Source of the DNA: Streptomyces dangxiongensis
GTDB lineage: Bacteria > Actinomycetota > Actinomycetes > Streptomycetales > Streptomycetaceae
Length of the DNA: 64,000 nucleotides
Assembly (NCBI RefSeq): GCF_003675325.1
Contig: NZ_CP033073.1
Location: 6,324,001 to 6,388,000 of the forward strand
Direction: 5' to 3'
A model generated the notes under the pieces. That model worked only from the letters and a program-made list of their open reading frames with translations, made no database searches and was not told the origin of the DNA. A program made the position numbers and the translations under genes. Positions 1 to 64,000 of this stretch are shown here, piece by piece; position 1 is the stretch's first letter, and each line of letters opens with the position of its first letter.

Positions 1-123
1 ATCGCTGCGACTTATCGATCATCGGCTACGGGCGTACGTTTCGATCCTATTTGTCCATCTCAGGGTAGGTCGACAGCCGGAACGTCGCCCGACGTCCCGG
101 TCGTTCCGTACCCGGGTCCCTGC
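1..123. promoter_or_regulatory. intergenic region downstream of gylR with nested dyads
   Basis: No gene is visible here. A perfect inverted repeat ACGTCG-CC-CGACGT lies at 82-95, inside a wider pair CGGAACG (78-84) and CGTTCCG (102-108). On the minus strand this follows the gylR stop, so it could be a terminator hairpin or an operator. In S. coelicolor gylR is followed by gylCABX, so the start of that operon may lie just outside the window. A TAGGAT -10-like hexamer on the minus strand (49-44) would suit such a promoter, but no good -35 is visible. Confidence 0.35.
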
Positions 124-888
124 TCAGAACCGTCCGGCGCCCAGATCGCGGGAGACCGCGCGGGCGCAGTCCCGCACCGCCGCGATCAGCTCCGGACGCA
201 GCTCGCCCTCCCGGCACAGCCGTTCCACGGCCCCGGTGATGCCGACCGCGCCCACGGGCATGCGGCGCCGGTCGTGGATGGGGGCGGCGAGCGAGGCCAC
301 CCCCTCCCAGGTCTCCTCCACGTCGGCCGCGTACCCACGCGCGCGCGTGACGTCAAGGAGGTGCTCGAAGTCGCCCGGGTCGCACACCGTGCGGTCCGTG
401 AACGCCTTGCGGTCGGCCTCCAGCGCCTCGCTGTGCGCCACCGGGTCGTACGCCGACAGCACCTTGCCCAGCGCCGTGGAGTGCAGCGGCTGCATCGCCC
501 CGATCTCCAGCACCTGCCGGCTGTCGTCGGGCCGGAAGACGTGGTGCACGATCAGGACGCCCTGCTGGTGCAGGACGCCCAGGTACACGCTCTCGCCGCT
601 GGAGCGGGCCAGGTCGTCGGCCCACACCAGGGCCCGGGCGCGCAGTTCGTGCACGTCCAGGTAGGTGGTGCCGAGGCGCAGCAGCTCCGCGCCTAGCTGG
701 TAGCGCCCGGAGGCGTCGTCCTGTTCCACGAAGCCCTCCTGCTGGAGGGTGCGCAGGATGCCGTGGGCGGTGCCCTTGGCGAGACCCAGCGACGAGGCGA
801 TGTCCGAGAGGCCGAGCCGCCGCTCGCCGCCCGCGAGCAGCCGCAGCATCGCGGCCGCCCGTTCGAGCGACTGGATGTTCCGTGCCAT
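124..888 (-). CDS. gylR: GylR, IclR-family regulator of the glycerol operon
   Basis: 254-residue IclR-family regulator. Residues 1-65 form the winged helix-turn-helix (begins MARNIQSLERAAAMLRLL, recognition region LGLAKGTAHGILRTL). Residues about 75-250 form the effector-binding domain. The ATG at 888 is chosen over one 21 codons upstream because conserved IclR sequence starts there and a purine-rich stretch (GAGGCAGGACGGGG) precedes it. The sequence and the position divergent from metH match GylR, the glycerol-responsive repressor of gylCABX and of its own gene in S. coelicolor. A perfect palindrome at 943-959 is a likely autoregulatory operator. Confidence 0.88.
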   Translation of the reverse strand: MARNIQSLERAAAMLRLLAGGERRLGLSDIASSLGLAKGTAHGILRTLQQEGFVEQDDASGRYQLGAELLRLGTTYLDVHELRARALVWADDLARSSGESVYLGVLHQQGVLIVHHVFRPDDSRQVLEIGAMQPLHSTALGKVLSAYDPVAHSEALEADRKAFTDRTVCDPGDFEHLLDVTRARGYAADVEETWEGVASLAAPIHDRRRMPVGAVGITGAVERLCREGELRPELIAAVRDCARAVSRDLGAGRF

Positions 889-942
889 CCCCGTCCTGCC
901 TCCGTCCCCTTCGACTGCCGTCGGCGCCATGCCCAATCCGCC

Positions 943-959
943 GTTCGGCAATGCCGAAC
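943..959. promoter_or_regulatory. IclR-type operator palindrome upstream of gylR
   Basis: GTTCGGCA-A-TGCCGAAC has 8-bp perfect arms around one central base, 55 bp upstream of the gylR start. The GTTCG...CGAAC layout is typical of IclR-family operators, so this is the best candidate for a GylR autoregulatory site. It lies in the gylR-metH divergent region and might also affect metH. Confidence 0.55.
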
Positions 960-1078
960 ACTACCGGTCCTTGCCGATCTCCCGCCAATGGTCGGACGAC
1001 ACCTGTTACACACCGGCGGCCCCCGGCCGGACGCGTCCGTTCCGTGGACGCAGGTGCCCATCCAAGCCCACTCCCGGC

Positions 1079-1157
1079 TACTCTGGCGCCGTGCGGCAAC
1101 CCTGCCTGCCGGGGGAACCGCATAGCCGACAGCCGTCGCAGCCCAGGGAGCCCCTTC
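1079..1157 (+). promoter_or_regulatory. metH promoter and structured 5' leader (candidate RNA element)
   Basis: A -10-like TACTCT (1079-1084) precedes a leader that can fold as TGCGG (1092-1096) with CCGCA (1118-1122), enclosing CAACCC and a G5 run. The CGGCAACCC string is the kind of junction found in S-adenosylmethionine riboswitches, but the full SAM-I or SAM-IV consensus is not present. No B12 box is seen. Function is unproven. Confidence 0.3.
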
Positions 1158-4100
1158 ATGGCCTCGTTGCCCACGTCCCCTTCCGCCGACAGCCGGACCC
1201 GGGTGTCCGCGCTCCGCGAGGCACTCGCCACCCGTGTGGTGGTCGCCGACGGAGCCATGGGCACCATGCTCCAGGCCCAGGACCCCACACTCGAGGACTT
1301 CGAGAACCTCGAGGGCTGCAACGAGATCCTCAACGTCACCCGCCCCGACATCGTCCGCTCCGTCCACGAGGCGTACTTCTCCGTGGGCGTCGACTGCGTC
1401 GAGACCAACACCTTCGGGGCCAACCACGCGGCCATGGCGGAGTACGACATCCCCGACCGCGTGCACGAGCTGTCCGAGGCCGGCGCCCGCATCGCCCGCG
1501 AGGTCGCAGACAGGTACTGGGCCGAGGACGGCCGCCGGCGCTGGGTCCTCGGCTCCATCGGCCCCGGCACCAAGCTGCCCACCCTCGGCCACATCGGCTT
1601 CGCGACGATCCGGGACGGCTTCCAGGCGAACGCCGAGGGTCTGCTCGCGGGCGGCGCCGACGCCCTGATCGTCGAGACCACCCAGGACCTGCTCCAGACC
1701 AAGGCCTCCGTCCTCGGCGCGCGCGGCGCCATGGAGCGGCTCGGCCTGGAGGTCCCGCTGCTCGTCTCGATGGCCTTCGAGACCACCGGCACCATGCTGC
1801 TGGGCTCCGAGATCGGCGCCGCCCTCACCGCGCTGGAGCCGCTCGGCATCGACATGATCGGCCTGAACTGCTCGACCGGCCCGGCCGAGATGAGCGAGCA
1901 CCTGCGCTACCTCACCCGGAACTCCCGCATCCCGCTGCTGTGCATGCCCAACGCCGGGCTGCCCATCCTCACCAAGGACGGCGCCCACTTCCCGCTCGGC
2001 CCCGAGGGCCTGGCGGACGCCCAGGAGAACTTCGTACAGGACTACGGCCTGTCCCTGGTCGGCGGCTGCTGCGGCACCACCCCCGAGCACCTGCGCCAGG
2101 TCGTGGAGCGCGTCCGGGGCCTCGCCCCGGCCGAGCGCGCCCCGCGTCCCGAGCCGGGCGCCGCCTCCCTCTACCAGTCGGTGCCGTTCCGCCAGGACAC
2201 CGCCTACCTGGCCATCGGCGAGCGGACCAACGCCAACGGCTCCAAGAAGTTCCGCGAGGCCATGCTGGAGGCCCGCTGGGACGACTGCGTCGAGATCGCC
2301 CGCGAGCAGATCCGCGAGGGCGCGCACATGCTCGACCTGTGCGTGGACTACGTCGGCCGTGACGGCGTCGCCGACATGGAGGAACTGGCCGGCCGCTTCG
2401 CCACCGCCTCCACCCTGCCGATCGTCCTGGACTCCACGGAGGTCGAGGTGATCAGGGCGGGCCTGGAGAAGCTCGGCGGGCGCGCGGTGATCAACTCGGT
2501 GAACTACGAGGACGGTGACGGACCCGACTCGCGGTTCGTGAAGGTCACGCGGCTGGCGCGGGAGCACGGCGCCGCCCTGATCGCGCTCACGATCGACGAG
2601 GAGGGCCAGGCCCGCACCCCCGAGAAGAAGGTCGAGATCGCCGAACGGCTGATCGCCGACCTCACCGGGAACTGGGGCATCCACGAGGAGGACATCCTCA
2701 TCGACACCCTGACCTTCACCATCTGCACCGGTCAGGAGGAGTCCCGCAAGGACGGCGTCGCCACCATCGAGGCGATCCGCGAGCTGAAGAGGCGCCACCC
2801 GGCCGTGCAGACCACGCTGGGCCTGTCGAACATCTCCTTCGGCCTCAACCCGGCCGCCCGCATCCTGCTGAACTCCGTCTTCCTCGACGAGTGCGTCAAA
2901 GCCGGACTCGACTCGGCGATCGTGCACGCCAGCAAGATCCTGCCGATCGCCCGCTTCAGCGAGGAGGAGGTCCGCACGGCCCTCGACCTCATCCACGACC
3001 GCCGCTCCGAGGGCTACGACCCCCTCCAGAAGCTCATGCAGCTCTTCGAGGGCGCCACCGCGAAGTCGCTGAAGGCCGGCCGGGCCGAGGAACTGGCCGC
3101 GCTGCCGCTGGACGAGCGCCTCAAGCGCCGCATCATCGACGGCGAGCGCAACGGCCTGGAGGCGGACCTGGACGAGGCCCTCCAGGACCGGCCCGCGCTC
3201 GACATCGTCAACGAGACCCTGCTGGACGGCATGAAGGTCGTCGGTGAGCTGTTCGGTTCCGGCCAGATGCAACTGCCGTTCGTCCTTCAGTCCGCCGAGG
3301 TCATGAAGGTGGCCGTCGCCCACCTCGAACCGCACATGGAGAAGGTGGCCGACGGTGAGGAAGCGGCGGGCAAGGGCACCATCGTCCTCGCGACCGTGCG
3401 CGGCGACGTGCACGACATCGGCAAGAACCTGGTCGACATCATCCTCTCCAACAACGGCTACAACGTCGTCAACCTGGGCATCAAGCAGCCCGTCTCGGCG
3501 ATCCTGGAGGCGGCCGAGGAGCACCGGGCGGACGTCATCGGCATGTCGGGGCTGCTGGTCAAGTCCACGGTGATCATGAAGGAGAACCTGGAGGAGCTGA
3601 ACCAGCGCGGCCTCGCCGCCCGCTTCCCGGTCATCCTCGGTGGCGCCGCCCTGACCCGGGCCTACGTCGAGCAGGACCTGTACGAGGTCTACGAGGGTGA
3701 GGTCCGCTACGCCCGCGACGCCTTCGAGGGCCTGCGCCTGATGGATGCGCTGATCGGCGTCAAGCGCGGCGTGCCCGGCGCGAAGCTGCCCGAGCTGAAG
3801 CAGCGCCGGGTGCGGGCCGCCGTCGTCGAGGAGGCCGAGGAGCGCCCGGAGGAGGGCCACGTCCGCTCCGACGTCGCCATCGACAACCCCGTGCCGGCCC
3901 CGCCGTTCTGGGACACCCGGGTCGTCAAGGGCATCCAGCTCAAGGAGTACGCGAGCTGGGTGGACGAGGGCGCCCTGTTCAAGGGCCAGTGGGGGCTGAA
4001 GCAGGCCCGCACCGGGGAGGGGCCGTCGTACGAGGAACTGGTCGAGACCGACGGCCGCCCGCGCCTGCGCGGCCTGCTCGACCGGCTCCAGACGGAGAAC

Positions 4101-4685
4101 CTGCTGGAGGCGGCCGTGGTCTACGGCTACTTCCCGTGCGTCTCCAAGGACGACGACCTGATCATCCTGGACGAGCAGGGCAACGAACGCACCCGGTTCA
4201 CCTTCCCGCGCCAGCGCCGCGGCCGGCGCCTGTGCCTGGCCGACTTCTTCCGTCCGGAGGAGTCGGGGGAGACGGACGTCGTCGGCCTCCAGGTCGTCAC
4301 CGTCGGCTCGCGCATCGGCGAGGAGACGGCCCGGCTCTTCGAGGCCAACGCCTACCGCGACTACCTCGAACTGCACGGCCTGTCCGTGCAGTTGGCCGAG
4401 GCCCTCGCCGAGTACTGGCACGCCCGCGTCCGCTCCGAACTCGGCTTCGCCGGTGAGGACCCGGACGGCATCGAGGACATGTTCGCCCTCCGGTACCGCG
4501 GCGCCCGTTTCTCCCTCGGCTACGGCGCCTGCCCGAACCTGGAGGACCGCGCCAAGATCGCCGCCCTCCTCGAGCCCGAGCGGATCGGCGTGCACCTGTC
4601 GGAGGAGTTCCAGCTCCACCCCGAGCAGTCCACCGACGCCATCGTCATCCACCACCCGGAGGCGAAGTACTTCAACGCCAGGTGA
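1158..4685 (+). CDS. metH: MetH, cobalamin-dependent methionine synthase
   Basis: 1175 residues, full length for MetH, which transfers the methyl of 5-methyltetrahydrofolate to homocysteine via methylcobalamin. Residues 1-325 are the homocysteine-binding barrel with the zinc cysteines in GLNCSTGP (about 237) and GGCCGTTP (about 303-304). Residues 345-610 are the pterin-binding barrel. The cobalamin domains follow, with DVHDIGKNLV at about 751 supplying the axial histidine. The C-terminal part (about 870-1175) is the SAM-dependent reactivation domain. The ATG at 1158 is used because the in-frame sequence upstream to 882 lacks family similarity and overlaps the leader. The gene is monocistronic by spacing and divergent from gylR. 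Confidence 0.96.
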   Translation: MASLPTSPSADSRTRVSALREALATRVVVADGAMGTMLQAQDPTLEDFENLEGCNEILNVTRPDIVRSVHEAYFSVGVDCVETNTFGANHAAMAEYDIPDRVHELSEAGARIAREVADRYWAEDGRRRWVLGSIGPGTKLPTLGHIGFATIRDGFQANAEGLLAGGADALIVETTQDLLQTKASVLGARGAMERLGLEVPLLVSMAFETTGTMLLGSEIGAALTALEPLGIDMIGLNCSTGPAEMSEHLRYLTRNSRIPLLCMPNAGLPILTKDGAHFPLGPEGLADAQENFVQDYGLSLVGGCCGTTPEHLRQVVERVRGLAPAERAPRPEPGAASLYQSVPFRQDTAYLAIGERTNANGSKKFREAMLEARWDDCVEIAREQIREGAHMLDLCVDYVGRDGVADMEELAGRFATASTLPIVLDSTEVEVIRAGLEKLGGRAVINSVNYEDGDGPDSRFVKVTRLAREHGAALIALTIDEEGQARTPEKKVEIAERLIADLTGNWGIHEEDILIDTLTFTICTGQEESRKDGVATIEAIRELKRRHPAVQTTLGLSNISFGLNPAARILLNSVFLDECVKAGLDSAIVHASKILPIARFSEEEVRTALDLIHDRRSEGYDPLQKLMQLFEGATAKSLKAGRAEELAALPLDERLKRRIIDGERNGLEADLDEALQDRPALDIVNETLLDGMKVVGELFGSGQMQLPFVLQSAEVMKVAVAHLEPHMEKVADGEEAAGKGTIVLATVRGDVHDIGKNLVDIILSNNGYNVVNLGIKQPVSAILEAAEEHRADVIGMSGLLVKSTVIMKENLEELNQRGLAARFPVILGGAALTRAYVEQDLYEVYEGEVRYARDAFEGLRLMDALIGVKRGVPGAKLPELKQRRVRAAVVEEAEERPEEGHVRSDVAIDNPVPAPPFWDTRVVKGIQLKEYASWVDEGALFKGQWGLKQARTGEGPSYEELVETDGRPRLRGLLDRLQTENLLEAAVVYGYFPCVSKDDDLIILDEQGNERTRFTFPRQRRGRRLCLADFFRPEESGETDVVGLQVVTVGSRIGEETARLFEANAYRDYLELHGLSVQLAEALAEYWHARVRSELGFAGEDPDGIEDMFALRYRGARFSLGYGACPNLEDRAKIAALLEPERIGVHLSEEFQLHPEQSTDAIVIHHPEAKYFNAR

Positions 4686-4810
4686 CCCCCGCCACCGGCA
4701 CACCGCCACGCCCCCGGGCCGTCCGGGGGGTGTCCGACGGGGTGCCCCCGGGCCCGGAGTGATGAACGAGGCGTTTCGCTCCGCGGCGTCGTACACTGGT
4801 CGGTCCACCG

Positions 4811-4841
4811 CAGGCCGGTTCCCCGCACGGGAACCGGCCTG
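4811..4841 (+). promoter_or_regulatory. perfect hairpin just upstream of the HAD phosphatase ribosome site
   Basis: CAGGCCGGTTCCC and GGGAACCGGCCTG are perfect 13-bp complements around a 5-nt loop. A -10-like TACACT lies about 20 bp upstream and the AAGGAGG ribosome site about 10 bp downstream. The hairpin therefore falls either at the end of metH transcripts (terminator without a U tract) or in the 5' leader of the next gene (attenuator or stabiliser). Confidence 0.5.
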
Positions 4842-4867
4842 ACCGTCCCTCAAGGAGGTGCGCCCGG

Positions 4868-5608
4868 ATGACCAGCACGGTCCCCGCGCCCGGAACCCTT
4901 CCCCCCGCTCCCGCCGGCACCGGAGCGGGCGGGACCGCACCGCCCGACGGCTCCACCCTCCAGGCGGTGCTGCTCGACATGGACGGCACCCTGGTGGACA
5001 CCGAGGGCTTCTGGTGGGACGTCGAGGTGGAGGTGTTCGCCCGCCTCGGCCACACCCTGGACGACTCCTGGCGGCACGTCGTGGTCGGCGGCCCCATGAC
5101 CCGCAGCGCCGGCTTCCTCATCGAGGCCACCGGCGCCGACATCACCCTCGCCGAACTCTCGGTGCTGCTCAACGACGGCTTCGAGGACCGCATCGACCGC
5201 GCCCTGCCGCTGATGCCGGGCGCCGCGCGCCTGCTCGGCGAGCTGCACCGGCACGGTGTGCCCACGGCCCTGGTCTCCGCCTCCCACCGGCGCATCATCG
5301 ACCGGGTGCTGTCCGTGCTGGGCCCGCACCACTTCGCCCTCTCCGTCGCGGGCGACGAGGTCTCGCGCACCAAGCCCTTCCCGGACCCGTACCTGCTCGC
5401 CGCCGCGGGGCTCGGCGCGCACCCGGCCGGGTGCGCCGTGGTCGAGGACACCGCGACCGGGGTCGCCGCCGCGGAGGCCGCGGGCTGCCGGGTGATCGCC
5501 GTGCCCTCCGTGGCACCCATCGGCCCGGCCGCCGGACGGACCGTCGTCTCCTCTCTGGAAGAGGTCGACCTGGCATTTCTGCACGGCCTCATGACGGAAA
5601 TGCGCTAG
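4868..5608 (+). CDS. HAD-superfamily phosphatase (beta-phosphoglucomutase-like)
   Basis: 246 residues. After a Pro/Ala-rich 30-residue tail the HAD motif I reads DMDGTLVDTEG (nucleophile Asp37, acid/base Asp39). Motif II is in ALVSASH (about 136-142). The motif III lysine lies in RTKPFPDPYL and motif IV is VVEDTATG. A helical cap lies between motifs I and II, as in subfamily IA enzymes acting on phosphosugars or similar small phosphates. Start ATG follows AAGGAGG by 9 nt. The substrate cannot be told from sequence. A strong hairpin precedes the ribosome site. Confidence 0.85.
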   Translation: MTSTVPAPGTLPPAPAGTGAGGTAPPDGSTLQAVLLDMDGTLVDTEGFWWDVEVEVFARLGHTLDDSWRHVVVGGPMTRSAGFLIEATGADITLAELSVLLNDGFEDRIDRALPLMPGAARLLGELHRHGVPTALVSASHRRIIDRVLSVLGPHHFALSVAGDEVSRTKPFPDPYLLAAAGLGAHPAGCAVVEDTATGVAAAEAAGCRVIAVPSVAPIGPAAGRTVVSSLEEVDLAFLHGLMTEMR

Positions 5609-6041
5609 CCGTTCACCCAGCGTGCGACGCCCATTGGGTGTGCTGGACATATTTCCCGGGAAGTAGACCCGAGGGGAATTCAGGGTGAGGTGTCCGGCCG
5701 AATTGTGCTGACCGGTCACACAGTTGGGCGTGTGACGTTTCCCACGCCCACCGGACTCGACAACGCCGTTCGACTGTGCAGAAGCACCCGGAACGGGTGG
5801 TGTGGGCGGGGCTTTGTGTCCCGATTGATGGGATGCTGCACTAATCCTGCCGCTGTCGGGTTTTCGGTGTGTCCGCGACCGGTTCCACTGCGTGATGGGG
5901 GGTCAACTCACGGGGCCGTGAAGCGCGCTGCGGGCGCGGACTAATCTCGTCGCGAGAACATCGCCGCGAACCCCCGTGATCCGTCGCACCACCCATGCAT
6001 GCCGGATACACGGACCCGAACAGCTCTGGAGAAACTCCCGC
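5609..6041. other. 433-bp intergenic region upstream of the solute-binding protein genes
   Basis: No convincing gene is seen; the 84-codon frame at 5690-5944 lacks a ribosome site and family features. It holds a palindrome TTCCCGGGAA (5653-5662) and a dyad GTCACAC-N8-GTGTGAC (5715-5736). A -10-like TAATCT (5942-5947) lies about 95 bp before the lipoprotein gene, with a poor -35. These are candidate control sites for the tandem lipoprotein genes. Confidence 0.4.
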
Positions 6042-7646
6042 ATGAACCGCAAGACTTTGGTGCTGCCGGCGGTGGCCGGCCTGCTCACCCCGGTTCTCGC
6101 CGCGTGCGGCGGATCCGACAGCGGGAGCAAGAGCGGTGACGCCATCGTCGTCGGTACCACGGACCAGTTCACGGCCAGCAAGGCGGCTCCGGCGCCCCTC
6201 GACCCGGCCTACGCCTACGACGTCGGCACCTGGAACATCCTGCGCCAGACCGTGCAGACCCTGATGGCCCAGCCCAAGGGCGAGGGCGACCCCGTGCCCG
6301 AGGCCGCCGAGAGCTGCTCCTTCACCGACAGCGGCAGCGAGCGCTACGTCTGCAAGCTGCGCAAGGACCTCACGTTCGCGAACGGCGACAAGGTGACCGC
6401 CGCCGACGTCAAGTACTCCATCGAGCGTGCGCTGCGCATCAAGGCCGACAGCGGTGTCTCCGCCCTGCTGAACACCGTCGACACCATCGAGACGCAGGGC
6501 GACCGCGAGGTCGTCTTCCACCTCAAGACAGCCGACGCCACCTTCCCGTACAAGCTGTCCACCCCGGTCGCGGGCATCATCAACCCGAAGGACTACGACA
6601 AGGACAAGCTGCGCGACGGCTTCGACGTCGACGGCTCCGGCCCGTACACCCTCCGGGCCGACGTCAAGAACAACGCGATCACCAGCATCACCTTCACCAA
6701 GAACCCCTCGTACAAGGGCAACGTGACGGTGAACAACGACGCGGTCGAACTCCGCTCCTTCAGCGACGCCGACGCCATGGGCACCGCGCTCGACAAGGGT
6801 GACATCGACGTCATGACGCGCACCATGTCGCCCGGGCAGATCCAGAAGCTGGACGCCGGCAGCGACGACAAGGCCGACCTGGTCGACATGCCCGGCCTGG
6901 AGATCCGCTACCTGGCCTTCAACACCGATGCCACCAGCGTGAAGTCCAAGGCCGTACGCCAGGCGATGGCGCAGATCATCAACCGCGGCGAGCTGGTCTC
7001 CAAGGTCTACGGCACCCAGGCCGAGCCGCTGTACTCGCTGGTCCCCGCCACCGTCACCGGGCACTCCAACTCGTTCTTCAACAAGTACGGCAACCCCAGC
7101 GTCGACAAGGCCAAGAACCTTCTCGCCAAGGCCGGCATCACCACTCCGGTGAAGCTGACCCTGCACTACACGACCGACCACTACGGCTCGGCCACCGAGC
7201 AGGAATTCCAGATCCTCCGGCAGCAGCTCAACGACAGCGGCCTGTTCGACGCCTCCATCCAGGGCCACCCCTGGGCGACCTTCCGGCCCGCCGAGCAGAA
7301 GGGCGCGTACGACGTCTACGGCATGGGCTGGTTCCCCGACTTCCCGGACGCCGACAACTTCCTCGCCCCCTTCCTCGACAAGGACAACTTCCTCGGCTCG
7401 CCGTACGCCAACAGCGCCATCCAGCGCTCGCTGATCCCGCAGTCGCGCCGTGAGGCCGACCGGCTCGGCGCCGCCAAGAGCCTGACCGAGATCCAGGACA
7501 TCGTCGCCGACGACGTGCCGGTCCTGCCGCTGTGGCAGGGCAAGCAGTACGTCGCCGCGCGGGACAACGTCACGGGCGTCTCCTACGCCCTCAACTCGTC
7601 CTCGACGCTCCAGCTGTGGGAGCTCGGCCGTGGTGTGAGCGGCTGA
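6042..7646 (+). CDS. family-5 ABC solute-binding lipoprotein (peptide type), copy 1
   Basis: 534 residues. The N-terminus MNRKTLVLPAVAGLL...VLAAC is a lipoprotein signal with cleavage before Cys22 or so. The rest is a DppA/OppA-type extracellular binding domain, with LRKDLTFANGDKVTAADVKYSIERAL as the family signature region. It should capture oligopeptides or related solutes at the membrane. The ATG at 6042 is chosen because it begins the lipoprotein signal. A paralogue follows 98 bp downstream, and no permease or ATPase gene is adjacent, so it must use a transporter encoded elsewhere or act as a sensor. Confidence 0.88.
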   Translation: MNRKTLVLPAVAGLLTPVLAACGGSDSGSKSGDAIVVGTTDQFTASKAAPAPLDPAYAYDVGTWNILRQTVQTLMAQPKGEGDPVPEAAESCSFTDSGSERYVCKLRKDLTFANGDKVTAADVKYSIERALRIKADSGVSALLNTVDTIETQGDREVVFHLKTADATFPYKLSTPVAGIINPKDYDKDKLRDGFDVDGSGPYTLRADVKNNAITSITFTKNPSYKGNVTVNNDAVELRSFSDADAMGTALDKGDIDVMTRTMSPGQIQKLDAGSDDKADLVDMPGLEIRYLAFNTDATSVKSKAVRQAMAQIINRGELVSKVYGTQAEPLYSLVPATVTGHSNSFFNKYGNPSVDKAKNLLAKAGITTPVKLTLHYTTDHYGSATEQEFQILRQQLNDSGLFDASIQGHPWATFRPAEQKGAYDVYGMGWFPDFPDADNFLAPFLDKDNFLGSPYANSAIQRSLIPQSRREADRLGAAKSLTEIQDIVADDVPVLPLWQGKQYVAARDNVTGVSYALNSSSTLQLWELGRGVSG

Positions 7647-7653
7647 CGGCTCT

Positions 7654-7715
7654 CCTCACCCGGGGGCCAGGGACGGCTGCCCCGGGTCCCGGGGACCAGG
7701 ACGGTGGTCCCGGGG
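7654..7715 (+). terminator. GC-rich inverted repeats between the two lipoprotein genes
   Basis: ACCCGGGG and CCCCGGGT arms lie on either side of a 14-nt spacer just after the first gene, followed by a second G/C dyad around GGTCCCGGGGACC. They could partly terminate transcription or stabilise the upstream mRNA. There is no U tract. Confidence 0.35.
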
Positions 7716-7744
7716 TGACGAACCGACGACAAGGCACATGTCAA

Positions 7745-9325
7745 GTGAAGAAGCGCAACCCGTGGCCGGTCCTGCCCCTCGTGGCGGGGCTGGCCTCCGG
7801 CCTGTTGACCGGCTGTGGCTCGGAGACCGGCGATTCCGGGGGAACCGGCTCCGCCGTGGTGATGGGGATGTCCGACGACGTCCTCGCCACGGACCCGGCG
7901 TCCGGCTACGACCCCGGCTCCTGGCTGTTGTTCAACAACGTCTTCCAGTCGCTGCTCAGCTTCCCCAAGGGGGCGACCGAACCCGAACCCGAACTGGCGA
8001 AGCGGTGCGGCTTCACCGACACCCGGGCCATGGTCTACCGGTGCGAACTGAAGGACGGCCTGAAGTTCAGCAACGGTGACCCCCTCACCTCCGCCGATGT
8101 GAAGTTCTCCTTCGAGCGCATGCTGAGGATCGACGACCCCGCCGGTCCCGCGATCATGTTCCCGATGCTCGGCACGATCGGGACACCGGACGCGAAGACG
8201 GTCGTCTTCCACCTGAAGGTGCCCGACGCCACCTTCCCCAGCAAGGTCGCCTCCGGCGCCGGTTCCGTCGTGGACCACCGCCAGTACGACGCGAACGGCC
8301 TGCGCACCGACCACAAGGCCGTCGGCTCCGGCCCCTACGAGCTGGACTCCTTCGACAAGGAGCAGGCGGTCTTCTCGGTCAACGGCAACTACAAGGGGAC
8401 CGTCCAGGTCAAGAACTCCGGCGTCACCCTGAAGTTCTTCCACGGCGACCGCACCGCCCTGAAGCAGTCCCTCCTCGACGGCGGCATCGACATCGCCTAC
8501 CGCGGTCTGGCCGCCTCCGACACAGCCGGCCTCGACCGGCAGAAGGACGACAAGGGCGTCGACGTCATCGAGGGCACCAGCGCCGAGGTCCAGCACCTGG
8601 TCTTCAACATGAAGGACCCGGTGGCCGGCAAGCTCGGCGTCCGCAGGGCCATGGCCTACCTCATCGACCGCGACGCCCTGATCGAGAACGTGTACCAGGG
8701 CACCGCCACCCCGCTGTACTCGATCATCCCGGCGGGCATCGCGGGCCACAACACCGCCTTCTTCGACACGTACGGCGCCCGCCCCTCCCGCGCCAAGGCC
8801 GCCGCCGCCCTGCGCGCCGACGGCATCACCGGCAAGGTGAAGCTCACCCTGTGGTCCACGCCGTCCCGTTACGGCCCCGCCACCGACGAGGAACTGAAGG
8901 CCATAGCCGGCCAGCTCAACGCCAGCGGCCTGTTCGACGCCGACGTGCGGTCCGTCCCCTTCGACCAGTACGAGAAGGAGATCGCCCAGGGCAGGTACGG
9001 CGTGTACGTGAAGGGCTGGGTGCCGGACTACCCGGACGCCGACAACTTCACGGCCCCCTTCTTCGGCAAGGGCAACGTGCTGGAGAACAACTACGGCAAC
9101 CGCACCATCACCGGCTCGCTCCTGCCCGCCACCGCCGCACAGAGCGACCGGGCCGCGACCGACAAGGACTTCGGCAGGCTGCAGGACATCGTCGCCGACG
9201 AACTGCCCGTCCTGCCGGTCTGGCAGGCCAAGCAGTACGCGGTCGTCCGCGACGGCGTCTACGGTCTGGAGTACTGCCTGGACGCCTCCACGGTGTTCCG
9301 GTTCTGGGAACTCAGCAAGAGCTGA
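7745..9325 (+). CDS. family-5 ABC solute-binding lipoprotein (peptide type), copy 2
   Basis: 526 residues, starting at GTG 7745, which opens the signal VKKRNPWPVLPLVAGLASGLLTGC with lipobox LTGC. The binding domain parallels the upstream gene throughout: FSNGDPLTSADVKFSFERML against FANGDKVTAADVKYSIERAL, and VPDYPDADNF against FPDFPDADNF. The two genes are therefore a tandem duplication that has diverged. Its substrate is probably an oligopeptide-like solute. No transporter membrane subunits are nearby. The next gene is convergent. Confidence 0.87.
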   Translation: MKKRNPWPVLPLVAGLASGLLTGCGSETGDSGGTGSAVVMGMSDDVLATDPASGYDPGSWLLFNNVFQSLLSFPKGATEPEPELAKRCGFTDTRAMVYRCELKDGLKFSNGDPLTSADVKFSFERMLRIDDPAGPAIMFPMLGTIGTPDAKTVVFHLKVPDATFPSKVASGAGSVVDHRQYDANGLRTDHKAVGSGPYELDSFDKEQAVFSVNGNYKGTVQVKNSGVTLKFFHGDRTALKQSLLDGGIDIAYRGLAASDTAGLDRQKDDKGVDVIEGTSAEVQHLVFNMKDPVAGKLGVRRAMAYLIDRDALIENVYQGTATPLYSIIPAGIAGHNTAFFDTYGARPSRAKAAAALRADGITGKVKLTLWSTPSRYGPATDEELKAIAGQLNASGLFDADVRSVPFDQYEKEIAQGRYGVYVKGWVPDYPDADNFTAPFFGKGNVLENNYGNRTITGSLLPATAAQSDRAATDKDFGRLQDIVADELPVLPVWQAKQYAVVRDGVYGLEYCLDASTVFRFWELSKS

Positions 9326-9335
9326 CGCCGGTCAC

Positions 9336-9371
9336 GGCAGGGGCGCCCCGCACCAGGCGGCAGGGGCGCCC
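9336..9371. terminator. bidirectional terminator made of a 13-bp direct repeat
   Basis: GGCAGGGGCGCCC occurs twice (9336-9348 and 9359-9371). Because each copy contains a palindromic core, GGCGCCCC of the first can pair with GGGGCGCC of the second. It sits between convergent genes that end at 9325 and 9418, so it probably stops transcription from both sides. Confidence 0.5.
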
Positions 9372-9417
9372 TTCGCCGTACCGCCCGCCGGAGCGCGTCG
9401 GCCGGCCGGCCCGCCCG

Positions 9418-10089
9418 TTACTGCGCGCCGGGGCGCACCAGCCCGCTCTCGTACGCGTACACCGCCGCCTGCACCCGGTCACGCAGGCCCAGCTTGGTCA
9501 GCACATGGCCCACATGGGTCTTGACGGTCGTCTCGCTGACGAACAGGTCGGCCGCGACCTCCGCGTTGGACAGCCCGCGCGCCACCAGCTTCAGCACCTC
9601 GACCTCACGATCCGTCAGGGTGTGCAGAGCGTCGGGCACCGGCTCCTCGCCGGAGGGCAGATGCGTGGCGTACTTGTCCAGCAGCCGCCGGGTGACGCTC
9701 GGCGCGAGCATGGCCTCGCCGGCCGCCACGACCCGGATGGCCTGAACCAGTTCGTTGGCGGGCGCGTCCTTGAGCAGGAAGCCGCTCGCTCCCGCGCGCA
9801 GCGCCTCCACCACGTACTCGTCCAGGTCGAACGTGGTCAGCACCAGCACCTTGGCCGGACCGTCCCGCCCGGGGCCGGTGATCTGCCGGGTGGCCTCCAC
9901 ACCGTCCATCCGCGGCATCCGGATATCCATGAGCACGACATCCGGCTGCAACGCTCGCACCTGGTCGAGGGCCTGGAGACCGTCACCGGCCTCGCCGACG
10001 ACGGCCAGGTCCTGCTCGGCCTCCAGGATCATCCGGAAGCCGGTACGCAGCAGCGGCTGGTCATCGACCAGTAGGACGCGGATGGCCAC
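9418..10089 (-). CDS. NarL/FixJ-family response regulator (LuxR HTH)
   Basis: 223 residues. The receiver domain (1-120) has the acidic pair Asp9-Asp10, phospho-acceptor Asp55 in VVLMDIRMP, and Lys of the LKDAP motif. The LuxR-type HTH occupies about 155-215 (LTDREVEVLKLVARGLSNAEVA). It starts at GTG 10089 behind GAAGGAG. Reading further upstream gives a spurious fusion with antisense of the next gene. No histidine kinase is adjacent, so it is an orphan in this window. The upstream gene on the same strand is 14 bp away, so the two may be cotranscribed. Confidence 0.9.
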   Translation of the reverse strand: MAIRVLLVDDQPLLRTGFRMILEAEQDLAVVGEAGDGLQALDQVRALQPDVVLMDIRMPRMDGVEATRQITGPGRDGPAKVLVLTTFDLDEYVVEALRAGASGFLLKDAPANELVQAIRVVAAGEAMLAPSVTRRLLDKYATHLPSGEEPVPDALHTLTDREVEVLKLVARGLSNAEVAADLFVSETTVKTHVGHVLTKLGLRDRVQAAVYAYESGLVRPGAQ

Positions 10090-10103
10090 GTGACACTCCT
10101 TCG

Positions 10104-11138
<1,035 letters not shown>

Positions 11139-11146
11139 GTCCACAG

Positions 11147-11169
11147 ACCTTACGGCCCGGCACTGACAG
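11147..11169 (-). promoter_or_regulatory. PafBC-type (RecA-NDp-like) promoter of the RecB-like nuclease
   Basis: On the minus strand CTGTCAGTG (11169-11161), 8 bp, then TAAGGT (11152-11147) match TTGTCRGTG-N8-TANNNT with one mismatch and exact spacing. The -10 lies about 8 bp before ATG 11138. This is the promoter class activated by PafBC after DNA damage in mycobacteria; pafB and pafC are in this window. Confidence 0.6.
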
Positions 11170-11316
11170 TGACCCGGGCGCCGGCCGCGTCGGCGGTGCG
11201 AGCGGGAGGCGAACACAAGGGGTGCCGGAGCGGAACACGCCGCCACGGCCGCATACCATCGACCAGAGACCCTTCCGCCCGGCAGGCGCGGGAGACGCTT
11301 CGAACTAGGGGACATC

Positions 11317-12954
11317 GTGGACGTGAGCGGCGGGAGCGGGCAGCCGCGGTCCGGCAACGACGGACCGGCCGACAACTCCGCCGAGCCTGCGGCCGAACCC
11401 ACCGACCACCCCGCGACCCCGATCCACGACACCCCCGGCACCCCCCGCCCCGCCACACCGGGACCCGCCACCCGACGGACCACCCCGCACGACGGTCCCG
11501 CCGAGCCCCACCCGGCCGACGAGGACGACACTCCTGCCGGGAACGGCACGCCTGCCGGCGACGGCACGGCCGGTGAGGCGGGCGCGTCCGGTCACGAGCA
11601 CACCGCCCCGGCGGCGAGTGCGCCCGGCGCGGCCGACGACGACAGCTCACCGCGCCCGGCACATGCGGACACCGCCCGCCGTCCGGCAGGAAAGGACGAC
11701 GCGCACGCGTCCGTGCCGCACGGCGGTGACTCCTCCGAGCACCGCTCCCTCGCACACTCCGGTATCGCCAAGGGCGAGCCGCCGCACCCGCGGCCCAAGG
11801 AGCCCGGCGGGGGCATCCTCATGGGGCGGCCCTTCGGCGTGCCCGTGTACGTCGCGCCGAGCTGGTTCCTCGTCGCCGCGCTGATCACCTGGGTCTTCGG
11901 CGGCCAGCTCGACCGCGTGCTGCCCGAGCTGGGCGCCGCCCGCTACCTGGTCTCCCTCTTCTTCGCGGTCGCCTTCTACGCCTCCGTCCTGGTCCACGAA
12001 CTGGCTCACACGGTCGCCGCGATCCGCTTCGAGCTGCCGGTCCGCCGCATCCAGCTCCAGTTCTTCGGCGGTGTCTCGGAGATCGAGAAGGAAGCCGAGA
12101 CCCCCGGCCGGGAATTCGTGCTGGCGTTCGTCGGCCCGCTGCTCTCCCTCGTCCTGGCCGGACTGTTCTACCTCGCCATGAAGCCCGTCGAGCCCGGCAC
12201 CGTCCCCGGCGTGCTGCTGGCCGGACTGATGGTCTCCAACCTCATCGTCGCGATCTTCAACCTCTTGCCCGGCCTGCCCCTCGACGGCGGGCGCATGCTC
12301 CGCGCCGTCGTCTGGAAGCTCACCGGCAGCCCGATGAGCGGCACCGTCGCCGCCGCCTGGGTCGGCCGCGCCCTCGCCGTCTCCGTCCTGATCGGCCTGC
12401 CGCTGCTCAACCACTCCAGCGCCTTCGGCGGCGGCGGTGAGGAGACGAGCGGCATGGACACGGTCACCGACGCCCTGCTCGCCGCGATCCTCGCCGCGAT
12501 CATCTGGACCGGCGCCGGCAACAGCCTGCGCATGGCCCGGCTGCGCGAACACCTCCCCGAGCTGCGCGCCCGCACCCTCACCCGGCGGGCCGTACCGGTC
12601 GAGAACGACACTTCGCTCTCCGAGGCACTGCGCCGGGCCAACGCCGCCGGTGCCCGCGCCCTGGTCGTCGTCGACGCCGACGGCAACCCCCTCGCGCTCG
12701 TCCGCGAGGCCGCCATCGTCGGCGTACCCGAGCACCGCCGCCCCTGGGTGGCCGTGAGCGGCCTGGCCCAGGAGCTGACCGACGGCATGCGAGTCTCCGC
12801 GGAGCTGGCCGGGGAGGACCTGCTGGACGCCCTCCGGGCCGCCCCGGCCACCGAGTACCTCGTGGTCGAGCAGACCGGCGAGATCTACGGCGTCCTGTCC
12901 GCCGCCGACGTCGAACGCGCCTTCGTGAAGGCCATGGCCCGGCCCACCCCGTAG
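11317..12954 (+). CDS. M50 site-2-type metalloprotease with CBS domain
   Basis: 545 residues starting at GTG 11317 behind AGGGGAC. Residues 1-165 are a low-complexity Pro/Ala/Asp-rich tail. The membrane peptidase follows with zinc motif HELAH (His227) and the second motif LPGLPLDGGR (about 318-327) within several hydrophobic segments. The C-terminal 140 residues contain CBS-like sequence (LSEALRRANAAGARALVVVD). Such Rip-like proteases cut membrane proteins and can control sigma factors; the target is unknown. It diverges from the nuclease gene. The trmI gene follows 41 bp downstream on the same strand, so cotranscription is likely. Confidence 0.88.
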   Translation: MDVSGGSGQPRSGNDGPADNSAEPAAEPTDHPATPIHDTPGTPRPATPGPATRRTTPHDGPAEPHPADEDDTPAGNGTPAGDGTAGEAGASGHEHTAPAASAPGAADDDSSPRPAHADTARRPAGKDDAHASVPHGGDSSEHRSLAHSGIAKGEPPHPRPKEPGGGILMGRPFGVPVYVAPSWFLVAALITWVFGGQLDRVLPELGAARYLVSLFFAVAFYASVLVHELAHTVAAIRFELPVRRIQLQFFGGVSEIEKEAETPGREFVLAFVGPLLSLVLAGLFYLAMKPVEPGTVPGVLLAGLMVSNLIVAIFNLLPGLPLDGGRMLRAVVWKLTGSPMSGTVAAAWVGRALAVSVLIGLPLLNHSSAFGGGGEETSGMDTVTDALLAAILAAIIWTGAGNSLRMARLREHLPELRARTLTRRAVPVENDTSLSEALRRANAAGARALVVVDADGNPLALVREAAIVGVPEHRRPWVAVSGLAQELTDGMRVSAELAGEDLLDALRAAPATEYLVVEQTGEIYGVLSAADVERAFVKAMARPTP

Positions 12955-12995
12955 CCGTGGTCGGCGGCCTCGGGAAACGCCGGTAGGCTGGTCAC

Positions 12996-13898
12996 ATGTC
13001 CGAACCGACCGGTGCCGCCCGCAGGCGCGGGCCCTTCAAGGTCGGGGACCAGGTACAGCTGACCGACCCCAAGGGCCGCCACTACACGTTCACGCTCGAA
13101 GCCGGGAAGAATTTCCACACCCACAAGGGCTCCTTCCCGCACGACGAACTGATCGGCGCTCCCGAGGGCAGCGTTGTCCGGACCACCGGCAACGTGGCCT
13201 ACCTCGCGCTGCGCCCCCTGCTCCCCGACTACGTCCTGTCCATGCCCCGCGGGGCAGCCGTCGTCTACCCCAAGGACGCGGGGCAGATCCTCTCCTTCGC
13301 CGACATCTTCGCCGGCGCGCGCGTCGTGGAGGCCGGCGTCGGCTCCGGCTCGCTCAGCAGCTTCCTGCTGCGGGCCATCGGCGACCAGGGCATGCTGCAC
13401 TCCTACGAGCGCCGCGAGGACTTCGCCGAGATCGCGAAGCAGAACGTGGAGCGCTACTTCGGCGGCCCGCACCCCGCCTGGCAGCTGACCGTCGGCGACC
13501 TCCAGGACAACCTGTCCGACACCGACGTCGACCGCGTCATCCTGGACATGCTCGCCCCCTGGGAGTGCCTGGAGGCCGTCTCCAAGGCGCTCGTCCCGGG
13601 CGGCATCCTGTGCTGCTACGTGGCCACCACCACCCAGCTCGCCCGGACCGTGGAGTCCATCCGGGAGATCGGCTGCTTCAACGAGCCGACCGCCTGGGAG
13701 ACCATGATCCGCAACTGGCACATCGAGGGCCTGGCCGTCCGCCCCGACCACCGGATGATCGGCCACACCGGCTTCCTGCTCACCGCCCGCCGCCTCGCGG
13801 ACGGCGTCGAGCCGCCCATGCGCCGCCGCCGCCCCGCGAAGGGCGCGTACGGCGAGGACTACGCCGGACCCAACGCCGACGGCGGCGCCGGCCGCTGA
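12996..13898 (+). CDS. trmI: TrmI, tRNA (adenine-58-N1)-methyltransferase
   Basis: 300 residues. An N-terminal small beta domain (about 15-95, FKVGDQVQLTDPKGRHY) precedes a Rossmann methyltransferase domain with the SAM loop VVEAGVGSGSLS and the acidic DMLAPWE segment. It makes m1A58 in the T loop of tRNA as a tetramer. The same gene lies next to the proteasome ATPase in mycobacteria (Rv2118c), which supports the call. Start ATG 12996. A Lys/Arg-rich tail ends the protein. Confidence 0.93.
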   Translation: MSEPTGAARRRGPFKVGDQVQLTDPKGRHYTFTLEAGKNFHTHKGSFPHDELIGAPEGSVVRTTGNVAYLALRPLLPDYVLSMPRGAAVVYPKDAGQILSFADIFAGARVVEAGVGSGSLSSFLLRAIGDQGMLHSYERREDFAEIAKQNVERYFGGPHPAWQLTVGDLQDNLSDTDVDRVILDMLAPWECLEAVSKALVPGGILCCYVATTTQLARTVESIREIGCFNEPTAWETMIRNWHIEGLAVRPDHRMIGHTGFLLTARRLADGVEPPMRRRRPAKGAYGEDYAGPNADGGAGR

Positions 13899-13925
13899 CC
13901 GGCCCCGCACGCGCACAACGCAAGG

Positions 13926-13973
13926 GCGCCGTGCCCGAGTTCCCCACCGCATCCGGGAACGCGGGCACGGCGC
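13926..13973 (+). terminator. strong hairpin terminator after trmI
   Basis: A 19-bp stem with a single mismatch (from GCGCCGTGCCCG at 13926 to CGGGCACGGCGC ending 13973) and a 10-nt loop lies 27 bp after the trmI stop. There is no U tract, as is usual in streptomycetes. Confidence 0.7.
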
Positions 13974-14122
13974 TCCCGCGTTGACGCGGTACCGGCAGCG
14001 ACGCCTCCCGCGCGCCGGTCTGCCGCCCGGGGGAATCCCGGCCCCCACCGTTCCCCCGCACCGTGGCGTGTGGCAGCATGCAGGCCATCCCACCGGCACA
14101 GCCCTCACAGGAGACACTCCTA

Positions 14123-14692
14123 GTGCAGCAACCCGCCGTTCCGGAGCTCGCCCACACCCAGACCCGGCCGATCCACTGGGTCCTCACCGCCACGGCCGTC
14201 GCCGCCGTGGTGGCCCTCTCCACCGTCGCCCGGCCCGGATCGGCCACGGCCGCCCAGTCCGCCACCGGCACGCGGACGACGACCGCGGCCGTCGCGCCGG
14301 GCACGACGGGTGTGCAGTTCCCGCTGGACTGCGGACCGGTGAAGGCCCTGGTCGTCAAGAAGGCCGGCGCGGACCTGGACGGCGACGGCAGGCCGGAAAC
14401 CGTCGCGGTGGTCCACTGCGACGCCCCCATGGGCACCCCGCCGGACGGCGTCTACGTCCTCACCCGCTCCGCGGACGGCAGGAGGCCGCGCGTGGTGGCC
14501 ACCCTCGTCAGGCCCGAGGACCGGCTCACGGTCACCGACTTCGCCGTACGCGCGCGTACCGTGTCCGCCACGCTGCTCGGCTACTCCTCGGACGCCGTGC
14601 CCAGTTGCTGCCCCGACCTGAGGACCCCGGCCGCCTGGCAGTGGAACGGCAGTGCCTTCATCCGCTCCACGGGGTCCGCCCACAGCGTCTGA
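14123..14692 (+). CDS. secreted or membrane-anchored protein of unknown function
   Basis: 189 residues from GTG 14123, chosen because AGGAGA lies 8 nt upstream; an in-frame ATG at 14063 would add 20 residues without a ribosome site. A hydrophobic segment (about 18-40, HWVLTATAVAAVVALSTVA) serves as signal or anchor. The exported part carries ADLDGDGRPETVAVV, a calcium-binding FG-GAP/VCBS-like motif, and paired cysteines (VHCDAP, SCCPDL). I do not recognise a named family. The gene ends 7 bp from the convergent ferredoxin locus. Confidence 0.7.
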   Translation: MQQPAVPELAHTQTRPIHWVLTATAVAAVVALSTVARPGSATAAQSATGTRTTTAAVAPGTTGVQFPLDCGPVKALVVKKAGADLDGDGRPETVAVVHCDAPMGTPPDGVYVLTRSADGRRPRVVATLVRPEDRLTVTDFAVRARTVSATLLGYSSDAVPSCCPDLRTPAAWQWNGSAFIRSTGSAHSV

Positions 14693-14699
14693 ACCGGGC

Positions 14700-15006
14700 T
14701 CACTCCGCCTCGGGGCCGTACACCTCGACCCTGTCCTGAACGCGCCGCACATGGATGCACTCGCCGGGACACTCCTTCGCCGAGTCCACCACGTCCGCCA
14801 GCAGCGGCAGCGGTACCGGCGTGGCCGCGCCCGCCCGGGGCCTGGAGCAGTTCGTCGTCCGCGCCCTTCACATAGGCCAGCCCGTCGATGTCCAGCTCGA
14901 ACACCTCGGGGGCGTACTGGGCGCAGATGCCGTCGCCGGTACACAGGTCCTGGTCGATCCAGACCTCCAGCACCTCGCCGCCCGGGGCCTCCTGCTGCAC
15001 GGTCAT
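14700..15006 (-). pseudogene. ferredoxin (single Fe-S cluster), frameshifted
   Basis: The start at ATG 15006 (ribosome site AGGAGA) encodes MTVQQEAPGG...DQDLCTGDGICAQYAPEVFELD up to DDELLQAPG. The frame then breaks. One base over, the expected end is intact: LLADVVDSAKECPGECIHV...VYGPEAE, stopping at 14700. The locus is 307 bp; removing one base gives 101 residues. The C-x5-C plus distal CP pattern is that of the 3Fe-4S/4Fe-4S ferredoxins that donate electrons to P450s. The break lies in the C/G run at about 14827-14840. Either a sequencing indel or a real disruption is possible; the preserved tail favours the former. Confidence 0.82.
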
Positions 15007-15527
15007 GTCTCCTGCCGTCGGTTCGCCGGGCGGTCCGGGTGCCGCGAGGGCCGGCCGGGTCCGCTCCAGCGGCTGTTGGACACCCTCGACCCTACCTCCG
15101 CCCGGTTCACGTCCGGTCCGGGCCGGTCCGGGGGTTTCCGGAGCCTCCCGCTCGGGTACCAGCGCCGGACCGGGACAGGGGTGCCCCGGCGGCCGGATCG
15201 ATCACTTCAGGCCGTCCTGACGGTGACCGCCTCTGTCGATCTCGTCGCTCTGCGTGATGATCGTGCGAGCGGTCCGAGGGCTGCCCTCATCCGGGCCGAT
15301 CGGCCCGGAACGGACAACTCCGGCCAGTCGCGGAGGGTTTCGACCGCGCCACGCACGGAACCGGCTGCTTCCCCCTCACGTTCAGTGGGTATCCCCTCCG
15401 TGCGAGGGAGTGCGCGCCGGGTGACCGACGACACACCTTGACAGTCTTTGTGATCTAGGGGTTTCAATCGACACCCACCCAGGTAGGGTCTGGAAGCGTC
15501 CAGCTCCCCTTGGAGGAGGTGAGGACC
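15007..15527. promoter_or_regulatory. 521-bp divergent promoter region between ferredoxin and the proteasome ATPase
   Basis: No gene is seen. Near the arc side are a perfect -35-like TTGACA (15438-15443) and a -10-like TAGGGT (15484-15489), which are too far apart to be one standard promoter, so two overlapping promoters are possible. The string TAGGGTCTG recurs upstream of pup (19163-19171). The remaining 400 bp shows no clear site. Confidence 0.35.
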
Positions 15528-17294
15528 GTGGCAGCCCACGACGACGACATGAACCGCGGCATCCGCCCGGGACGCGGGTCCGACGACCCGGCCGGGCAGA
15601 TCGCCTACCTTGAGCAGGAGATCGCCGTCCTGCGACGCAAGCTCGCCGACTCTCCGCGGCACACGAGGATTCTCGAAGAGCGGATCGTCGAGCTACAGAC
15701 GAACCTGGCCGGCGTGTCCGCCCAGAACGAACGACTGGCCAACACCCTCCGCGAGGCCCGCGACCAGATCGTGGCCCTCAAGGAGGAGGTCGACCGGCTC
15801 GCCCAGCCGCCCGCCGGCTTCGGTGTCTTCCTCCAGGCGAACGAGGACGGCACCGCGGACATCTTCACCGGTGGCCGCAAGCTCCGGGTGAACGTCAGCC
15901 CGAGCGTCGAACTCGACGACCTCCGGCGCGGCCAGGAGGTCATGCTCAACGAGGCGCTCAACGTGGTCGACGCCATGGAGTACGAGCGCGTCGGCGACAT
16001 CGTCACCCTCAAGGAGATCCTGGAGGACGGCGAGCGCGCCCTCGTCCTGGGGCACACCGATGAGGAACGGGTGGTGCGGCTCGCCGAGCCGCTGCTGGAC
16101 GTCACCATCCGCGCCGGCGACGCCCTCCTGCTCGAACCCCGCTCCGGCTACGTCTACGAGGTCGTGCCCAAGAGCGAGGTCGAGGAGCTGGTCCTCGAAG
16201 AGGTCCCCGACATCGGCTACGAGCAGATCGGCGGCCTCGGCAACCAGATCGAGGCCATCCGCGACGCGGTCGAGCTGCCGTACCTCTACCCGGACCTGTT
16301 CAAGGAGCACGAGCTGCGCCCGCCCAAGGGCGTCCTGCTCTACGGCCCGCCCGGCTGCGGCAAGACGCTCATCGCCAAGGCCGTCGCGAACTCGCTGGCC
16401 AAGAAGGTCGCCGAGGTCACCGGCCAGGCCGCCGGCAAGAGCTTCTTCCTGAACATCAAGGGCCCCGAGCTGCTCAACAAGTACGTCGGCGAGACGGAGC
16501 GGCAGATCCGCCTCGTCTTCCAGCGTGCTCGTGAGAAGGCCAGCGAGGGCACCCCCGTGATCGTCTTCTTCGACGAGATGGAGTCCCTCTTCCGCACCCG
16601 TGGCTCCGGTGTCAGCTCGGACGTGGAGAACACCATCGTCCCGCAGCTGCTCGCCGAGATCGACGGCGTGGAAGGCCTCCAGAACGTGGTCGTGATCGGC
16701 GCCTCCAACCGTGAGGACATGATCGACCCGGCCATCCTGCGCCCCGGCCGGCTCGACGTGAAGATCAAGATCGAGCGTCCGGACGCCGAGGCGGCCAAGG
16801 ACATCTTCGGCAAGTACCTCACCGAGCGTCTGCCGCTGCACACGGACGACGTCGACGAGCACGGCGGCGACAAGACCACCACCGTCCAGAGCATGATCCA
16901 GACGGCGGTCGAGCACATGTACGCCGAGTCGGAGGAGAACCGCTTCCTGGAGGTCACCTACGCCAACGGTGACAAGGAGGTCCTCTACTTCAAGGACTTC
17001 AACTCCGGCGCCATGATCGAGAACATCGTGGGCCGGGCCAAGAAGATGGCGATCAAGGACTTCTTGGAGAAGAGCCAGAAGGGCCTGCGCGTCTCCCACC
17101 TGCTCCAGGCCTGCGTGGACGAGTTCAAGGAGAACGAGGACCTGCCCAACACCACGAACCCGGACGACTGGGCCCGGATCTCCGGAAAGAAGGGCGAGCG
17201 GATCGTGTACATCCGTACGCTCATCACCGGGAAGCAGGGCGCGGACACCGGACGCTCGATCGACACGGTGGCGAACACCGGTCAGTACCTGTAG
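15528..17294 (+). CDS. arc: ARC/Mpa, proteasome-activating AAA ATPase
   Basis: 588 residues from GTG 15528 behind GGAGGAGG. An N-terminal coiled coil (about 20-90, Pup-binding) is followed by the OB domain (about 95-235) and one AAA module with Walker A GPPGCGKT, Walker [10 protein letters not shown] and the arginine-finger region ILRPGRLD. The C-terminus ends GQYL, the motif that docks into and opens the 20S core. It recognises pupylated proteins, unfolds them and threads them into PrcAB. It heads the proteasome locus as its own unit, being followed by a strong terminator. Confidence 0.96.
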
Positions 17295-17303
17295 AGGCAG
17301 GGC

Positions 17304-17336
17304 GGCTGCGGGTGCCCTCGACGGGTACCCGCAGCC
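17304..17336 (+). terminator. terminator after arc
   Basis: GGCTGCGGGT (17304-17313) pairs with ACCCGCAGCC (17327-17336), extended inward by a G-U pair and CCC/GGG around a 5-nt loop. GACTGTTTT follows. It lies 9 bp after the arc stop and separates arc from dop. A -10-like TAGGCT at 17407-17412 may serve dop. Confidence 0.75.
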
Positions 17337-17526
17337 GACTGTTTTCAGGGCCACGACCGGAGCAGCCAATGACGCAAATGATCTCCCCACCAGCGCAAAG
17401 GCGTTCTAGGCTCGTTCCTGCCGCCGAGTCGCGCCGTGCGGGAACGGGCACCGCACACGCACCGGAGCGCCAGCGGTACATGAGCGGCGCCCACGACCGA
17501 GGGTGCCGCCGGGCAAGGAGGGCCGC

Positions 17527-19038
17527 ATGACCGTACGGCGAGTAATGGGAATCGAGACGGAGTACGGGATCTCCGTCCCCGGCCACCCGAACGCCAATGC
17601 CATGCTCACCTCGTCCCAGATCGTCAACGCCTACGCGGCCGCGATGCACCGGGCCCGCCGGGCCCGCTGGGACTTCGAGGAGGAGAACCCGCTGCGGGAC
17701 GCGCGAGGCTTCGACCTCGCCCGGGAGACCGCCGACTCCAGCCAGCTCACCGACGAGGACATCGGCCTCGCCAACGTGATCCTCACCAACGGCGCGCGCC
17801 TCTACGTCGACCACGCCCACCCCGAGTACAGCGCCCCCGAGGTCACCAACCCCCGTGACGCCGTCCTCTGGGACAAGGCGGGTGAGCGGATCATGGCCGA
17901 GGCCGCCGAGCGGGCCGCGCAGCTACCGGGAGCCCAGCAGATCCACCTCTACAAGAACAACACCGACAACAAGGGCGCCTCCTACGGCACGCACGAGAAC
18001 TACCTGATGAAGCGGGAGACCCCCTTCTCGGACATCGTGCGCCACCTCACGCCCTTCTTCGTCTCCCGCCAGGTCTTCGCCGGAGCGGGCCGCGTCGGCA
18101 TCGGCCAGGACGGCCACGAGCACGGCTTCCAGCTCAGCCAGCGCGCGGACTACTTCGAGGTCGAGGTCGGCCTGGAGACCACGCTCAAGCGCCCGATCAT
18201 CAACACCCGCGACGAGCCGCACGCGGACGCGGAGAAGTACCGCCGGCTGCACGTGATCATCGGTGACGCCAACCTCTCGGAGATCTCCACCTACCTCAAG
18301 CTCGGCACGACCGCCCTGGTCCTGTCCATGATCGAGGACGGCTTCATCGCCGTGGACCTGGCCGTCGACCAGCCCGTGCGCACCCTGCACCAGGTCTCGC
18401 ACGACCCGTCCCTGAAGCGCCTGGTCACCCTGCGCAGCGGACGCACGCTCACCGCGGTCCAGCTACAGATGGAGTACTTCGAACTGGCCCGCAAGTACGT
18501 CGAGGAACGCTTCGGCGCCGACGCCGACGACCAGACCAAGGACGTCCTCGGCCGCTGGGAGGACACCCTGACCCGGCTGGAGCGCGACCCGATGAGCCTG
18601 GCCGGCGAGCTGGACTGGGTGGCCAAGCGGGAGGTGATGGAGGGTTACCGCCGCCGGGACGACCTTGACTGGGACGCCGCGCGGCTGCACCTGGTCGACC
18701 TCCAGTACGCCGACGTCCGCGCCGAGAAGGGCGTCTACAACCGCCTGGTGGCCCGTGGGCGCATGAAACGGCTGCTGGACGAGGGCGAGGTCGAGCGGGC
18801 CCGTACGAAGCCGCCGGAGGACACGCGCGCGTACTTCCGCGGCCGTTGCCTGGAGCAGTACGCGGACGACGTGGCCGCGGCGAGCTGGGACTCGGTCATC
18901 TTCGATCTCCCCGGCCGTGACTCTCTCCAGCGCGTTCCAACCCTGGAACCGCTACGCGGAACGCGAAATCACGTCAAGGAGCTTCTGGACCGCTGTCGCA
19001 CCGCGGAAGACCTGGTCAGGGTCCTGTCCGGCGGGTGA
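17527..19038 (+). CDS. dop: Dop, deamidase/depupylase of Pup
   Basis: 503 residues from ATG 17527 behind AAGGAGG. It belongs to the glutamine-synthetase-like carboxylate-amine ligase fold shared with PafA. The ATP/metal motif GIETEYG opens the protein, and [17 protein letters not shown] and the [10 protein letters not shown] segment follow. Dop converts the C-terminal Gln of Pup to Glu and also removes Pup from substrates. The PafA paralogue lies at 23938. Here Pup ends in GGQ, so Dop is required for pupylation. It is followed by pup after 174 bp. Confidence 0.95.
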
Positions 19039-19212
19039 GCAGTGTCAGGGGGGTACTCGGTGCGGCCCCGGGCGGACAGGGTGGAAAGCCCACCGTCCGG
19101 GAATCATCGGGATGGCCCCCGTTCGTTGGAGAAACTGCGGGGCCGATGTCGGACCCGGCTTGTAGGGTCTGATCATCACCGATCGGCAGGCGAACTGAGC
19201 GGGGTGAGGGTT

Positions 19213-19431
19213 ATGGCGACCAAGGACACGGGCGGCGGCCAGCAGAAGGCCACGCACTCGACCGAACAGGCCGAGGAGCAGACGCAGGACGCGCAGGCGC
19301 AGGACGACCTCAAGGAGCGGCACGAGAAGCTCTCCGACGACGTGGACTCCGTCCTGGACGAGATCGACGACGTACTCGAGGAAAACGCTGAGGATTTCGT
19401 GCGGTCCTTCGTGCAGAAGGGTGGCCAGTAG
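19213..19431 (+). CDS. pup: Pup, prokaryotic ubiquitin-like protein
   Basis: 72 residues: disordered, Gln/Glu/Asp-rich, with the helix LSDDVDSVLDEIDDVLEE that binds the ARC coiled coil. The C-terminus VRSFVQKGGQ ends in Gln, which Dop must deamidate before PafA can attach it to lysines. ATG 19213 follows GGGTGAGGG. A -10-like TAGGGT at 19163-19168 suggests its own promoter within the 174-bp gap after dop. Confidence 0.96.
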   Translation: MATKDTGGGQQKATHSTEQAEEQTQDAQAQDDLKERHEKLSDDVDSVLDEIDDVLEENAEDFVRSFVQKGGQ

Positions 19432-19701
19432 GCCTGCTCTCCCCTTCGGATCGATGGTCCGGGGGCGTCGGAGTGGTGAGTGGCCGGCGAACGGACGACG
19501 AAGCACTGCTCGCGGCCGGAGAAGTCCGGGCCGCGGGCAGTCCTCGTCCCCGGGAACGGCTTCGGCCGGGCAGGTGGATCACCGTCACCGGCCGGGTAAG
19601 GTCCGTGGCATACCGTGCTTCAACCGCAATTCGGCCATCGGCAGGTGGGGGGAAGACGCCCCGGGCTGCCCGCCGGACTGCCGCTATGTGGAAGGAAACT
19701 C

Positions 19702-20548
19702 GTGGAAGCCAATACTCGTGGCACCGGGCGTCTACCAGCTGCCTTCCTGACGCCAGGATCCTCCTCATTCATGGACTTCCTCTCCGAGCACCAGCCCGCT
19801 CTGCTGCCCGGCAACCGGAAGCTGCCCGCCCACGCAGGGCGTGATCGAGGCGCCGCACGGCACGACGATCGTCGCCGTCACCTTCCCCGGAGGCGTCGTG
19901 CTCGCCGGTGACCGCCGGGCGACCATGGGCAACGTCATCGCGCAGCGGGACATCGAGAAGGTCTTCCCGGCCGACGAGTACTCGGCCGTCGGCATCGCCG
20001 GCACCGCCGGTCTGGCCGTCGAGATGGTCAAGCTCTTCCAGCTCGAGCTGGAGCACTTCGAGAAGGTCGAGGGGGCCCAGCTCTCCCTGGAGGGCAAGGC
20101 CAACCGACTGTCGACGATGATCCGTTCCAACCTCGGCATGGCCATGCAGGGCCTGGCCGTGGTGCCCCTGTTCGCCGGGTACGACCTGGACCGCGAGCGG
20201 GGACGCATCTTCTCCTACGACGTCACGGGCGGCCGTTCCGAGGAGCACAACTTCGCCGCGACGGGCTCGGGCTCGGTCTTCGCGCGCGGTGCGATGAAGA
20301 AACTGTTCCGCAACGACCTGACCGAGGAGCAGGCCGCCACGCTCGTGGTCCAGGCCCTCTACGACGCGGCTGACGACGACTCGGCGACCGGCGGTCCCGA
20401 TGTCGCCCGCCGGATCTATCCGATCATCACCGTGATCACCGAGGACGGCTTCCGCCGGCTCACCGACGAGGAGTCGTCCGGGCTCGCGCGCGCGGTGCTC
20501 CAGAAGCGCCTGGAGGAGCCGGACGGCCCCAAGGCCGCCCTGCTCTGA
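19702..20548 (+). CDS. prcB: PrcB, proteasome beta subunit, with frameshift in the propeptide
   Basis: The propeptide starts at GTG 19702 (AAGGAAAC site) with [16 protein letters not shown]...GNRKLP. The frame is then lost at CCCGCCC (19825-19831), where CCGCCC would read on into [10 protein letters not shown]. The mature subunit is intact in the next frame, beginning at Thr of [13 protein letters not shown], with the catalytic residues GDRRAT. The locus is 847 bp; less one base it encodes 281 residues, the expected size. As written, only GTG 19841 ([11 protein letters not shown]) could start the core, leaving a 7-residue propeptide. A one-base sequencing insertion is the simplest explanation. 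Confidence 0.9.
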
Positions 20549-20608
20549 GCGCGGCCCCGTTCTCATCGAGGTGATCCAGTGACCAAGACAGAAAGGGACG
20601 GATAACCG

Positions 20609-21346
20609 GTGTCGACGCCGTTCTATGTCTCACCCCAGCAGGCCATGGCCGACCGGGCGGAGTACGCCCGCAAGGGCATCGCCCGCGGCCGCAGCCTGGT
20701 CGTGCTCCAGTACGCCGACGGCATCGTGTTCGTCGGCGAGAACCCGTCCCGCGCGCTGCACAAGTTCAGCGAGATCTACGACCGGATCGGCTTCGCGGCG
20801 GCCGGCAAGTACAACGAGTACGAGAACCTGCGCATCGGCGGCGTGCGCTACGCCGACCTGCGCGGGTACACCTACGACCGTGACGACGTCACGGCCCGCG
20901 GCCTGGCCAACGTCTACGCCCAGACGCTGGGCACGATCTTCTCCTCGGCGGCCGAGAAGCCGTACGAGGTGGAGCTGGTGGTGGCCGAGGTGGGGGAGAC
21001 CCCCGAGGGCGACCAGATCTACCGGCTGCCGCACGACGGTTCCATCGTGGACGAGCACGGCTCGGTCGCGGTGGGCGGCAACGCCGAGCAGATCAGCAGC
21101 TTCCTGGGCCAGCGCCACCGCGACGGCATGAGCCTCGCGGAGGCCCTGAAGCTGGCCGTGCAGGCCCTGTCCCGGGACACCAACGGCAGCGAGCGGGAGA
21201 TCCCCGCCGAGCGGCTGGAGGTCGCCGTGCTGGACCGCACGCGTCCGCAGAAGCGCAAGTTCAAGCGCATCGTCGGCCGTCAGCTCGGCCGCCTGCTCGA
21301 GGCGGGCGGCGCGACCACGGAGGCGGAGAGCGCCGAGGAGGAGTGA
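20609..21346 (+). CDS. prcA: PrcA, proteasome alpha subunit
   Basis: 245 residues from GTG 20609. N-terminal helix [26 protein letters not shown] gates the 20S pore, and the Ntn fold follows without a catalytic Thr. It forms the outer rings that contact ARC. It is 60 bp downstream of prcB and cotranscribed by spacing. The acidic tail ([10 protein letters not shown]) is typical. Confidence 0.95.
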
Positions 21347-21481
21347 CCCCCCTCGGCGCAGGTGTGCCCCGGCCGGTCCTCCGGCCGGGGCACCTGCCGT
21401 TCCGGCGGCGGTGACCGGCCCGGGCCGGCTCCGGCCGTCCGCTCCCGCGGCGCGAGCCCGGCACGATCCGGACGAGAGGCC

Positions 21482-22498
21482 CTAGACCTCCCGAGGCGGT
21501 GCCGTGGAGGCTCGGACGACCAGTTCGACGGGGATGTCCCCGCTCTCCGGCGCACGGCCCTCCAGTACCGCCAGCAGGGCCCGCATCCCGCGCTCGCCGA
21601 ACAGCTCGGCGTCCAGTCGTACGGTCGTCAGCTCGGGGTCGAGCGCGGTGGCCAGTGCCAGGTCGTCCAGGCCGGTGACCGAGACGTCGTCCGGGACGCG
21701 CAGGCCGAGGCGGCGCAGCGCCTTGTACGCGCCCGCGGCGAGCTTGTCGTCGTCGCAGACCACGGCCGTGGGCCGGGGGCCCGGCGCGGTGAGCGCGGCC
21801 TCGGTGGCGGCCCGCGCGCCCTCGATGGAGATCGGGGCCCGGGCCGTACGCACGTGTGTGCCCGGGACCGCGGCCAGGCGCGCCGCCAGCTCGCGCCCCC
21901 GGATCTCGAACGTCCAGGACGGCACGTCCGCGGCCAGGTGCAGCACCCGGCGGTGACCGAGGCCCAGCAGGTGCTCGGCGACCTGGCGGACGCCGTCGGT
22001 GATGTCCAGGTTGACGGTCGCGGCGCCCAGGCTGCCCGAGGGATCGCTGTCCAGCATGACCAGGGGCAGTTGGTCGCCGCGGATCGCGGTGAGGGCGTCG
22101 GCGGCCATCGAGGAGGCGATGACGCCGTCCAGGGCGGCCTGCGCGGAGGCGAAGGGGTCGCGGGCCGGGCCGATGCCCTCGGGCGAGGGGTAGAGCACGA
22201 CGCCGAAGCCGTGCTCGGCCGCCACGCGCGCGGCGCCCGTGTAGACCCCGGCGAAGAACTCCGTTGTCAGGGCGGGCACCACGAGCAGGACGGTACGGGT
22301 GTGGCCGAGGCGGAGGTTGCGGGCGGCGAGGTTGGGCCGGTAGCCCAGCTCGCGCGCGGCCTCCCGGACCCGTTCGGCGGTGGCCTCGGACACCCGGCCG
22401 CGCCACTTGTCGCCCAGCACGAGGGAGACGGCCGCCTGGGAGACCCCGGCCGCGCGGGCGACGTCACGGCTGGTCGGGCGGGTGCTGCTGTGTGCCAC
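21482..22498 (-). CDS. LacI-family transcriptional regulator
   Basis: 338 residues. The HTH (residues 9-30, SRDVARAAGVSQAAVSLVL) and hinge helix (NLAARNLRLGHTRTV) precede a periplasmic-binding-protein-like sensor domain (about 65-335). The effector is probably a sugar but cannot be named. It diverges from an MFS exporter gene, and a two-turn inverted repeat lies between them (22595-22621), which suggests it controls that gene and itself. Confidence 0.92.
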   Translation of the reverse strand: MAHSSTRPTSRDVARAAGVSQAAVSLVLGDKWRGRVSEATAERVREAARELGYRPNLAARNLRLGHTRTVLLVVPALTTEFFAGVYTGAARVAAEHGFGVVLYPSPEGIGPARDPFASAQAALDGVIASSMAADALTAIRGDQLPLVMLDSDPSGSLGAATVNLDITDGVRQVAEHLLGLGHRRVLHLAADVPSWTFEIRGRELAARLAAVPGTHVRTARAPISIEGARAATEAALTAPGPRPTAVVCDDDKLAAGAYKALRRLGLRVPDDVSVTGLDDLALATALDPELTTVRLDAELFGERGMRALLAVLEGRAPESGDIPVELVVRASTAPPREV

Positions 22499-22594
22499 CG
22501 CGGGCCTGCTCCTCTGCTTGCGGTCGTCGGCCCGGGCGCGTGGGCGCCGTGCGGGTCACTGACGGCCGTCTGGACGTGTGAACAGCGCACATGG

Positions 22595-22621
22595 TACGTA
22601 TGGATGGGGACGTTATACGTA
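22595..22621. promoter_or_regulatory. LacI-type operator: 7-bp inverted repeat spaced by two helical turns
   Basis: TACGTAT (22595-22601) and ATACGTA (22615-22621) are perfect complements 20 bp apart centre to centre, between the divergent lacI and MFS genes. The right arm overlaps a -10-like TATACG. Confidence 0.5.
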
Positions 22622-22668
22622 ACACTTCGGGCCGTCGAGGCGTCCCGCGAGCCACGGAAGGGCACGAC

Positions 22669-23928
22669 ATGGCCACGGGATACCTGGAGATCCTCAGAGC
22701 GCGGCACGCGTGCCGGCTGCTCACCGGCACCCTGGTGGGCCGCCTGCCCAACGCCACCGCCGCCATCGCCCTGGTGCTCTTCGTCCGCGCCGAGGGCGGC
22801 TCCTACAGCCTCGCCGGTGCCCTCGCCGCGGTGTACGGCGTCGCCAACGCCGTGGGCCAGCCGGTCCTGGGCCGGCTCGTGGACCTGTACGGCCAGCCGC
22901 GCGTCCAGCTTCCCGCGGCGGTCCTCGCGGCCCTGTCGATGACCGCCTTCGCCTTCCTGGGCACCGGCTCGCTCCCCCTCGCCCACGCGACCGTGGCCGC
23001 GGCCGGCCTGTTCACCCCGCCCCTGGAGGGCGGACTGCGCGCCCTGTGGCCGTCCGTGCTGCGCCGCGAGGACCAGGTGCACACCGCGTACGCCATGGAC
23101 GCGATCGCGCAGGAGATCATGTTCACCGCCGGCCCGCTGCTGGTGACCCTGTGCGTGTCCCTGTGGGACGAGCGCGCCGCCCTGCTCGTGCTGAACCTCC
23201 TCGGCGTGCTGGGCGCGCTCTCCGTGGTCCTCTCGCCGCCCTCGCGCGCGTGGCGCTCCGCCCCGCGCGAGGCGCACTGGCTGGGCGCCCTGCGCTCACC
23301 CGGCCTGCTCGCGCTGCTCGCGGCCTTCCTGTTCGTCGGCATCGCCCTGGGCTCCATCACGGTCGCCTCGGTGTCGTACGCCGACGGGCACGGCGGTGAC
23401 GCGGTCTACGGCTGGCTCATGGCCGGGCTCGGCCTCGGCGCGCTCGCCGGCGGCAGCGTCTACGGCGCCCGCCGGTGGGCCGGCGCGCCCGAACGGCGAC
23501 TGACGGTGCTGGTGGCCCTGCTGGCGGTCTGTTACCTGCCGCTGACGCTGACGCCGGGCACGGCCGCCATGGTGCTGCTCAGCGTGGTCTCCGGAGTATT
23601 CCTGGCGCCGTGCATCGCCTGCGCGTTCATCATCGTCGACCGGCACGCGCCGGCCGGGACCGTCACCGAGGCGTTCTCCTGGCTGGTGACCACGTTCACC
23701 GTGGGCGCGTCGGTCGGAACGGGTCTGGCGGGCCCGGTCGTCCAGGCCGGCGGCACCGTGTGGGGTTTCGGCCTCCCGGGCGCGGCCGGGGCCGTGTCCC
23801 TGCTGGTCCTGCTCGCCACCGGACGGGTCCTGGCGGCTCCCGCGCGGGGCGCGATCGTTGCGGCTTCACCGGAAAACGATCCAAATCGTGCTGTCGAACC
23901 CCGTTTCAGCTCGGGGGATCGGGCGTAA
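22669..23928 (+). CDS. MFS transporter
   Basis: 419 residues with about 12 hydrophobic segments and an MFS loop motif (PVLGRLVDLYGQPRVQ) between segments 2 and 3, the usual GxxxDrxGrr position. ATG 22669 follows GGAAGGG. It is probably an efflux or sugar permease under the divergent LacI regulator. The substrate is unknown. It ends 9 bp before pafA, so readthrough into pafA is possible. Confidence 0.88.
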   Translation: MATGYLEILRARHACRLLTGTLVGRLPNATAAIALVLFVRAEGGSYSLAGALAAVYGVANAVGQPVLGRLVDLYGQPRVQLPAAVLAALSMTAFAFLGTGSLPLAHATVAAAGLFTPPLEGGLRALWPSVLRREDQVHTAYAMDAIAQEIMFTAGPLLVTLCVSLWDERAALLVLNLLGVLGALSVVLSPPSRAWRSAPREAHWLGALRSPGLLALLAAFLFVGIALGSITVASVSYADGHGGDAVYGWLMAGLGLGALAGGSVYGARRWAGAPERRLTVLVALLAVCYLPLTLTPGTAAMVLLSVVSGVFLAPCIACAFIIVDRHAPAGTVTEAFSWLVTTFTVGASVGTGLAGPVVQAGGTVWGFGLPGAAGAVSLLVLLATGRVLAAPARGAIVAASPENDPNRAVEPRFSSGDRA

Positions 23929-23937
23929 TGTTCCCTC

Positions 23938-25299
23938 ATGGACCGCCGCATTTTCGGGCTGGAGAACGAGTACGGCGTCACGTGCACGTTCAGGGGACAG
24001 CGCCGCCTGTCTCCTGACGAGGTGGCGCGGTACCTCTTCCGCCGTGTCGTGTCATGGGGCCGCAGCAGCAATGTGTTTCTGCGCAACGGCGCCCGGCTCT
24101 ATCTCGACGTGGGCTCACATCCGGAATACGCGACCCCCGAGTGTGACAACGTGACCGAACTGGTCACCCACGACAAAGCCGGCGAGCGCATTCTCGAAGG
24201 ACTCCTGGTGGACGCGGAACGACGCCTGCACGAGGAGGGCATCGCGGGCGACGTCTACCTCTTCAAGAACAACACCGACTCGGCGGGCAACTCCTACGGC
24301 TGCCACGAGAACTACCTGGTGGCCCGGCACGGGGAATTCTCCCGGCTCGCGGACATCCTCATCCCCTTCCTGGTCACCCGGCAGTTGCTGTGCGGCGCGG
24401 GCAAGGTGCTCCAGACCCCGCGCGGCGCCGTCTACTGCGTCAGCCAGCGCGCGGAGCACATCTGGGAGGGCGTCTCCTCGGCGACGACCCGCTCCCGGCC
24501 CATCATCAACACCCGCGACGAACCGCACGCGGACGCCGAGCGCTACCGCCGGCTGCACGTCATCGTCGGCGACTCGAACATGTCCGAGACGACCATGCTG
24601 CTCAAGGTCGGCGCCACCGACCTGGTGCTGCGCATGATCGAGGCGGGCACCGTGATGCGCGATCTCACCCTGGAGAACCCGATCCGGGCGATCCGCGAGG
24701 TCAGCCACGACATCACCGGCCGGCGCAAGGTGCGCCTGGCCAGCGGCCGGGAGGCCTCCGCACTGGAGGTGCAGCGCGAGTACTTCGACAAGGCCGTGGA
24801 CTTCTGCGAGCGCCGGGGCATCCGCACCGGCACGGTCGCCGAGGTCCTGGACCTGTGGGGCCGCACGCTGGACGCGATCGAGGCCGAGGACCTCGACCGG
24901 ATCGCCACCGAGATCGACTGGGTCATGAAGTACAAGCTCATCGAGCGGTACCGGGCCAAGCACAACATGACCATGTCGCACCCGAGGGTCGCGCAGATAG
25001 ACCTCGCCTACCACGACATCCACCGCCGTCGTGGCCTGTACTACCTGCTGGAGAAGAAGGGCCAGGCCGCCCGGATCTGCAACGACCTGAAGATCTTCGA
25101 GGGCAAGTCCGTTCCCCCGCAGACCACTCGGGCCCGGCTGCGCGGCGACTTCATCCGGCGGGCGCAGGAACAGAGCAGGGACTTCACCGTCGACTGGGTC
25201 CACCTGAAGCTCAACGACCAGGCGCAGCGCACCGTGTTGTGCAAGGACCCGTTCCGTTCGGTGGACGACCGGGTGGAGAAGCTGATCGCCGGAATGTAG
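23938..25299 (+). CDS. pafA: PafA, Pup-protein ligase
   Basis: 453 residues, paralogous to Dop. It opens with [15 protein letters not shown] (ATP/Mg glutamates) and shares [20 protein letters not shown] and [10 protein letters not shown] with Dop. PafA phosphorylates the C-terminal Glu of Pup and joins it to substrate lysines. Unlike in some relatives it is separated from prcA by an unrelated lacI/MFS pair. A strong terminator follows. Confidence 0.96.
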
Positions 25300-25348
25300 C
25301 GAAGGACGAAGTCAGGCGTCTCGGCTCGCAGGAGCCGGAACGCCACAC

Positions 25349-25377
25349 GGGCGCCGTACGTTTTCCGTACGGCGCCC
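25349..25377 (+). terminator. terminator after pafA
   Basis: GGGCGCCGTACG and CGTACGGCGCCC are perfect 12-bp complements around TTTTC, followed by TTCTC. It lies 50 bp after the pafA stop. Confidence 0.8.
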
Positions 25378-25438
25378 TTCTCACGCCGTAGAGTTGCGCG
25401 CACGCCATCCGCAAGACCGACCGATTACGAGGCTCTCC

Positions 25439-26443
25439 GTGCGCCGACGCTCACTCCTCCTCGCCGCTGTCCCCGCAGGACTGGTCACGCTCGCCGCCTG
25501 CGGTGACGACTCGTCCGACTCCGGCAAGACCAGTGCCTCGCCGTCGCCGTCGGCGTCCGCCGCGCCCCCGCCCAAGATCGTGGACGGACCGCTGCCGGCG
25601 GTCACGTCGGGCACGAAGTTCGGTGAGAAGCCGGTCATCGCCAAGGGGCCGGGCGACCCGTCGAAGAACCTCGCGGTCAAGACGCTGATCCCGGGCAGTG
25701 GCCGCACGGTCGCGGAGAACGACTTCGTCCAGGCGAGCTACCTCGGCCAGATCTGGGACACCGCCAAGGTCTTCGACAACTCCTACGACCGCAATCGCGC
25801 GCTGGTCATGCAGCTCGCCCAGGGCAGCATCATCGACGGCTGGCGGTACGCCCTGGCCGGCAAGAGGACCGGCAGCCGGGTCCAGATCGCCGTGCCGCCC
25901 GCCCTGGGTTACGGCAAGTCGGGCCAGCCGGACGCCGGCATCAAGGGCACCGACACCCTGGTCTTCGTCATCGACCTCATCGACTCCTTCAACTCCAAGA
26001 GCTCCGCCAAGGGCAAGCCGGTCGCGCAGAACGACTCGGCACTGCCGAAGGTGGCCACCAACACCGACGGCCAGGTGCCCAAGGTCACCGTCCCCAAGTC
26101 GGACCCGCCGAAGAAGCTCGTCTCGGAGTACGTCCTGGAGGGCGACGGCCCCGAACTGAAGGCCGACCAGACGGTCCTGTGCCAGTTCCAGGGCCTGGTC
26201 TGGGAGGGCGGCAAGACCTTCCAGCGGACGTACGGCTCCGGCCGGCTCAGCCAGTTCGCCCTGGAGCAGATGCAGCAGGCGGTCAAGGGCCTGGCGCAGG
26301 GACTGACCGGCAAGAAGGTGGGCAGCCGGGTCCTGATCGTCGTCCCGCCGGAGCTGGGCTACGGCGACAACCCGCCGAGCGGCGGGGTCATCAGGAAGGG
26401 CTCCACCCTGGTGTTCACGGTGGACATCCTCGCGGCGATGTAG
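25439..26443 (+). CDS. lipoprotein with two FKBP-type prolyl isomerase domains
   Basis: 334 residues from GTG 25439 (GAGG 6 nt upstream). The signal VRRRSLLLAAVPAGLVTLAAC has lipobox LAAC. Two FKBP folds follow, at about 85-190 (ends LGYGKSGQPDAGIKGTDTLVFVIDLID) and 225-334 (ends LGYGDNPPSGGVIRKGSTLVFTVDIL). It should catalyse proline cis-trans isomerisation in exported proteins at the membrane surface. The first domain keeps fewer of the aromatic pocket residues. It is followed by a cytoplasmic FKBP after 86 bp. Confidence 0.9.
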   Translation: MRRRSLLLAAVPAGLVTLAACGDDSSDSGKTSASPSPSASAAPPPKIVDGPLPAVTSGTKFGEKPVIAKGPGDPSKNLAVKTLIPGSGRTVAENDFVQASYLGQIWDTAKVFDNSYDRNRALVMQLAQGSIIDGWRYALAGKRTGSRVQIAVPPALGYGKSGQPDAGIKGTDTLVFVIDLIDSFNSKSSAKGKPVAQNDSALPKVATNTDGQVPKVTVPKSDPPKKLVSEYVLEGDGPELKADQTVLCQFQGLVWEGGKTFQRTYGSGRLSQFALEQMQQAVKGLAQGLTGKKVGSRVLIVVPPELGYGDNPPSGGVIRKGSTLVFTVDILAAM

Positions 26444-26529
26444 GCCGGGGACGCCCGGAGCGGGCGCGGGGCCCGCGATGATGAAAGACTGTCCGCGTTC
26501 CGTGTCGTACACAAGCAGGAGCTTTTGAC

Positions 26530-26901
26530 GTGAGCATCGACAAGCCCGAGATCGACTTCCCGGAGGGCGCGCCCCCGGCCGACCTCGAGATCAAGGACAT
26601 CTGGGAGGGCGACGGCCCGGTCGCCCAGGCGGGCCAGAACGTCACCGTCCACTACGTGGGCGTCGCCTTCAGCACCGGCGAGGAGTTCGACGCAAGCTGG
26701 AACCGCGGTACTCCGTTCCGCTTCCCGCTGGGCCAGGGCCGGGTCATCAAGGGCTGGGACCAGGGCGTGCAGGGCATGAAGGTCGGTGGCCGCCGCCAGT
26801 TGACCATCCCCGCCCACCTCGCCTACGGCGACCAGAGCCCGACCCCGGCGATCAAGCCCGGCGAGACGCTCATCTTCGTGGTCGACCTGCTCGGCGTCTG
26901 A
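26530..26901 (+). CDS. cytoplasmic FKBP-type peptidyl-prolyl isomerase
   Basis: 123 residues from GTG 26530 (AGGAG 8 nt upstream). It is a single FKBP12-like domain with VTVHYVGVAFSTGEEFDASW, FPLGQGRVIKGWDQGVQGMKVGG and the ending TLIFVVDLLGV. There is no signal peptide. It should assist folding of cytosolic proteins. The FKBP pair beside the proteasome locus is conserved in streptomycetes. Confidence 0.93.
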   Translation: MSIDKPEIDFPEGAPPADLEIKDIWEGDGPVAQAGQNVTVHYVGVAFSTGEEFDASWNRGTPFRFPLGQGRVIKGWDQGVQGMKVGGRRQLTIPAHLAYGDQSPTPAIKPGETLIFVVDLLGV

Positions 26902-26936
26902 TCCACGGCCCGGATCCGACCGGATCCGATCACCTG

Positions 26937-26964
26937 GGGCCCATGCCTGTTCGGGCGTGGGCCC
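26937..26964 (+). terminator. terminator after the FKBP gene
   Basis: GGGCCCATGCC pairs with GGCGTGGGCCC (one G-U) around a 6-nt loop, followed by TCGGCTTTT. Confidence 0.7.
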
Positions 26965-27038
26965 TCGGCTTTTGCCACCGCCCCGCGGAGCGGTACGGTC
27001 ATCGGTCAGAAGCACCATAGGGAAGGCGAAGGGCGTCG

Positions 27039-27992
27039 ATGGCCATTGCCAAGGCCGAGCGGCTGATGAACCTCGCGCTGTGCCTGCTCGGCACGCGACG
27101 GCCGCTCAGCAAGCGCGAGCTGCGCGCGTCCATCGAGGCCTACCTCGAAGCGGGGAGCGACGACTCCTTCAACCGCATGTTCGAGCGGGACAAGGACGAC
27201 CTGCGCGAGCTGGGACTCGTCATCGAGACCGTCGAGAACATCGAGGGCGAGGTCGGCTACCTCGCCCGCCGCGACAGCAACCGCCTGCCCCCCATCACCC
27301 TGGACGCCGAGGAGGCCGCCGCCCTCGGCCTCGCCGCCAAGGTCTGGCAGCAGGCCCGGCTGGCCGGCGCGGCCAGCGGAGCCCTGCAGAAACTGCGCGC
27401 GGCGGGCCTGCCCGAGGACGTCGACCCGTACGAGGCGCACAGCGCCCTGGAACCGCGCATCCCGGTGCACGAGGCCGCCTTCGAGCCGCTGATGCTGGCC
27501 CTGCGCGACCGCCGCCCGGTCCTCTTCGAGTACCGCAAGGCCTCCGCCGCCCGTCCCGAGCCCCGGCACGTCGAGCCGTGGGCGCTGGAGTGCTGGCGCG
27601 GCCACTGGTACCTGGCCGGCTGGGACCGCGACCGGGGCGCCGAGCGCGTCTTCCGCCTCTCCCGGATCACCGGCAGGGTCCGCTCCCGGGGCACGGGTTT
27701 CACCGCTCCCGTGCCGGACGTCGTCACCGTGCGGGAGACCGTCGCGGGCTGGGCCGGCGAGATCGCCGACCGCTCGGCGCTGATCCGGCTGCGCTCCGGC
27801 GCCGGGTACCCCCTTCGGGCGAAGGCCACCGCGGTCCGCGAACTCGGCGACGGCTGGGACGAGTTGGAGATTCCGTACGGGCACGGCCTGGACGCCTGGC
27901 TGGTGGAGTTCGGACCGGACGTGGTCGTGCTGGAGCCGGCCGAGCTGCGCGCGGACGTGGTGGACCGGCTGCGTGCCGTGGCCAAGGGCTGA
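27039..27992 (+). CDS. pafB: PafB, WYL-domain transcriptional regulator
   Basis: 317 residues. An N-terminal winged HTH (about 1-65, AERLMNLALCLLGTRRPLSKRELR) is followed by a WYL domain (about 150-230) and the WCX C-terminal extension. In mycobacteria PafB acts with PafC to activate the LexA-independent DNA-damage response, and the pair is named for linkage to pafA. pafC starts 14 bp downstream, so the two are cotranscribed. Candidate targets with the matching promoter motif lie at 11138 and 31303. Confidence 0.92.
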   Translation: MAIAKAERLMNLALCLLGTRRPLSKRELRASIEAYLEAGSDDSFNRMFERDKDDLRELGLVIETVENIEGEVGYLARRDSNRLPPITLDAEEAAALGLAAKVWQQARLAGAASGALQKLRAAGLPEDVDPYEAHSALEPRIPVHEAAFEPLMLALRDRRPVLFEYRKASAARPEPRHVEPWALECWRGHWYLAGWDRDRGAERVFRLSRITGRVRSRGTGFTAPVPDVVTVRETVAGWAGEIADRSALIRLRSGAGYPLRAKATAVRELGDGWDELEIPYGHGLDAWLVEFGPDVVVLEPAELRADVVDRLRAVAKG

Positions 27993-28006
27993 GGGGGAGC
28001 AGGACT

Positions 28007-29038
28007 GTGGCAGGCAAACCGGCCAGGCCCGTGAACGCCATCGACCAGACCCGGCGGATGCTCTCGCTGGTGACCTATCTCCGGGAGCGCCCCGGCGCCC
28101 GGATCGCCGACGTGGCGCGGGCCTTCGGCATCACCGAGGACGAGCTGGTCGCCGACCTCGACCTGCTGCCCATGTGCGGCACCAGCTTCCGCGGCGGCGA
28201 CCTGCTGGACATCGACACCGACGGCGAGCGCATCTGGTGGCACAACCCGGCCGCGCTCGGCGAGGAGGCGGCCGAGCCGCTCCGGCTCGCCGCCGACGAG
28301 GCCACGGCCCTGCTGGTCGCCGCCCGCGCGGTGTCGACGCTGCCCGGCCTCCGGGAGGGTGATCGCCAGGCCCTGCTGCGGGCCACGGCCAAGGTCGAGA
28401 CCGCGGCCGGTGAAGCCGCCGGGGCCAGCTCCCGCCTGTCGGTGACCTTCGAGTCCGAGGGCGGGGTCTTCGCCGACGTCGACCGGGCGATCTCCGAGCG
28501 CCGCCGGCTCTGGATCCGCTACTACTCCCCGGCGCGCGACGAGATCACCGAGCGCGAGATCGACCCCATCCGCCTGGTCAGCGTCGGCCACACCTATGTG
28601 GAGGCGTGGTGCCGCCGCTCCGAGGCCCGGCGCACCTTCCGGCTCGACCGGGTCGCCGAGATCAGGATCCTCGACGAGCCGTCCGCCCCGCCCGAGGTGG
28701 AGCTGCGCGACCTCTCCGAGGCCCTGGTGCAGCCGGCCGCCGAGGACCCGGAGGTCGTGGTCGAGGTCGGCCCCGGCGGTCGCTGGGTCGCCGAGTACTA
28801 CCCGCACGACAGCGCCGATGAGCTTCCCGACGGCGGACTGCGTATCACTCTGCGCACCCCCGACCCGGCCTCCCTGCGCCGGCTGGCCCTGCGGCTCGGC
28901 CGCGACGGCCGGATCGTCTCCCCGTCCGAGCTGGCCGAGAGCGCCCGCCGCGCGGCCCGCGAGGCCCTGGCCGCGTACGACGGCCCGGCGGGCGCGGTGC
29001 GGGGCGCCGGTGACGGCCGGGACCTGAGTCCCGCGTGA
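28007..29038 (+). CDS. pafC: PafC, WYL-domain transcriptional regulator
   Basis: 343 residues from GTG 28007 (GGGAGCAGGA site). HTH at about 10-60 (RMLSLVTYLRERPGARIADVARAFGITEDELVADLDLL), WYL domain at about 150-230 (ISERRRLWIRYYSPARDEITEREIDPIRLV) and WCX domain to the end. It is the partner of PafB; WYL proteins of this group sense single-stranded DNA in mycobacteria. A longer in-frame reading from 26957 only adds antisense-like Arg/Gly sequence and was discarded. Confidence 0.92.
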   Translation: MAGKPARPVNAIDQTRRMLSLVTYLRERPGARIADVARAFGITEDELVADLDLLPMCGTSFRGGDLLDIDTDGERIWWHNPAALGEEAAEPLRLAADEATALLVAARAVSTLPGLREGDRQALLRATAKVETAAGEAAGASSRLSVTFESEGGVFADVDRAISERRRLWIRYYSPARDEITEREIDPIRLVSVGHTYVEAWCRRSEARRTFRLDRVAEIRILDEPSAPPEVELRDLSEALVQPAAEDPEVVVEVGPGGRWVAEYYPHDSADELPDGGLRITLRTPDPASLRRLALRLGRDGRIVSPSELAESARRAAREALAAYDGPAGAVRGAGDGRDLSPA

Positions 29039-29101
29039 GCCGAGGCCGTACGCCCCGGAGGCGGACGACCCGGAGTGACCAGAGGAAGAGGAGCGAGGGC
29101 T

Positions 29102-29395
29102 GTGAGCGAGTCCCCGGTGTCCGGTGCGGGTGAGATGACGGTGGCGACGGCCTTCGCCGGGATGCGCGGAGCCGTCCCGGTGGTCTTCCGGGCCGGCTGC
29201 CCCGACTGCCGGGGCCGCTTCGAACTCGCCGCGAGCGCGCTGCGCCTCGCCATCGGCGCCAGCAGCCGGACGACGTTCTACTCCTTCACCTGCCCCGAGT
29301 GCGGCACCGCGGTCCGCAAGCCCGCGGGGGAGCGGATAGTCGAGCTGCTCACCGGCGGCGGCGTCCGGACCCTGCGGCTGCACTCCACGGTGTAG
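29102..29395 (+). CDS. small zinc-ribbon protein
   Basis: 97 residues from GTG 29102 behind GAGCGAGG. Two CxxC pairs (GCPDCRG and FTCPECGT), 37 residues apart, form a zinc ribbon around a short helical insert. There is no enzyme motif. The location 63 bp after pafC hints at cotranscription. It may bind nucleic acid or a protein partner; I do not recognise a named family. Confidence 0.75.
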   Translation: MSESPVSGAGEMTVATAFAGMRGAVPVVFRAGCPDCRGRFELAASALRLAIGASSRTTFYSFTCPECGTAVRKPAGERIVELLTGGGVRTLRLHSTV

Positions 29396-29437
29396 CCGGC
29401 TGGGACCCGCTCCGGGGGACGGTCTAGTCTCGACGTC

Positions 29438-29632
29438 ATGTTCTGGCCGATGTTCGCGGTAGCCATGGGGTTCCTGGGTCTCGCCGTCCTGGGGGTGTTC
29501 GCCGTCCGGGTGTTCCTGGAGGCGCGGCGCCTCGGGCAGCAGGTCGCCGATTCCGGGCGCCGCATCACCAGGGCCGCGGAGGATCTGGAGCGGGCGGCCG
29601 TGAGCGCCGCCCGCGCCGTGGACACGCTGTGA
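29438..29632 (+). CDS. small single-pass membrane protein
   Basis: 64 residues. One transmembrane helix (about 4-26, PMFAVAMGFLGLAVLGVFAVRVF) is followed by an amphipathic helix rich in Arg/Glu/Ala (30-64). A -10-like TAGTCT at 29425-29430 ends 7 bp before the ATG and there is no ribosome site, so the mRNA is probably leaderless. The function is unknown; it is conserved next to tatA in streptomycetes as far as I recall. Confidence 0.65.
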   Translation: MFWPMFAVAMGFLGLAVLGVFAVRVFLEARRLGQQVADSGRRITRAAEDLERAAVSAARAVDTL

Positions 29633-29841
29633 GCCGCGTCGCGCGGTGCCGGTGAGTCCCGGCCCGGGGGTGCGGTGTCGGTCACTCGGCTCTGTCACCG
29701 CGCCCACCCGGCCAGGTACGCTGCTGGTGCTGGTCGCGGCCCGGTGAGAGGCGCGGTCCGCGGAGCAGGAGTACGCCGGGGGATTGTCCCGCGTTCATCC
29801 CCAGGCGTTACGATCGCAGCCAGCATGACGTCCGGACAAGT

Positions 29842-29857
29842 GTCCGACCTGTCGGAC
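29842..29857 (+). promoter_or_regulatory. short hairpin in the tatA leader
   Basis: GTCCGAC-CT-GTCGGAC, perfect 7-bp arms with a 2-bp centre, overlaps a second GTCCGGAC-type repeat just upstream. It lies 30 bp before tatA. As DNA it is an operator-like palindrome; as RNA its loop would be too tight unless the inner pairs open. Confidence 0.35.
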
Positions 29858-29887
29858 GTGCCCGCCTCGGTGAGAAGGTGAAGATTT

Positions 29888-30175
29888 ATGTTCCGCTCCG
29901 GACTTGAGCCGTGGCACCTGCTGCTCCTCGTTCTGGTGATCGTCCTGGTGTTCGGCTCCAAGAAGCTCCCGGACATGGCGCGCTCGCTCGGCAAGTCCGC
30001 GCGCATCCTCAAGAGCGAGGCCAAGGCGATGAAGGACGACGGCAAGCAGCCCGAGGGCACCGCCCAGTCCACCGCCGACGACCCCGCTTCGCCTCAGCGC
30101 ACGATCCAGGCCGCCCCAGGTGACGTGACCAGCTCCCGCCCGGTCACCGAGCCGACGGACACGACCCAGCGCTGA
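29888..30175 (+). CDS. tatA: TatA, twin-arginine translocase subunit
   Basis: 95 residues. A single N-terminal transmembrane helix ([13 protein letters not shown]), the hinge [11 protein letters not shown] and an amphipathic helix ([17 protein letters not shown]) are followed by a polar tail. TatA oligomers form the export pore for folded proteins. It is 47 bp upstream of tatC, in one operon. The start ATG follows GGTGAAG. Confidence 0.95.
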
Positions 30176-30222
30176 CGCGAGGACCGGGACACCCGGTCCG
30201 CTGCACGAGATGAGGATGTGGG

Positions 30223-31167
30223 TTGCTCAAGCCTGCCCGCAAAAAGGAGAGGGATCCCGAGGGGCGGATGCCGCTCGGGGATCACTTGCGTGAACTGCGC
30301 AACCGGCTCGCCAAGGCTGTCCTGGCGATCCTCGCCGTCACGATCGTCTCGGCCTTCTTCTACCGGGACATCATCGAAGTCATCACCCGGCCGATGCTGG
30401 ACGAGATCGGCTGCCACCAGTCCTTCGGGGAACTGGCCGACGCCAAGAACGTCCGCTGTGCGCATATCACCGTCAGCGGCCTGCTGGGCGCGTTCAACCT
30501 GGCCCTGAAGGTCTCCCTCATGTCGGGCATCGTGCTCGCGTCGCCGGTCTGGCTCTACCAGCTCTGGGCGTTCGTCGCACCGGGCCTGCATCGCGGCGAG
30601 AAGAAGTACGCCTACGCGTTCGTCGTCTTCGGTTTCCCGCTCTTCCTCGGCGGCGGCTACCTCGCGTTCCACATGCTGCCCACCACGGCGAAGTTCATGA
30701 TCGAGCTCACGCCCGACGGCGCTGAGAACCTGTTGCCGCTGGACGACCTGCTGGACCTCATCACCCGCATGATCGTCGTCTTCGGCCTCGCCTTCGAGAT
30801 GCCGCTGCTGCTGGTCATGCTGAACCTCACCGGCGTCCTCTCCGGCCGGCGCATGCGGGGCTGGTGGCGCGGCATGGTCGTCGGCATCACCGCCTTCGCG
30901 GCCGTGGCCACGCCCAGCCCCGACCCGATGACGATGCTGGCGCTGGCGGCGCCGATCTGGGCGCTCTACTTCATCGCCGTGGCCATCGCACTGCTCAACG
31001 ACCGGCGCCGGGCCCGCCGCGAGGCCGCCGGCCCCGCCGACGACGAGGCTTCCGAGCTGGACCTCACGCCCGAGGACATCGGCGCGGTCGAGCCCGTCCC
31101 GGCCGCCCGGGCGCTGCCCGAGCAGACGAGCACCGACCGGGTCAACGGCTACGACGACGTGACCTAG
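30223..31167 (+). CDS. tatC: TatC, twin-arginine translocase receptor subunit
   Basis: 314 residues beginning at TTG 30223, with GAGG 9 nt upstream; ATGs further in would remove the conserved N-terminal region. The conserved MPLGDHLRELRNRL lies before helix 1, and six transmembrane segments follow (SPVWLYQLWAFVAPGL, FEMPLLLVMLNLTGVL). TatC recognises the twin-arginine signal. The C-terminal tail is acidic. A large terminator follows. Confidence 0.95.
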   Translation: MLKPARKKERDPEGRMPLGDHLRELRNRLAKAVLAILAVTIVSAFFYRDIIEVITRPMLDEIGCHQSFGELADAKNVRCAHITVSGLLGAFNLALKVSLMSGIVLASPVWLYQLWAFVAPGLHRGEKKYAYAFVVFGFPLFLGGGYLAFHMLPTTAKFMIELTPDGAENLLPLDDLLDLITRMIVVFGLAFEMPLLLVMLNLTGVLSGRRMRGWWRGMVVGITAFAAVATPSPDPMTMLALAAPIWALYFIAVAIALLNDRRRARREAAGPADDEASELDLTPEDIGAVEPVPAARALPEQTSTDRVNGYDDVT

Positions 31168-31186
31168 CCCGCACCCGACCAGGCCT

Positions 31187-31226
31187 GATGCCCCCGTCCC
31201 CGGAGCCCTCCGGGGGCGGGGGCATC
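31187..31226 (+). terminator. terminator after tatC
   Basis: A nearly perfect 18-bp stem from GATGCCCCCG to CGGGGGCATC with a 4-nt GCCC loop and one G-U pair, followed by CGTCTTT, lies 19 bp after the tatC stop. Confidence 0.85.
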
Positions 31227-31269
31227 CGTCTTTGCCGATCAGCCCACGTTCCGGATAATGATCGTCCTG

Positions 31270-31292
31270 TTGTCAGTGGGGCCCGGTACGCT
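31270..31292 (+). promoter_or_regulatory. PafBC-type (RecA-NDp) promoter of the helicase gene
   Basis: TTGTCAGTG (31270-31278), 8 bp, then TACGCT (31287-31292) is an exact match to TTGTCRGTG-N8-TANNNT, the LexA-independent DNA-damage promoter that PafBC activates in mycobacteria. The -10 ends 10 bp before the ATG at 31303, so the transcript would have little or no leader. Confidence 0.7.
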
Positions 31293-31302
31293 CGAAAGCA
31301 CG

Positions 31303-34110
31303 ATGACAGAGGACCTCTCCCCGGCCGAGCGGTACGCGGCAGCCCGCAGGCGGGCTGCCGAACAGGCCACCGCGCTCGCCTCCTTCCGCGAGATGTACGA
31401 CTTCGGCCTCGACCCCTTCCAGATCGAGGCCTGCCAGGCACTCGAAGCGGGGAAGGGTGTGCTGGTCGCCGCCCCCACCGGCTCGGGCAAGACGATCGTG
31501 GGCGAGTTCGCCGTCCACCTCGCCCTCCAGCAGGGCAAGAAGTGCTTCTACACGACCCCCATCAAGGCCCTGTCGAACCAGAAGTACGCGGACCTGTGCC
31601 GGCGGTACGGCGCCGCGAAGGTGGGTCTGCTCACCGGCGACAACAGCGTGAACTCCGACGCCCCGGTGGTCGTGATGACCACCGAGGTGCTGCGGAACAT
31701 GCTGTACGCCGGCTCGCGGACCCTCCTCGGTCTCGGCCACGTGGTCATGGACGAGGTGCACTACCTCTCCGACCGCTTCCGCGGCGCCGTCTGGGAGGAA
31801 GTGATCATCCACCTGCCCGAGTCGGTGACCCTGGTCTCGCTCTCCGCGACCGTGTCCAACGCCGAGGAGTTCGGTGACTGGCTGGACACCGTCCGCGGCG
31901 ACACCGAGGTGATCGTCTCCGAGCACCGGCCCGTGCCGCTGTTCCAGCACGTGCTCGCCGGACGCCGGATGTACGACCTGTTCGAGGAGGGCGAGGGCCA
32001 CAAGAAGGCCGTCAACCCCGATCTCGTCCGCCTCGCCCGGATGGAGGCGACACGGCCGTCCTTCCAGGACCGCAGGCGCGGCCGGTCGATGCGCGAGGCC
32101 GATCGCGAGCGGGAGCGCCGACAGCGCTCGCGGGTGTGGACGCCGAGCCGTCCCGAGGTCATCGAGCGCCTGGACTCCGAGGGCCTGCTCCCGGCCATCA
32201 CCTTCATCTTCAGCCGCGCCGCCTGCGAGGCCGCCGTCCAGCAGTGCCTGCACGCCGGCCTCCGGCTCAACGACGAGGACGCCCGGGAGCGGGTCCGCGC
32301 CCTGGTCGCGGAACGCACCGCCTCGATCCCGCCGGAGGACCTGCACGTCCTCGGCTACTACGAGTGGCTGGAGGGCCTGGAGCGGGGCATCGCCGCCCAC
32401 CACGCGGGCATGCTGCCGACCTTCAAGGAGGTCGTGGAGGAGCTGTTCGTACGCGGCCTGGTCAAGGCCGTGTTCGCCACCGAGACCCTCGCGCTCGGCA
32501 TCAACATGCCCGCCCGCTCGGTCGTGCTGGAGAAGCTCGTCAAGTGGAACGGCGAGCAGCACGCCGACATCACTCCCGGTGAGTACACCCAGCTAACGGG
32601 CCGGGCCGGCCGCCGCGGCATCGACGTGGAGGGCCACGCGGTCGTCCTCTGGCAGCGCGGCAGCAGTCCCGAGCACCTCGCCGGTCTCGCGGGCACCCGC
32701 ACGTACCCGCTGCGCTCCAGCTTCAAGCCGTCGTACAACATGGCGGTCAACCTGGTCGAGCAGTTCGGCCGGCACCGCTCGCGCGAACTGCTGGAGACCT
32801 CCTTCGCGCAGTTCCAGGCCGACAAGTCGGTCGTCGGCATCTCCCGGCAGGTGCAGCGCAACGAGGAGGGCCTGGAGGGCTACAAGGCCTCCATGACCTG
32901 CCACCTCGGCGACTTCGAGGAGTACGCGCGGCTGCGCCGCGAACTGAAGGACCGGGAGACGGAGCTGGCCCGGCAGGGCGCCAACCAGCGGCGCGCCGAG
33001 GCCGCCGTCGCCCTGGAGAGGCTCAAGGCCGGCGATGTCATCCACGTGCCGACGGGCAAGTACGCCGGTCTGGCCCTGGTGCTGGACCCCGGCCTGCCCG
33101 CCGGCCGCGCGGGCGGCCAGCGCGGCTTCGAGCACCAGGACGGTCCGCGCCCGCTGGTGCTGACCGCGGAGCGGCAGGTCAAGCGGCTGGCCTCGATGGA
33201 CTTCCCGGTACCGGTCGAGCCGCTGGACCGGATGCGGATTCCGAAGTCCTTCAATCCCCGCTCGCCGCAGTCCCGTCGGGACCTCGCCTCCGCGCTGCGC
33301 ACCAAGGCCGGGCACGTCCCGCCGGAGCGGGCGCGCAAGCAGCGGTCGCAGGCCGCCGACGACCGCGAGATCGCGCGGCTGCGCACGGCGATCCGTGCGC
33401 ACCCCTGTCACGGCTGCAGCGACCGTGAGGACCACGCCCGGTGGGCCGAGCGTTACCACCGGCTGCTGCGCGACACCTCGCAGCTTGAGCGGCGGATCGA
33501 GGGCCGCACGAACACGATCGCGCGGACCTTCGACCGGATCGTGGCGCTGCTGACCGAGCTGGACTACCTGCGCGGTGACGAGGTCACCGAGCACGGCAAG
33601 CGGCTGGCCCGGCTCTACGGCGAACTGGACCTGCTGGCCAGCGAGTGCCTGCGCGAGCGCGTCTGGGAGGGCCTCGGCCCCGCCGAACTCGCCGCGTGCG
33701 TCTCGGCGTTGGTGTACGAGTCCCGGACGGGCGACGACGCGCTGGCGCCGAAGCTGCCGTCGGGCGGGGCGAAGGCCGCGCTCGGTGACATGGTCAGGAT
33801 CTGGGGCCGGCTCGACGCCCTGGAGGAGGAGTTCCGGATCAGCCAGACCGAGGGGGTCGGCCAGCGGGAGCCGGACCTCGGGTTCGCCTGGGCGGCGTAC
33901 ATGTGGGCGACGGGCAACGGTCTCGACGAGGTGCTGCGCGAGGCGGACATGCCCGCCGGTGACTTCGTGCGGTGGTGCAAGCAGGTCATCGACGTACTGG
34001 GGCAGATCTCGGCGGCGGCTCCCACGGAGGGGTCGACCGTGGCGAAGAACGCGCGCAAGGCGGTGGACCAGCTACTGCGCGGCGTGGTGGCCTACTCGTC
34101 GGTGGGGTGA
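31303..34110 (+). CDS. HelY/Mtr4-type DExH-box helicase
   Basis: 935 residues. Two RecA domains carry Walker A APTGSGKT, motif II MDEVHYL (DEVH), motif III SLSATVSN and motif VI QLTGRAGRRG. A charged insert (about 255-290) and an arch/DSHCT-like C-terminal region follow. The family resembles Ski2/Mtr4 RNA helicases, and the mycobacterial relative is HelY. ATG 31303 is preferred to the ATG at 31258, because the promoter lies between them. The promoter predicts induction by DNA damage. A strong terminator hairpin follows the gene. Confidence 0.92.
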   Translation: MTEDLSPAERYAAARRRAAEQATALASFREMYDFGLDPFQIEACQALEAGKGVLVAAPTGSGKTIVGEFAVHLALQQGKKCFYTTPIKALSNQKYADLCRRYGAAKVGLLTGDNSVNSDAPVVVMTTEVLRNMLYAGSRTLLGLGHVVMDEVHYLSDRFRGAVWEEVIIHLPESVTLVSLSATVSNAEEFGDWLDTVRGDTEVIVSEHRPVPLFQHVLAGRRMYDLFEEGEGHKKAVNPDLVRLARMEATRPSFQDRRRGRSMREADRERERRQRSRVWTPSRPEVIERLDSEGLLPAITFIFSRAACEAAVQQCLHAGLRLNDEDARERVRALVAERTASIPPEDLHVLGYYEWLEGLERGIAAHHAGMLPTFKEVVEELFVRGLVKAVFATETLALGINMPARSVVLEKLVKWNGEQHADITPGEYTQLTGRAGRRGIDVEGHAVVLWQRGSSPEHLAGLAGTRTYPLRSSFKPSYNMAVNLVEQFGRHRSRELLETSFAQFQADKSVVGISRQVQRNEEGLEGYKASMTCHLGDFEEYARLRRELKDRETELARQGANQRRAEAAVALERLKAGDVIHVPTGKYAGLALVLDPGLPAGRAGGQRGFEHQDGPRPLVLTAERQVKRLASMDFPVPVEPLDRMRIPKSFNPRSPQSRRDLASALRTKAGHVPPERARKQRSQAADDREIARLRTAIRAHPCHGCSDREDHARWAERYHRLLRDTSQLERRIEGRTNTIARTFDRIVALLTELDYLRGDEVTEHGKRLARLYGELDLLASECLRERVWEGLGPAELAACVSALVYESRTGDDALAPKLPSGGAKAALGDMVRIWGRLDALEEEFRISQTEGVGQREPDLGFAWAAYMWATGNGLDEVLREADMPAGDFVRWCKQVIDVLGQISAAAPTEGSTVAKNARKAVDQLLRGVVAYSSVG

Positions 34111-34118
34111 CCCGCGGT

Positions 34119-34171
34119 CCGGCGGGTGTGGGCGCGCCGCGGCTGAGCGCGCGGGTCCCCACACCCGCCGG
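34119..34171 (+). terminator. long hairpin terminator after the helicase gene
   Basis: CCGGCGGGTGTGGG and CCCACACCCGCCGG are perfect 14-bp complements enclosing a second small stem (CGCGC/GCGCG). It begins 9 bp after the stop codon. Confidence 0.75.
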
Positions 34172-34486
34172 GGGCCACGGCTCCGGGAGGCCGGTTCACT
34201 CTTCCCGGTGAGGGGCATTCGTACGCTCGTCCTCCATTACGAAGAGTGTTCGAACAACAGCACAGTGTGTAAATGGCTTCGAGCCTACCCCTGTCGCGGG
34301 AGCGATTTCAGGTGCTTGCCGAAGAAGGCACGGCGATGATCCGGTCGGACTAAGCTCGCCCGAGGCGCACCGAGTTGAGGTAATTCGTGCGCCTGTTCCC
34401 CTTGTGCGAAGCAGATCCCGATCGTCCGTGAACCTTCCCTCCGCAGCTCCCCCCGACACCCAGCCGACTCATCTCAGAAGGCATCC
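34172..34486. promoter_or_regulatory. leader/promoter region of the conservon
   Basis: No gene is seen. It holds a perfect palindrome TGTTCGAACA (34247-34256) and a -10-like TAAGCT (34351-34356) about 130 bp before the first conservon gene, with no good -35. The region is less GC-rich than its surroundings around 34230-34290. Confidence 0.35.
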
Positions 34487-36151
34487 ATGGTGAGTGTTCA
34501 GAAGCCTCCCGGCGGCCGTGAACGTCCTTGTGCGCGCGTGCTGTTGGCTCCGGCCATAGCGATGGCCGCCGCTGCCGGGGCCGCCGTCGCCCTCGCACCG
34601 CCCACGGCCCGGCTCGCCGTCGGCGTGTGCGGAACGCTGGCCGTGCTGCTGGTCCTCGGCGCGGCCGGGGAGGCCGTCCGCCGTGGCCGGCGCCTGCGCG
34701 AGGCGCAGGCCGAACACGCCCGTCACGCCGCGTACCTGGAACAGCGGATCGCCGCCCACAACGCGCTGATCGACCGCATCACCACCGACATTCTGCCCAC
34801 CGGCTTCTACCGGCTGCGCCGCGGCGAGGCACTCCGGGACACCGTGAGCAACGTCTACGACGCGGACCCCGGCCTGCGCGGCCTGCCCGAGGGCTACCGC
34901 GAGCTGGTGCGCGTCGCCTGGCGCGGCGCCGACCACGAGATCTCGATGCGCGACGCCACGGAGCGCTCCTTCGTGAGCATCGCCCGTCGCGTCCAGGCCA
35001 TCGTCCACCAGCAGGCCAAGGAACTCCGTGAGATGGAGGAGGACCACGGCCGCAACCCCGAGGTCTTCGACGACCTGCTGCGCATCGACCACGGCACCTC
35101 GCTGATCGGCCGCCTCGCCGACACCATCTCGGTGCTCGGCGGCGGCCGGCCCGGCCGTCAGTGGCCCCTGCCGGTCTCCCTCTACAGCGTGCTGCGCGGC
35201 GCCATGTCCCGCATCCTGGAGTACCGCCGGATCGAACTCAGCTCCATCGTCAACATCAACATCAAGGGCACCGCGGTCGAACCGGTCCTGCACGCCGCCG
35301 CCGAACTCCTCGACAACGCCACCCGGTACTCGCCGCCCTCGACCAAGGTGCACGTCACCGCCGCCGAGGTGCAGTCCGGTGTCGTCATCGAGATCGAGGA
35401 CGCGGGTGTCAGCCTCAGCGAGGAGTCCCGCGCCCGTATCGAGCAGGCCATCGAGGACGCCAAGAACAACGACGACGCGGACAACCTCGGCGAGAACCCG
35501 CGCCTCGGTCTCGCCGTCGTCGGCCGCCTGTGCAAGCAGTTCGACATGGATGTCTCGCTGCGCTCCTCCGCGTACGGCGGCGTCCGCGCGATCCTCATCG
35601 TGCCGCGGGTGATGACGACCACCGAGCCCGGCGTCGGCGCCGCGCACGGCATCGGCGCGACCGGCATCCCGAAGCCCGAGCTCGGTGCCGTCGAGGGCCC
35701 GAAGCGCCCGCCCAAGAAGCGCCGTCCCACCAGCCCCAAGATCCCCGCGGGCATCTCCATGGAGGACGACGTCCCGGAGGTAACCGAGTGGACCGCGGGC
35801 GGCCTGCCGCAGCGGCGCAGCCGGGTGAAGACCCCGATCAGCCAGCGGCTCGCGGAGCAGGCCGCCATCGAGCGCGCCGAGCGCGAGGGCAGGCCGACCA
35901 TCTGGTCCCAGAGCAGGCCGGAACCCGAGCCCGAGATCGACCCCGAGCGCAAGAAGCTCATGGACCGGCCGCCGGGCATGTGGATGGAAGCGTTCTGGGA
36001 CGGCCTGCGCAAGGGCATGCCCGCGGACGCCACCGCCTCGGAACTGACCGACTTCACGCTGAACCCGACCAAGTACCTGCATCTGCTCAACGATTCGGCC
36101 GACCCCGGCGAGGGCGCCACCGAGGCCGACGACGAGGGGAACCTCAAGTGA
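34487..36151 (+). CDS. conservon sensor-kinase-like membrane protein (RarA/CvnA type)
   Basis: 554 residues. Two close transmembrane helices at about 15-65, a helical linker, and an HATPase domain (about 255-385) with the N box in AAELLDNATRYSPP and a G box (IEIEDAGVSLS, LGLAVVGRL). The C-terminal 165 residues are charged and Pro-rich. Such nitrate-sensor-like kinases head the Streptomyces conservons, which act like G-protein-coupled assemblies. The gene set, with a P450 last, matches conservon 9 (rarABCDE), which represses aerial growth in S. coelicolor. ATG 34487 follows AGAAGG. Its stop overlaps the next start. Confidence 0.88.
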   Translation: MVSVQKPPGGRERPCARVLLAPAIAMAAAAGAAVALAPPTARLAVGVCGTLAVLLVLGAAGEAVRRGRRLREAQAEHARHAAYLEQRIAAHNALIDRITTDILPTGFYRLRRGEALRDTVSNVYDADPGLRGLPEGYRELVRVAWRGADHEISMRDATERSFVSIARRVQAIVHQQAKELREMEEDHGRNPEVFDDLLRIDHGTSLIGRLADTISVLGGGRPGRQWPLPVSLYSVLRGAMSRILEYRRIELSSIVNINIKGTAVEPVLHAAAELLDNATRYSPPSTKVHVTAAEVQSGVVIEIEDAGVSLSEESRARIEQAIEDAKNNDDADNLGENPRLGLAVVGRLCKQFDMDVSLRSSAYGGVRAILIVPRVMTTTEPGVGAAHGIGATGIPKPELGAVEGPKRPPKKRRPTSPKIPAGISMEDDVPEVTEWTAGGLPQRRSRVKTPISQRLAEQAAIERAEREGRPTIWSQSRPEPEPEIDPERKKLMDRPPGMWMEAFWDGLRKGMPADATASELTDFTLNPTKYLHLLNDSADPGEGATEADDEGNLK

Positions 36152-36552
36152 TCCAGCAGCGAGCGAACCTGGACTGGATGCTCAAGCAGCTCAACGACGG
36201 TGTGCCGGGTATCGAGATGATCGTGGTCCTCTCCGCCGACGGACTGCGCATCGCCCGCTACGGCGGCGACCCCGACGCCGCCGACCGCGTGGCCGCCGCG
36301 TGCGCGGGCGTCCAGAGCCTGGCCGGTGCCATCGTCCAGGAGATCCCCGGCGCCGGTGACATGAAGGTCGTCGTCTTCGAGATCGACGGCGGCTACTTCT
36401 ACCTCATGAACGCGGGCGCCAACGCCTATCTCGCCGTGCTCGCCGACGTGACCTGCGAACCGGGGCGGATGAGCGGCATGATGCGCGACCTCGTCGTCCG
36501 GATCGGGGCCCACCTGACCAGCCCGCCCCGGCGCAACGGACAGGCCGTATGA
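36148..36552 (+). CDS. roadblock/LC7-domain protein (RarB/CvnB type)
   Basis: 134 residues from GTG 36148, overlapping the rarA-like stop (GTGA). It is a roadblock/LC7 fold (NLDWMLKQLNDGVPGIEMIVVLSADGLRIA) of the MglB type, which in other bacteria acts as a GTPase-activating partner of a small GTPase. That fits the GTPase two genes downstream. Overlapping junctions on both sides indicate translational coupling. Confidence 0.92.
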   Translation: MIQQRANLDWMLKQLNDGVPGIEMIVVLSADGLRIARYGGDPDAADRVAAACAGVQSLAGAIVQEIPGAGDMKVVVFEIDGGYFYLMNAGANAYLAVLADVTCEPGRMSGMMRDLVVRIGAHLTSPPRRNGQAV

Positions 36553-36971
36553 CGCCTCCACGACGCAAACGGCGCCAGCCGCAGCCGGTGGCGCCCCCGC
36601 CGTCCCCGCCGCCGTCCGCCCAGCCGGCCGGCGGCCAGGAGACGCCCAGGAACCCCGAACGGCTGTACACCATCGCGGGATCCGCCGACGGTGCCCGCGC
36701 GGAACTCGACCTGGTGACGCTGGTGGTGGCGCGCTCCTCGCCGCAGCCGTCCGCCTCGCCGGAGGAGGCGGACGTGCTCCGGCTCTGCGTCGCCCCGCTG
36801 TCCGTGGCCGAACTCTCGGCCTATCTCCGGCTGCCGTTCAGCGCGATGACCGTGCTGATCACCGAGCTGATCGGGGCGGAACTGGTGCAGGCGCGCGCCC
36901 CCATCGTCCGCCGGTCGGTCCCCGACCGTTCACTCCTCGAAGCGGTGATGCATGGACTTCAACGGCTCTGA
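36549..36971 (+). CDS. DUF742 protein (RarC/CvnC type)
   Basis: 140 residues from ATG 36549 (ATGA overlap with the previous stop). A Pro/Arg-rich N-terminus is followed by a DUF742 domain (about 38-138, LYTIAGSADGARAELDLVTLVVA) with winged-helix-like character. Its biochemical role is unknown. It overlaps the GTPase gene by 20 bp. Confidence 0.9.
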   Translation: MTPPRRKRRQPQPVAPPPSPPPSAQPAGGQETPRNPERLYTIAGSADGARAELDLVTLVVARSSPQPSASPEEADVLRLCVAPLSVAELSAYLRLPFSAMTVLITELIGAELVQARAPIVRRSVPDRSLLEAVMHGLQRL

Positions 36972-37572
36972 CACGATCCCCGGCCCGCGCACCGAGGACC
37001 AACTGCCGCACACGGCCCAGGCCGCGGTGAAGATCGTGATCGTGGGCGGCTTCGGTGTCGGCAAGACCACCATGGTCGGGTCCGTCAGCGAGATCAGACC
37101 GCTGACCACCGAGGAGACGATGACCCAGGCCGGCATCGGCGTGGACGACGACTACGGCTCCGACTCCAAGACGGCCACCACCGTGGCCATGGACTTCGGT
37201 CGTATCAGCATCACCGACAAGCTCGTGCTCTACCTCTTCGGCACCCCCGGCCAGGAGCGCTTCTGGTTCCTGTGGAACGGACTGTTCGAAGGCGCTCTCG
37301 GCGCGGTCGTCCTGGTCGACACCCGGCGCCTGGAGGTCAGCTTCGACGTGATGGGCCGGCTGGAGGAGCGCGGCGTTCCCTTCGTCGTCGCCGTCAACTC
37401 CTTCCCGGACGGACCCCGTTACCCGGTCGAGGACCTGCGCACCGCGCTGGACCTGGCACCCGATGTCCCGATCATCGACTGCGACGTACGCCGGCGGGCC
37501 TCCAGCAAAGACGTGTTGATGACCCTCATGCGCTTCCTGCACTCCATCGCCCTCTCCGGCCCCCGCACCTGA
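36952..37572 (+). CDS. small GTPase of the conservon (RarD/CvnD type)
   Basis: 206 residues. P-loop GGFGVGKTT at 32-40, the G3 region YLFGTPGQERF (with Pro-Gly-Gln as in Ras-like GTPases) and the NSFPDGPRY region in place of a classical NKxD. It belongs to the MglA-like/DUF-ATP-bind conservon GTPases. It probably cycles between the membrane kinase-like protein and soluble state. It is translated from ATG 36952 inside the end of the previous gene. Confidence 0.92.
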   Translation: MDFNGSDTIPGPRTEDQLPHTAQAAVKIVIVGGFGVGKTTMVGSVSEIRPLTTEETMTQAGIGVDDDYGSDSKTATTVAMDFGRISITDKLVLYLFGTPGQERFWFLWNGLFEGALGAVVLVDTRRLEVSFDVMGRLEERGVPFVVAVNSFPDGPRYPVEDLRTALDLAPDVPIIDCDVRRRASSKDVLMTLMRFLHSIALSGPRT

Positions 37573-37618
37573 CCCGCCGCCCGACCGATCCCCCCACCAT
37601 CCGTTCCGGAGCGACACC

Positions 37619-39109
37619 GTGACGTCTGAATCCCCATCTCTGACCGGCACAGACCCCACGTCCGGCCCGCCGCCGGGCTGCCCGGCGCACGGCCTCGGCC
37701 CCGGGGGACTGCACCGGCTCTACGGCCCCGACGCCGAGGACCTCGGCAGCCTCTACGAGCGCCTGCGCGAGCAGCACGGCCCCGTGGCCCCCGTGCTGCT
37801 CCCCGACGACGTACCGATGTGGGTGGTGCTCGGGCACGCCGAGAACCTGCAACTGGTGCGCAGCCCCTCGCAGTACACCCGGGACAGCCGCATCTGGACC
37901 CCGCTGCTGGAGGGCACGGTCAAGCCCGACCACCCCCTCATGCCGCACATCGCCTGGCAGCCCATCTGCTCCCACGCCGAGGGGGACGAGCACCAGCGGC
38001 TGCGCGCGGCGGTCACCGCGGCCATGACCACCATCGACCACCGCAGCGTCCGCCGCCACATCGGCCGCCACACCCAGGCCCTGGTCAACGGCTTCTGCGA
38101 GCGGGGCCGGGCCGACCTGGTCTCCCAGTTCGCCGAGCATCTGCCGATGGCCGTCATGTGCGAGGTCCTCGGCATGCCCGAGGAGTACGACGACCGGATG
38201 GTGCAGGCCGCGCGGGACGCCCTCAAGGGCACCGAGACCGCCATCCAGAGCCATGGGTACGTCATGGACGCGCTCGGCCGGCTCACCACCCGCCGCCGGG
38301 CCCTGCCGGAGGACGACTTCACCAGTCACCTCATCGCCCACCCGGCCGGACTCACCGACGAGGAGGTCCGCGAACACCTGCGGCTGGTTCTCTTCGCGGC
38401 CTACGAGGCCACCGCCAACCTCCTCGCCAACGCGCTGCGCATGGTCCTGACCGAGCCGGGCTTCCGCGCCCAGCTCAACGGGGGCCAGATGACCGTGCCG
38501 GAGGCGATCGAGCAGTCGCTGTGGGACGAGCCGCCGTTCAGCACCGTCTTCGGCTACTACGCCAAGCAGGACACCGAGCTGGGCGGCCGGCGCATCCGCA
38601 AGGGCGACGGGCTGCTGTTCGCGCCCGCGCCGGGCAACCTCGACCCGCGCATCCGCCCGGACCTGTCCGCCGGCATGCAGGGCAACCGGTCCCACCTCGC
38701 CTTCGGCGGCGGACCGCACGAGTGCCCCGGCCAGGACATCGGCCGCGCGATCGCCGACGTCGGCGTCGACGCGCTGCTGACGCGGCTGTCCGACATCCAG
38801 CTCGACTGTGCGGAGGAGGAGCTGCGCTGGCGGTCGTCCATCGCCTCGCGGCATCTGGTGGCCCTGCCGGTGCGGTTCGAACCGAAGCCGCAGCAGGATG
38901 TGGAGATGCCGCCCCGGCCCGTGGCCCTACCGCCGCAGCGCTCCGCCCGGCAGGTCGGCACCGCGAGCAGCGCCCCGGCTCCGGCCGCCGCACCCCGGCC
39001 GGCGCCCCCGCGCCCGCCCCAGGCCCCGGCCCCGCTCCCCACGCCCGCGGAACCGTCCCGCCCCCGGGGCGCCTGGCGCCGCCTGCTGGCCTGGTGGCGC
39101 GGCGAGTGA
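37619..39109 (+). CDS. cytochrome P450 of the CYP157 type lacking the EXXR motif (RarE/CvnE)
   Basis: 496 residues from GTG 37619 (GGAGCG site). The heme-binding loop FGGGPHECPG supplies Cys369. The I-helix reads AAYEATA. The K-helix, normally ExxR, reads E298-Q-S-L301, so the otherwise invariant arginine is missing; this is a known trait of the CYP157 family. The last 80 residues are Pro/Ala-rich with a basic end, an unusual extension. It ends the conservon. The substrate and redox partner are unknown; the ferredoxin at 14700 is far away. Confidence 0.88.
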   Translation: MTSESPSLTGTDPTSGPPPGCPAHGLGPGGLHRLYGPDAEDLGSLYERLREQHGPVAPVLLPDDVPMWVVLGHAENLQLVRSPSQYTRDSRIWTPLLEGTVKPDHPLMPHIAWQPICSHAEGDEHQRLRAAVTAAMTTIDHRSVRRHIGRHTQALVNGFCERGRADLVSQFAEHLPMAVMCEVLGMPEEYDDRMVQAARDALKGTETAIQSHGYVMDALGRLTTRRRALPEDDFTSHLIAHPAGLTDEEVREHLRLVLFAAYEATANLLANALRMVLTEPGFRAQLNGGQMTVPEAIEQSLWDEPPFSTVFGYYAKQDTELGGRRIRKGDGLLFAPAPGNLDPRIRPDLSAGMQGNRSHLAFGGGPHECPGQDIGRAIADVGVDALLTRLSDIQLDCAEEELRWRSSIASRHLVALPVRFEPKPQQDVEMPPRPVALPPQRSARQVGTASSAPAPAAAPRPAPPRPPQAPAPLPTPAEPSRPRGAWRRLLAWWRGE

Positions 39110-39188
39110 CGCACCGGCACCTTCGGGTGAGGGCCGGCCGTCCGCCGGGGTCCGCCTTCCCGGGCCCGGAACAGTCCCCTGGCCCGGA

Positions 39189-40139
39189 CTAGTCTCCGGC
39201 GGCCCACTCGTCGTACGACGTCCAGGCCCTCAGTGCGCGTCCGGTGACGAACGTGTGCTCCGTGCCGGTCACCGGATCGGTGAACTCCAGTTGGCGGGCG
39301 AGCAGTTGGAGCGGGCGGCGGAAGTCGCCGACCGGTACGGGGGCGGTCACCTCCGGGTAGAGGGGGTCGCCGAGGACGGGCACGCCGAGGGCGCTCAGAT
39401 GGACCCGGAGCTGGTGGGTCTGCCCGGTCGCCGGGAGCAGCCGGTAGCGGGCCAGTCCGTCCCGGTGGCCGGCGAGCTCCACCCGCGTCTCGGCGTTCGG
39501 TTCGCCCGCCACCTCCCGGGCGGCCGGCATCCCGCGCTCCTTCACGATCCTGCTGCGTACGGTGCGGGGCAGGTCGAGCGCGGGATCGTACGGCGTGACC
39601 GCCTCGTACTCCTTGCGCACCAGCCGGTCCCGGAACAGCGTCTGGTAGGCGCCCCGCTCCCCGGGCCGCACGGTGAACAGCACCAGCCCCGCCGTGAGCC
39701 GGTCCAAACGGTGCGCCGCCGTCAGCGTCGGGAGGTCCAGCTCGCGCCGGAGCCGGGCCAGCGCGGTCTCGGCGACGTGCGAGCCGCGCGGGGTCGTGGC
39801 CAGGAAGTGCGGCTTGTCGGCCACCACGATGTGCTCGTCCCGGTACACCACCTCCACCGGGAACGGCACCGGCACCTCCGCGGGCAGCTCGCGGTGGAAC
39901 CACACGAACATCCCCGGCCGGTACGGCGCCCCGGGGGACACGGGCCGTCCGTCGGCGCCGACCACCAGCCCCGCGTCGAACATCGACGCGACCACCCCGG
40001 GCCCGGCGCCGGTGAGCCGGTCCACCAGGTGTTCCCGCACGGTCGCCCACGTCCCGTCCACGGGCAGCCGCACCCGTACGGGGTCCACACCGTCGCGCTG
40101 GGGGAGCGGGGCGGGCGGGGGCGGCGTACGGCGTCTCAT
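39189..40139 (-). CDS. RluA-family pseudouridine synthase
   Basis: 316 residues. An S4-like N-terminal part (about 35-90) precedes the catalytic domain with HRLDRLTAGLVLF, whose Asp is the RluA-family nucleophile, and the RKEYEAV segment. It should isomerise uridines in rRNA or tRNA; the exact site is unknown. On the minus strand TACCCT ends 8 bp before the ATG, so the mRNA may be leaderless. Confidence 0.9.
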   Translation of the reverse strand: MRRRTPPPPAPLPQRDGVDPVRVRLPVDGTWATVREHLVDRLTGAGPGVVASMFDAGLVVGADGRPVSPGAPYRPGMFVWFHRELPAEVPVPFPVEVVYRDEHIVVADKPHFLATTPRGSHVAETALARLRRELDLPTLTAAHRLDRLTAGLVLFTVRPGERGAYQTLFRDRLVRKEYEAVTPYDPALDLPRTVRSRIVKERGMPAAREVAGEPNAETRVELAGHRDGLARYRLLPATGQTHQLRVHLSALGVPVLGDPLYPEVTAPVPVGDFRRPLQLLARQLEFTDPVTGTEHTFVTGRALRAWTSYDEWAAGD

Positions 40140-40222
40140 CGCGTCAAGGGTACGGGGGCGGTCACTCGGTGGCCGCCGTAAATGGGTGGGCCACCGGCCG
40201 CACGGTCGGCAGGATGGGGATC

Positions 40223-40810
40223 ATGCCGTTCCTCAGCAGCCCGGTTCTGATCCCCGGGGCCCTCGCCCGCATCCCCCAGCCCGCTCTCCCGGCCGGTGAC
40301 GGCCTGGTCCTGCGCCCGTGGCGGGCCGAGGACGCGCCCGCCGTGCACGCGGCCTTCCAGGATCCGGTGATGCACCAGTGGCACATCAGGTCCTCGGACT
40401 CGGTCGGGGAGGCCGCCGACTGGATCACGCGGTGGCGCAAGGGCTGGGAGGCCGAACAGGACGCCCAGTGGGCCGTCGCGGACGAGATCACGGACGAGCT
40501 GCTGGGCCGGGTCGCGCTGCGCCAGATCCTGCTCGGGGACGGCGCCGCCGAGGTCGCGTACTGGACGGTGGCGCGGGCCCGCGGCCGGGGTGTCGCCGCG
40601 CGTGCGACGTCCGCGCTGGCCCACTGGGCGTTCGAGGAGATCGGCTTCCACCGCCTGGAGCTGACCCACGCCCTCGCCAACGAGGCGTCCTGCCGCGTCG
40701 CCGTGAAGGCCGGCTTCTCCCTGGAGGGCACCAAGCGCAGCGCCCTGCTGCACCCGGACGGCTGGCACGACATGCATCTGCACGCGCGTGTGCGGGGCGA
40801 CGGCGCCTGA
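40223..40810 (+). CDS. GNAT-family N-acetyltransferase (RimJ-like)
   Basis: 195 residues from ATG 40223; another in-frame ATG lies at 40214. The acetyl-CoA loop reads ARARGRGVAARATSAL (R-x-x-G-x-A type), and the end ANEASCRVAVKAGFSLEGTKRSALLHPDGWHDM is typical of RimJ/RimL-like enzymes that acetylate protein N-termini or small amines. The substrate cannot be assigned. It is convergent with the siderophore-interacting protein gene. Confidence 0.88.
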   Translation: MPFLSSPVLIPGALARIPQPALPAGDGLVLRPWRAEDAPAVHAAFQDPVMHQWHIRSSDSVGEAADWITRWRKGWEAEQDAQWAVADEITDELLGRVALRQILLGDGAAEVAYWTVARARGRGVAARATSALAHWAFEEIGFHRLELTHALANEASCRVAVKAGFSLEGTKRSALLHPDGWHDMHLHARVRGDGA

Positions 40811-40844
40811 CGGGACCGCCGGCCCGCCGTGCCTGCCGGTCCCG
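40811..40844. terminator. bidirectional terminator
   Basis: CGGGACCG (40811-40818) pairs with CGGTCCCG (40837-40844) across an 18-nt GC-rich loop between convergent genes that end at 40810 and 40846. Confidence 0.6.
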
Positions 40845-40845
40845 C

Positions 40846-41691
40846 TCAGGCCGCCGTGGCCGTGCGCTCCTGCTCGGCCTCGATCCGGGCGTTCCACTCC
40901 CGCTTGGAGGCCTGCCAGCCGTCCTCGTTGTGGCCGAGGCGCCAGTAACCGGAGATCGACAGATCCTCGCGCGGCAGCTGCCGTTCGACGCGGAGCAGCC
41001 GGCGCAGTTCCTTGACGAATCCCGCTTCGCCGTGCACGAACGCCTGCGGCCGGCCCTCGGGGAACCGGAGCCCGCGCACGGCCTCCAGCAGGGCCTCGCC
41101 GACCGGCCGGTCCCCGCGGTGCAGCCAGACGACCGGCACCTCGGTGTCGATCTTCTGCTCCTCCTCGGGCCCGGACACCTCCACGAAGGCGTGCGCACGG
41201 GCGCCGGCGGGCAGCGTCTCCAGGGCGCGGGCGATCGCGGGCAGGGCGCTCTCGTCACCGGCGAACAGGTGCCAGCCGGCCTCCGGGTCGGGCGCGTAGG
41301 CGCCACCGGGGCCCATGAAGCGCACGGTCTCGCCGGGCCGCACGCGGGCGGCCCACGGCCCGGCCAGGCCCTCGTCGCCGTGGATCACGAAGTCGATGGT
41401 CAGTTCCCGCAGTTCGGGATCCCAGGCGCGCACGGTGTACGTCCGGGTCACCGGCCACTGCTCGCGCGGGAACTCGGCGCGGATCCGTTCCACGTCGAAG
41501 GGCTCGGGGTAGGTGACGCCGGGGACGCCGAACAGCAGCTTCACATAGTGGTCGGTGCAGGTGTCCGCGGGGAATCCGGCGAGGTGCTCGCCGCCGAGCA
41601 CCACACGCTGCATGTGCGGGGTCAGTCGTTCGGTCCGCACAACCTGGGCGGTATGGGGCTTGCGCGGCTTTCGTCCAGGACGTTCTGCCAT
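40846..41691 (-). CDS. siderophore-interacting protein (ferric-siderophore reductase, SIP family)
   Basis: 281 residues from ATG 41691 behind CAGGAGG. An FAD-binding barrel (about 12-120, with RTYTVRAWDPELRELTIDFVIHG) and a NAD(P)H-binding half (HLFAGDESALPAIARALETL, GEAGFVKELRRLL) match the ViuB/SIP family. These enzymes reduce Fe3+ bound to imported siderophores in the cytosol. An iron box at 41712-41725 predicts repression by DmdR1/IdeR when iron is plentiful. No siderophore transporter lies in the window. Confidence 0.94.
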   Translation of the reverse strand: MAERPGRKPRKPHTAQVVRTERLTPHMQRVVLGGEHLAGFPADTCTDHYVKLLFGVPGVTYPEPFDVERIRAEFPREQWPVTRTYTVRAWDPELRELTIDFVIHGDEGLAGPWAARVRPGETVRFMGPGGAYAPDPEAGWHLFAGDESALPAIARALETLPAGARAHAFVEVSGPEEEQKIDTEVPVVWLHRGDRPVGEALLEAVRGLRFPEGRPQAFVHGEAGFVKELRRLLRVERQLPREDLSISGYWRLGHNEDGWQASKREWNARIEAEQERTATAA

Positions 41692-41709
41692 CACGGCCTC
41701 CTGCTTATT

Positions 41710-41728
41710 GGTTAGGTAAACCTAAGTT
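41710..41728. promoter_or_regulatory. DmdR/IdeR iron box
   Basis: TTAGGTAAACCTAA (41712-41725) has perfect TTAGG/CCTAA arms, the core of the actinobacterial iron box (TTAGGTTAGGCTAACCTAA). It lies 21 bp upstream of the SIP gene, so it should overlap its promoter. Confidence 0.85.
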
Positions 41729-41807
41729 AGCACTCGCTTTCTGTGAACGTCCCGTTCCCCAGGGCTCGATGGGAGCCCTTTGCCGGAATATTCCGGTCAG
41801 GTTCCCG

Positions 41808-42734
41808 TCAAGGCCGCTCGGCCAGCGTGTCCAGCAGTCGCTGGAGGGAGCCGCCGAGACCCCACCGCCGCGCCAGGTCCTCCAGGGCCGCCGGGTCGCG
41901 CGGGGTGCGCGGCAGGGCGGTGTCGACGTCCGGCACCGGCACGTCCGCGGCCACCCGCACCACCTTCGGCGCGACCGCGACGTACGCCCGGGCCTCGGTG
42001 AGCCGCCTCCGCTGCGACGGTGTGAGCCTCGCCCGCGGATCGTCGACCGCCGCCATGATCCCGGCCAGGTCGCCGAACTCGGTGAGCAGCTTGGCGGCCG
42101 TCTTCTCGCCGATGCCGGCCACGCCCGGCAGGCCGTCGCTCGGGTCGCCGCGCAGCAGCGCCAGATCCGCGTACCCCCGGCCGTCGACGCCGTACTTCTC
42201 GCGCAGCACCGCCTCGTCGGTCAACTGGAGCGTGCCGACGCCCTTCAGCGGATACAGCACCCGGATCCCGCGCCCGTCGTCCACCAACTGGTACAGGTCG
42301 CGGTCGCCCGTGACGATGTCCACCTGCTCCCCGGCGCGCGCGGTGAACGTGCCGATCACGTCGTCGGCCTCGTACCCGGCGACCCCGACGCGCGCGATCC
42401 CGATCGCGTCCAGCACCTCCTCGATGACCGGCACCTGCGGGGCGAGCGCGTCCGGCACCTCCTCCTCGTCCGGCGCGTCCGCGCGCTCCCCGGCGACCCG
42501 GTGCGCCTTGTAGGTGGGGATGAGGTCCACCCGCCACCGCGGCCGCCAGTCGGCGTCCATGCAGGCCACCAGCCGCTCCGGCCGGTGGTCGCGCACCAGC
42601 CGGTCGATAAAGTCCAGCAGTCCGCGCACGGCGTTGACGGGCGTACCGTCCGGCGCCTTCACGGAGTCCGGGACGCCGAAGTAGGCGCGGAAGTACAGCG
42701 AGGCGGTGTCGAGGAGCATGAGTCGTCCGGTCAC
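41808..42734 (-). CDS. 5'-3' exonuclease (DNA polymerase I N-terminal-domain-like)
   Basis: 308 residues from GTG 42734; MLLD at 42719 is an alternative. It has the FEN/5'-nuclease fold: LLDTASLYFRAYFG, DADWRPRWR, GYEADDVIGT with catalytic acidic residues, VTGDRDLYQLV, and the helix-hairpin-helix GVAGIGEKTAAKLL. No polymerase domain is attached, so it is a stand-alone XNI-like flap endonuclease or 5' exonuclease for replication and repair. It lies upstream of the SIP gene on the same strand but the iron box separates them. Confidence 0.92.
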   Translation of the reverse strand: MTGRLMLLDTASLYFRAYFGVPDSVKAPDGTPVNAVRGLLDFIDRLVRDHRPERLVACMDADWRPRWRVDLIPTYKAHRVAGERADAPDEEEVPDALAPQVPVIEEVLDAIGIARVGVAGYEADDVIGTFTARAGEQVDIVTGDRDLYQLVDDGRGIRVLYPLKGVGTLQLTDEAVLREKYGVDGRGYADLALLRGDPSDGLPGVAGIGEKTAAKLLTEFGDLAGIMAAVDDPRARLTPSQRRRLTEARAYVAVAPKVVRVAADVPVPDVDTALPRTPRDPAALEDLARRWGLGGSLQRLLDTLAERP

Positions 42735-43085
42735 GCTCGCATCATGCCGTACGGCACCGACACCGCCCCGGCCGCGACAGCGTCCATGGCTACGGAAAGG
42801 ATCAGGACAATCGCTCAAAGTGACTGCCAGTGGACCGCGCCGGGGTGCCCGGCCCAGTTGGGCGGCGTGTTTCTCCGCCGCCGGGGCCGGGTCCCGGGCC
42901 GGTCCCGGTGCCTGCGATGCTGGCGCGAAAGGTGAGGGTGGAGGGTCACGGGGATGTCAGGGATGTGACAGCACGTGAAACGGTTTGCCGAACATGCGTA
43001 GGGTGCAGAGAAGTCATCGGGAGAGGTGTGCCCCCGGGAGGGCACCCGGACAGCGGCACGACGAGTGAGGGAGGGAGCCGGAGCG
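42735..43085. promoter_or_regulatory. 351-bp divergent promoter region
   Basis: It lies between the exonuclease gene (minus) and the XRE-cupin regulator (plus). A -10-like TAGGGT at 42999-43004 is suitable for the regulator, with a poor -35. GGATGTCA and GGATGTGACA at 42951-42970 form an imperfect direct repeat. No gene is seen. Confidence 0.35.
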
Positions 43086-43658
43086 ATGGGCGACCACAAA
43101 GAGCAGCAGCCCGTGCGGGTGGGCGCGGCCGTCCGCCGGCGCCGCCGTGCGCTGGAACTGACCCTCGCCGTCGTGGCCGAGCGCAGCGGCCTGTCGGTGC
43201 CCTTCCTCAGCCAGGTCGAGAACGACCGGGCCCGCCCGAGCAGTACCTCCCTGGAGAAGCTGGCCGACGCCCTGCGCACCACGGCCGTGGAACTCCTCGC
43301 CGCCGCCGATCCGGCGGCCAGCGTGGACGTGGTCCGGGCCGAGCAGGTCGCCGAGGGCGACTTCGACCCGAGGACCCGCTCCCTGGTGCGCGGCCACCAC
43401 CAGTTGCACGCCTCCGAGTTCACCGGCGACCACGACGCCGGCCGCGAGTTCCAGCACCGCAACGACGAGCTGATGTACGTCGCCGACGGCGCGGTGGAGA
43501 TCGAGGCCGAGGGCCGGGCCTACCGCCTCGGTCGCGGCGACACCCTGTATCTGACCGGCGGGGTCCGCCACCGCTGGCGGGCCACGGTCCCGGACACCCG
43601 GGTCGTCGTCGTGGCGGTCGCCGAGCACATCGAGGCCGTCCAGGACCGGTCCCGCTGA
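43086..43658 (+). CDS. XRE-family regulator with C-terminal cupin domain
   Basis: 190 residues from ATG 43086 (GGAG site). HTH at about 12-65 (VRRRRRALELTLAVVAERSGLSVPFLSQVENDRARPS), cupin at about 105-185 (FQHRNDELMYVADGAVEIEAEGRAYRLGRGDTLYLTGGVRHRWRA). Such proteins sense small molecules through the cupin pocket. It is 3 bp upstream of a metal-receptor-like protein gene, so the two are coupled and may share a ligand. Confidence 0.92.
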   Translation: MGDHKEQQPVRVGAAVRRRRRALELTLAVVAERSGLSVPFLSQVENDRARPSSTSLEKLADALRTTAVELLAAADPAASVDVVRAEQVAEGDFDPRTRSLVRGHHQLHASEFTGDHDAGREFQHRNDELMYVADGAVEIEAEGRAYRLGRGDTLYLTGGVRHRWRATVPDTRVVVVAVAEHIEAVQDRSR

Positions 43659-43661
43659 GCC

Positions 43662-44420
43662 GTGGCGACGGGTGGGCGCAAGCGCGACGTCGCGGCCGGG
43701 GTGCGGGCCGTCTCCCTCGTCCCGTCGCTGACGGAGGCGGTCGCCGTCACGCTCCCGGGGGTGCTGGCCGGCGCCACGGACTGGTGTGAGCGTCCGGCGG
43801 ACCTGGACGTCGTCCGGATCGGCGGCACGAAGAACCCGGACGTGGACCGGATCGTCTCGCTGGCCCCCGACCTGGTGATCGCCAACGAGGAGGAGAACCG
43901 CGCCCCCGACCTGGCCGCCCTGCGCGCGGCGGGCCTGGAAGTACTGGTCACCGAGGTGCGGACCGTGCCGCAGGCCCTCACCGAGCTGGACCGCGTGCTC
44001 ACCGCGTGCGGCGCGTCCGGGCGGCCGGCCTGGCTGGCCGAGGCGGAGGCGGCCTGGGCGGCCCTGCCGGAGCCGGTGGAGCGCAGGACGGCGGTCGTAC
44101 CGGTCTGGCGCCGCCCCTGGATGGTCCTCGGCCGGGACACCTTCGCCGGTGACGTCCTCGCCCGCCTGGGCGTGGACCACGCGTACGCCGCCGCCCCCGA
44201 GCGCTACCCCTGCGTTCCGCTGCACGAGCTGCGCGCGGCGGAGCCGGACCTCGTCGTCCTCCCCGACGAGCCGTACCGCTTCACCGCCGACGACGGCCCG
44301 GAAGCCTTCCCCGGCCTGCCCTGCGCCCTGGTCAGCGGACGGCACCTGACCTGGTACGGGCCGTCGCTGGCACGGGCTCCACGGGTGCTGGCCGCGGCGC
44401 TGCGAGCAGCTCGCCGCTGA
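43662..44420 (+). CDS. BtuF/FecB-like helical-backbone substrate-binding protein without signal peptide
   Basis: 252 residues from GTG 43662, directly after the regulator. The fold matches type III solute-binding proteins for cobalamin or ferric chelates: AVSLVPSLTEAV, IGGTKNPDVDRIVSLAPDLVIANEEEN, and a C-terminal half (MVLGRDTFAGDVLARLGVDHAY). No signal peptide or lipobox is present, so it is predicted cytosolic, and no ABC transporter is adjacent. It may be an intracellular binder or sensor. Its 3' end overlaps the convergent TDT gene by 89 bp. Confidence 0.8.
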   Translation: MATGGRKRDVAAGVRAVSLVPSLTEAVAVTLPGVLAGATDWCERPADLDVVRIGGTKNPDVDRIVSLAPDLVIANEEENRAPDLAALRAAGLEVLVTEVRTVPQALTELDRVLTACGASGRPAWLAEAEAAWAALPEPVERRTAVVPVWRRPWMVLGRDTFAGDVLARLGVDHAYAAAPERYPCVPLHELRAAEPDLVVLPDEPYRFTADDGPEAFPGLPCALVSGRHLTWYGPSLARAPRVLAAALRAARR

Positions 44421-45483
44421 GCAGGCCGCGCGCGGTGCCGCAGGCCGCCGCGAGCCAGGCCGCCACCAGGACGGCGTACAGGCCGGCGGCCAGGACGTCG
44501 TACACGGCGAGACCGGTGTGCCGGGCGAGGGCCGCGGCACCGGTCACGCAGGTGCCCACCGGGAAGGTGAACGCCCACCACGCCAGTGTGAACCCCATGC
44601 CGTGACGCCGGGCCCGCACCACGAGCGCGACGGACAGCCCCAGCCACAGCAGCGCGAACCCCATGACCGGCACCCCGTACAGCACGGCGAAGACCGCGAG
44701 ACCACGGTCGTACGGGGCCGGTACGACCCCCTCGGCGGCGTCCGCGACCAGCGCCACGGCGGTGGTGGACTGCCCGAGCGGGCCCAGGACCAGGAACAGG
44801 ACCGGGGTGAGCGCGGGCGGCAGCGGCCCGGACGTGATCAGCCGGGCGAAGACCAGCGGCAGCATCAGCAGCACGGCCAGCAGGCTCAGCCCGAACAGCG
44901 CGAAGGAGCCCAGCAGCAGGGTCTCGCGCGGCTGGCCCGGCGGCAGGTGCGGCACCAGCAGCGGGCCGGCCGCGGCCGACACCATGGGCGCGACGAGCGG
45001 CAGCAGCCACACCGGGGTGGCCTCGGCGACCCCGGCACGGTGCCGTACGGCCATCAGGTACGGGACGGCCACGGCGGCCCCGAGCCCGGTCACCGTACCG
45101 GTGGTGAACAGCACGGAGTCCAGGGTGACCGCCGCGCGCGTGCCGATCAGCTCCCGTCCGGTCGTCAGGGCGCCGCCGCCCACCGCCAGCAGGGCCATCG
45201 CCGGACAGCCGTAGAAGGGGGCCGTCGCCGGGTCGAGGAGGTGGGCGCGGGCCTGGTCGCGATGGCGGGACCAGTGCAGGGTCCGGGCGGTCAGCAGCAC
45301 CACCAGCAGGAGCAGGGACAGCGCCCAGACGGCCGCGAGGACACCGCGCGAGCCATGCCCGGTCCCGGGCAGCGCGACACCGGCCGAGCCGACGACGGCG
45401 GTGCCCATGACGGAGGCGTACCAGTTCGGGCCGAGATGCCGGACCCGGTCGGCGCGGAACAGGGGCTGGGCTGCGGTGACCAT
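44332..45483 (-). CDS. TDT-family (TehA/SLAC1-like) transporter
   Basis: 383 residues with about ten hydrophobic helices. It opens HLGPNWYASVMGTAVVG and contains TGTVTGLGAAVAVPYLM and WLLPLVAPMVSAAAGP, features of tellurite-resistance/dicarboxylate or sulfite exporters. The ion carried is not predictable. It is divergent from a LysR-family gene that probably controls it. Its 3' end overlaps the convergent gene, leaving no terminator between them. Confidence 0.87.
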   Translation of the reverse strand: MVTAAQPLFRADRVRHLGPNWYASVMGTAVVGSAGVALPGTGHGSRGVLAAVWALSLLLLVVLLTARTLHWSRHRDQARAHLLDPATAPFYGCPAMALLAVGGGALTTGRELIGTRAAVTLDSVLFTTGTVTGLGAAVAVPYLMAVRHRAGVAEATPVWLLPLVAPMVSAAAGPLLVPHLPPGQPRETLLLGSFALFGLSLLAVLLMLPLVFARLITSGPLPPALTPVLFLVLGPLGQSTTAVALVADAAEGVVPAPYDRGLAVFAVLYGVPVMGFALLWLGLSVALVVRARRHGMGFTLAWWAFTFPVGTCVTGAAALARHTGLAVYDVLAAGLYAVLVAAWLAAACGTARGLLSGELLAAPRPAPVEPVPATARTRSGAVR

Positions 45484-45539
45484 GCGTCCACGATGCCGTC
45501 ACCGCCCGCCACGGGCCAGGGAGTCCCGTCCTATGAGGA

Positions 45540-45556
45540 CATAAGCTGGTCTTATG
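45540..45556. promoter_or_regulatory. inverted repeat overlapping the LysR start codon
   Basis: CATAAG-CTGGT-CTTATG (45540-45556) includes the ATG at 45554. It contains the T-N11-A spacing expected of LysR-type sites and lies between the divergent transporter and lysR genes, so autorepression is likely. Confidence 0.45.
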
Positions 45557-46477
45557 AGTGAGGTGGAGGGGCGGCAGGCATGCACCGCGTCGCTGGCGCA
45601 CCGGGTGCCGGACCTCGCCGCGCTGGAGCTGCTGCTCGCCGTGGCGCGGCTGGGCAGTCTGGGAGCGGCGGCGCGCGAGGTCGGCATCACCCAGCCCGCC
45701 GCCAGCAGCCGGATCCGCTCCATGGAACGGCAGCTCGGGGTGGCCCTGGTCGACCGCTCGCCGCGCGGCTCCCGGCTCACCGACGCGGGCGCCCTGGTGA
45801 CGGACTGGGCCCGCCGGGTGGTGGAGGCCGCGGCGGCCTTCGACGCGGGGGCGCAGGCGCTGCGGGACCGCCGGGACTCACGGCTCAGGGTCGCCGCGAG
45901 CATGACCATCGCCGAGTACCTGCTGCCCGGCTGGCTGCTCGCCCTGCACGCCCAGCGGCCCGACACGGCCGTCTCGCTCCTCGCCGGGAACTCGGCCAGG
46001 GTGGCGGAACTGCTGCTGGCCGGCGAGGCCGACCTCGGCTTCGTGGAGGGCCTGACGATGCCGGTGGGCCTGGACTCGGCGGTGATCGCCCACGACCGCC
46101 TGATCGTCGTCACCGCCCCCGGTCACCCGTGGGCCCGCCGCCGGCGCCCGCTGACCCCGGAGGAACTGGCCGCGACCCCGCTCATCCTCCGCGAGCGCGG
46201 CTCCGGCACCCGCCAGGTCCTGGACACCGCCCTCGGCGGGCTGGCCCGTCCGCTGATCGAACTGTCGTCGACCACGGCGGTGAAGGCGTCCGCGGTCAGC
46301 GGCGCGGGCCCCTCGGTCCTGAGTGAACTGGCGGTGGGGGAGGAGCTGGCGACACGACGACTGGTCGGCATCCCGGTCCAGGACATCTCCCTGCGCCGAG
46401 CCCTACGAGCGGTATGGCCCACAGGCCACCGCCCCACAGGCCCGGCCCGAGACCTCCTCACCCTGACAAACTCCTGA
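45554..46477 (+). CDS. LysR-family transcriptional regulator
   Basis: 307 residues. HTH at about 18-80 (LELLLAVARLGSLGAAAREVGITQPAASSRIRSMERQLGVALVDRSPRGSRLTDAG) and a substrate-binding domain (about 105-300). No clear ribosome site precedes the ATG, so a short or absent leader is possible. It is divergent from the TDT transporter, the usual arrangement for a LysR target. Confidence 0.93.
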   Translation: MSEVEGRQACTASLAHRVPDLAALELLLAVARLGSLGAAAREVGITQPAASSRIRSMERQLGVALVDRSPRGSRLTDAGALVTDWARRVVEAAAAFDAGAQALRDRRDSRLRVAASMTIAEYLLPGWLLALHAQRPDTAVSLLAGNSARVAELLLAGEADLGFVEGLTMPVGLDSAVIAHDRLIVVTAPGHPWARRRRPLTPEELAATPLILRERGSGTRQVLDTALGGLARPLIELSSTTAVKASAVSGAGPSVLSELAVGEELATRRLVGIPVQDISLRRALRAVWPTGHRPTGPARDLLTLTNS

Positions 46478-46493
46478 CCCCACTGAAGACGGA

Positions 46494-46590
46494 CGGCCCC
46501 GCAACCCCCCAAGGGGCGCGGGGAACTGCGCGACCAGCCACGAAGGCGCCGCACCCGCCCCCGAACCGTCCCCGCACCCGCCCCCGAACC
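46494..46590. repeat. convergent-gene intergenic repeat: GC hairpin plus 23-bp-period direct repeat
   Basis: CCCCGC (46497-46502) and GCGGGG (46518-46523) with inner CCCC/GGGG form a hairpin, followed by GAACTGCGCGACCAGCCACGA. I recall this string as a recurrent dispersed element of Streptomyces intergenic DNA. Two 19-bp direct repeats (46549-46567 and 46572-46590, rich in CCGAACC) follow. It lies between convergent genes and should terminate both. Confidence 0.6.
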
Positions 46591-46598
46591 ACCCCCGC

Positions 46599-47288
46599 TC
46601 ACGACGCCGCCCCCACCAACCCCCGCATCACCCGCAGATCCTCACCCATCTCCGGATGCCACTGCACCCCCAGCACCCAGCAGCCCCGCTCCGCCGGAAG
46701 CTCGACGGCCTCCACCGTCCCGTCCGCCGCGTAGGCCGACGGCACGAGCCCGGCCCCGAGCCGCTCCACCGCCTGATGGTGGTACGTCGGCACGGTCAGT
46801 TCCTCCGGGACGAGCCCGGCGTACAGCGTCCCCGGCACCGGCTTCACCGGATGGCCGCCGAACACGCCGACCCGTTCCACGTGTCCCTCCAGATGCTGCA
46901 CCAGCGTGCCGCCGAGGGCCACGTTCAGTAGCTGCATGCCCCGGCAGATGCCGAGCACCGGCACGCCCGCCGCCAGCGCCGCGTCGATCAGGGCCAGCTC
47001 CCAGGCGTCCCGCTCCGGCGCGGGCGGCCCCGTACGCGGCAAGCGCTCCGCGCCGTACCGCGCCGGGTCGACGTCCGGCCCGCCCGCGATCACCAGCCCG
47101 TCGAGCCGGGACACCGCGGCCCGCGCCCGCCCGGGTGTGTCGGGCGGCAGCAGCACCGCCAGCCCCCCGGCCCGCTGTACCAGCCTGGGATACGCGGCCG
47201 GCAGCAGCGCCGCCTCCAGCTCCCAGACGCCCCAGCGGGCCCCGGCCTCCAGGTACGTGCTCACACCGATCAGCGGTCGCACGGTCAT
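46599..47288 (-). CDS. class C26 gamma-glutamyl hydrolase (PuuD-like)
   Basis: 229 residues from ATG 47288 behind GGGGAGGG. It is a class-I glutamine-amidotransferase fold with nucleophile Cys in LGICRGMQLLN, and His-Glu in QWHPEMG. PuuD-type enzymes release the amine or acid from gamma-glutamyl intermediates. The neighbouring GlnA-like ligase and aldehyde dehydrogenase support a gamma-glutamyl-amine pathway. Two further in-frame ATGs (47321 and 47354), each with a copied ribosome site, lie upstream. Confidence 0.88.
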   Translation of the reverse strand: MTVRPLIGVSTYLEAGARWGVWELEAALLPAAYPRLVQRAGGLAVLLPPDTPGRARAAVSRLDGLVIAGGPDVDPARYGAERLPRTGPPAPERDAWELALIDAALAAGVPVLGICRGMQLLNVALGGTLVQHLEGHVERVGVFGGHPVKPVPGTLYAGLVPEELTVPTYHHQAVERLGAGLVPSAYAADGTVEAVELPAERGCWVLGVQWHPEMGEDLRVMRGLVGAAS

Positions 47289-47297
47289 GCCGCCCTC

Positions 47298-47354
47298 CCC
47301 ACCCTCCCGACGTACGGTCATGCGGCCCTTCCCACCCTCCCGACGTACGGTCAT
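47298..47354. repeat. duplicated start region of the C26 hydrolase gene
   Basis: A 24-bp unit (47298-47321) recurs exactly at 47331-47354, a 33-bp period. Each copy carries a GGGAGGG-type ribosome site and an in-frame ATG on the minus strand, so up to three starts serve one frame, giving repeats of MTVRREGG. Confidence 0.8.
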
Positions 47355-47427
47355 CCCCGTCGGAGGCCCAACCGCAGCCGACGGCCCACCCGTCAAAGGT
47401 CAGTCGCCGTACCATTGCAGACCGGGC

Positions 47428-48204
47428 TCACGCCAGGAACCCCCGCAGCAGCGCCGCCGTCCCCGCGCAGTGCTCCCGCGTCATCTCCCGCGCCCCGTCG
47501 GCGTCCCCGGCCAGCACCGCCTCCACCAGCGCCGTGTGCTGCCGCTGGGAGTGCTCCAGGTTGCGCACCAGCAGCGGGATGCAGTCCAGCAGGTCGTTCA
47601 CCGTGGCGCGGACCGCCGCGTACTGCGCCGTCAGGGAAGGTGAGCCGCACAGCTCGGCCAGCGTCAGGTGCAGCAGCGTGTCCGCCCGGCGGTAGTCCGC
47701 CAGCGGCGCGTCACGCGTGCGGTCCAGCGCCGTCCGCAGCCGGTCCGCCTGCTCGCCCGTCAGCCCGTGCGCCGCGCACAGCCCGGCCGCCCCCACCTCC
47801 AGCACCTCACGGAACCGCAGCACGTCCTCGATGTCGGTCCCGGCGACGCGCCGCCGCAGTTCGTCCTCGCCGCCCGCGTCCGTGCGCGCCAGCACGAACG
47901 TTCCGCCGTACCGCCCGCGTCGCGCCCGCACCAGTCCCTGGTCCTGGAGCACCTTCAGGACCTCGCGCAGCGTCACCCGGCTGATGCCCAGCCGCCCGGC
48001 CAGCTCCCGCTCGGCCGGCAGCCGCCCGCCGTCCGGCACCAGGCCGAGGCGGACGATCTGGAGGATCTGCTCCAGCGCCTCCTCGAAGCCGTTGCCCGCC
48101 CGCACCGGCCGCAGCACCGCGGCGAGCCGGTCGCCGGCGCCGGGCGCCCGCGCCTCCTGCCGTCCCGTCTCCCGCGACACCTGTCGTGCCCCCTTCCCAG
48201 GCAT
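47428..48204 (-). CDS. FadR/GntR-family transcriptional regulator
   Basis: 258 residues from ATG 48204 (GGGAA site). The GntR wHTH (about 40-105, LVPDGGRLPAERELAGRLGISRVTLREVLKVLQDQGLVRARRGRYGG) and an all-helical FCD ligand domain (about 125-250) are present. It is divergent from the glnA-like gene by 71 bp and is presumably the regulator of the gamma-glutamyl-amine genes on both sides. The effector is unknown. Confidence 0.92.
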   Translation of the reverse strand: MPGKGARQVSRETGRQEARAPGAGDRLAAVLRPVRAGNGFEEALEQILQIVRLGLVPDGGRLPAERELAGRLGISRVTLREVLKVLQDQGLVRARRGRYGGTFVLARTDAGGEDELRRRVAGTDIEDVLRFREVLEVGAAGLCAAHGLTGEQADRLRTALDRTRDAPLADYRRADTLLHLTLAELCGSPSLTAQYAAVRATVNDLLDCIPLLVRNLEHSQRQHTALVEAVLAGDADGAREMTREHCAGTAALLRGFLA

Positions 48205-48275
48205 TGGTTCCCAGCAATACCTTATGGTTCCCGGCCCGGCCGAAAAAGCGCGATGGCGCCGAAGGAGGCTCTCCC

Positions 48276-49635
48276 GTGGCAGACCGACACCCCCGCTCAG
48301 CGTCGAGGAACTGCACGCCCTCGTCGCGGGCGGTGAGATCGACACTGTCGTGCTGGCCTTCCCCGACATGCAAGGGCGCCTCCAGGGCAAGCGGTTCGCC
48401 GCCCGCTTCTTCCTCGACGAGGTCCTGCACCACGGCACCGAGGGCTGCAACTACCTGCTCGCCGTCGACACCGAGATGAACACCGTCGACGGCTACGCGA
48501 TGTCCTCCTGGGAGCGCGGTTACGGCGACTTCGCCCTGCGTCCCGACCCGGCCACCCTGCGCCGCATCCCCTGGCACCCCGGCACCGCCCTGCTCGTCGC
48601 CGATCTCGCCTGGGAGGACGGCTCCCCGGGGTCGGCGCCGCCCCGCGGCAGATCCTGCGCCGCCAGCGGGAGCGGCTCGCGGAACTCGGCTACACCGCCC
48701 AGGCAGGCACCGAGCTGGAGTTCCTCGTCTTCCGGGACAGCTACGAGCGGGCCTGGGACGCCGGTTACCGCGACCTGACCCCGGCCAACCAGTACAACAT
48801 CGACTACTCCATCCTCGGCACCGGCCGCATCGAACCCCTGCTGCGCCGCCTGCGCAACGACATGGCCGGCGCCGGCCTCACCGTCGAGTCCGCCAAGGGC
48901 GAGTGCAACCCCGGCCAGCACGAGATCGTCTTCCGCTACGACGAGGCCCTCGTCACCTGCGACCAGCACGCCCTGTACAAGACGGGCGCCAAGGAGATCG
49001 CCGCCCAGGAGGGTGTGTCGATCACCTTCATGGCCAAGTACAACGAGCGCGAGGGCAACTCCTGCCACATCCACCTCTCCCTCGCGGACGCCGAGGGGAA
49101 CAACGCCATGGCCGGGCCCGACGGGATGTCCGAGGTGATGCGGTACTTCCTCGCCGGGCAGCTCGCCGCCCTGCGCGACTTCTCGCTCCTCTACGCCCCC
49201 AACATCAACTCCTACAAGCGGTTCCAGCCGGGCTCCTTCGCCCCGACCGCCGTCGCCTGGGGGCACGACAACCGCACCTGCGCCCTGCGCGTGGTCGGCC
49301 ACGGCCGCTCCCTGCGCTTCGAGAACCGCCTGCCCGGCGGCGACGTCAACCCGCACCTGGCCGTCGCCGGGCTGGTCGCGGCCGGCCTGTACGGCATCGA
49401 GCGGAAGCTGGAACTCCCCGAGCCCTGCGCCGGCAACGCCTACACCGCCGGTTTCGCGCACGTGCCCACCACCCTGCGCGAGGCCGCCGAACTCTGGGAG
49501 AACAGCCCGATCGCCCGGGCCGCCTTCGGTGACGAGGTCGTCGACCACTACCGCAACATGGCGCGCGTGGAGCTGGCGGCCTTCGACGCCGCGGTCACCG
49601 ACTGGGAGCTGCGCCGCTCCTTCGAGCGCCTGTGA
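48276..49635 (+). pseudogene. GlnA-like gamma-glutamyl-amine ligase (GlnA4 type), two frameshifts
   Basis: The reading starts at GTG 48276 (GAAGGAGG site) as VADRH, breaks in a C5 run (48290-48294), continues in the next frame from PPLSVEELHALV to WEDGSP, breaks again at a G4 run (48628-48631), and continues to 49635. Adding one base at each site gives 453 residues of uninterrupted glutamine-synthetase fold, with the catalytic ESAKGECNPGQHE and NSCHIHLSL motifs. Relatives in S. coelicolor glutamylate ethanolamine or polyamines instead of ammonia. The longest intact piece is 48862-49635. Sequencing indels are the likely cause. Confidence 0.85.
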
Positions 49636-49681
49636 ACCGCCCCCGAACGCCAGTCACGCTCCGCCGGTGAAAGGTCCTCAC

Positions 49682-51082
49682 GTGTCCGAGCCGCACGAGT
49701 CGTCCGGCCCGCACGACCCGCACGAGCTGGTGATCGTCAACCCCGCCACCGAGGAGGTCGTCGCCACCGTCCCCGCCGCCACCGCCGAGGACGTGGACGC
49801 CGCCGTCGTACGCGCCGCCCGCGCCCAGGCCGGGTGGGCCGCCCTCGCCCCTGCCGACCGGGCCCACCTGCTCCGCCGTTTCGCCGACGTCGTCGACTCC
49901 CACACCGAGGAACTCGCCGAGCTGGAGGTCCGGGAGGCCGGCCACACCATCGGCAACGCCCGCTGGGAGGCCGGCAACGCCCGCGACCTGCTCCTCTACG
50001 CGGCCGGTGGCGCCGAACGCCTGCTCGGCCGGCAGATCCCGGTACCCGGCGGCTGGAACGTCACCTTCCAGGAACCCCTGGGCGTGATCGGCGTGATCGC
50101 CCCCTGGAACTTCCCCATGCCGATCGCCGCCTGGGGTTCCTTCCCCGCCCTGGCCGCCGGCAACGCGGTCGTCCTCAAGCCCGCCGAGACCACCCCCCTC
50201 ACCGCGCTCCGGCTCGCCGCGCTCGCCCTGGAGGCGGGCCTGCCCGAGCACGTCCTCCAGGTGCTGCCCGGCCACGGCCACACCGCCGGCCGCGCCCTGG
50301 TGGACCACCCGGACGTCGCCAAGATCGTGTTCACCGGCTCCACCCGCACCGGCCGCGAGATCATGCAGTGCTGCGCCCGCCTGGTCAAACCGGTCACCCT
50401 GGAACTCGGCGGCAAGAGCCCGAACATCGTCTTCGCCGACGCCGACCTCGAAGCCGCCCTCGACCCGTTCTCCTTCCTGGACAACTCCGGCCAGGACTGC
50501 TGCGCCCGCACCCGCATCCTCGTCCAGGAGACGGTGTACGAGGAGGCCCGTGACCTGCTCGCCGGTGCGCTGGCCGCCGTCGTCGTGGGCGACCCCGCCG
50601 ACGAGAGGACCGGGATGGGCCCGCTGATCTCCCGGCTGCAGCTCGACCGCGTACGCTCCTACGTCCCCGAGGACGCCCCCGCCCTGCGCGGCAGTGCCCC
50701 CGACGGCCCCGGTTTCTGGTTCCCGCCGACCGTCCTCACCGGCGAGCGGCCGGGTGGCCGGGCCGCCCGCGAGGAGATCTTCGGCCCCGTCGCCGTACTG
50801 CTGCCCTTCACCGACGAGGAGGACGCCGTCCGCCTCGCCAACGACACCCCCTACGGCCTCTCCGGGTCCTTGTGGACCCGGGACCTCGGCCGCGCCCTGC
50901 GCCTGTCCCGGGCCGTCCGCGCGGGCAACCTGTCCGTCAACTCCCACTCCAGCGTCCGCTACTGGACCCCGTTCGGCGGCTTCAAGCAGTCCGGGCTCGG
51001 CCGCGAACTCGGCCCCGACGCCCTGACCGCCTTAACCGAGACCAAGAACGTCTTCCTCAGCACGGAGGGCCCCGCACAGTGA
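49682..51082 (+). CDS. NAD(P)-dependent aldehyde dehydrogenase
   Basis: 466 residues from GTG 49682 (AAAGG site). The ALDH fold has GVIGVIAPWNFP, cofactor-binding FTGSTRTGREI, general-base Glu in LELGGKSPN and catalytic Cys in NSGQDCCARTR. In the gene context it would oxidise gamma-glutamyl-aminoaldehyde or a related aldehyde from amine breakdown. Its last bases overlap the SDR start (GTGA), so the two are translationally coupled. Confidence 0.93.
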   Translation: MSEPHESSGPHDPHELVIVNPATEEVVATVPAATAEDVDAAVVRAARAQAGWAALAPADRAHLLRRFADVVDSHTEELAELEVREAGHTIGNARWEAGNARDLLLYAAGGAERLLGRQIPVPGGWNVTFQEPLGVIGVIAPWNFPMPIAAWGSFPALAAGNAVVLKPAETTPLTALRLAALALEAGLPEHVLQVLPGHGHTAGRALVDHPDVAKIVFTGSTRTGREIMQCCARLVKPVTLELGGKSPNIVFADADLEAALDPFSFLDNSGQDCCARTRILVQETVYEEARDLLAGALAAVVVGDPADERTGMGPLISRLQLDRVRSYVPEDAPALRGSAPDGPGFWFPPTVLTGERPGGRAAREEIFGPVAVLLPFTDEEDAVRLANDTPYGLSGSLWTRDLGRALRLSRAVRAGNLSVNSHSSVRYWTPFGGFKQSGLGRELGPDALTALTETKNVFLSTEGPAQ

Positions 51083-51870
51083 CCACTCAGCGCACCGACA
51101 CCGTCTGCCGCCGCCTGGCCGGCCGTACCGCCGTCGTCACCGGAGCCGGCAGCGGCATCGGACTCGCCGCCGCCCGCCGGCTCGCCTCCGAGGGCGCCCA
51201 CGTCGTCTGCGCCGACGTGGACGAGCCCCGGGGCAGGGCCGCCGCCGACGAGACCGGCGGGCTCTTCGTGAAGACCGACGTCACCGATCCCGAGCAGGTC
51301 GAGACCCTGTTCCGGACGGCGTACGACACGTACGGCGGCGTCGACATCGCCTTCAACAACGCCGGCATCTCCCCGCCCGACGACGACTCCATCCTGGAGA
51401 CCGGACTGGAGGCCTGGAAACGCGTCCAGGAGGTCAACCTCACCTCCGTCTACCTGTGCTGCAAGGCCGCCCTGCCCTACATGCGCCGCCAGGGCAGGGG
51501 CTCCATCATCAACACGGCGTCCTTCGTGGCGCGGATGGGCGCGGCCACCTCGCAGATCTCCTACACGGCCTCCAAGGGCGGCGTCCTCGCCATGTCCCGC
51601 GAGCTGGGCGTGCAGTTCGCCCGCGAGGGGATCCGGGTCAACGCCCTGTGCCCGGGCCCGGTGAACACCCCGTTGCTCCAGGAGCTGTTCGCCAAGGACC
51701 CCGAGCGGGCCGCGCGCCGCCTGGTGCACATCCCGGTCGGCCGGTTCGCCGAGGCCGAGGAGATCGCCGCCGCCGTCGCCTTCTTGGCCAGCGACGACTC
51801 CTCCTTCGTCAACGCCACCGACTTCCTGGTGGACGGCGGCATCTCGGGCGCGTACGTCACCCCCCTGTAG
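51079..51870 (+). CDS. SDR-family oxidoreductase
   Basis: 263 residues from GTG 51079, overlapping the previous stop by 4 bp. Classical SDR: cofactor motif TGAGSGIG, NNAG, catalytic Ser in NTASFVARMG and Tyr-x3-Lys (YTASK). It should reduce or oxidise an alcohol/carbonyl in the gamma-glutamyl-amine pathway or handle its aldehyde. The substrate is not predictable. Confidence 0.93.
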   Translation: MTTQRTDTVCRRLAGRTAVVTGAGSGIGLAAARRLASEGAHVVCADVDEPRGRAAADETGGLFVKTDVTDPEQVETLFRTAYDTYGGVDIAFNNAGISPPDDDSILETGLEAWKRVQEVNLTSVYLCCKAALPYMRRQGRGSIINTASFVARMGAATSQISYTASKGGVLAMSRELGVQFAREGIRVNALCPGPVNTPLLQELFAKDPERAARRLVHIPVGRFAEAEEIAAAVAFLASDDSSFVNATDFLVDGGISGAYVTPL

Positions 51871-51895
51871 GGACGAAGGTGTACGGTCCGCGCAT

Positions 51896-53128
51896 ATGCG
51901 ACAGCATCTCGCGTGGCTCCTGGCAGCGGCCGCCGCCCTGGCGGCCGCGCCCACCGCACCGACGACCCGCCCCACCGACTGCCCGCGGCTGCACGGCAGT
52001 TGGTACGGCGACAACCGCGCCCGCCTGCAACAGGTCATCGACGCCCGCGGCACCTGCTCGGGACACACCCAAGCGGTCGCCGCCTTCGACTGGGACAACA
52101 CGGTCACCAGGAACGACGTCACCGACGCCACCCTCTCCTGGGCCCTGCGCCACGACCGCCTGCCGCGCCCGGCCCGCTGGAAGGACACCAGCGCCTGGCT
52201 GACGGACGCCGCCGACCGCGCCCTCACATCCGCCTGCGGCACCGGCGCCGGCACGTCCCTGCCGACCTCGGCCCGGCCCCGCTGCACGGACGAGATCGTG
52301 GAGATCCGCGAGAACGGCACCACCATGAGCGGCGCCCCCGCCTTCGCCGGCCGCTGGAACCACCGCCGTACGGTCCCGCAGTACGCCTGGGTCTCCCCGC
52401 TCTTCGCCGGCCGCACCCCCGCCGACCTCGCCTCCTACGCCCGCGCCGCCCGCCGCGAGGCCCTGGCCGCCCCCGTCGGCGCGACCCGCGCCCTCGGCAC
52501 CCACACGGTCCCCGCCTACGTCCGCTACTACGACCAGCAGCGCGCCCTGATCGACACCCTGCGCCGCGCCGGATTCCGGGTGTACGTCGTCTCGGCCGGC
52601 GTCGAGCCCGTCACCGAGGTCTGGTCCCGCGCGGTCGGCGTCGACGCCGCGCACACCCTCGCCATCCGCCCGGTCCTCGACCGCCGGGGCCGCATCACCG
52701 CACGCACCGAGGGCTGCGGCGGCGTCCCGGGCGGCCGGGGCGCGGTCATCCCGTACATCGACGGCAAGCGCTGCTGGATCGACGAGCAGGTGTACGGCGT
52801 CCGGGGCGCGCGCGCCTGGCGGCGCCAGCCCCGCGAGCGGCGGCCCGCTCTCGCCGCCGGGGACGCCGACACCGACGTCACCTTCGTCGGGGACGCCACC
52901 GGTGCCCACCTCGTGATCAACCGCAACAAGCCCGAGCTGATGTGCCGGGCGTACGACGACGCGGACGGCCGCTGGCTGGTCAACCCGATGTTCCTCGCCC
53001 CGCTGCCGCGCCGGCCCGCCCCCTACCCGTGCTCGACCACGGCGTACACCGCGCCCGACGGCACGCGCGGACCGCTGCGCCGCGCGGACGGCTCGGTGCT
53101 GCCGGACCGGCCGGACACGGTCTACTGA
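51896..53128 (+). CDS. secreted HAD-superfamily phosphatase-like protein
   Basis: 410 residues. Signal peptide (MRQHLAWLLAAAAALAAAPTA), then HAD motif I FDWDNTVTRND (about 64-74), motif II VYVVSAG and motif IV FVGDATGAHL with a conserved DA pair. The long helical cap and several cysteines suit an exported phosphoserine-phosphatase-like enzyme; the substrate is unknown. TACGGT ends about 10 bp before the ATG and there is no clear ribosome site, so the mRNA may be leaderless. Confidence 0.85.
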   Translation: MRQHLAWLLAAAAALAAAPTAPTTRPTDCPRLHGSWYGDNRARLQQVIDARGTCSGHTQAVAAFDWDNTVTRNDVTDATLSWALRHDRLPRPARWKDTSAWLTDAADRALTSACGTGAGTSLPTSARPRCTDEIVEIRENGTTMSGAPAFAGRWNHRRTVPQYAWVSPLFAGRTPADLASYARAARREALAAPVGATRALGTHTVPAYVRYYDQQRALIDTLRRAGFRVYVVSAGVEPVTEVWSRAVGVDAAHTLAIRPVLDRRGRITARTEGCGGVPGGRGAVIPYIDGKRCWIDEQVYGVRGARAWRRQPRERRPALAAGDADTDVTFVGDATGAHLVINRNKPELMCRAYDDADGRWLVNPMFLAPLPRRPAPYPCSTTAYTAPDGTRGPLRRADGSVLPDRPDTVY

Positions 53129-53135
53129 CCGGCCC

Positions 53136-54338
53136 TCACAGGAACGTTTGCCCCTCGCCCCGGTAGGTCGGCACGGTCGCCGTCACCGCGTCCCCCTCGA
53201 TCAGGTGCAGCGCGTCGAACCGCTCGCACAGCTCACCCGCCTTGGCGTGCCGGAACCACACCTTGTCGCCGACGAGCAGGTCGTCGGCGGGGGAGCCGAG
53301 CAGCGGGGTCTGCACCTCGCCGGGACCCTCCTGCGGGTCGTACGCCAGCCCCTCCGGCAGATACGGCACCGGCAGCCGGTCACGGCCGGCGGCACCGGAG
53401 GCCGGATAGCCGCCGCCCAGCACGGTGACGACACCCACACCGGGCCGCCGTACGACCGGCTGGGCGAAGAGAGCGGCCGGACGGCCCCTGAACGAGGTGT
53501 AGTTGTCGAACAGGCGCGGTACGTACAGCCCCGAGCCGGCCGCTATCTCCGTCACCGCGTCCTCGGCGGCGGTGTGCTGCACACTGCCGGTGCCGCCGCC
53601 GTTGACGAACTCCAGGTCGGGGACGACGGCCCGCACCGCCCGCACGACCGCGGCCCGCCGCTCGGCCAGCTCCCGCCGGGCAGCGGCCTGCATCAGCCGG
53701 ATCGCCCGCGAGCGCAGCGGCCGTCCGGCCACCGCGTCCCCGACCCCGGCGACATGCCCCTCGTACGCCATGATCCCCACCAGCCGGAACCCCGGTCGCC
53801 GGGCCACCGAGCGTGCCAGCTCGGCGAGTTGGGCGGGGGAGCGCAGCGGCGAGCGGCGGGCGCCCACCCGTACCCGGCCGCCGAGCAACATCAGCGAGGT
53901 GTCCAACTCCAGACACACGCGCACCACTTCACGCCCGCCGTCGCGGGCGGCGTCGATGAGGTCGAGCTGCGCCGGGTCGTCGACCATCACCGTGACGGCA
54001 GCGGCGGGCTTGGGATCGGCGGCCAGCTCCGCGAACCCGGCCCGGTCGGCCGACGGATAGGCCAGCAGGACGTCCTCGAACCCCGACCGCGCCAGCCACA
54101 GCGACTCCGCCAGGGTGAACGACATGATGCCCCCGAACCCGTCCCGGGCCAGGACCCGTTCCAGCAGGGCCCGGCAGCGGACCGACTTGCTGGCGACCCG
54201 GACGGGCTTGCCTCCCGCACGGCGGACCAGGTCGGCGGCGTTGGCGTCGAACGCGTCGAGGTCCACGATCGCGAGGGGGGCGTCGAGATGGGCGGTGGCC
54301 CGGTCGTAACGGGCCCGGTCAGCGGCGCGCGCAGTCAT
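53136..54338 (-). CDS. PLP-dependent alanine-racemase-fold enzyme (amino acid aldolase/deaminase type)
   Basis: 400 residues. The N-terminal TIM barrel has LAIVDLDAFDANAADLV and the PLP lysine in RVASKSVRC. A C-terminal metal/beta domain has GDKVWFRHAKAGELCERFD, as in D-threonine aldolase or D-serine dehydratase relatives. It probably acts on a D-amino acid or hydroxy-amino acid. ATG 54338 begins the conserved part; upstream in-frame sequence to 54593 is not family-like. No clear ribosome site is present. Confidence 0.86.
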   Translation of the reverse strand: MTARAADRARYDRATAHLDAPLAIVDLDAFDANAADLVRRAGGKPVRVASKSVRCRALLERVLARDGFGGIMSFTLAESLWLARSGFEDVLLAYPSADRAGFAELAADPKPAAAVTVMVDDPAQLDLIDAARDGGREVVRVCLELDTSLMLLGGRVRVGARRSPLRSPAQLAELARSVARRPGFRLVGIMAYEGHVAGVGDAVAGRPLRSRAIRLMQAAARRELAERRAAVVRAVRAVVPDLEFVNGGGTGSVQHTAAEDAVTEIAAGSGLYVPRLFDNYTSFRGRPAALFAQPVVRRPGVGVVTVLGGGYPASGAAGRDRLPVPYLPEGLAYDPQEGPGEVQTPLLGSPADDLLVGDKVWFRHAKAGELCERFDALHLIEGDAVTATVPTYRGEGQTFL

Positions 54339-55556
54339 GGCCGAAGCCTGCCAGACAGGATTACCGCAGGGTAGGGGGACGTTCCGGGCAGATGCCGCGG
54401 GCCCGCGCACCGGTTCCGTCCCGGCTCCCGGCAACCCGTAGAGTGACGCGCACGTACGGCGCGACGCGCCCGGCACACCGATCTGAACCGGGATGCCGGT
54501 CCGGCCGTACGGGTATGCGTGCCCGGCAGGAGCTTCCGTACCGGGCGCGGCCGAGCAGCACGACGGCCCGCGTACGAGAAACGGCCCGGGCACGAGGAAA
54601 CGGGGAGTGCATGAGCACGGAAGCGCGGCACGCTCCCGTCCCGCGACGTCCGTCGACCCCGCCCGGACAGCCCGCCGGCACCGGGCCGCGCCCGCCGGGT
54701 ACGCCCCCGGGCCTCCCGCCCCAGCACCCGCCGGCCCGCCCCGCCCCCACCCGCCCGACCGCCGCTCCGCGCGCCGGCGACGCCTACGACCCCGACGACG
54801 AACCCTCGGTCTTCACCCCCCGGCCACGGGCCGGCCGGGCCGTACCCGAGGTCCCCGACCCCGTGAGCCCGCCACCGCCCCCCGCCTCGGCCCGCTTCCC
54901 CGACATCTCGCCGAACACCGGACACGACCCCCACCGCGGCAGCCCCACCCCGCCCCGCCCGGCCGGGCGGCCCGGCCGACGGGCAGACGCGGCGAGCGTG
55001 GACCCGACGGCCCCGGTGAGCCGCTCCGGTTCCAGGACTTCGGCAGGCCAGGGGGGCCAGGGGGCTTCGGCGGGCCGGCCGACGTGGCCAGGCCCGGCGG
55101 CCCCGGTGGGCGAGGCCGCCTCGGCGGGTTCGGCTGCCCCGGAAGGTCCGGCGGCCTGGGCACGCCCTGCGGCCTCGGCGGTCCCGGCAGGTCCGGCAGC
55201 ATCGCCGGGCCCGACGACGCCGGGAGGCCCCGCGGTGGCGGGCAGGGAGCGCCCCGCGGCGCAGGCGGCTCCGGTTGCCGCGGGGGAGCCCCTGTCGGGG
55301 ACGGCCTCCGAGGCGACCGCCCGGCCGCGTCCCGGCAGGGAGTCCAGGCCGCGGGGCGGCGCCCCGGCGCAGACCCCGTCGGAAACTACGGCCCGGCTCC
55401 GCCCGATCCCTTCGGCGTCCTCGACGGCCTCGGCCTCGTCAGCGTCCTCGCCGTCGTCGCCTCCCTCCGCGCCCCCGCAGCCCCCGGCGCCCCGCCTCCA
55501 CACCTTCGGAACCCCGGCGCCCCGCCTCCGCACCCCCCGTACCGTCGGCGCCCCCC

Positions 55557-55642
55557 GCGCCCTCCGTGCCCCCCGCGCCCTCCGTGCCCCCCGCGCCCTC
55601 CGCGCCTCCCGTGCCCTCCGCGCCTCCCGTGCCCTCCGCGCC
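55557..55642 (+). repeat. 18-bp tandem repeat, about 4.8 copies
   Basis: Units of the form GCGCCCTCCGTGCCCCCC start at 55557, 55575, 55593, 55611 and 55629, with two sub-types. In the frame judged to be coding they give the hexapeptides PAPSVP/PVPSAP, a rigid Pro-rich stalk. Confidence 0.85.
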
Positions 55643-55660
55643 TTCCAGGCCGGCCGCGTT

Positions 55661-55705
55661 CCCCGCGCCGGAGCGCCCCGCGCCGGAGCGCCCCGCGCCG
55701 GGGCG
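55661..55705 (+). repeat. 15-bp tandem repeat, three copies
   Basis: CCCCGCGCCGGAGCG at 55661 and 55676, with one change at 55691. In the coding frame it reads PAPER, PAPER, PAPGR and continues the Pro-rich stalk. Confidence 0.85.
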
Positions 55706-56804
55706 CCCTGCCGCGACGGCGCCCGCAGGGGCCGCGCGGGGCCGTCGTGACGGGGCCGTGTCCGGGGCCGGCGGTGTGGGTGGGGCTTCCGGTCCCGGTG
55801 GGTCCTCCGGTGTCCGTGAGACCCCCGGGGTCGGTGCGACCTCCGGTGTCCGCGGTGAGCGTGTTCGGGCCGGGGCCGGTACCGCGGACGGGCCGGTCGA
55901 GTCGGTGTCCGGTGGTGGGGCCTGGAGTCCGATGGCGCCCCGTGCGTCCCGTGGGCACCCCGCCCGACCCGGCCCACTCCTGGAGCGCCGCCCCGGCCGC
56001 CCGGCCCGTCGTCACGTTCGCGGAGCCCGAGACCTCCGGCGAGCGGACGCCCGGCCGCCGCGGGCCGCGCACCGCCGCAGCAGCAGCCTGCCTCGTGCTC
56101 GGTCTCGGTCTCATCGGTGGTGCCGTCACCGGCAGTTGGCTCACCGGGGACGCCGGTGACCACGCCTCCGTCGACGCGTACACGGCCGCCGGGACCCTCT
56201 GGCACAGCGTGCCCGTGGACGAGCTGTTCCCGCCCACCGTCCAGGGCACCGGCGCCGGCCCCGGCGGAGCCGACCGCACCTGGACCCGGATCGCCGTCGC
56301 CCCGGACAGCGGCTGCGGCCACGCCCTCGACCCGCTGCTGCGCAAGGTCCTCTCCCCCGTCGGCTGCCGACGGCTGCTCCGCGCCACCTACACCGACGCC
56401 ACCCAGAGCCATGTCACCACCGTCGGCCTGCTGTTCACCGAGGCCGACCCCGCCGCGATGTCCGCGCTCGCCAACCGCTTCCGTACCGAGCGCCTGGACC
56501 GGCGCGCCGACCTGATGCCCCGGCCGTACGCCGCCCCGGGCACGGCCGCCGCCGCGTTCGGCGACCGCCAGCGCGCGTCCTGGACCGTCTCCGTCCTCAC
56601 CGACGCACCCGTCGTCGCCTACGCCGTCTCCGGCTGGGCCGACGGCCGTACCGTCGACGCCCCCCAGCCCGCCGCGGACGCCGTCGGCTCCGGCGCGACC
56701 ACGGCACCGGCCCAGGCCGGCCTCGGCAACGAGGCCCAGGGCCTGGCCGACCGCATCGAACGGCGCCTGCGCGAGACCGTCGGCACAGCCTCGGAGAAGC
56801 CCGC

Positions 56805-57977
56805 ATGACGCACATCCGCACGGCGGCGCTGAGCCTGCTGCTCGCCGGCTCGCTCGCCCTGCTGCCGGCCACCGCCGCCCACGCCGACAGCATCCGCGAC
56901 CGGCAGTGGGCCCTCTCCGCCCTCCACCTGGACCGGGCGTGGCAGACCACCAAGGGCCGGGGCGTCACCGTCGCCGTCCTGGACACCGGTGTCGAGGCCG
57001 GCCACCCGGACCTCGCCGGCAACGTCCTGCCCGCCAAGGACATGATCGGTTTCGGTGCCGGGCCCGGCGACCGCACATGGGCGCGGCACGGCACCGCCAT
57101 GGCCGGGATCATCGCCGGGCACGGCCACGGCCCCGGCAACGCCGACGGCGTCATGGGCGTCGCCCCCGAGGCGGGGATCCTGCCGGTGCGGGTGATCCTG
57201 GAGGACGGCGACTCGGCCCGCGCCAGGGCCCGTACCGAGCGTGGCAGCGCCCTCGCCGAGGGCATCCGCTGGGCCGCCGACCACGGCGCCGACGTCATCA
57301 ACCTCTCCCTCGGCGACGACTCGAACTCGGCGCATCCGGAGCCCGGCGAGGACGAGGCCGTGCAGTACGCCCTGAAGAAGGGCGTGGTCGTCGTGGCGTC
57401 CGCGGGCAACGGCGGCGACAAGGGCGACCACGTCTCCTACCCGGCCGCCTATCCGGGCGTCATCGCCGCCACCGCCGTCGACCGCTACGGCACCCGCGCC
57501 TCGTTCTCCACCCGCCGCTGGTACGCGGCGGTCAGCGCGCCCGGTGTCGGCGTCATCATCGCCGACCCCGACCACAAGTACTACGAGGGCTGGGGTACGA
57601 GCGCCGCGTCCGCGTTCGTCTCCGGCGTGGCCGCGCTCATCAGGTCGGCCCACCCCGCGCTGGCCCCGGCGCAGATCAAGAGGCTTCTGGAGGACACCGC
57701 GCGGAACGCCCCGGTGGGCGGCCGGGACGACTCCCGGGGATTCGGGATGATCGACCCGGCGGCGGCCCTGGAGTCGGCGGCCCGTCTGAAACCGGAGGGC
57801 CTGCGCCCGGCGTCGTACGGCGAGCGGTACTTCGGTGCCGGTCCCGACGCTCCCGGGGCGGCCTCCTCGGCCTCCGACTGGGCGGGCCCGCTGGCCGGCG
57901 GCGCCGGCGCGGTCCTGCTGATCGCGGGCGTCGTCCTGTGGCGGGGCCGTGGAAAGGGACGTCTCAGCCGGCGGTGA
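56805..57977 (+). CDS. mycosin-like subtilisin family (S8) serine protease
   Basis: 390 residues. Signal peptide (1-27), then the catalytic triad Asp60 (VAVLDTGV), His95 (RHGTAMAGIIAG) and Ser266 (GTSAASAFVSG). A C-terminal transmembrane helix (GAGAVLLIAGVVLW) and basic tail anchor it, as in type VII secretion mycosins. No ESX genes are near, so its substrate may be the membrane protein encoded upstream, with which it overlaps by 4 bp. Its stop lies 14 bp inside the end of the convergent gene. Confidence 0.9.
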   Translation: MTHIRTAALSLLLAGSLALLPATAAHADSIRDRQWALSALHLDRAWQTTKGRGVTVAVLDTGVEAGHPDLAGNVLPAKDMIGFGAGPGDRTWARHGTAMAGIIAGHGHGPGNADGVMGVAPEAGILPVRVILEDGDSARARARTERGSALAEGIRWAADHGADVINLSLGDDSNSAHPEPGEDEAVQYALKKGVVVVASAGNGGDKGDHVSYPAAYPGVIAATAVDRYGTRASFSTRRWYAAVSAPGVGVIIADPDHKYYEGWGTSAASAFVSGVAALIRSAHPALAPAQIKRLLEDTARNAPVGGRDDSRGFGMIDPAAALESAARLKPEGLRPASYGERYFGAGPDAPGAASSASDWAGPLAGGAGAVLLIAGVVLWRGRGKGRLSRR

Positions 57978-58708
57978 ACGCCGACACCGCCGCCTTGGCC
58001 GCCTCCTCCACCAGCGCGATGCCCTCCGCCCGGCTCCCGGTGCCGTCCGACAGCACCGCCACCAGGTAGCCGGTACCGTCCACCGTCACCCGGCCGACGC
58101 TGTTCACGTCCCACAGTCCCGTCGTGCCGCGCGGCAGCCAGCCGTTCTTCAGCGCCCAGGAGTCGCCCCGGGCGGCGGCCGACACCCCCCACCGCTGGTC
58201 CGCCCGGACCGTCCTCATCAGCCCCCGCACATACGTGCGCGAGGCCGCGCTCAGCAGGGAGTCCTCCCCGAACACCTGCCGGAGCAGGACGAGTCGGTCC
58301 GCGGCCGTCGTCCGGGTCAGCCCCCACAGGCCGCCGTCACCGCCCGAGGTCGCGCTCAGGCCGAAGCGTGCGTTCGCCGCGTCCAGGCCGGCCGCGCCCC
58401 CGATCGTGTGCCACAGCGCCGTCGCGGACGCGTTGTCGCTGTTCCGGATCATCTTCGTGGCGTACGCCCGTTCGGCCGCCGTCAGCCCCCGCCCCCGCGT
58501 CCTGCGCCCGGAGCAGCAGCGCGGCCAGGATGTCGACCTTGACGATGCTCGCCGTGTCGAAGGCCGCGTCGCCGTACACGGCGCTGTCACCGGAGCCCGT
58601 CTCCAGAACCGCCGCCGACACCCGCGCACCGGACGGCACGCTCACCCGCGCCATCGCCCCGGACAGCAGCGCGTCCCGGTCCACCGCGGGTTCCGTGACG
58701 GGTTCCAC
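57964..58708 (-). pseudogene. class-A beta-lactamase-like serine hydrolase, frameshifted
   Basis: From GTG 58708 (GAGGAGG site) the frame carries SxxK in TASIVKVDILAALLLRAQDAG, then breaks at a C5 run (58486-58490, plus strand). Removing one base restores LTAAERAYATKMIRNSDNASATA (SDN motif) and LKNGWLP (KTG-like) through to 57964. It resembles exported class-A beta-lactamase/penicillin-binding folds, often without beta-lactamase activity. A hydrophobic segment (AVVAVSGVIAGG) encoded further upstream in another frame (near 58810-58860) may be its lost signal anchor, which would imply another indel. Confidence 0.75.
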
Positions 58709-58999
58709 CGACGCCTCCTCACCCGCCCCGGCCGAGGGGGAGGCCGGGGGCGTCGCCGACGATACGGCCGCGGTCCCGGTGCGCGCAGCGCTCCCGCGTA
58801 CCGACCGTGCCGCCGGCGATCACCCCGCTCACGGCGACGACGGCGGGCACGGGGGAACTCCATGTCCGCGATGCCCGGGGGCGCGAGCTGTGCGCTTCCT
58901 GGGGCCGGGCGTCACCTGGGGGAATGCCGGGATTCCTGTGAGCGGGCGTCACCGGCCCCGCGGCCTACCGGTGGCATGCCCCCGGTAGGGTCGGTGACC

Positions 59000-59734
59000 G
59001 TGGCGAACAAGAACATCCCCGACCCCGGCTTCTCCGACGACGACGGCTCCGCCGACCCCCGGCTGAGCGCCGCCCTCGCCGCCTGGGCCGAGGACCGCAG
59101 CGCCCTCGGGCCCGTCCTGGAGGCGCTCAAGAGCGCCCGCCTGCTCGTCCCCGTCGTCGCCGTGCTCGGCGAGGTGCAGGAGGACGAGAACGGGCTGCGC
59201 CGCGAGAAGACCAGCGACATGGCCGTACCCACCCTGAAGGCCGGCGACCGCACCCGCGCTGCCCGCCTTCACCTCCACCGACTCCCTGGCCCGCTGGGAC
59301 CCGGGGGCCCGCCCGGTCGCCGTACCCCTGCGCCAGGCGCTGGAGGCCGCCGCGCACGAGAAGGCCGACACGGTCGTGCTGGACCTCGCAGGTCCGGTGC
59401 CGTTCGAGCTGACCGGCCCGGCGCTGCTCGCCCTCGCCGAGGGCCGCACCAGCATCGACCCGCTCGCCGATCCGGCGGTCGTCGAGGCCGTCCGTACGGC
59501 GGTGGGGCGGCGGAACCCGCCGTGCTCCGCGCCCACCTCGGGCCCGGCCGGGCCGACGGCACCCTCGCGCTCGTCCTCGACCCGGGCGTTCCGCCGGCCG
59601 AGGCCGCCCGGGCGGTCGCCGAGCGCCTGGCGGCCGACGAGACACTGCGGGCCCGCCTGGTGCGCGGCCTCGACCTGGCACTGCTGCCGGCCGGGACCAC
59701 GCCTCCGGGCGAGCCCCTGTACGTGCGCGGATGA
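59000..59734 (+). CDS. SseB-family protein, with two compensating frameshifts
   Basis: 244 residues from GTG 59000. A TAGGGT -10 at 58985-58990 suggests a leaderless mRNA. The N-terminal third (ALAAWAEDRSALGPVLEALKSARLLVPVVAVLGE) and the C-terminal 70 residues are normal SseB-like. The middle (about residues 86-172) is Arg/Gly-rich shadow sequence. The expected middle (FTSTDSLARWDP...VVLDLAGPVPFELTGPALLALAEGR) is present one frame over, between an extra C at 59253-59255 and a missing G at 59514-59517. The frame stays open, so a garbled protein would be called. The function of the family is unclear. Confidence 0.75.
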   Translation: MANKNIPDPGFSDDDGSADPRLSAALAAWAEDRSALGPVLEALKSARLLVPVVAVLGEVQEDENGLRREKTSDMAVPTLKAGDRTRAARLHLHRLPGPLGPGGPPGRRTPAPGAGGRRAREGRHGRAGPRRSGAVRADRPGAARPRRGPHQHRPARRSGGRRGRPYGGGAAEPAVLRAHLGPGRADGTLALVLDPGVPPAEAARAVAERLAADETLRARLVRGLDLALLPAGTTPPGEPLYVRG

Positions 59735-59744
59735 GCGGGACGGA

Positions 59745-60101
59745 CTAGCCGTAGACGGGGCCGGTGTACTTCTCGCCCGGTCCCTGGCCCGGCTCGTCCG
59801 GGACGACCGACGCCTCGCGGAACGCCCGCTGGAGCGACTTCAGGCCGTCGCGCAGCGGGGCCGCGTGGAAGGAGCTGATCTCGGTCGTGCTCGCGTCCAG
59901 CAGGCCGGCGAGCGCGCTGATCAGCTTGCGGGCCTCGTCCAGGTCCTTGTACGACTCGCCCTCCTCGCTCAGCCCGAGCTTCACGGCGGCGGCGCTCATC
60001 AGGTTGACGGCGACCGTCACGATCACCTCGACGGCGGGGACCTCGGCGATGTCCCGGGTCATCGCGTCGAAGTCGGGGGATTCAGGAGGGGTGTCACTCA
60101 T
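59745..60101 (-). CDS. DUF1844 protein
   Basis: 118 residues from ATG 60101. The DUF1844 signature VEVIVTVAVNLMSAAAVKLGL is followed by DLDEARKLISALAGLLD. It is a conserved small actinobacterial protein of unknown function, usually next to infC, as here. On the minus strand TATCGT lies just before the start, so a very short leader is possible. It diverges from the infC leader. Confidence 0.88.
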   Translation of the reverse strand: MSDTPPESPDFDAMTRDIAEVPAVEVIVTVAVNLMSAAAVKLGLSEEGESYKDLDEARKLISALAGLLDASTTEISSFHAAPLRDGLKSLQRAFREASVVPDEPGQGPGEKYTGPVYG

Positions 60102-60146
60102 GCCCCACACGATAGGTGGTCCCGGCGGGCCTCCCTCAATTAGCCC

Positions 60147-60169
60147 TTGTCAAGTGATGCTGCTAGTCT
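60147..60169 (+). promoter_or_regulatory. infC operon promoter with RecA-NDp-like spacing
   Basis: TTGTCAAGT, 8 bp, TAGTCT (-10 at 60164-60169). The spacing equals that of the PafBC-type promoters, but only TTGTCA of the nonamer is conserved. It could equally be a housekeeping -10 with a weak -35. It would start a leader of about 290 nt before infC. Confidence 0.35.
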
Positions 60170-60466
60170 GATTGACGACCGGCCGGACATGTTTGCCCGG
60201 CCCACAAGTGGAGGCTCCGATCTCCCACCCGACCATCCTCAGGGACGGCGGGTCATCCGGTCAGGCGGCCCCCATCGTTCCGTACGGACGATGGAGTCGC
60301 CCGAATTTGCGCCCCGCGATATCGCGGCGGTGCTCCGGTAGTGCTTGGAGCCCCGCATGTGATCGTCCGGGGCATTTTTTGTGCCTCGGGGCGGTTAGGT
60401 CTTGACGAACACAGACATAACGCGGCTGTCCGCCAGACCGCCGTGTGGTGCTACCGAGGAGGATCC
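60170..60466 (+). promoter_or_regulatory. structured leader of infC with T-tailed attenuator hairpin
   Basis: The leader can form CCATCGT/ACGATGG around 60272-60294, a 14-bp palindrome CCGCGATATCGCGG (60314-60327), and a terminator-like hairpin GCCCCG (60350-60355)/CGGGGC (60368-60373) followed by six T. A second CGGGGC about 15 nt downstream could compete for GCCCCG and form an antiterminator. infC operons are controlled through leader RNA by L20 or IF3 in other bacteria, so attenuation is plausible. Confidence 0.55.
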
Positions 60467-61141
60467 ATCAGCGCCGAGCCCCGCATCAACGACCGGATTC
60501 GCGTTCCCGAGGTGCGACTTGTAGGTCCCAGTGGCGAGCAAGTCGGCATCGTGCCGCTCGCGAAGGCACTGGAGCTTGCACAGGAGTACGACCTGGACCT
60601 GGTCGAGGTCGCGGCGACCGCCCGTCCGCCCGTGTGCAAGCTCATGGACTACGGCAAGTTCAAGTACGAGTCGGCCATGAAGGCCCGTGAGGCGCGCAAG
60701 AACCAGGCGCACACGGTCATCAAGGAGATGAAGCTCCGGCCGAAGATCGACCCGCACGACTATGACACCAAGAAGGGTCACGTCGTCCGGTTCCTCAAGC
60801 AGGGCGACAAGGTCAAGATCACGATCATGTTCCGTGGCCGTGAGCAGTCGCGCCCCGAGCTGGGCTACCGACTGCTGCAGCGTCTCGCGGAGGACGTCCA
60901 GGACCTCGGGTTCATCGAGTCGAACCCGAAGCAGGACGGCCGAAACATGATCATGGTTCTCGGTCCGCACAAGAAGAAGACCGAGGCGATGGCCGAGGCC
61001 CGTCAGGCGCAGGAGGCCCGCAAGGCCGACGCGAAGGCGAACCCCGGCAAGTCGCAGAACGTCGCCGAGGCCGGGGAGCACGACGAGGCCGAGGTGCACG
61101 ACGAGGCCGAGGTGTCCGCCGAGGAACCTGCCGAGGCGTGA
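60467..61141 (+). CDS. infC: InfC, translation initiation factor IF-3 (AUC start)
   Basis: 224 residues. The conserved start [20 protein letters not shown] begins at ATC 60467, with GAGGAGG ending 5 nt upstream. infC uses rare AUU/AUC/AUA codons in many bacteria, so that IF-3 represses its own translation. A GTG at 60443 (VWCYRGGS) would place the Shine-Dalgarno inside the gene and is less likely. N-domain to about residue 80, linker, C-domain to 170, then an acidic Ala/Glu-rich tail typical of streptomycetes. It binds 30S subunits and checks initiator tRNA. Confidence 0.93.
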
Positions 61142-61254
61142 TCCCGGGGGACGTGCGTCCCCGAGGATGTAACCGACAGAACTGAGCGACGCTCCACCGT
61201 GCCCGGTTTCACGACCGGGCACCGGAGCGCCACCGACGAGGAGATAACGGCGCT

Positions 61255-61449
61255 ATGCCGAAGAACAAGTCGCACAGCGGTGCCAGCAAGCGCTTCAAGA
61301 TCACCGGCTCCGGCAAGGTGCTGCGCGAGCGCGCCGGCAAGCGCCACCTGCTCGAGCACAAGTCGTCCCGTGTCACGCGTCGCCTCACCGGCAACGCCGA
61401 GATGGCCCCGGGCGACGCCGCGAAGATCAAGAAGCTTCTCGGCAAGTGA
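61255..61449 (+). CDS. rpmI: ribosomal protein bL35
   Basis: 64 residues, basic: [21 protein letters not shown]...[21 protein letters not shown]. It has the bL35 signature and usual length. ATG 61255 follows GAGGAGAT. It lies between infC and rplT as in most bacteria. Confidence 0.97.
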
Positions 61450-61547
61450 CGTCGCGGCGCCGCCTGAGCGCCGTGCGTCTGGACCGGGACCGAATCGTTT
61501 CCGGGTCGTGTGAGCACCACCACGACCCCGCTACAAGGAGTTAACAA

Positions 61548-61931
61548 GTGGCACGCGTCAAGCGGGCAGTCAACGCCCACAAGAAGCGCCGGGCGATCCT
61601 CGAGCAGGCCTCCGGCTACCGCGGTCAGCGTTCGCGCCTGTACCGCAAGGCCAAGGAGCAGGTCACCCACTCGCTGGTCTACAACTACAACGACCGCAAG
61701 AAGCGCAAGGGCGACTTCCGGCAGCTCTGGATCCAGCGCATCAACGCCGCTGCCCGCGCCAACGGCATGACGTACAACCGCTTCATCCAGGGTCTGAAGG
61801 CGGCGAACGTCGAGGTCGACCGCAAGATCCTGGCCGAGCTGGCCGTGCACGACGCAGGCGCCTTCGCGGCGCTGGTCGAGGTCGCGCAGAAGGCGCTGCC
61901 GTCGGACGTCAACGCCCCGAAGGCTGCGTGA
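61548..61931 (+). CDS. rplT: ribosomal protein bL20
   Basis: 127 residues from GTG 61548 (AAGGAG site). The basic N-terminal helix and the signature [33 protein letters not shown] identify bL20, needed for 50S assembly and, in other bacteria, repression of the infC operon. It is followed by a terminator. Confidence 0.97.
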
Positions 61932-61960
61932 AGCGCCGGCTACGAGCCGATGTGACCGAG

Positions 61961-61990
61961 GGACCCGCAGGCTGCACGGCTTGCGGGTCC
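61961..61990 (+). terminator. terminator of the infC-rpmI-rplT operon
   Basis: GGACCCGCA and TGCGGGTCC are perfect 9-bp complements around a 12-nt loop, followed by TGCTGTTTG, 29 bp after the rplT stop. Confidence 0.75.
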
Positions 61991-62162
61991 TGCTGTTTGC
62001 CGACGACGCCGCGCGGCCACGGGTGGCCGCGCCGTCCCACGGGCGGACTCGCCGCGGCGCGGGACACACCGCGCCCTCCCCGCAGTGGGGTGCGGCACCG
62101 CCTGAATCCGCCGCCGAGGCCGGTCGCCGCCGCGGCGGACACGAGTTTTCGAAGGTAAGAGG

Positions 62163-63023
<861 letters not shown>

Positions 63024-63073
63024 TAGGGTGACCAACTCGGGGCCGCTCGCGGTCTGAGAGGTGGGGTTCGGGG

Positions 63074-64000
63074 ATGACTGTGGCCGGCACGAGCACCGCG
63101 CCGGAGGGACGGGACGCGCGACAGGCCGCCGTGCCCCGGCACCGCGACGCGGCATTCGGCTTCGATCCCGACCAGTTGCCCGACGGCCTCGTCGTCGCCG
63201 ACGCGCACGGCCGGGTGGTCTGTTTCAACGCCGCCGCCGCCCGCATCACCGCCGTACGGGCCGCCGACGCCCTCGGCCGGCCGTTGGAGCGGGCGCTGCC
63301 GCTGGAGGACCTGGAGGGCCGCCGCTGGTGGCAGCTCACCGACCCCTACGGCGGGCTCGCCATCCGGGTCCGGCAGCCCGAGCGCAACCTGCTGCTGCCC
63401 GGCGGCCGGGAGGTGCTGGTCTCCGCCCGCTACGTACGGGAGGAGCCGCTGGGGCCGGTGCGCACCGTGGTCGTCTCCCTGCGGGACACCGAGGCCCGCC
63501 GCCGTACCGAGCGCAGCCACGCCGAGCTGATCGCCACCGTCGCCCACGAGCTGCGCTCCCCGCTGACCTCCGTGAAGGGCTTCACCGCCACCCTCCTCGC
63601 CAAGTGGGAACGCTTCACCGACGACCAGAAGCGGCTCATGCTGGAGACCGTCGACGCCGACGCCGACCGGGTCACCCGCCTCATCGCCGAGCTGCTCGAC
63701 ATCTCCCGCATCGACTCCGGGCGCCTGGAGCTGCGCCGCCAGCCCGTCGACATCGGGGCCGCCGTCTCCCGGCACATCCAGGCCTACGTCGCCGCCGGCC
63801 AGCCCGCCGACCGCTTCCTGCTCCGCATCGAACAGCCGCTGCCCGCGCTGTGGGCGGACCCCGACAAGATCGACCAGGTCCTCAGCAACCTCATCGAAAA
63901 TGCCGTGCGGCACGGTGAGGGAACCGTCACCATTGACGTCACGCCCTCGGCGTCCCCGCGTGAGGGCGAGGACGGCGAGAACGCAGCCACGTCGGTCACG
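63074..64000 (+). CDS. PAS-domain sensor histidine kinase (truncated by the window end)
   Basis: The first 309 residues are visible, from ATG 63074. A PAS-like domain (about 30-140, PDGLVVADAHGRVVCFNAAAARI) is followed by the dimerisation/phosphorylation helix with His158 in ATVAHELRSPLTSVKGF, and the ATPase N box LSNLIENAVRH (about 270). The reading frame is open to the window edge within the HATPase domain. No transmembrane helix is seen, so it appears cytosolic. TAGGGT directly after the upstream stop (63024-63029) may be its -10. No response regulator gene is in view. Confidence 0.9.
   Translation, partial: MTVAGTSTAPEGRDARQAAVPRHRDAAFGFDPDQLPDGLVVADAHGRVVCFNAAAARITAVRAADALGRPLERALPLEDLEGRRWWQLTDPYGGLAIRVRQPERNLLLPGGREVLVSARYVREEPLGPVRTVVVSLRDTEARRRTERSHAELIATVAHELRSPLTSVKGFTATLLAKWERFTDDQKRLMLETVDADADRVTRLIAELLDISRIDSGRLELRRQPVDIGAAVSRHIQAYVAAGQPADRFLLRIEQPLPALWADPDKIDQVLSNLIENAVRHGEGTVTIDVTPSASPREGEDGENAATSVT

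Follow-up and report, generated by a model that had tools for sequence, protein, structure and literature searches.

A PafBC-type box within a candidate two-input promoter of the helicase gene helY in Streptomyces dangxiongensis

A first-pass annotation of a 64-kb stretch of the Streptomyces dangxiongensis genome (hereafter, the window) had placed a DNA-damage promoter of the PafBC type directly in front of helY, and had thereby tied a helicase usually seen as an RNA enzyme to the DNA-damage response. This raises the question of which stress signals the helY promoter is built to receive. We consider it probable (about 0.65) that the promoter is composite, with a PafBC box flanked upstream by a WblC-like element and downstream by the -10 element that both would share, and that it yields a near-leaderless mRNA. 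For the searches we used the motif TTGTCRGTG-N8-TANNNT, which we take to be the RecA-NDp (PafBC) consensus; its letters are those of the first-pass annotation.

Promoter elements and gene neighbourhood of helY

As listed in Table 1, the helY promoter region contains a -26 box and a -10 element. The full motif, TTGTCAGTG-N8-TACGCT, spans 31270-31292, keeps the fixed N8 spacing exactly and was the only exact match found in the window by pattern search, which confirms both the consensus match and its position as first annotated. From base composition, about 0.001 exact matches would be expected in the window and 0.14 in the genome. At up to two mismatches the window contained 5 matches, compared with 1.32 expected from shuffles. 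The motif is independently supported by the site before the recA gene of the same genome, which reads TTGTCAGTGGCAGGCGTTAGCGT, and by the enrichment of repair genes behind such sites (see below).

Ten nucleotides separate the -10 (31292) from the helY ATG (31303). In S. coelicolor the distance from the -10 to the transcription start is usually 7–8 bp (PMC7157823). A start at this distance would leave a leader of 3–4 nt, as predicted from the geometry; the almost leaderless geometry proposed earlier fits this and is typical of this promoter class. No TTGACA-like -35 was found at 16–18 bp from TACGCT, where the slot reads CGTCCT/GTCCTG. A promoter scan returned a single hit at 31232-31259, with a different -10 (GATAAT). 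An in-frame ATG at 31258, which would place the box inside the gene, was rejected as the helY start, being not conserved among 80 Streptomyces loci. As a separate observation, CCGG in the spacer (31279-31286), just 5′ of the -10 (columns -20, -18, and -17), is nearly invariant in Streptomycetaceae helY promoters; neither activator considered below explains this constancy.

Table 1. Genes and promoter elements in the window (positions are those of the window).
Feature	Position	Strand	Basis or remark
Second likely PafBC-type box, CTGTCAGTG-N8-TAAGGT	11147..11169	-	1 mismatch; 8 nt 5′ of ATG
pafB (WYL + WCX domains)	27039..27992	+	structures 7p5x_AY, 9fnd_X, 6sj9_A (PafBC), E 2e-57 to 2e-53; Pfam WYL, WCX
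pafC (HTH_PafC, WYL, WCX)	28007..29038	+	7p5x_AX PafC E 4e-52, 6sj9_A E 4e-41; Pfam HTH_PafC
tatA-like ORF	29888..30175	+	read by eye
tatC	30223..31167	+	TIGR00945 above cut-off; Pfam TatC
18-bp G+C-rich hairpin 3′ of tatC, likely terminator	31187..31226	+	RNA fold
GATAAT, candidate WblC/WhiB7 element	31254..31259	+	5/6 to GAAAWY; inside conserved A/T block 31254-31263
-35 slot CGTCCT at 18-bp spacer; poor -35	31263..31268	+	2/4 specified letters of TKGMNN
PafBC-type (RecA-NDp) -26 box TTGTCAGTG	31270..31278	+	exact consensus match
-10 element TACGCT	31287..31292	+	TANNNT
Predicted transcription start	31299..31300	+	7–8 bp past -10; inferred from distances in PMC7157823
helY, Ski2/Mtr4-type helicase, 935 aa, DSHCT domain	31303..34110	+	Pfam DEAD, Helicase_C, MTR4-like stalk, DSHCT

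The closest solved structures to HelY were Mtr4/DOB1 (E 2e-98). Between tatC and helY, RNA folding of 31168-31240 gave -45.8 kcal/mol (z -4.68). A simple terminator scan found none, and the tatC-helY hairpin has no T run. Given this hairpin, helY looks like its own transcription unit. The pafB and pafC genes are truly encoded upstream, with the end of pafC (29038) 2.2 kb from the box; the GTG start of pafC was read by eye and the structure search used 28010-29035. Yet the closeness of helY to pafBC loses its weight as regulatory evidence, because the pafC-tat-helY order is old and common to other families. There, pafC is found no more than 10 kb upstream of helY in 93 of the 96 pairs that we tabulated (the remaining three comprise one exception and two pairs split over contigs), and the 92 of those genomes in which the helY upstream region was scored include none with an exact or 1-mismatch box. 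Since the order is kept in genomes that lack the box, we regard the proximity as inherited gene order.

PafBC-type sites in the genome and across Streptomyces

A search of the whole S. dangxiongensis genome (8.16 Mb) revealed 27 exact matches to the motif, compared with 0 for the reversed-pattern control. Two of them are identical copies near both ends, leaving 26 distinct sites. According to family searches, half of these (13) precede genes of DNA repair, replication or dNTP metabolism, namely recA, pcrA, radA, dnaX, ogt, uvrB, uvrA, ruvC, and ung, together with genes for an AlkZ-like glycosylase, a dGTPase, a RecD2-type helicase, and a RarA-like ATPase. One further site is that of helY, and the other 12 stand before genes for WGR, SWIM, and DUF4253 proteins, an ECF-type sigma factor, a GmrSD_N protein, hydrolases, and unknowns; several family assignments fell below curated cut-offs, partly since the locus ended inside the gene. 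The helY box is therefore a member of a genome-wide class that marks recA, uvrA, uvrB, ruvC, radA, ung and others, in agreement with its initial assignment. When a first letter other than T was allowed in the box, the genome gave 24 matches vs. 0 for the control.

The short distance between -10 and start codon proved to be shared by most of the sites. At 20 of the 27, a frame of 100 codons or more begins with ATG or GTG 6–10 nt past the -10, compared with 5.9% of background positions, which indicates that the near-leaderless layout characterizes the class; two of these 20 sites are uncertain, one for a broken frame (L003) and one for another frame (L005). Applied after any TANNNT, the same rule held in 29/116 cases with the sites included and in 9/89 without them. 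Such near-leaderless mRNAs from PafBC-type promoters may help repair genes to stay translated under altered initiation.

Several individual sites deserve mention. The gene behind the second box in the window (10104-11138, minus strand) encodes a PD-(D/E)XK nuclease and, judged from its promoter, is likely a second damage-response gene in this stretch. At L003 (G000:C2:2049417-2052439), a PafBC-type box stands 9 nt 5′ of an ATG, but the helicase-like frame that follows breaks near the Walker A motif; a Pfam search with this piece gave no match, and the break may be either a sequencing error or a true frameshift. Boxes at L016, L013, and L002 precede genes for GmrSD_N (restriction-like), SUKH-4, and WGR-domain proteins, respectively, which suggests that defence or damage-sensing genes may belong to the regulon. 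The sigma factor behind the L005 box is of the ECF type (SigX5 family) and could possibly act as a relay to a second regulon.

The class reaches well beyond this genome. All 101 Streptomyces genomes searched contained exact sites, 9–44 in each, compared with 0–2 control matches per genome (9 summed). For the eight genomes behind named loci the range was 9–40 and the control 0, with 18 sites in S. griseus and 17 in S. zaomyceticus. From these genomes, a Streptomyces-wide PafBC-type regulon is strongly supported in silico. In a 2022 study of S. venezuelae, an initial search did not recover the mycobacterial PafBC motif as conserved, and a RecA/LexA-independent damage response in Streptomyces was, per that source, still to be shown (PMC9380542). 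Promoters of this class were already known from Streptomyces, since a RecA-NDp promoter had been described in front of SCO6735 of S. coelicolor (PMC5087735). What appears to be new is the extent of the class in the genus and the case of helY. In searches of the literature we found no report linking PafBC with helY, none of WhiB7/WblC and PafBC sharing helY, and none of helY induction by DNA damage in Streptomyces. The per-genome counts provide a ready list of candidate PafBC targets.

Variants of the box differed in abundance. The form with a first letter other than T was common (61/61 genomes), whereas the GAG variant was rare, at 75 matches over 61 genomes against a single one in the control. 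Across the class, PafC matches were detected in 193 of 196 genomes, yet 48 of the 196 had no exact box anywhere, so that the number of boxes does not simply follow PafC; the presence of PafC is too even for a correlation with motif counts to be obtained. Two genomes of one family (f17), G153 and G135, contained 119 and 63 exact matches, and many of the copies listed for G135 share the sequence TTGTCGGTGCCCGCCCGTAGGGT, which looks as though the box were carried on a repeated element.

Conservation of the box and of the A/T block upstream of helY

The first-pass annotation had proposed a scan of helY orthologues and regarded absence of conservation as evidence against its claim. Our scan showed the exact motif at one fixed place, -33 from the ATG, in 53 of 80 named Streptomyces helY loci. 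The other 27 were degenerate: in the same register, 11 had one, 10 two, 2 three, and 1 four mismatches, and in the remaining three the motif was displaced by a 1-nt indel. The box is worn in the S. griseus, S. noursei, and S. zaomyceticus types (TGTCAGAGG or worse), and strains of the S. griseus and S. zaomyceticus types retain the site class elsewhere in the genome. A looser, ATGAC-anchored pattern had matches in 246 of the 296 Streptomyces genomes (control 0); this pattern is not bound to helY, and at least two of the listed matches are not at helY.

In an alignment of 125 Streptomycetaceae helY promoters, 121 had TGTC in register and 122 had TANNNT. After thinning to 69 sequences, the information per column amounted to 1.70 bits for TGTC, 1.50 for the -10, 0.71 for the A/T block, and 0.23 for the distant flank, and TGTC-R-G-N-G was among the most constrained columns. 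For the sister genera of Streptomycetaceae we examined 40 of the 93 genomes of other genera, 15 of which had a clear aligned start and entered the alignment. Their 40 helY promoters gave no exact match, 11 with one and 8 with two mismatches (within 160 nt), and some of these boxes stand ahead of an earlier ATG. Outside the family, the 92 scored genomes yielded none exact, none with one mismatch, and three with two, while shuffles predicted 0.1 with two and 2.15 with three mismatches; the analysis covered 110 of the 177 class genomes outside Streptomyces, each with a listed N-terminal match. A TANNNT 5–12 nt before an in-frame start was nonetheless present in 80 of 110 helY genes outside the family (raw count). 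As this layout occurs there without the box, the near-leaderless start would be the older feature, to which the box was added, or with which it was kept, in Streptomycetaceae.

Upstream of the box lies a second conserved feature. WblC promoters are described as GAAAWY, 3 bp, a weak -35, 16–19 bp, and TANNNT (PMC7157823). The helY promoter reads GATAAT, 3 bp, the slot CGTCCT, 18 bp, and TACGCT, matching GAAAWY in 5/6 and the slot in 2/4 letters, and the PafBC-type box is nested within the spacer between the slot and the shared -10. In the helY promoter alignment the A/T content of the block is 6.75/9 vs. 2.59/9 in the flank, and AA occupies -46,-45 in 108 of 125 Streptomycetaceae promoters. In S. 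dangxiongensis the helY block is A/T at 7 of 12 positions, compared with at most 5 of 12 at the other 26 PafBC-type sites. The fit to GAAAWY is poorer in promoters of the S. griseus type and of other genera. Genome-wide, the pattern AAWGATC-N7-TGTC was not enriched (2 matches vs. 1 in the control), so the combination of A/T block and TGTC is not in itself statistically supported. The genome also encodes a candidate WblC, a WhiB protein with the AT-hook KRPRGRPRK (one of nine WhiB matches).

The S. coelicolor helY gene (SCO1631) has been identified by ChIP-seq and RNA-seq as a direct WblC/WhiB7 target, with a 5.1-fold WblC-dependent activation by tetracycline; HelY was enriched on ribosomes under this antibiotic, and deletion of helY raised tetracycline sensitivity twofold (PMC7157823). 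This target status was missed in the first-pass annotation, and the proposed tie of helY to DNA damage can thus describe at most half of its control. WblC control is proven for the S. coelicolor gene, while the A/T block was read in helY promoters other than that of S. coelicolor.

Candidate two-input control of helY

Taken as a composite promoter, the region would work as follows. helY would form a separate transcription unit, read by the housekeeping sigma factor HrdB, whose promoter has a TANNNT -10 but hardly any -35 and would start the transcript some 3 nt ahead of the ATG; two activators, PafBC and WblC, would make up for the missing -35. PafBC, activated by single-stranded DNA, would re-target the HrdB holoenzyme to the -26 box (sigma adaptation) and induce the gene. 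The WblC/WhiB7-like A/T element, located some 33 bp 5′ of the -10, would be the WblC site and would be used under translation-blocking antibiotics. PafBC with single-stranded DNA is known to join the housekeeping holoenzyme, where the HTH of PafB reads the -26 motif and that of PafC contacts sigma domain 4 (PMC11804915); WhiB7/WblC likewise acts together with the housekeeping sigma factor, next to the -35 (PMC7157823). As the reported action of both activators goes through region 4 of this sigma factor, they would act alternatively rather than together at helY; a single -10 without a usable -35 makes an either/or promoter the simplest reading. Such a two-input switch would raise the level of an RNA/ribosome-associated helicase in DNA damage or ribosome stress. 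We are more tentative, at somewhat below even odds, about the full form of this switch, in which WblC and PafBC compete for HrdB region 4 at one -10 and the helicase serves both stresses, perhaps removing RNA:DNA hybrids, or ribosome-mRNA complexes that have stalled, at collisions of transcription, translation, and repair. If true, helY would be a rare case of two sigma-region-4 activators sharing one -10, and how translation stress and DNA damage compete would be directly testable in laboratory streptomycetes.

Simpler accounts would retain only one of the two inputs. The box could confer damage induction alone, the A/T block being a UP-like element and the WblC control of S. coelicolor acting via another site. 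The geometry of the box, which is the same as at recA-type sites, the far stronger constraint on TGTC than on the A/T block (1.70 vs. 0.71 bits), and the imperfect match of the block to GAAAWY all fit this account. We nevertheless consider it unlikely, as SCO1631 is a direct WblC target by two methods, the spacing of the block from the -10 is that published for WblC (PMC7157823), and no block at the other 26 sites is equally A/T-rich. Conversely, WblC alone could matter in practice, with the TGTC box a relic or a feature of the basal promoter and helY deaf to DNA damage. This would agree with the published WblC control (PMC7157823), with the S. griseus-type species in which the box is worn but the gene, the -10, and the A/T block are kept, and with the properties of HelY, a ribosome-associated protein that can unwind RNA and RNA:DNA but not duplexes with a DNA loading strand (PMC8931766). 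Against it stands TGTC-R-G-N-G, which is among the most constrained stretches and marks repair genes genome-wide. Expression of MSMEG_3885, presumably the helY orthologue of M. smegmatis, also bears on this point. M. smegmatis helY was raised by the G-quadruplex ligand BRACO-19 (log2 1.77), together with dnaE2, imuAB, and recQ, although not by TMPyP4 (-0.17) (PMC8931766). We consider control by WblC alone more doubtful still than control by PafBC alone.

Two further explanations are very improbable. That an ordinary HrdB promoter matches the motif by chance might be entertained in view of the many leaderless helY -10 elements without a box outside the family (80/110, raw count), but it was rejected given 27 genome sites vs. 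about 0.14 expected and a control of 0, and it does not account for the fixed position and constraint across Streptomyces. The gene sits among stress genes, and LexA controls recA and ruvC in S. venezuelae (PMC9380542), as might suit an SOS promoter. However, no CGAACN4GTTCG-like site with up to two mismatches occurs between 29955 and 33359, and helY is absent from the table of selected LexA targets in PMC9380542; a LexA box at helY was accordingly rejected. Over the whole window, SOS-box-like matches with up to two mismatches numbered 59 vs. 42.6 expected.

The composite arrangement we favour can be set beside known promoters. It resembles mycobacterial RecA-NDp/PafBC promoters of the recA P1 type in its TGTC-type box near -26, its TANNNT -10, and the lack of a usable -35; in both cases the class drives repair genes and the activator is encoded in the proteasome locus. 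The helY case differs in occurring in Streptomyces, before an RNA helicase gene, and with a conserved upstream A/T block. In contrast to helY, we know of no reported WblC control of SCO6735. The promoter of this S. coelicolor macrodomain protein gene is of the same class and conserved in several species, and the gene is UV-inducible (PMC5087735). M. smegmatis helY is listed among the DNA repair genes induced by BRACO-19 (PMC8931766), whereas the 92 scored genomes of other families carry no box with fewer than two mismatches before helY. Finally, helY is itself one of the S. coelicolor WblC/WhiB7-HrdB promoters, to whose layout its A/T block, weak -35 slot, and 18-bp spacing may correspond; it stands apart from them in that its spacer holds a constrained PafBC-type box and its A/T block agrees with GAAAWY in five of six letters.
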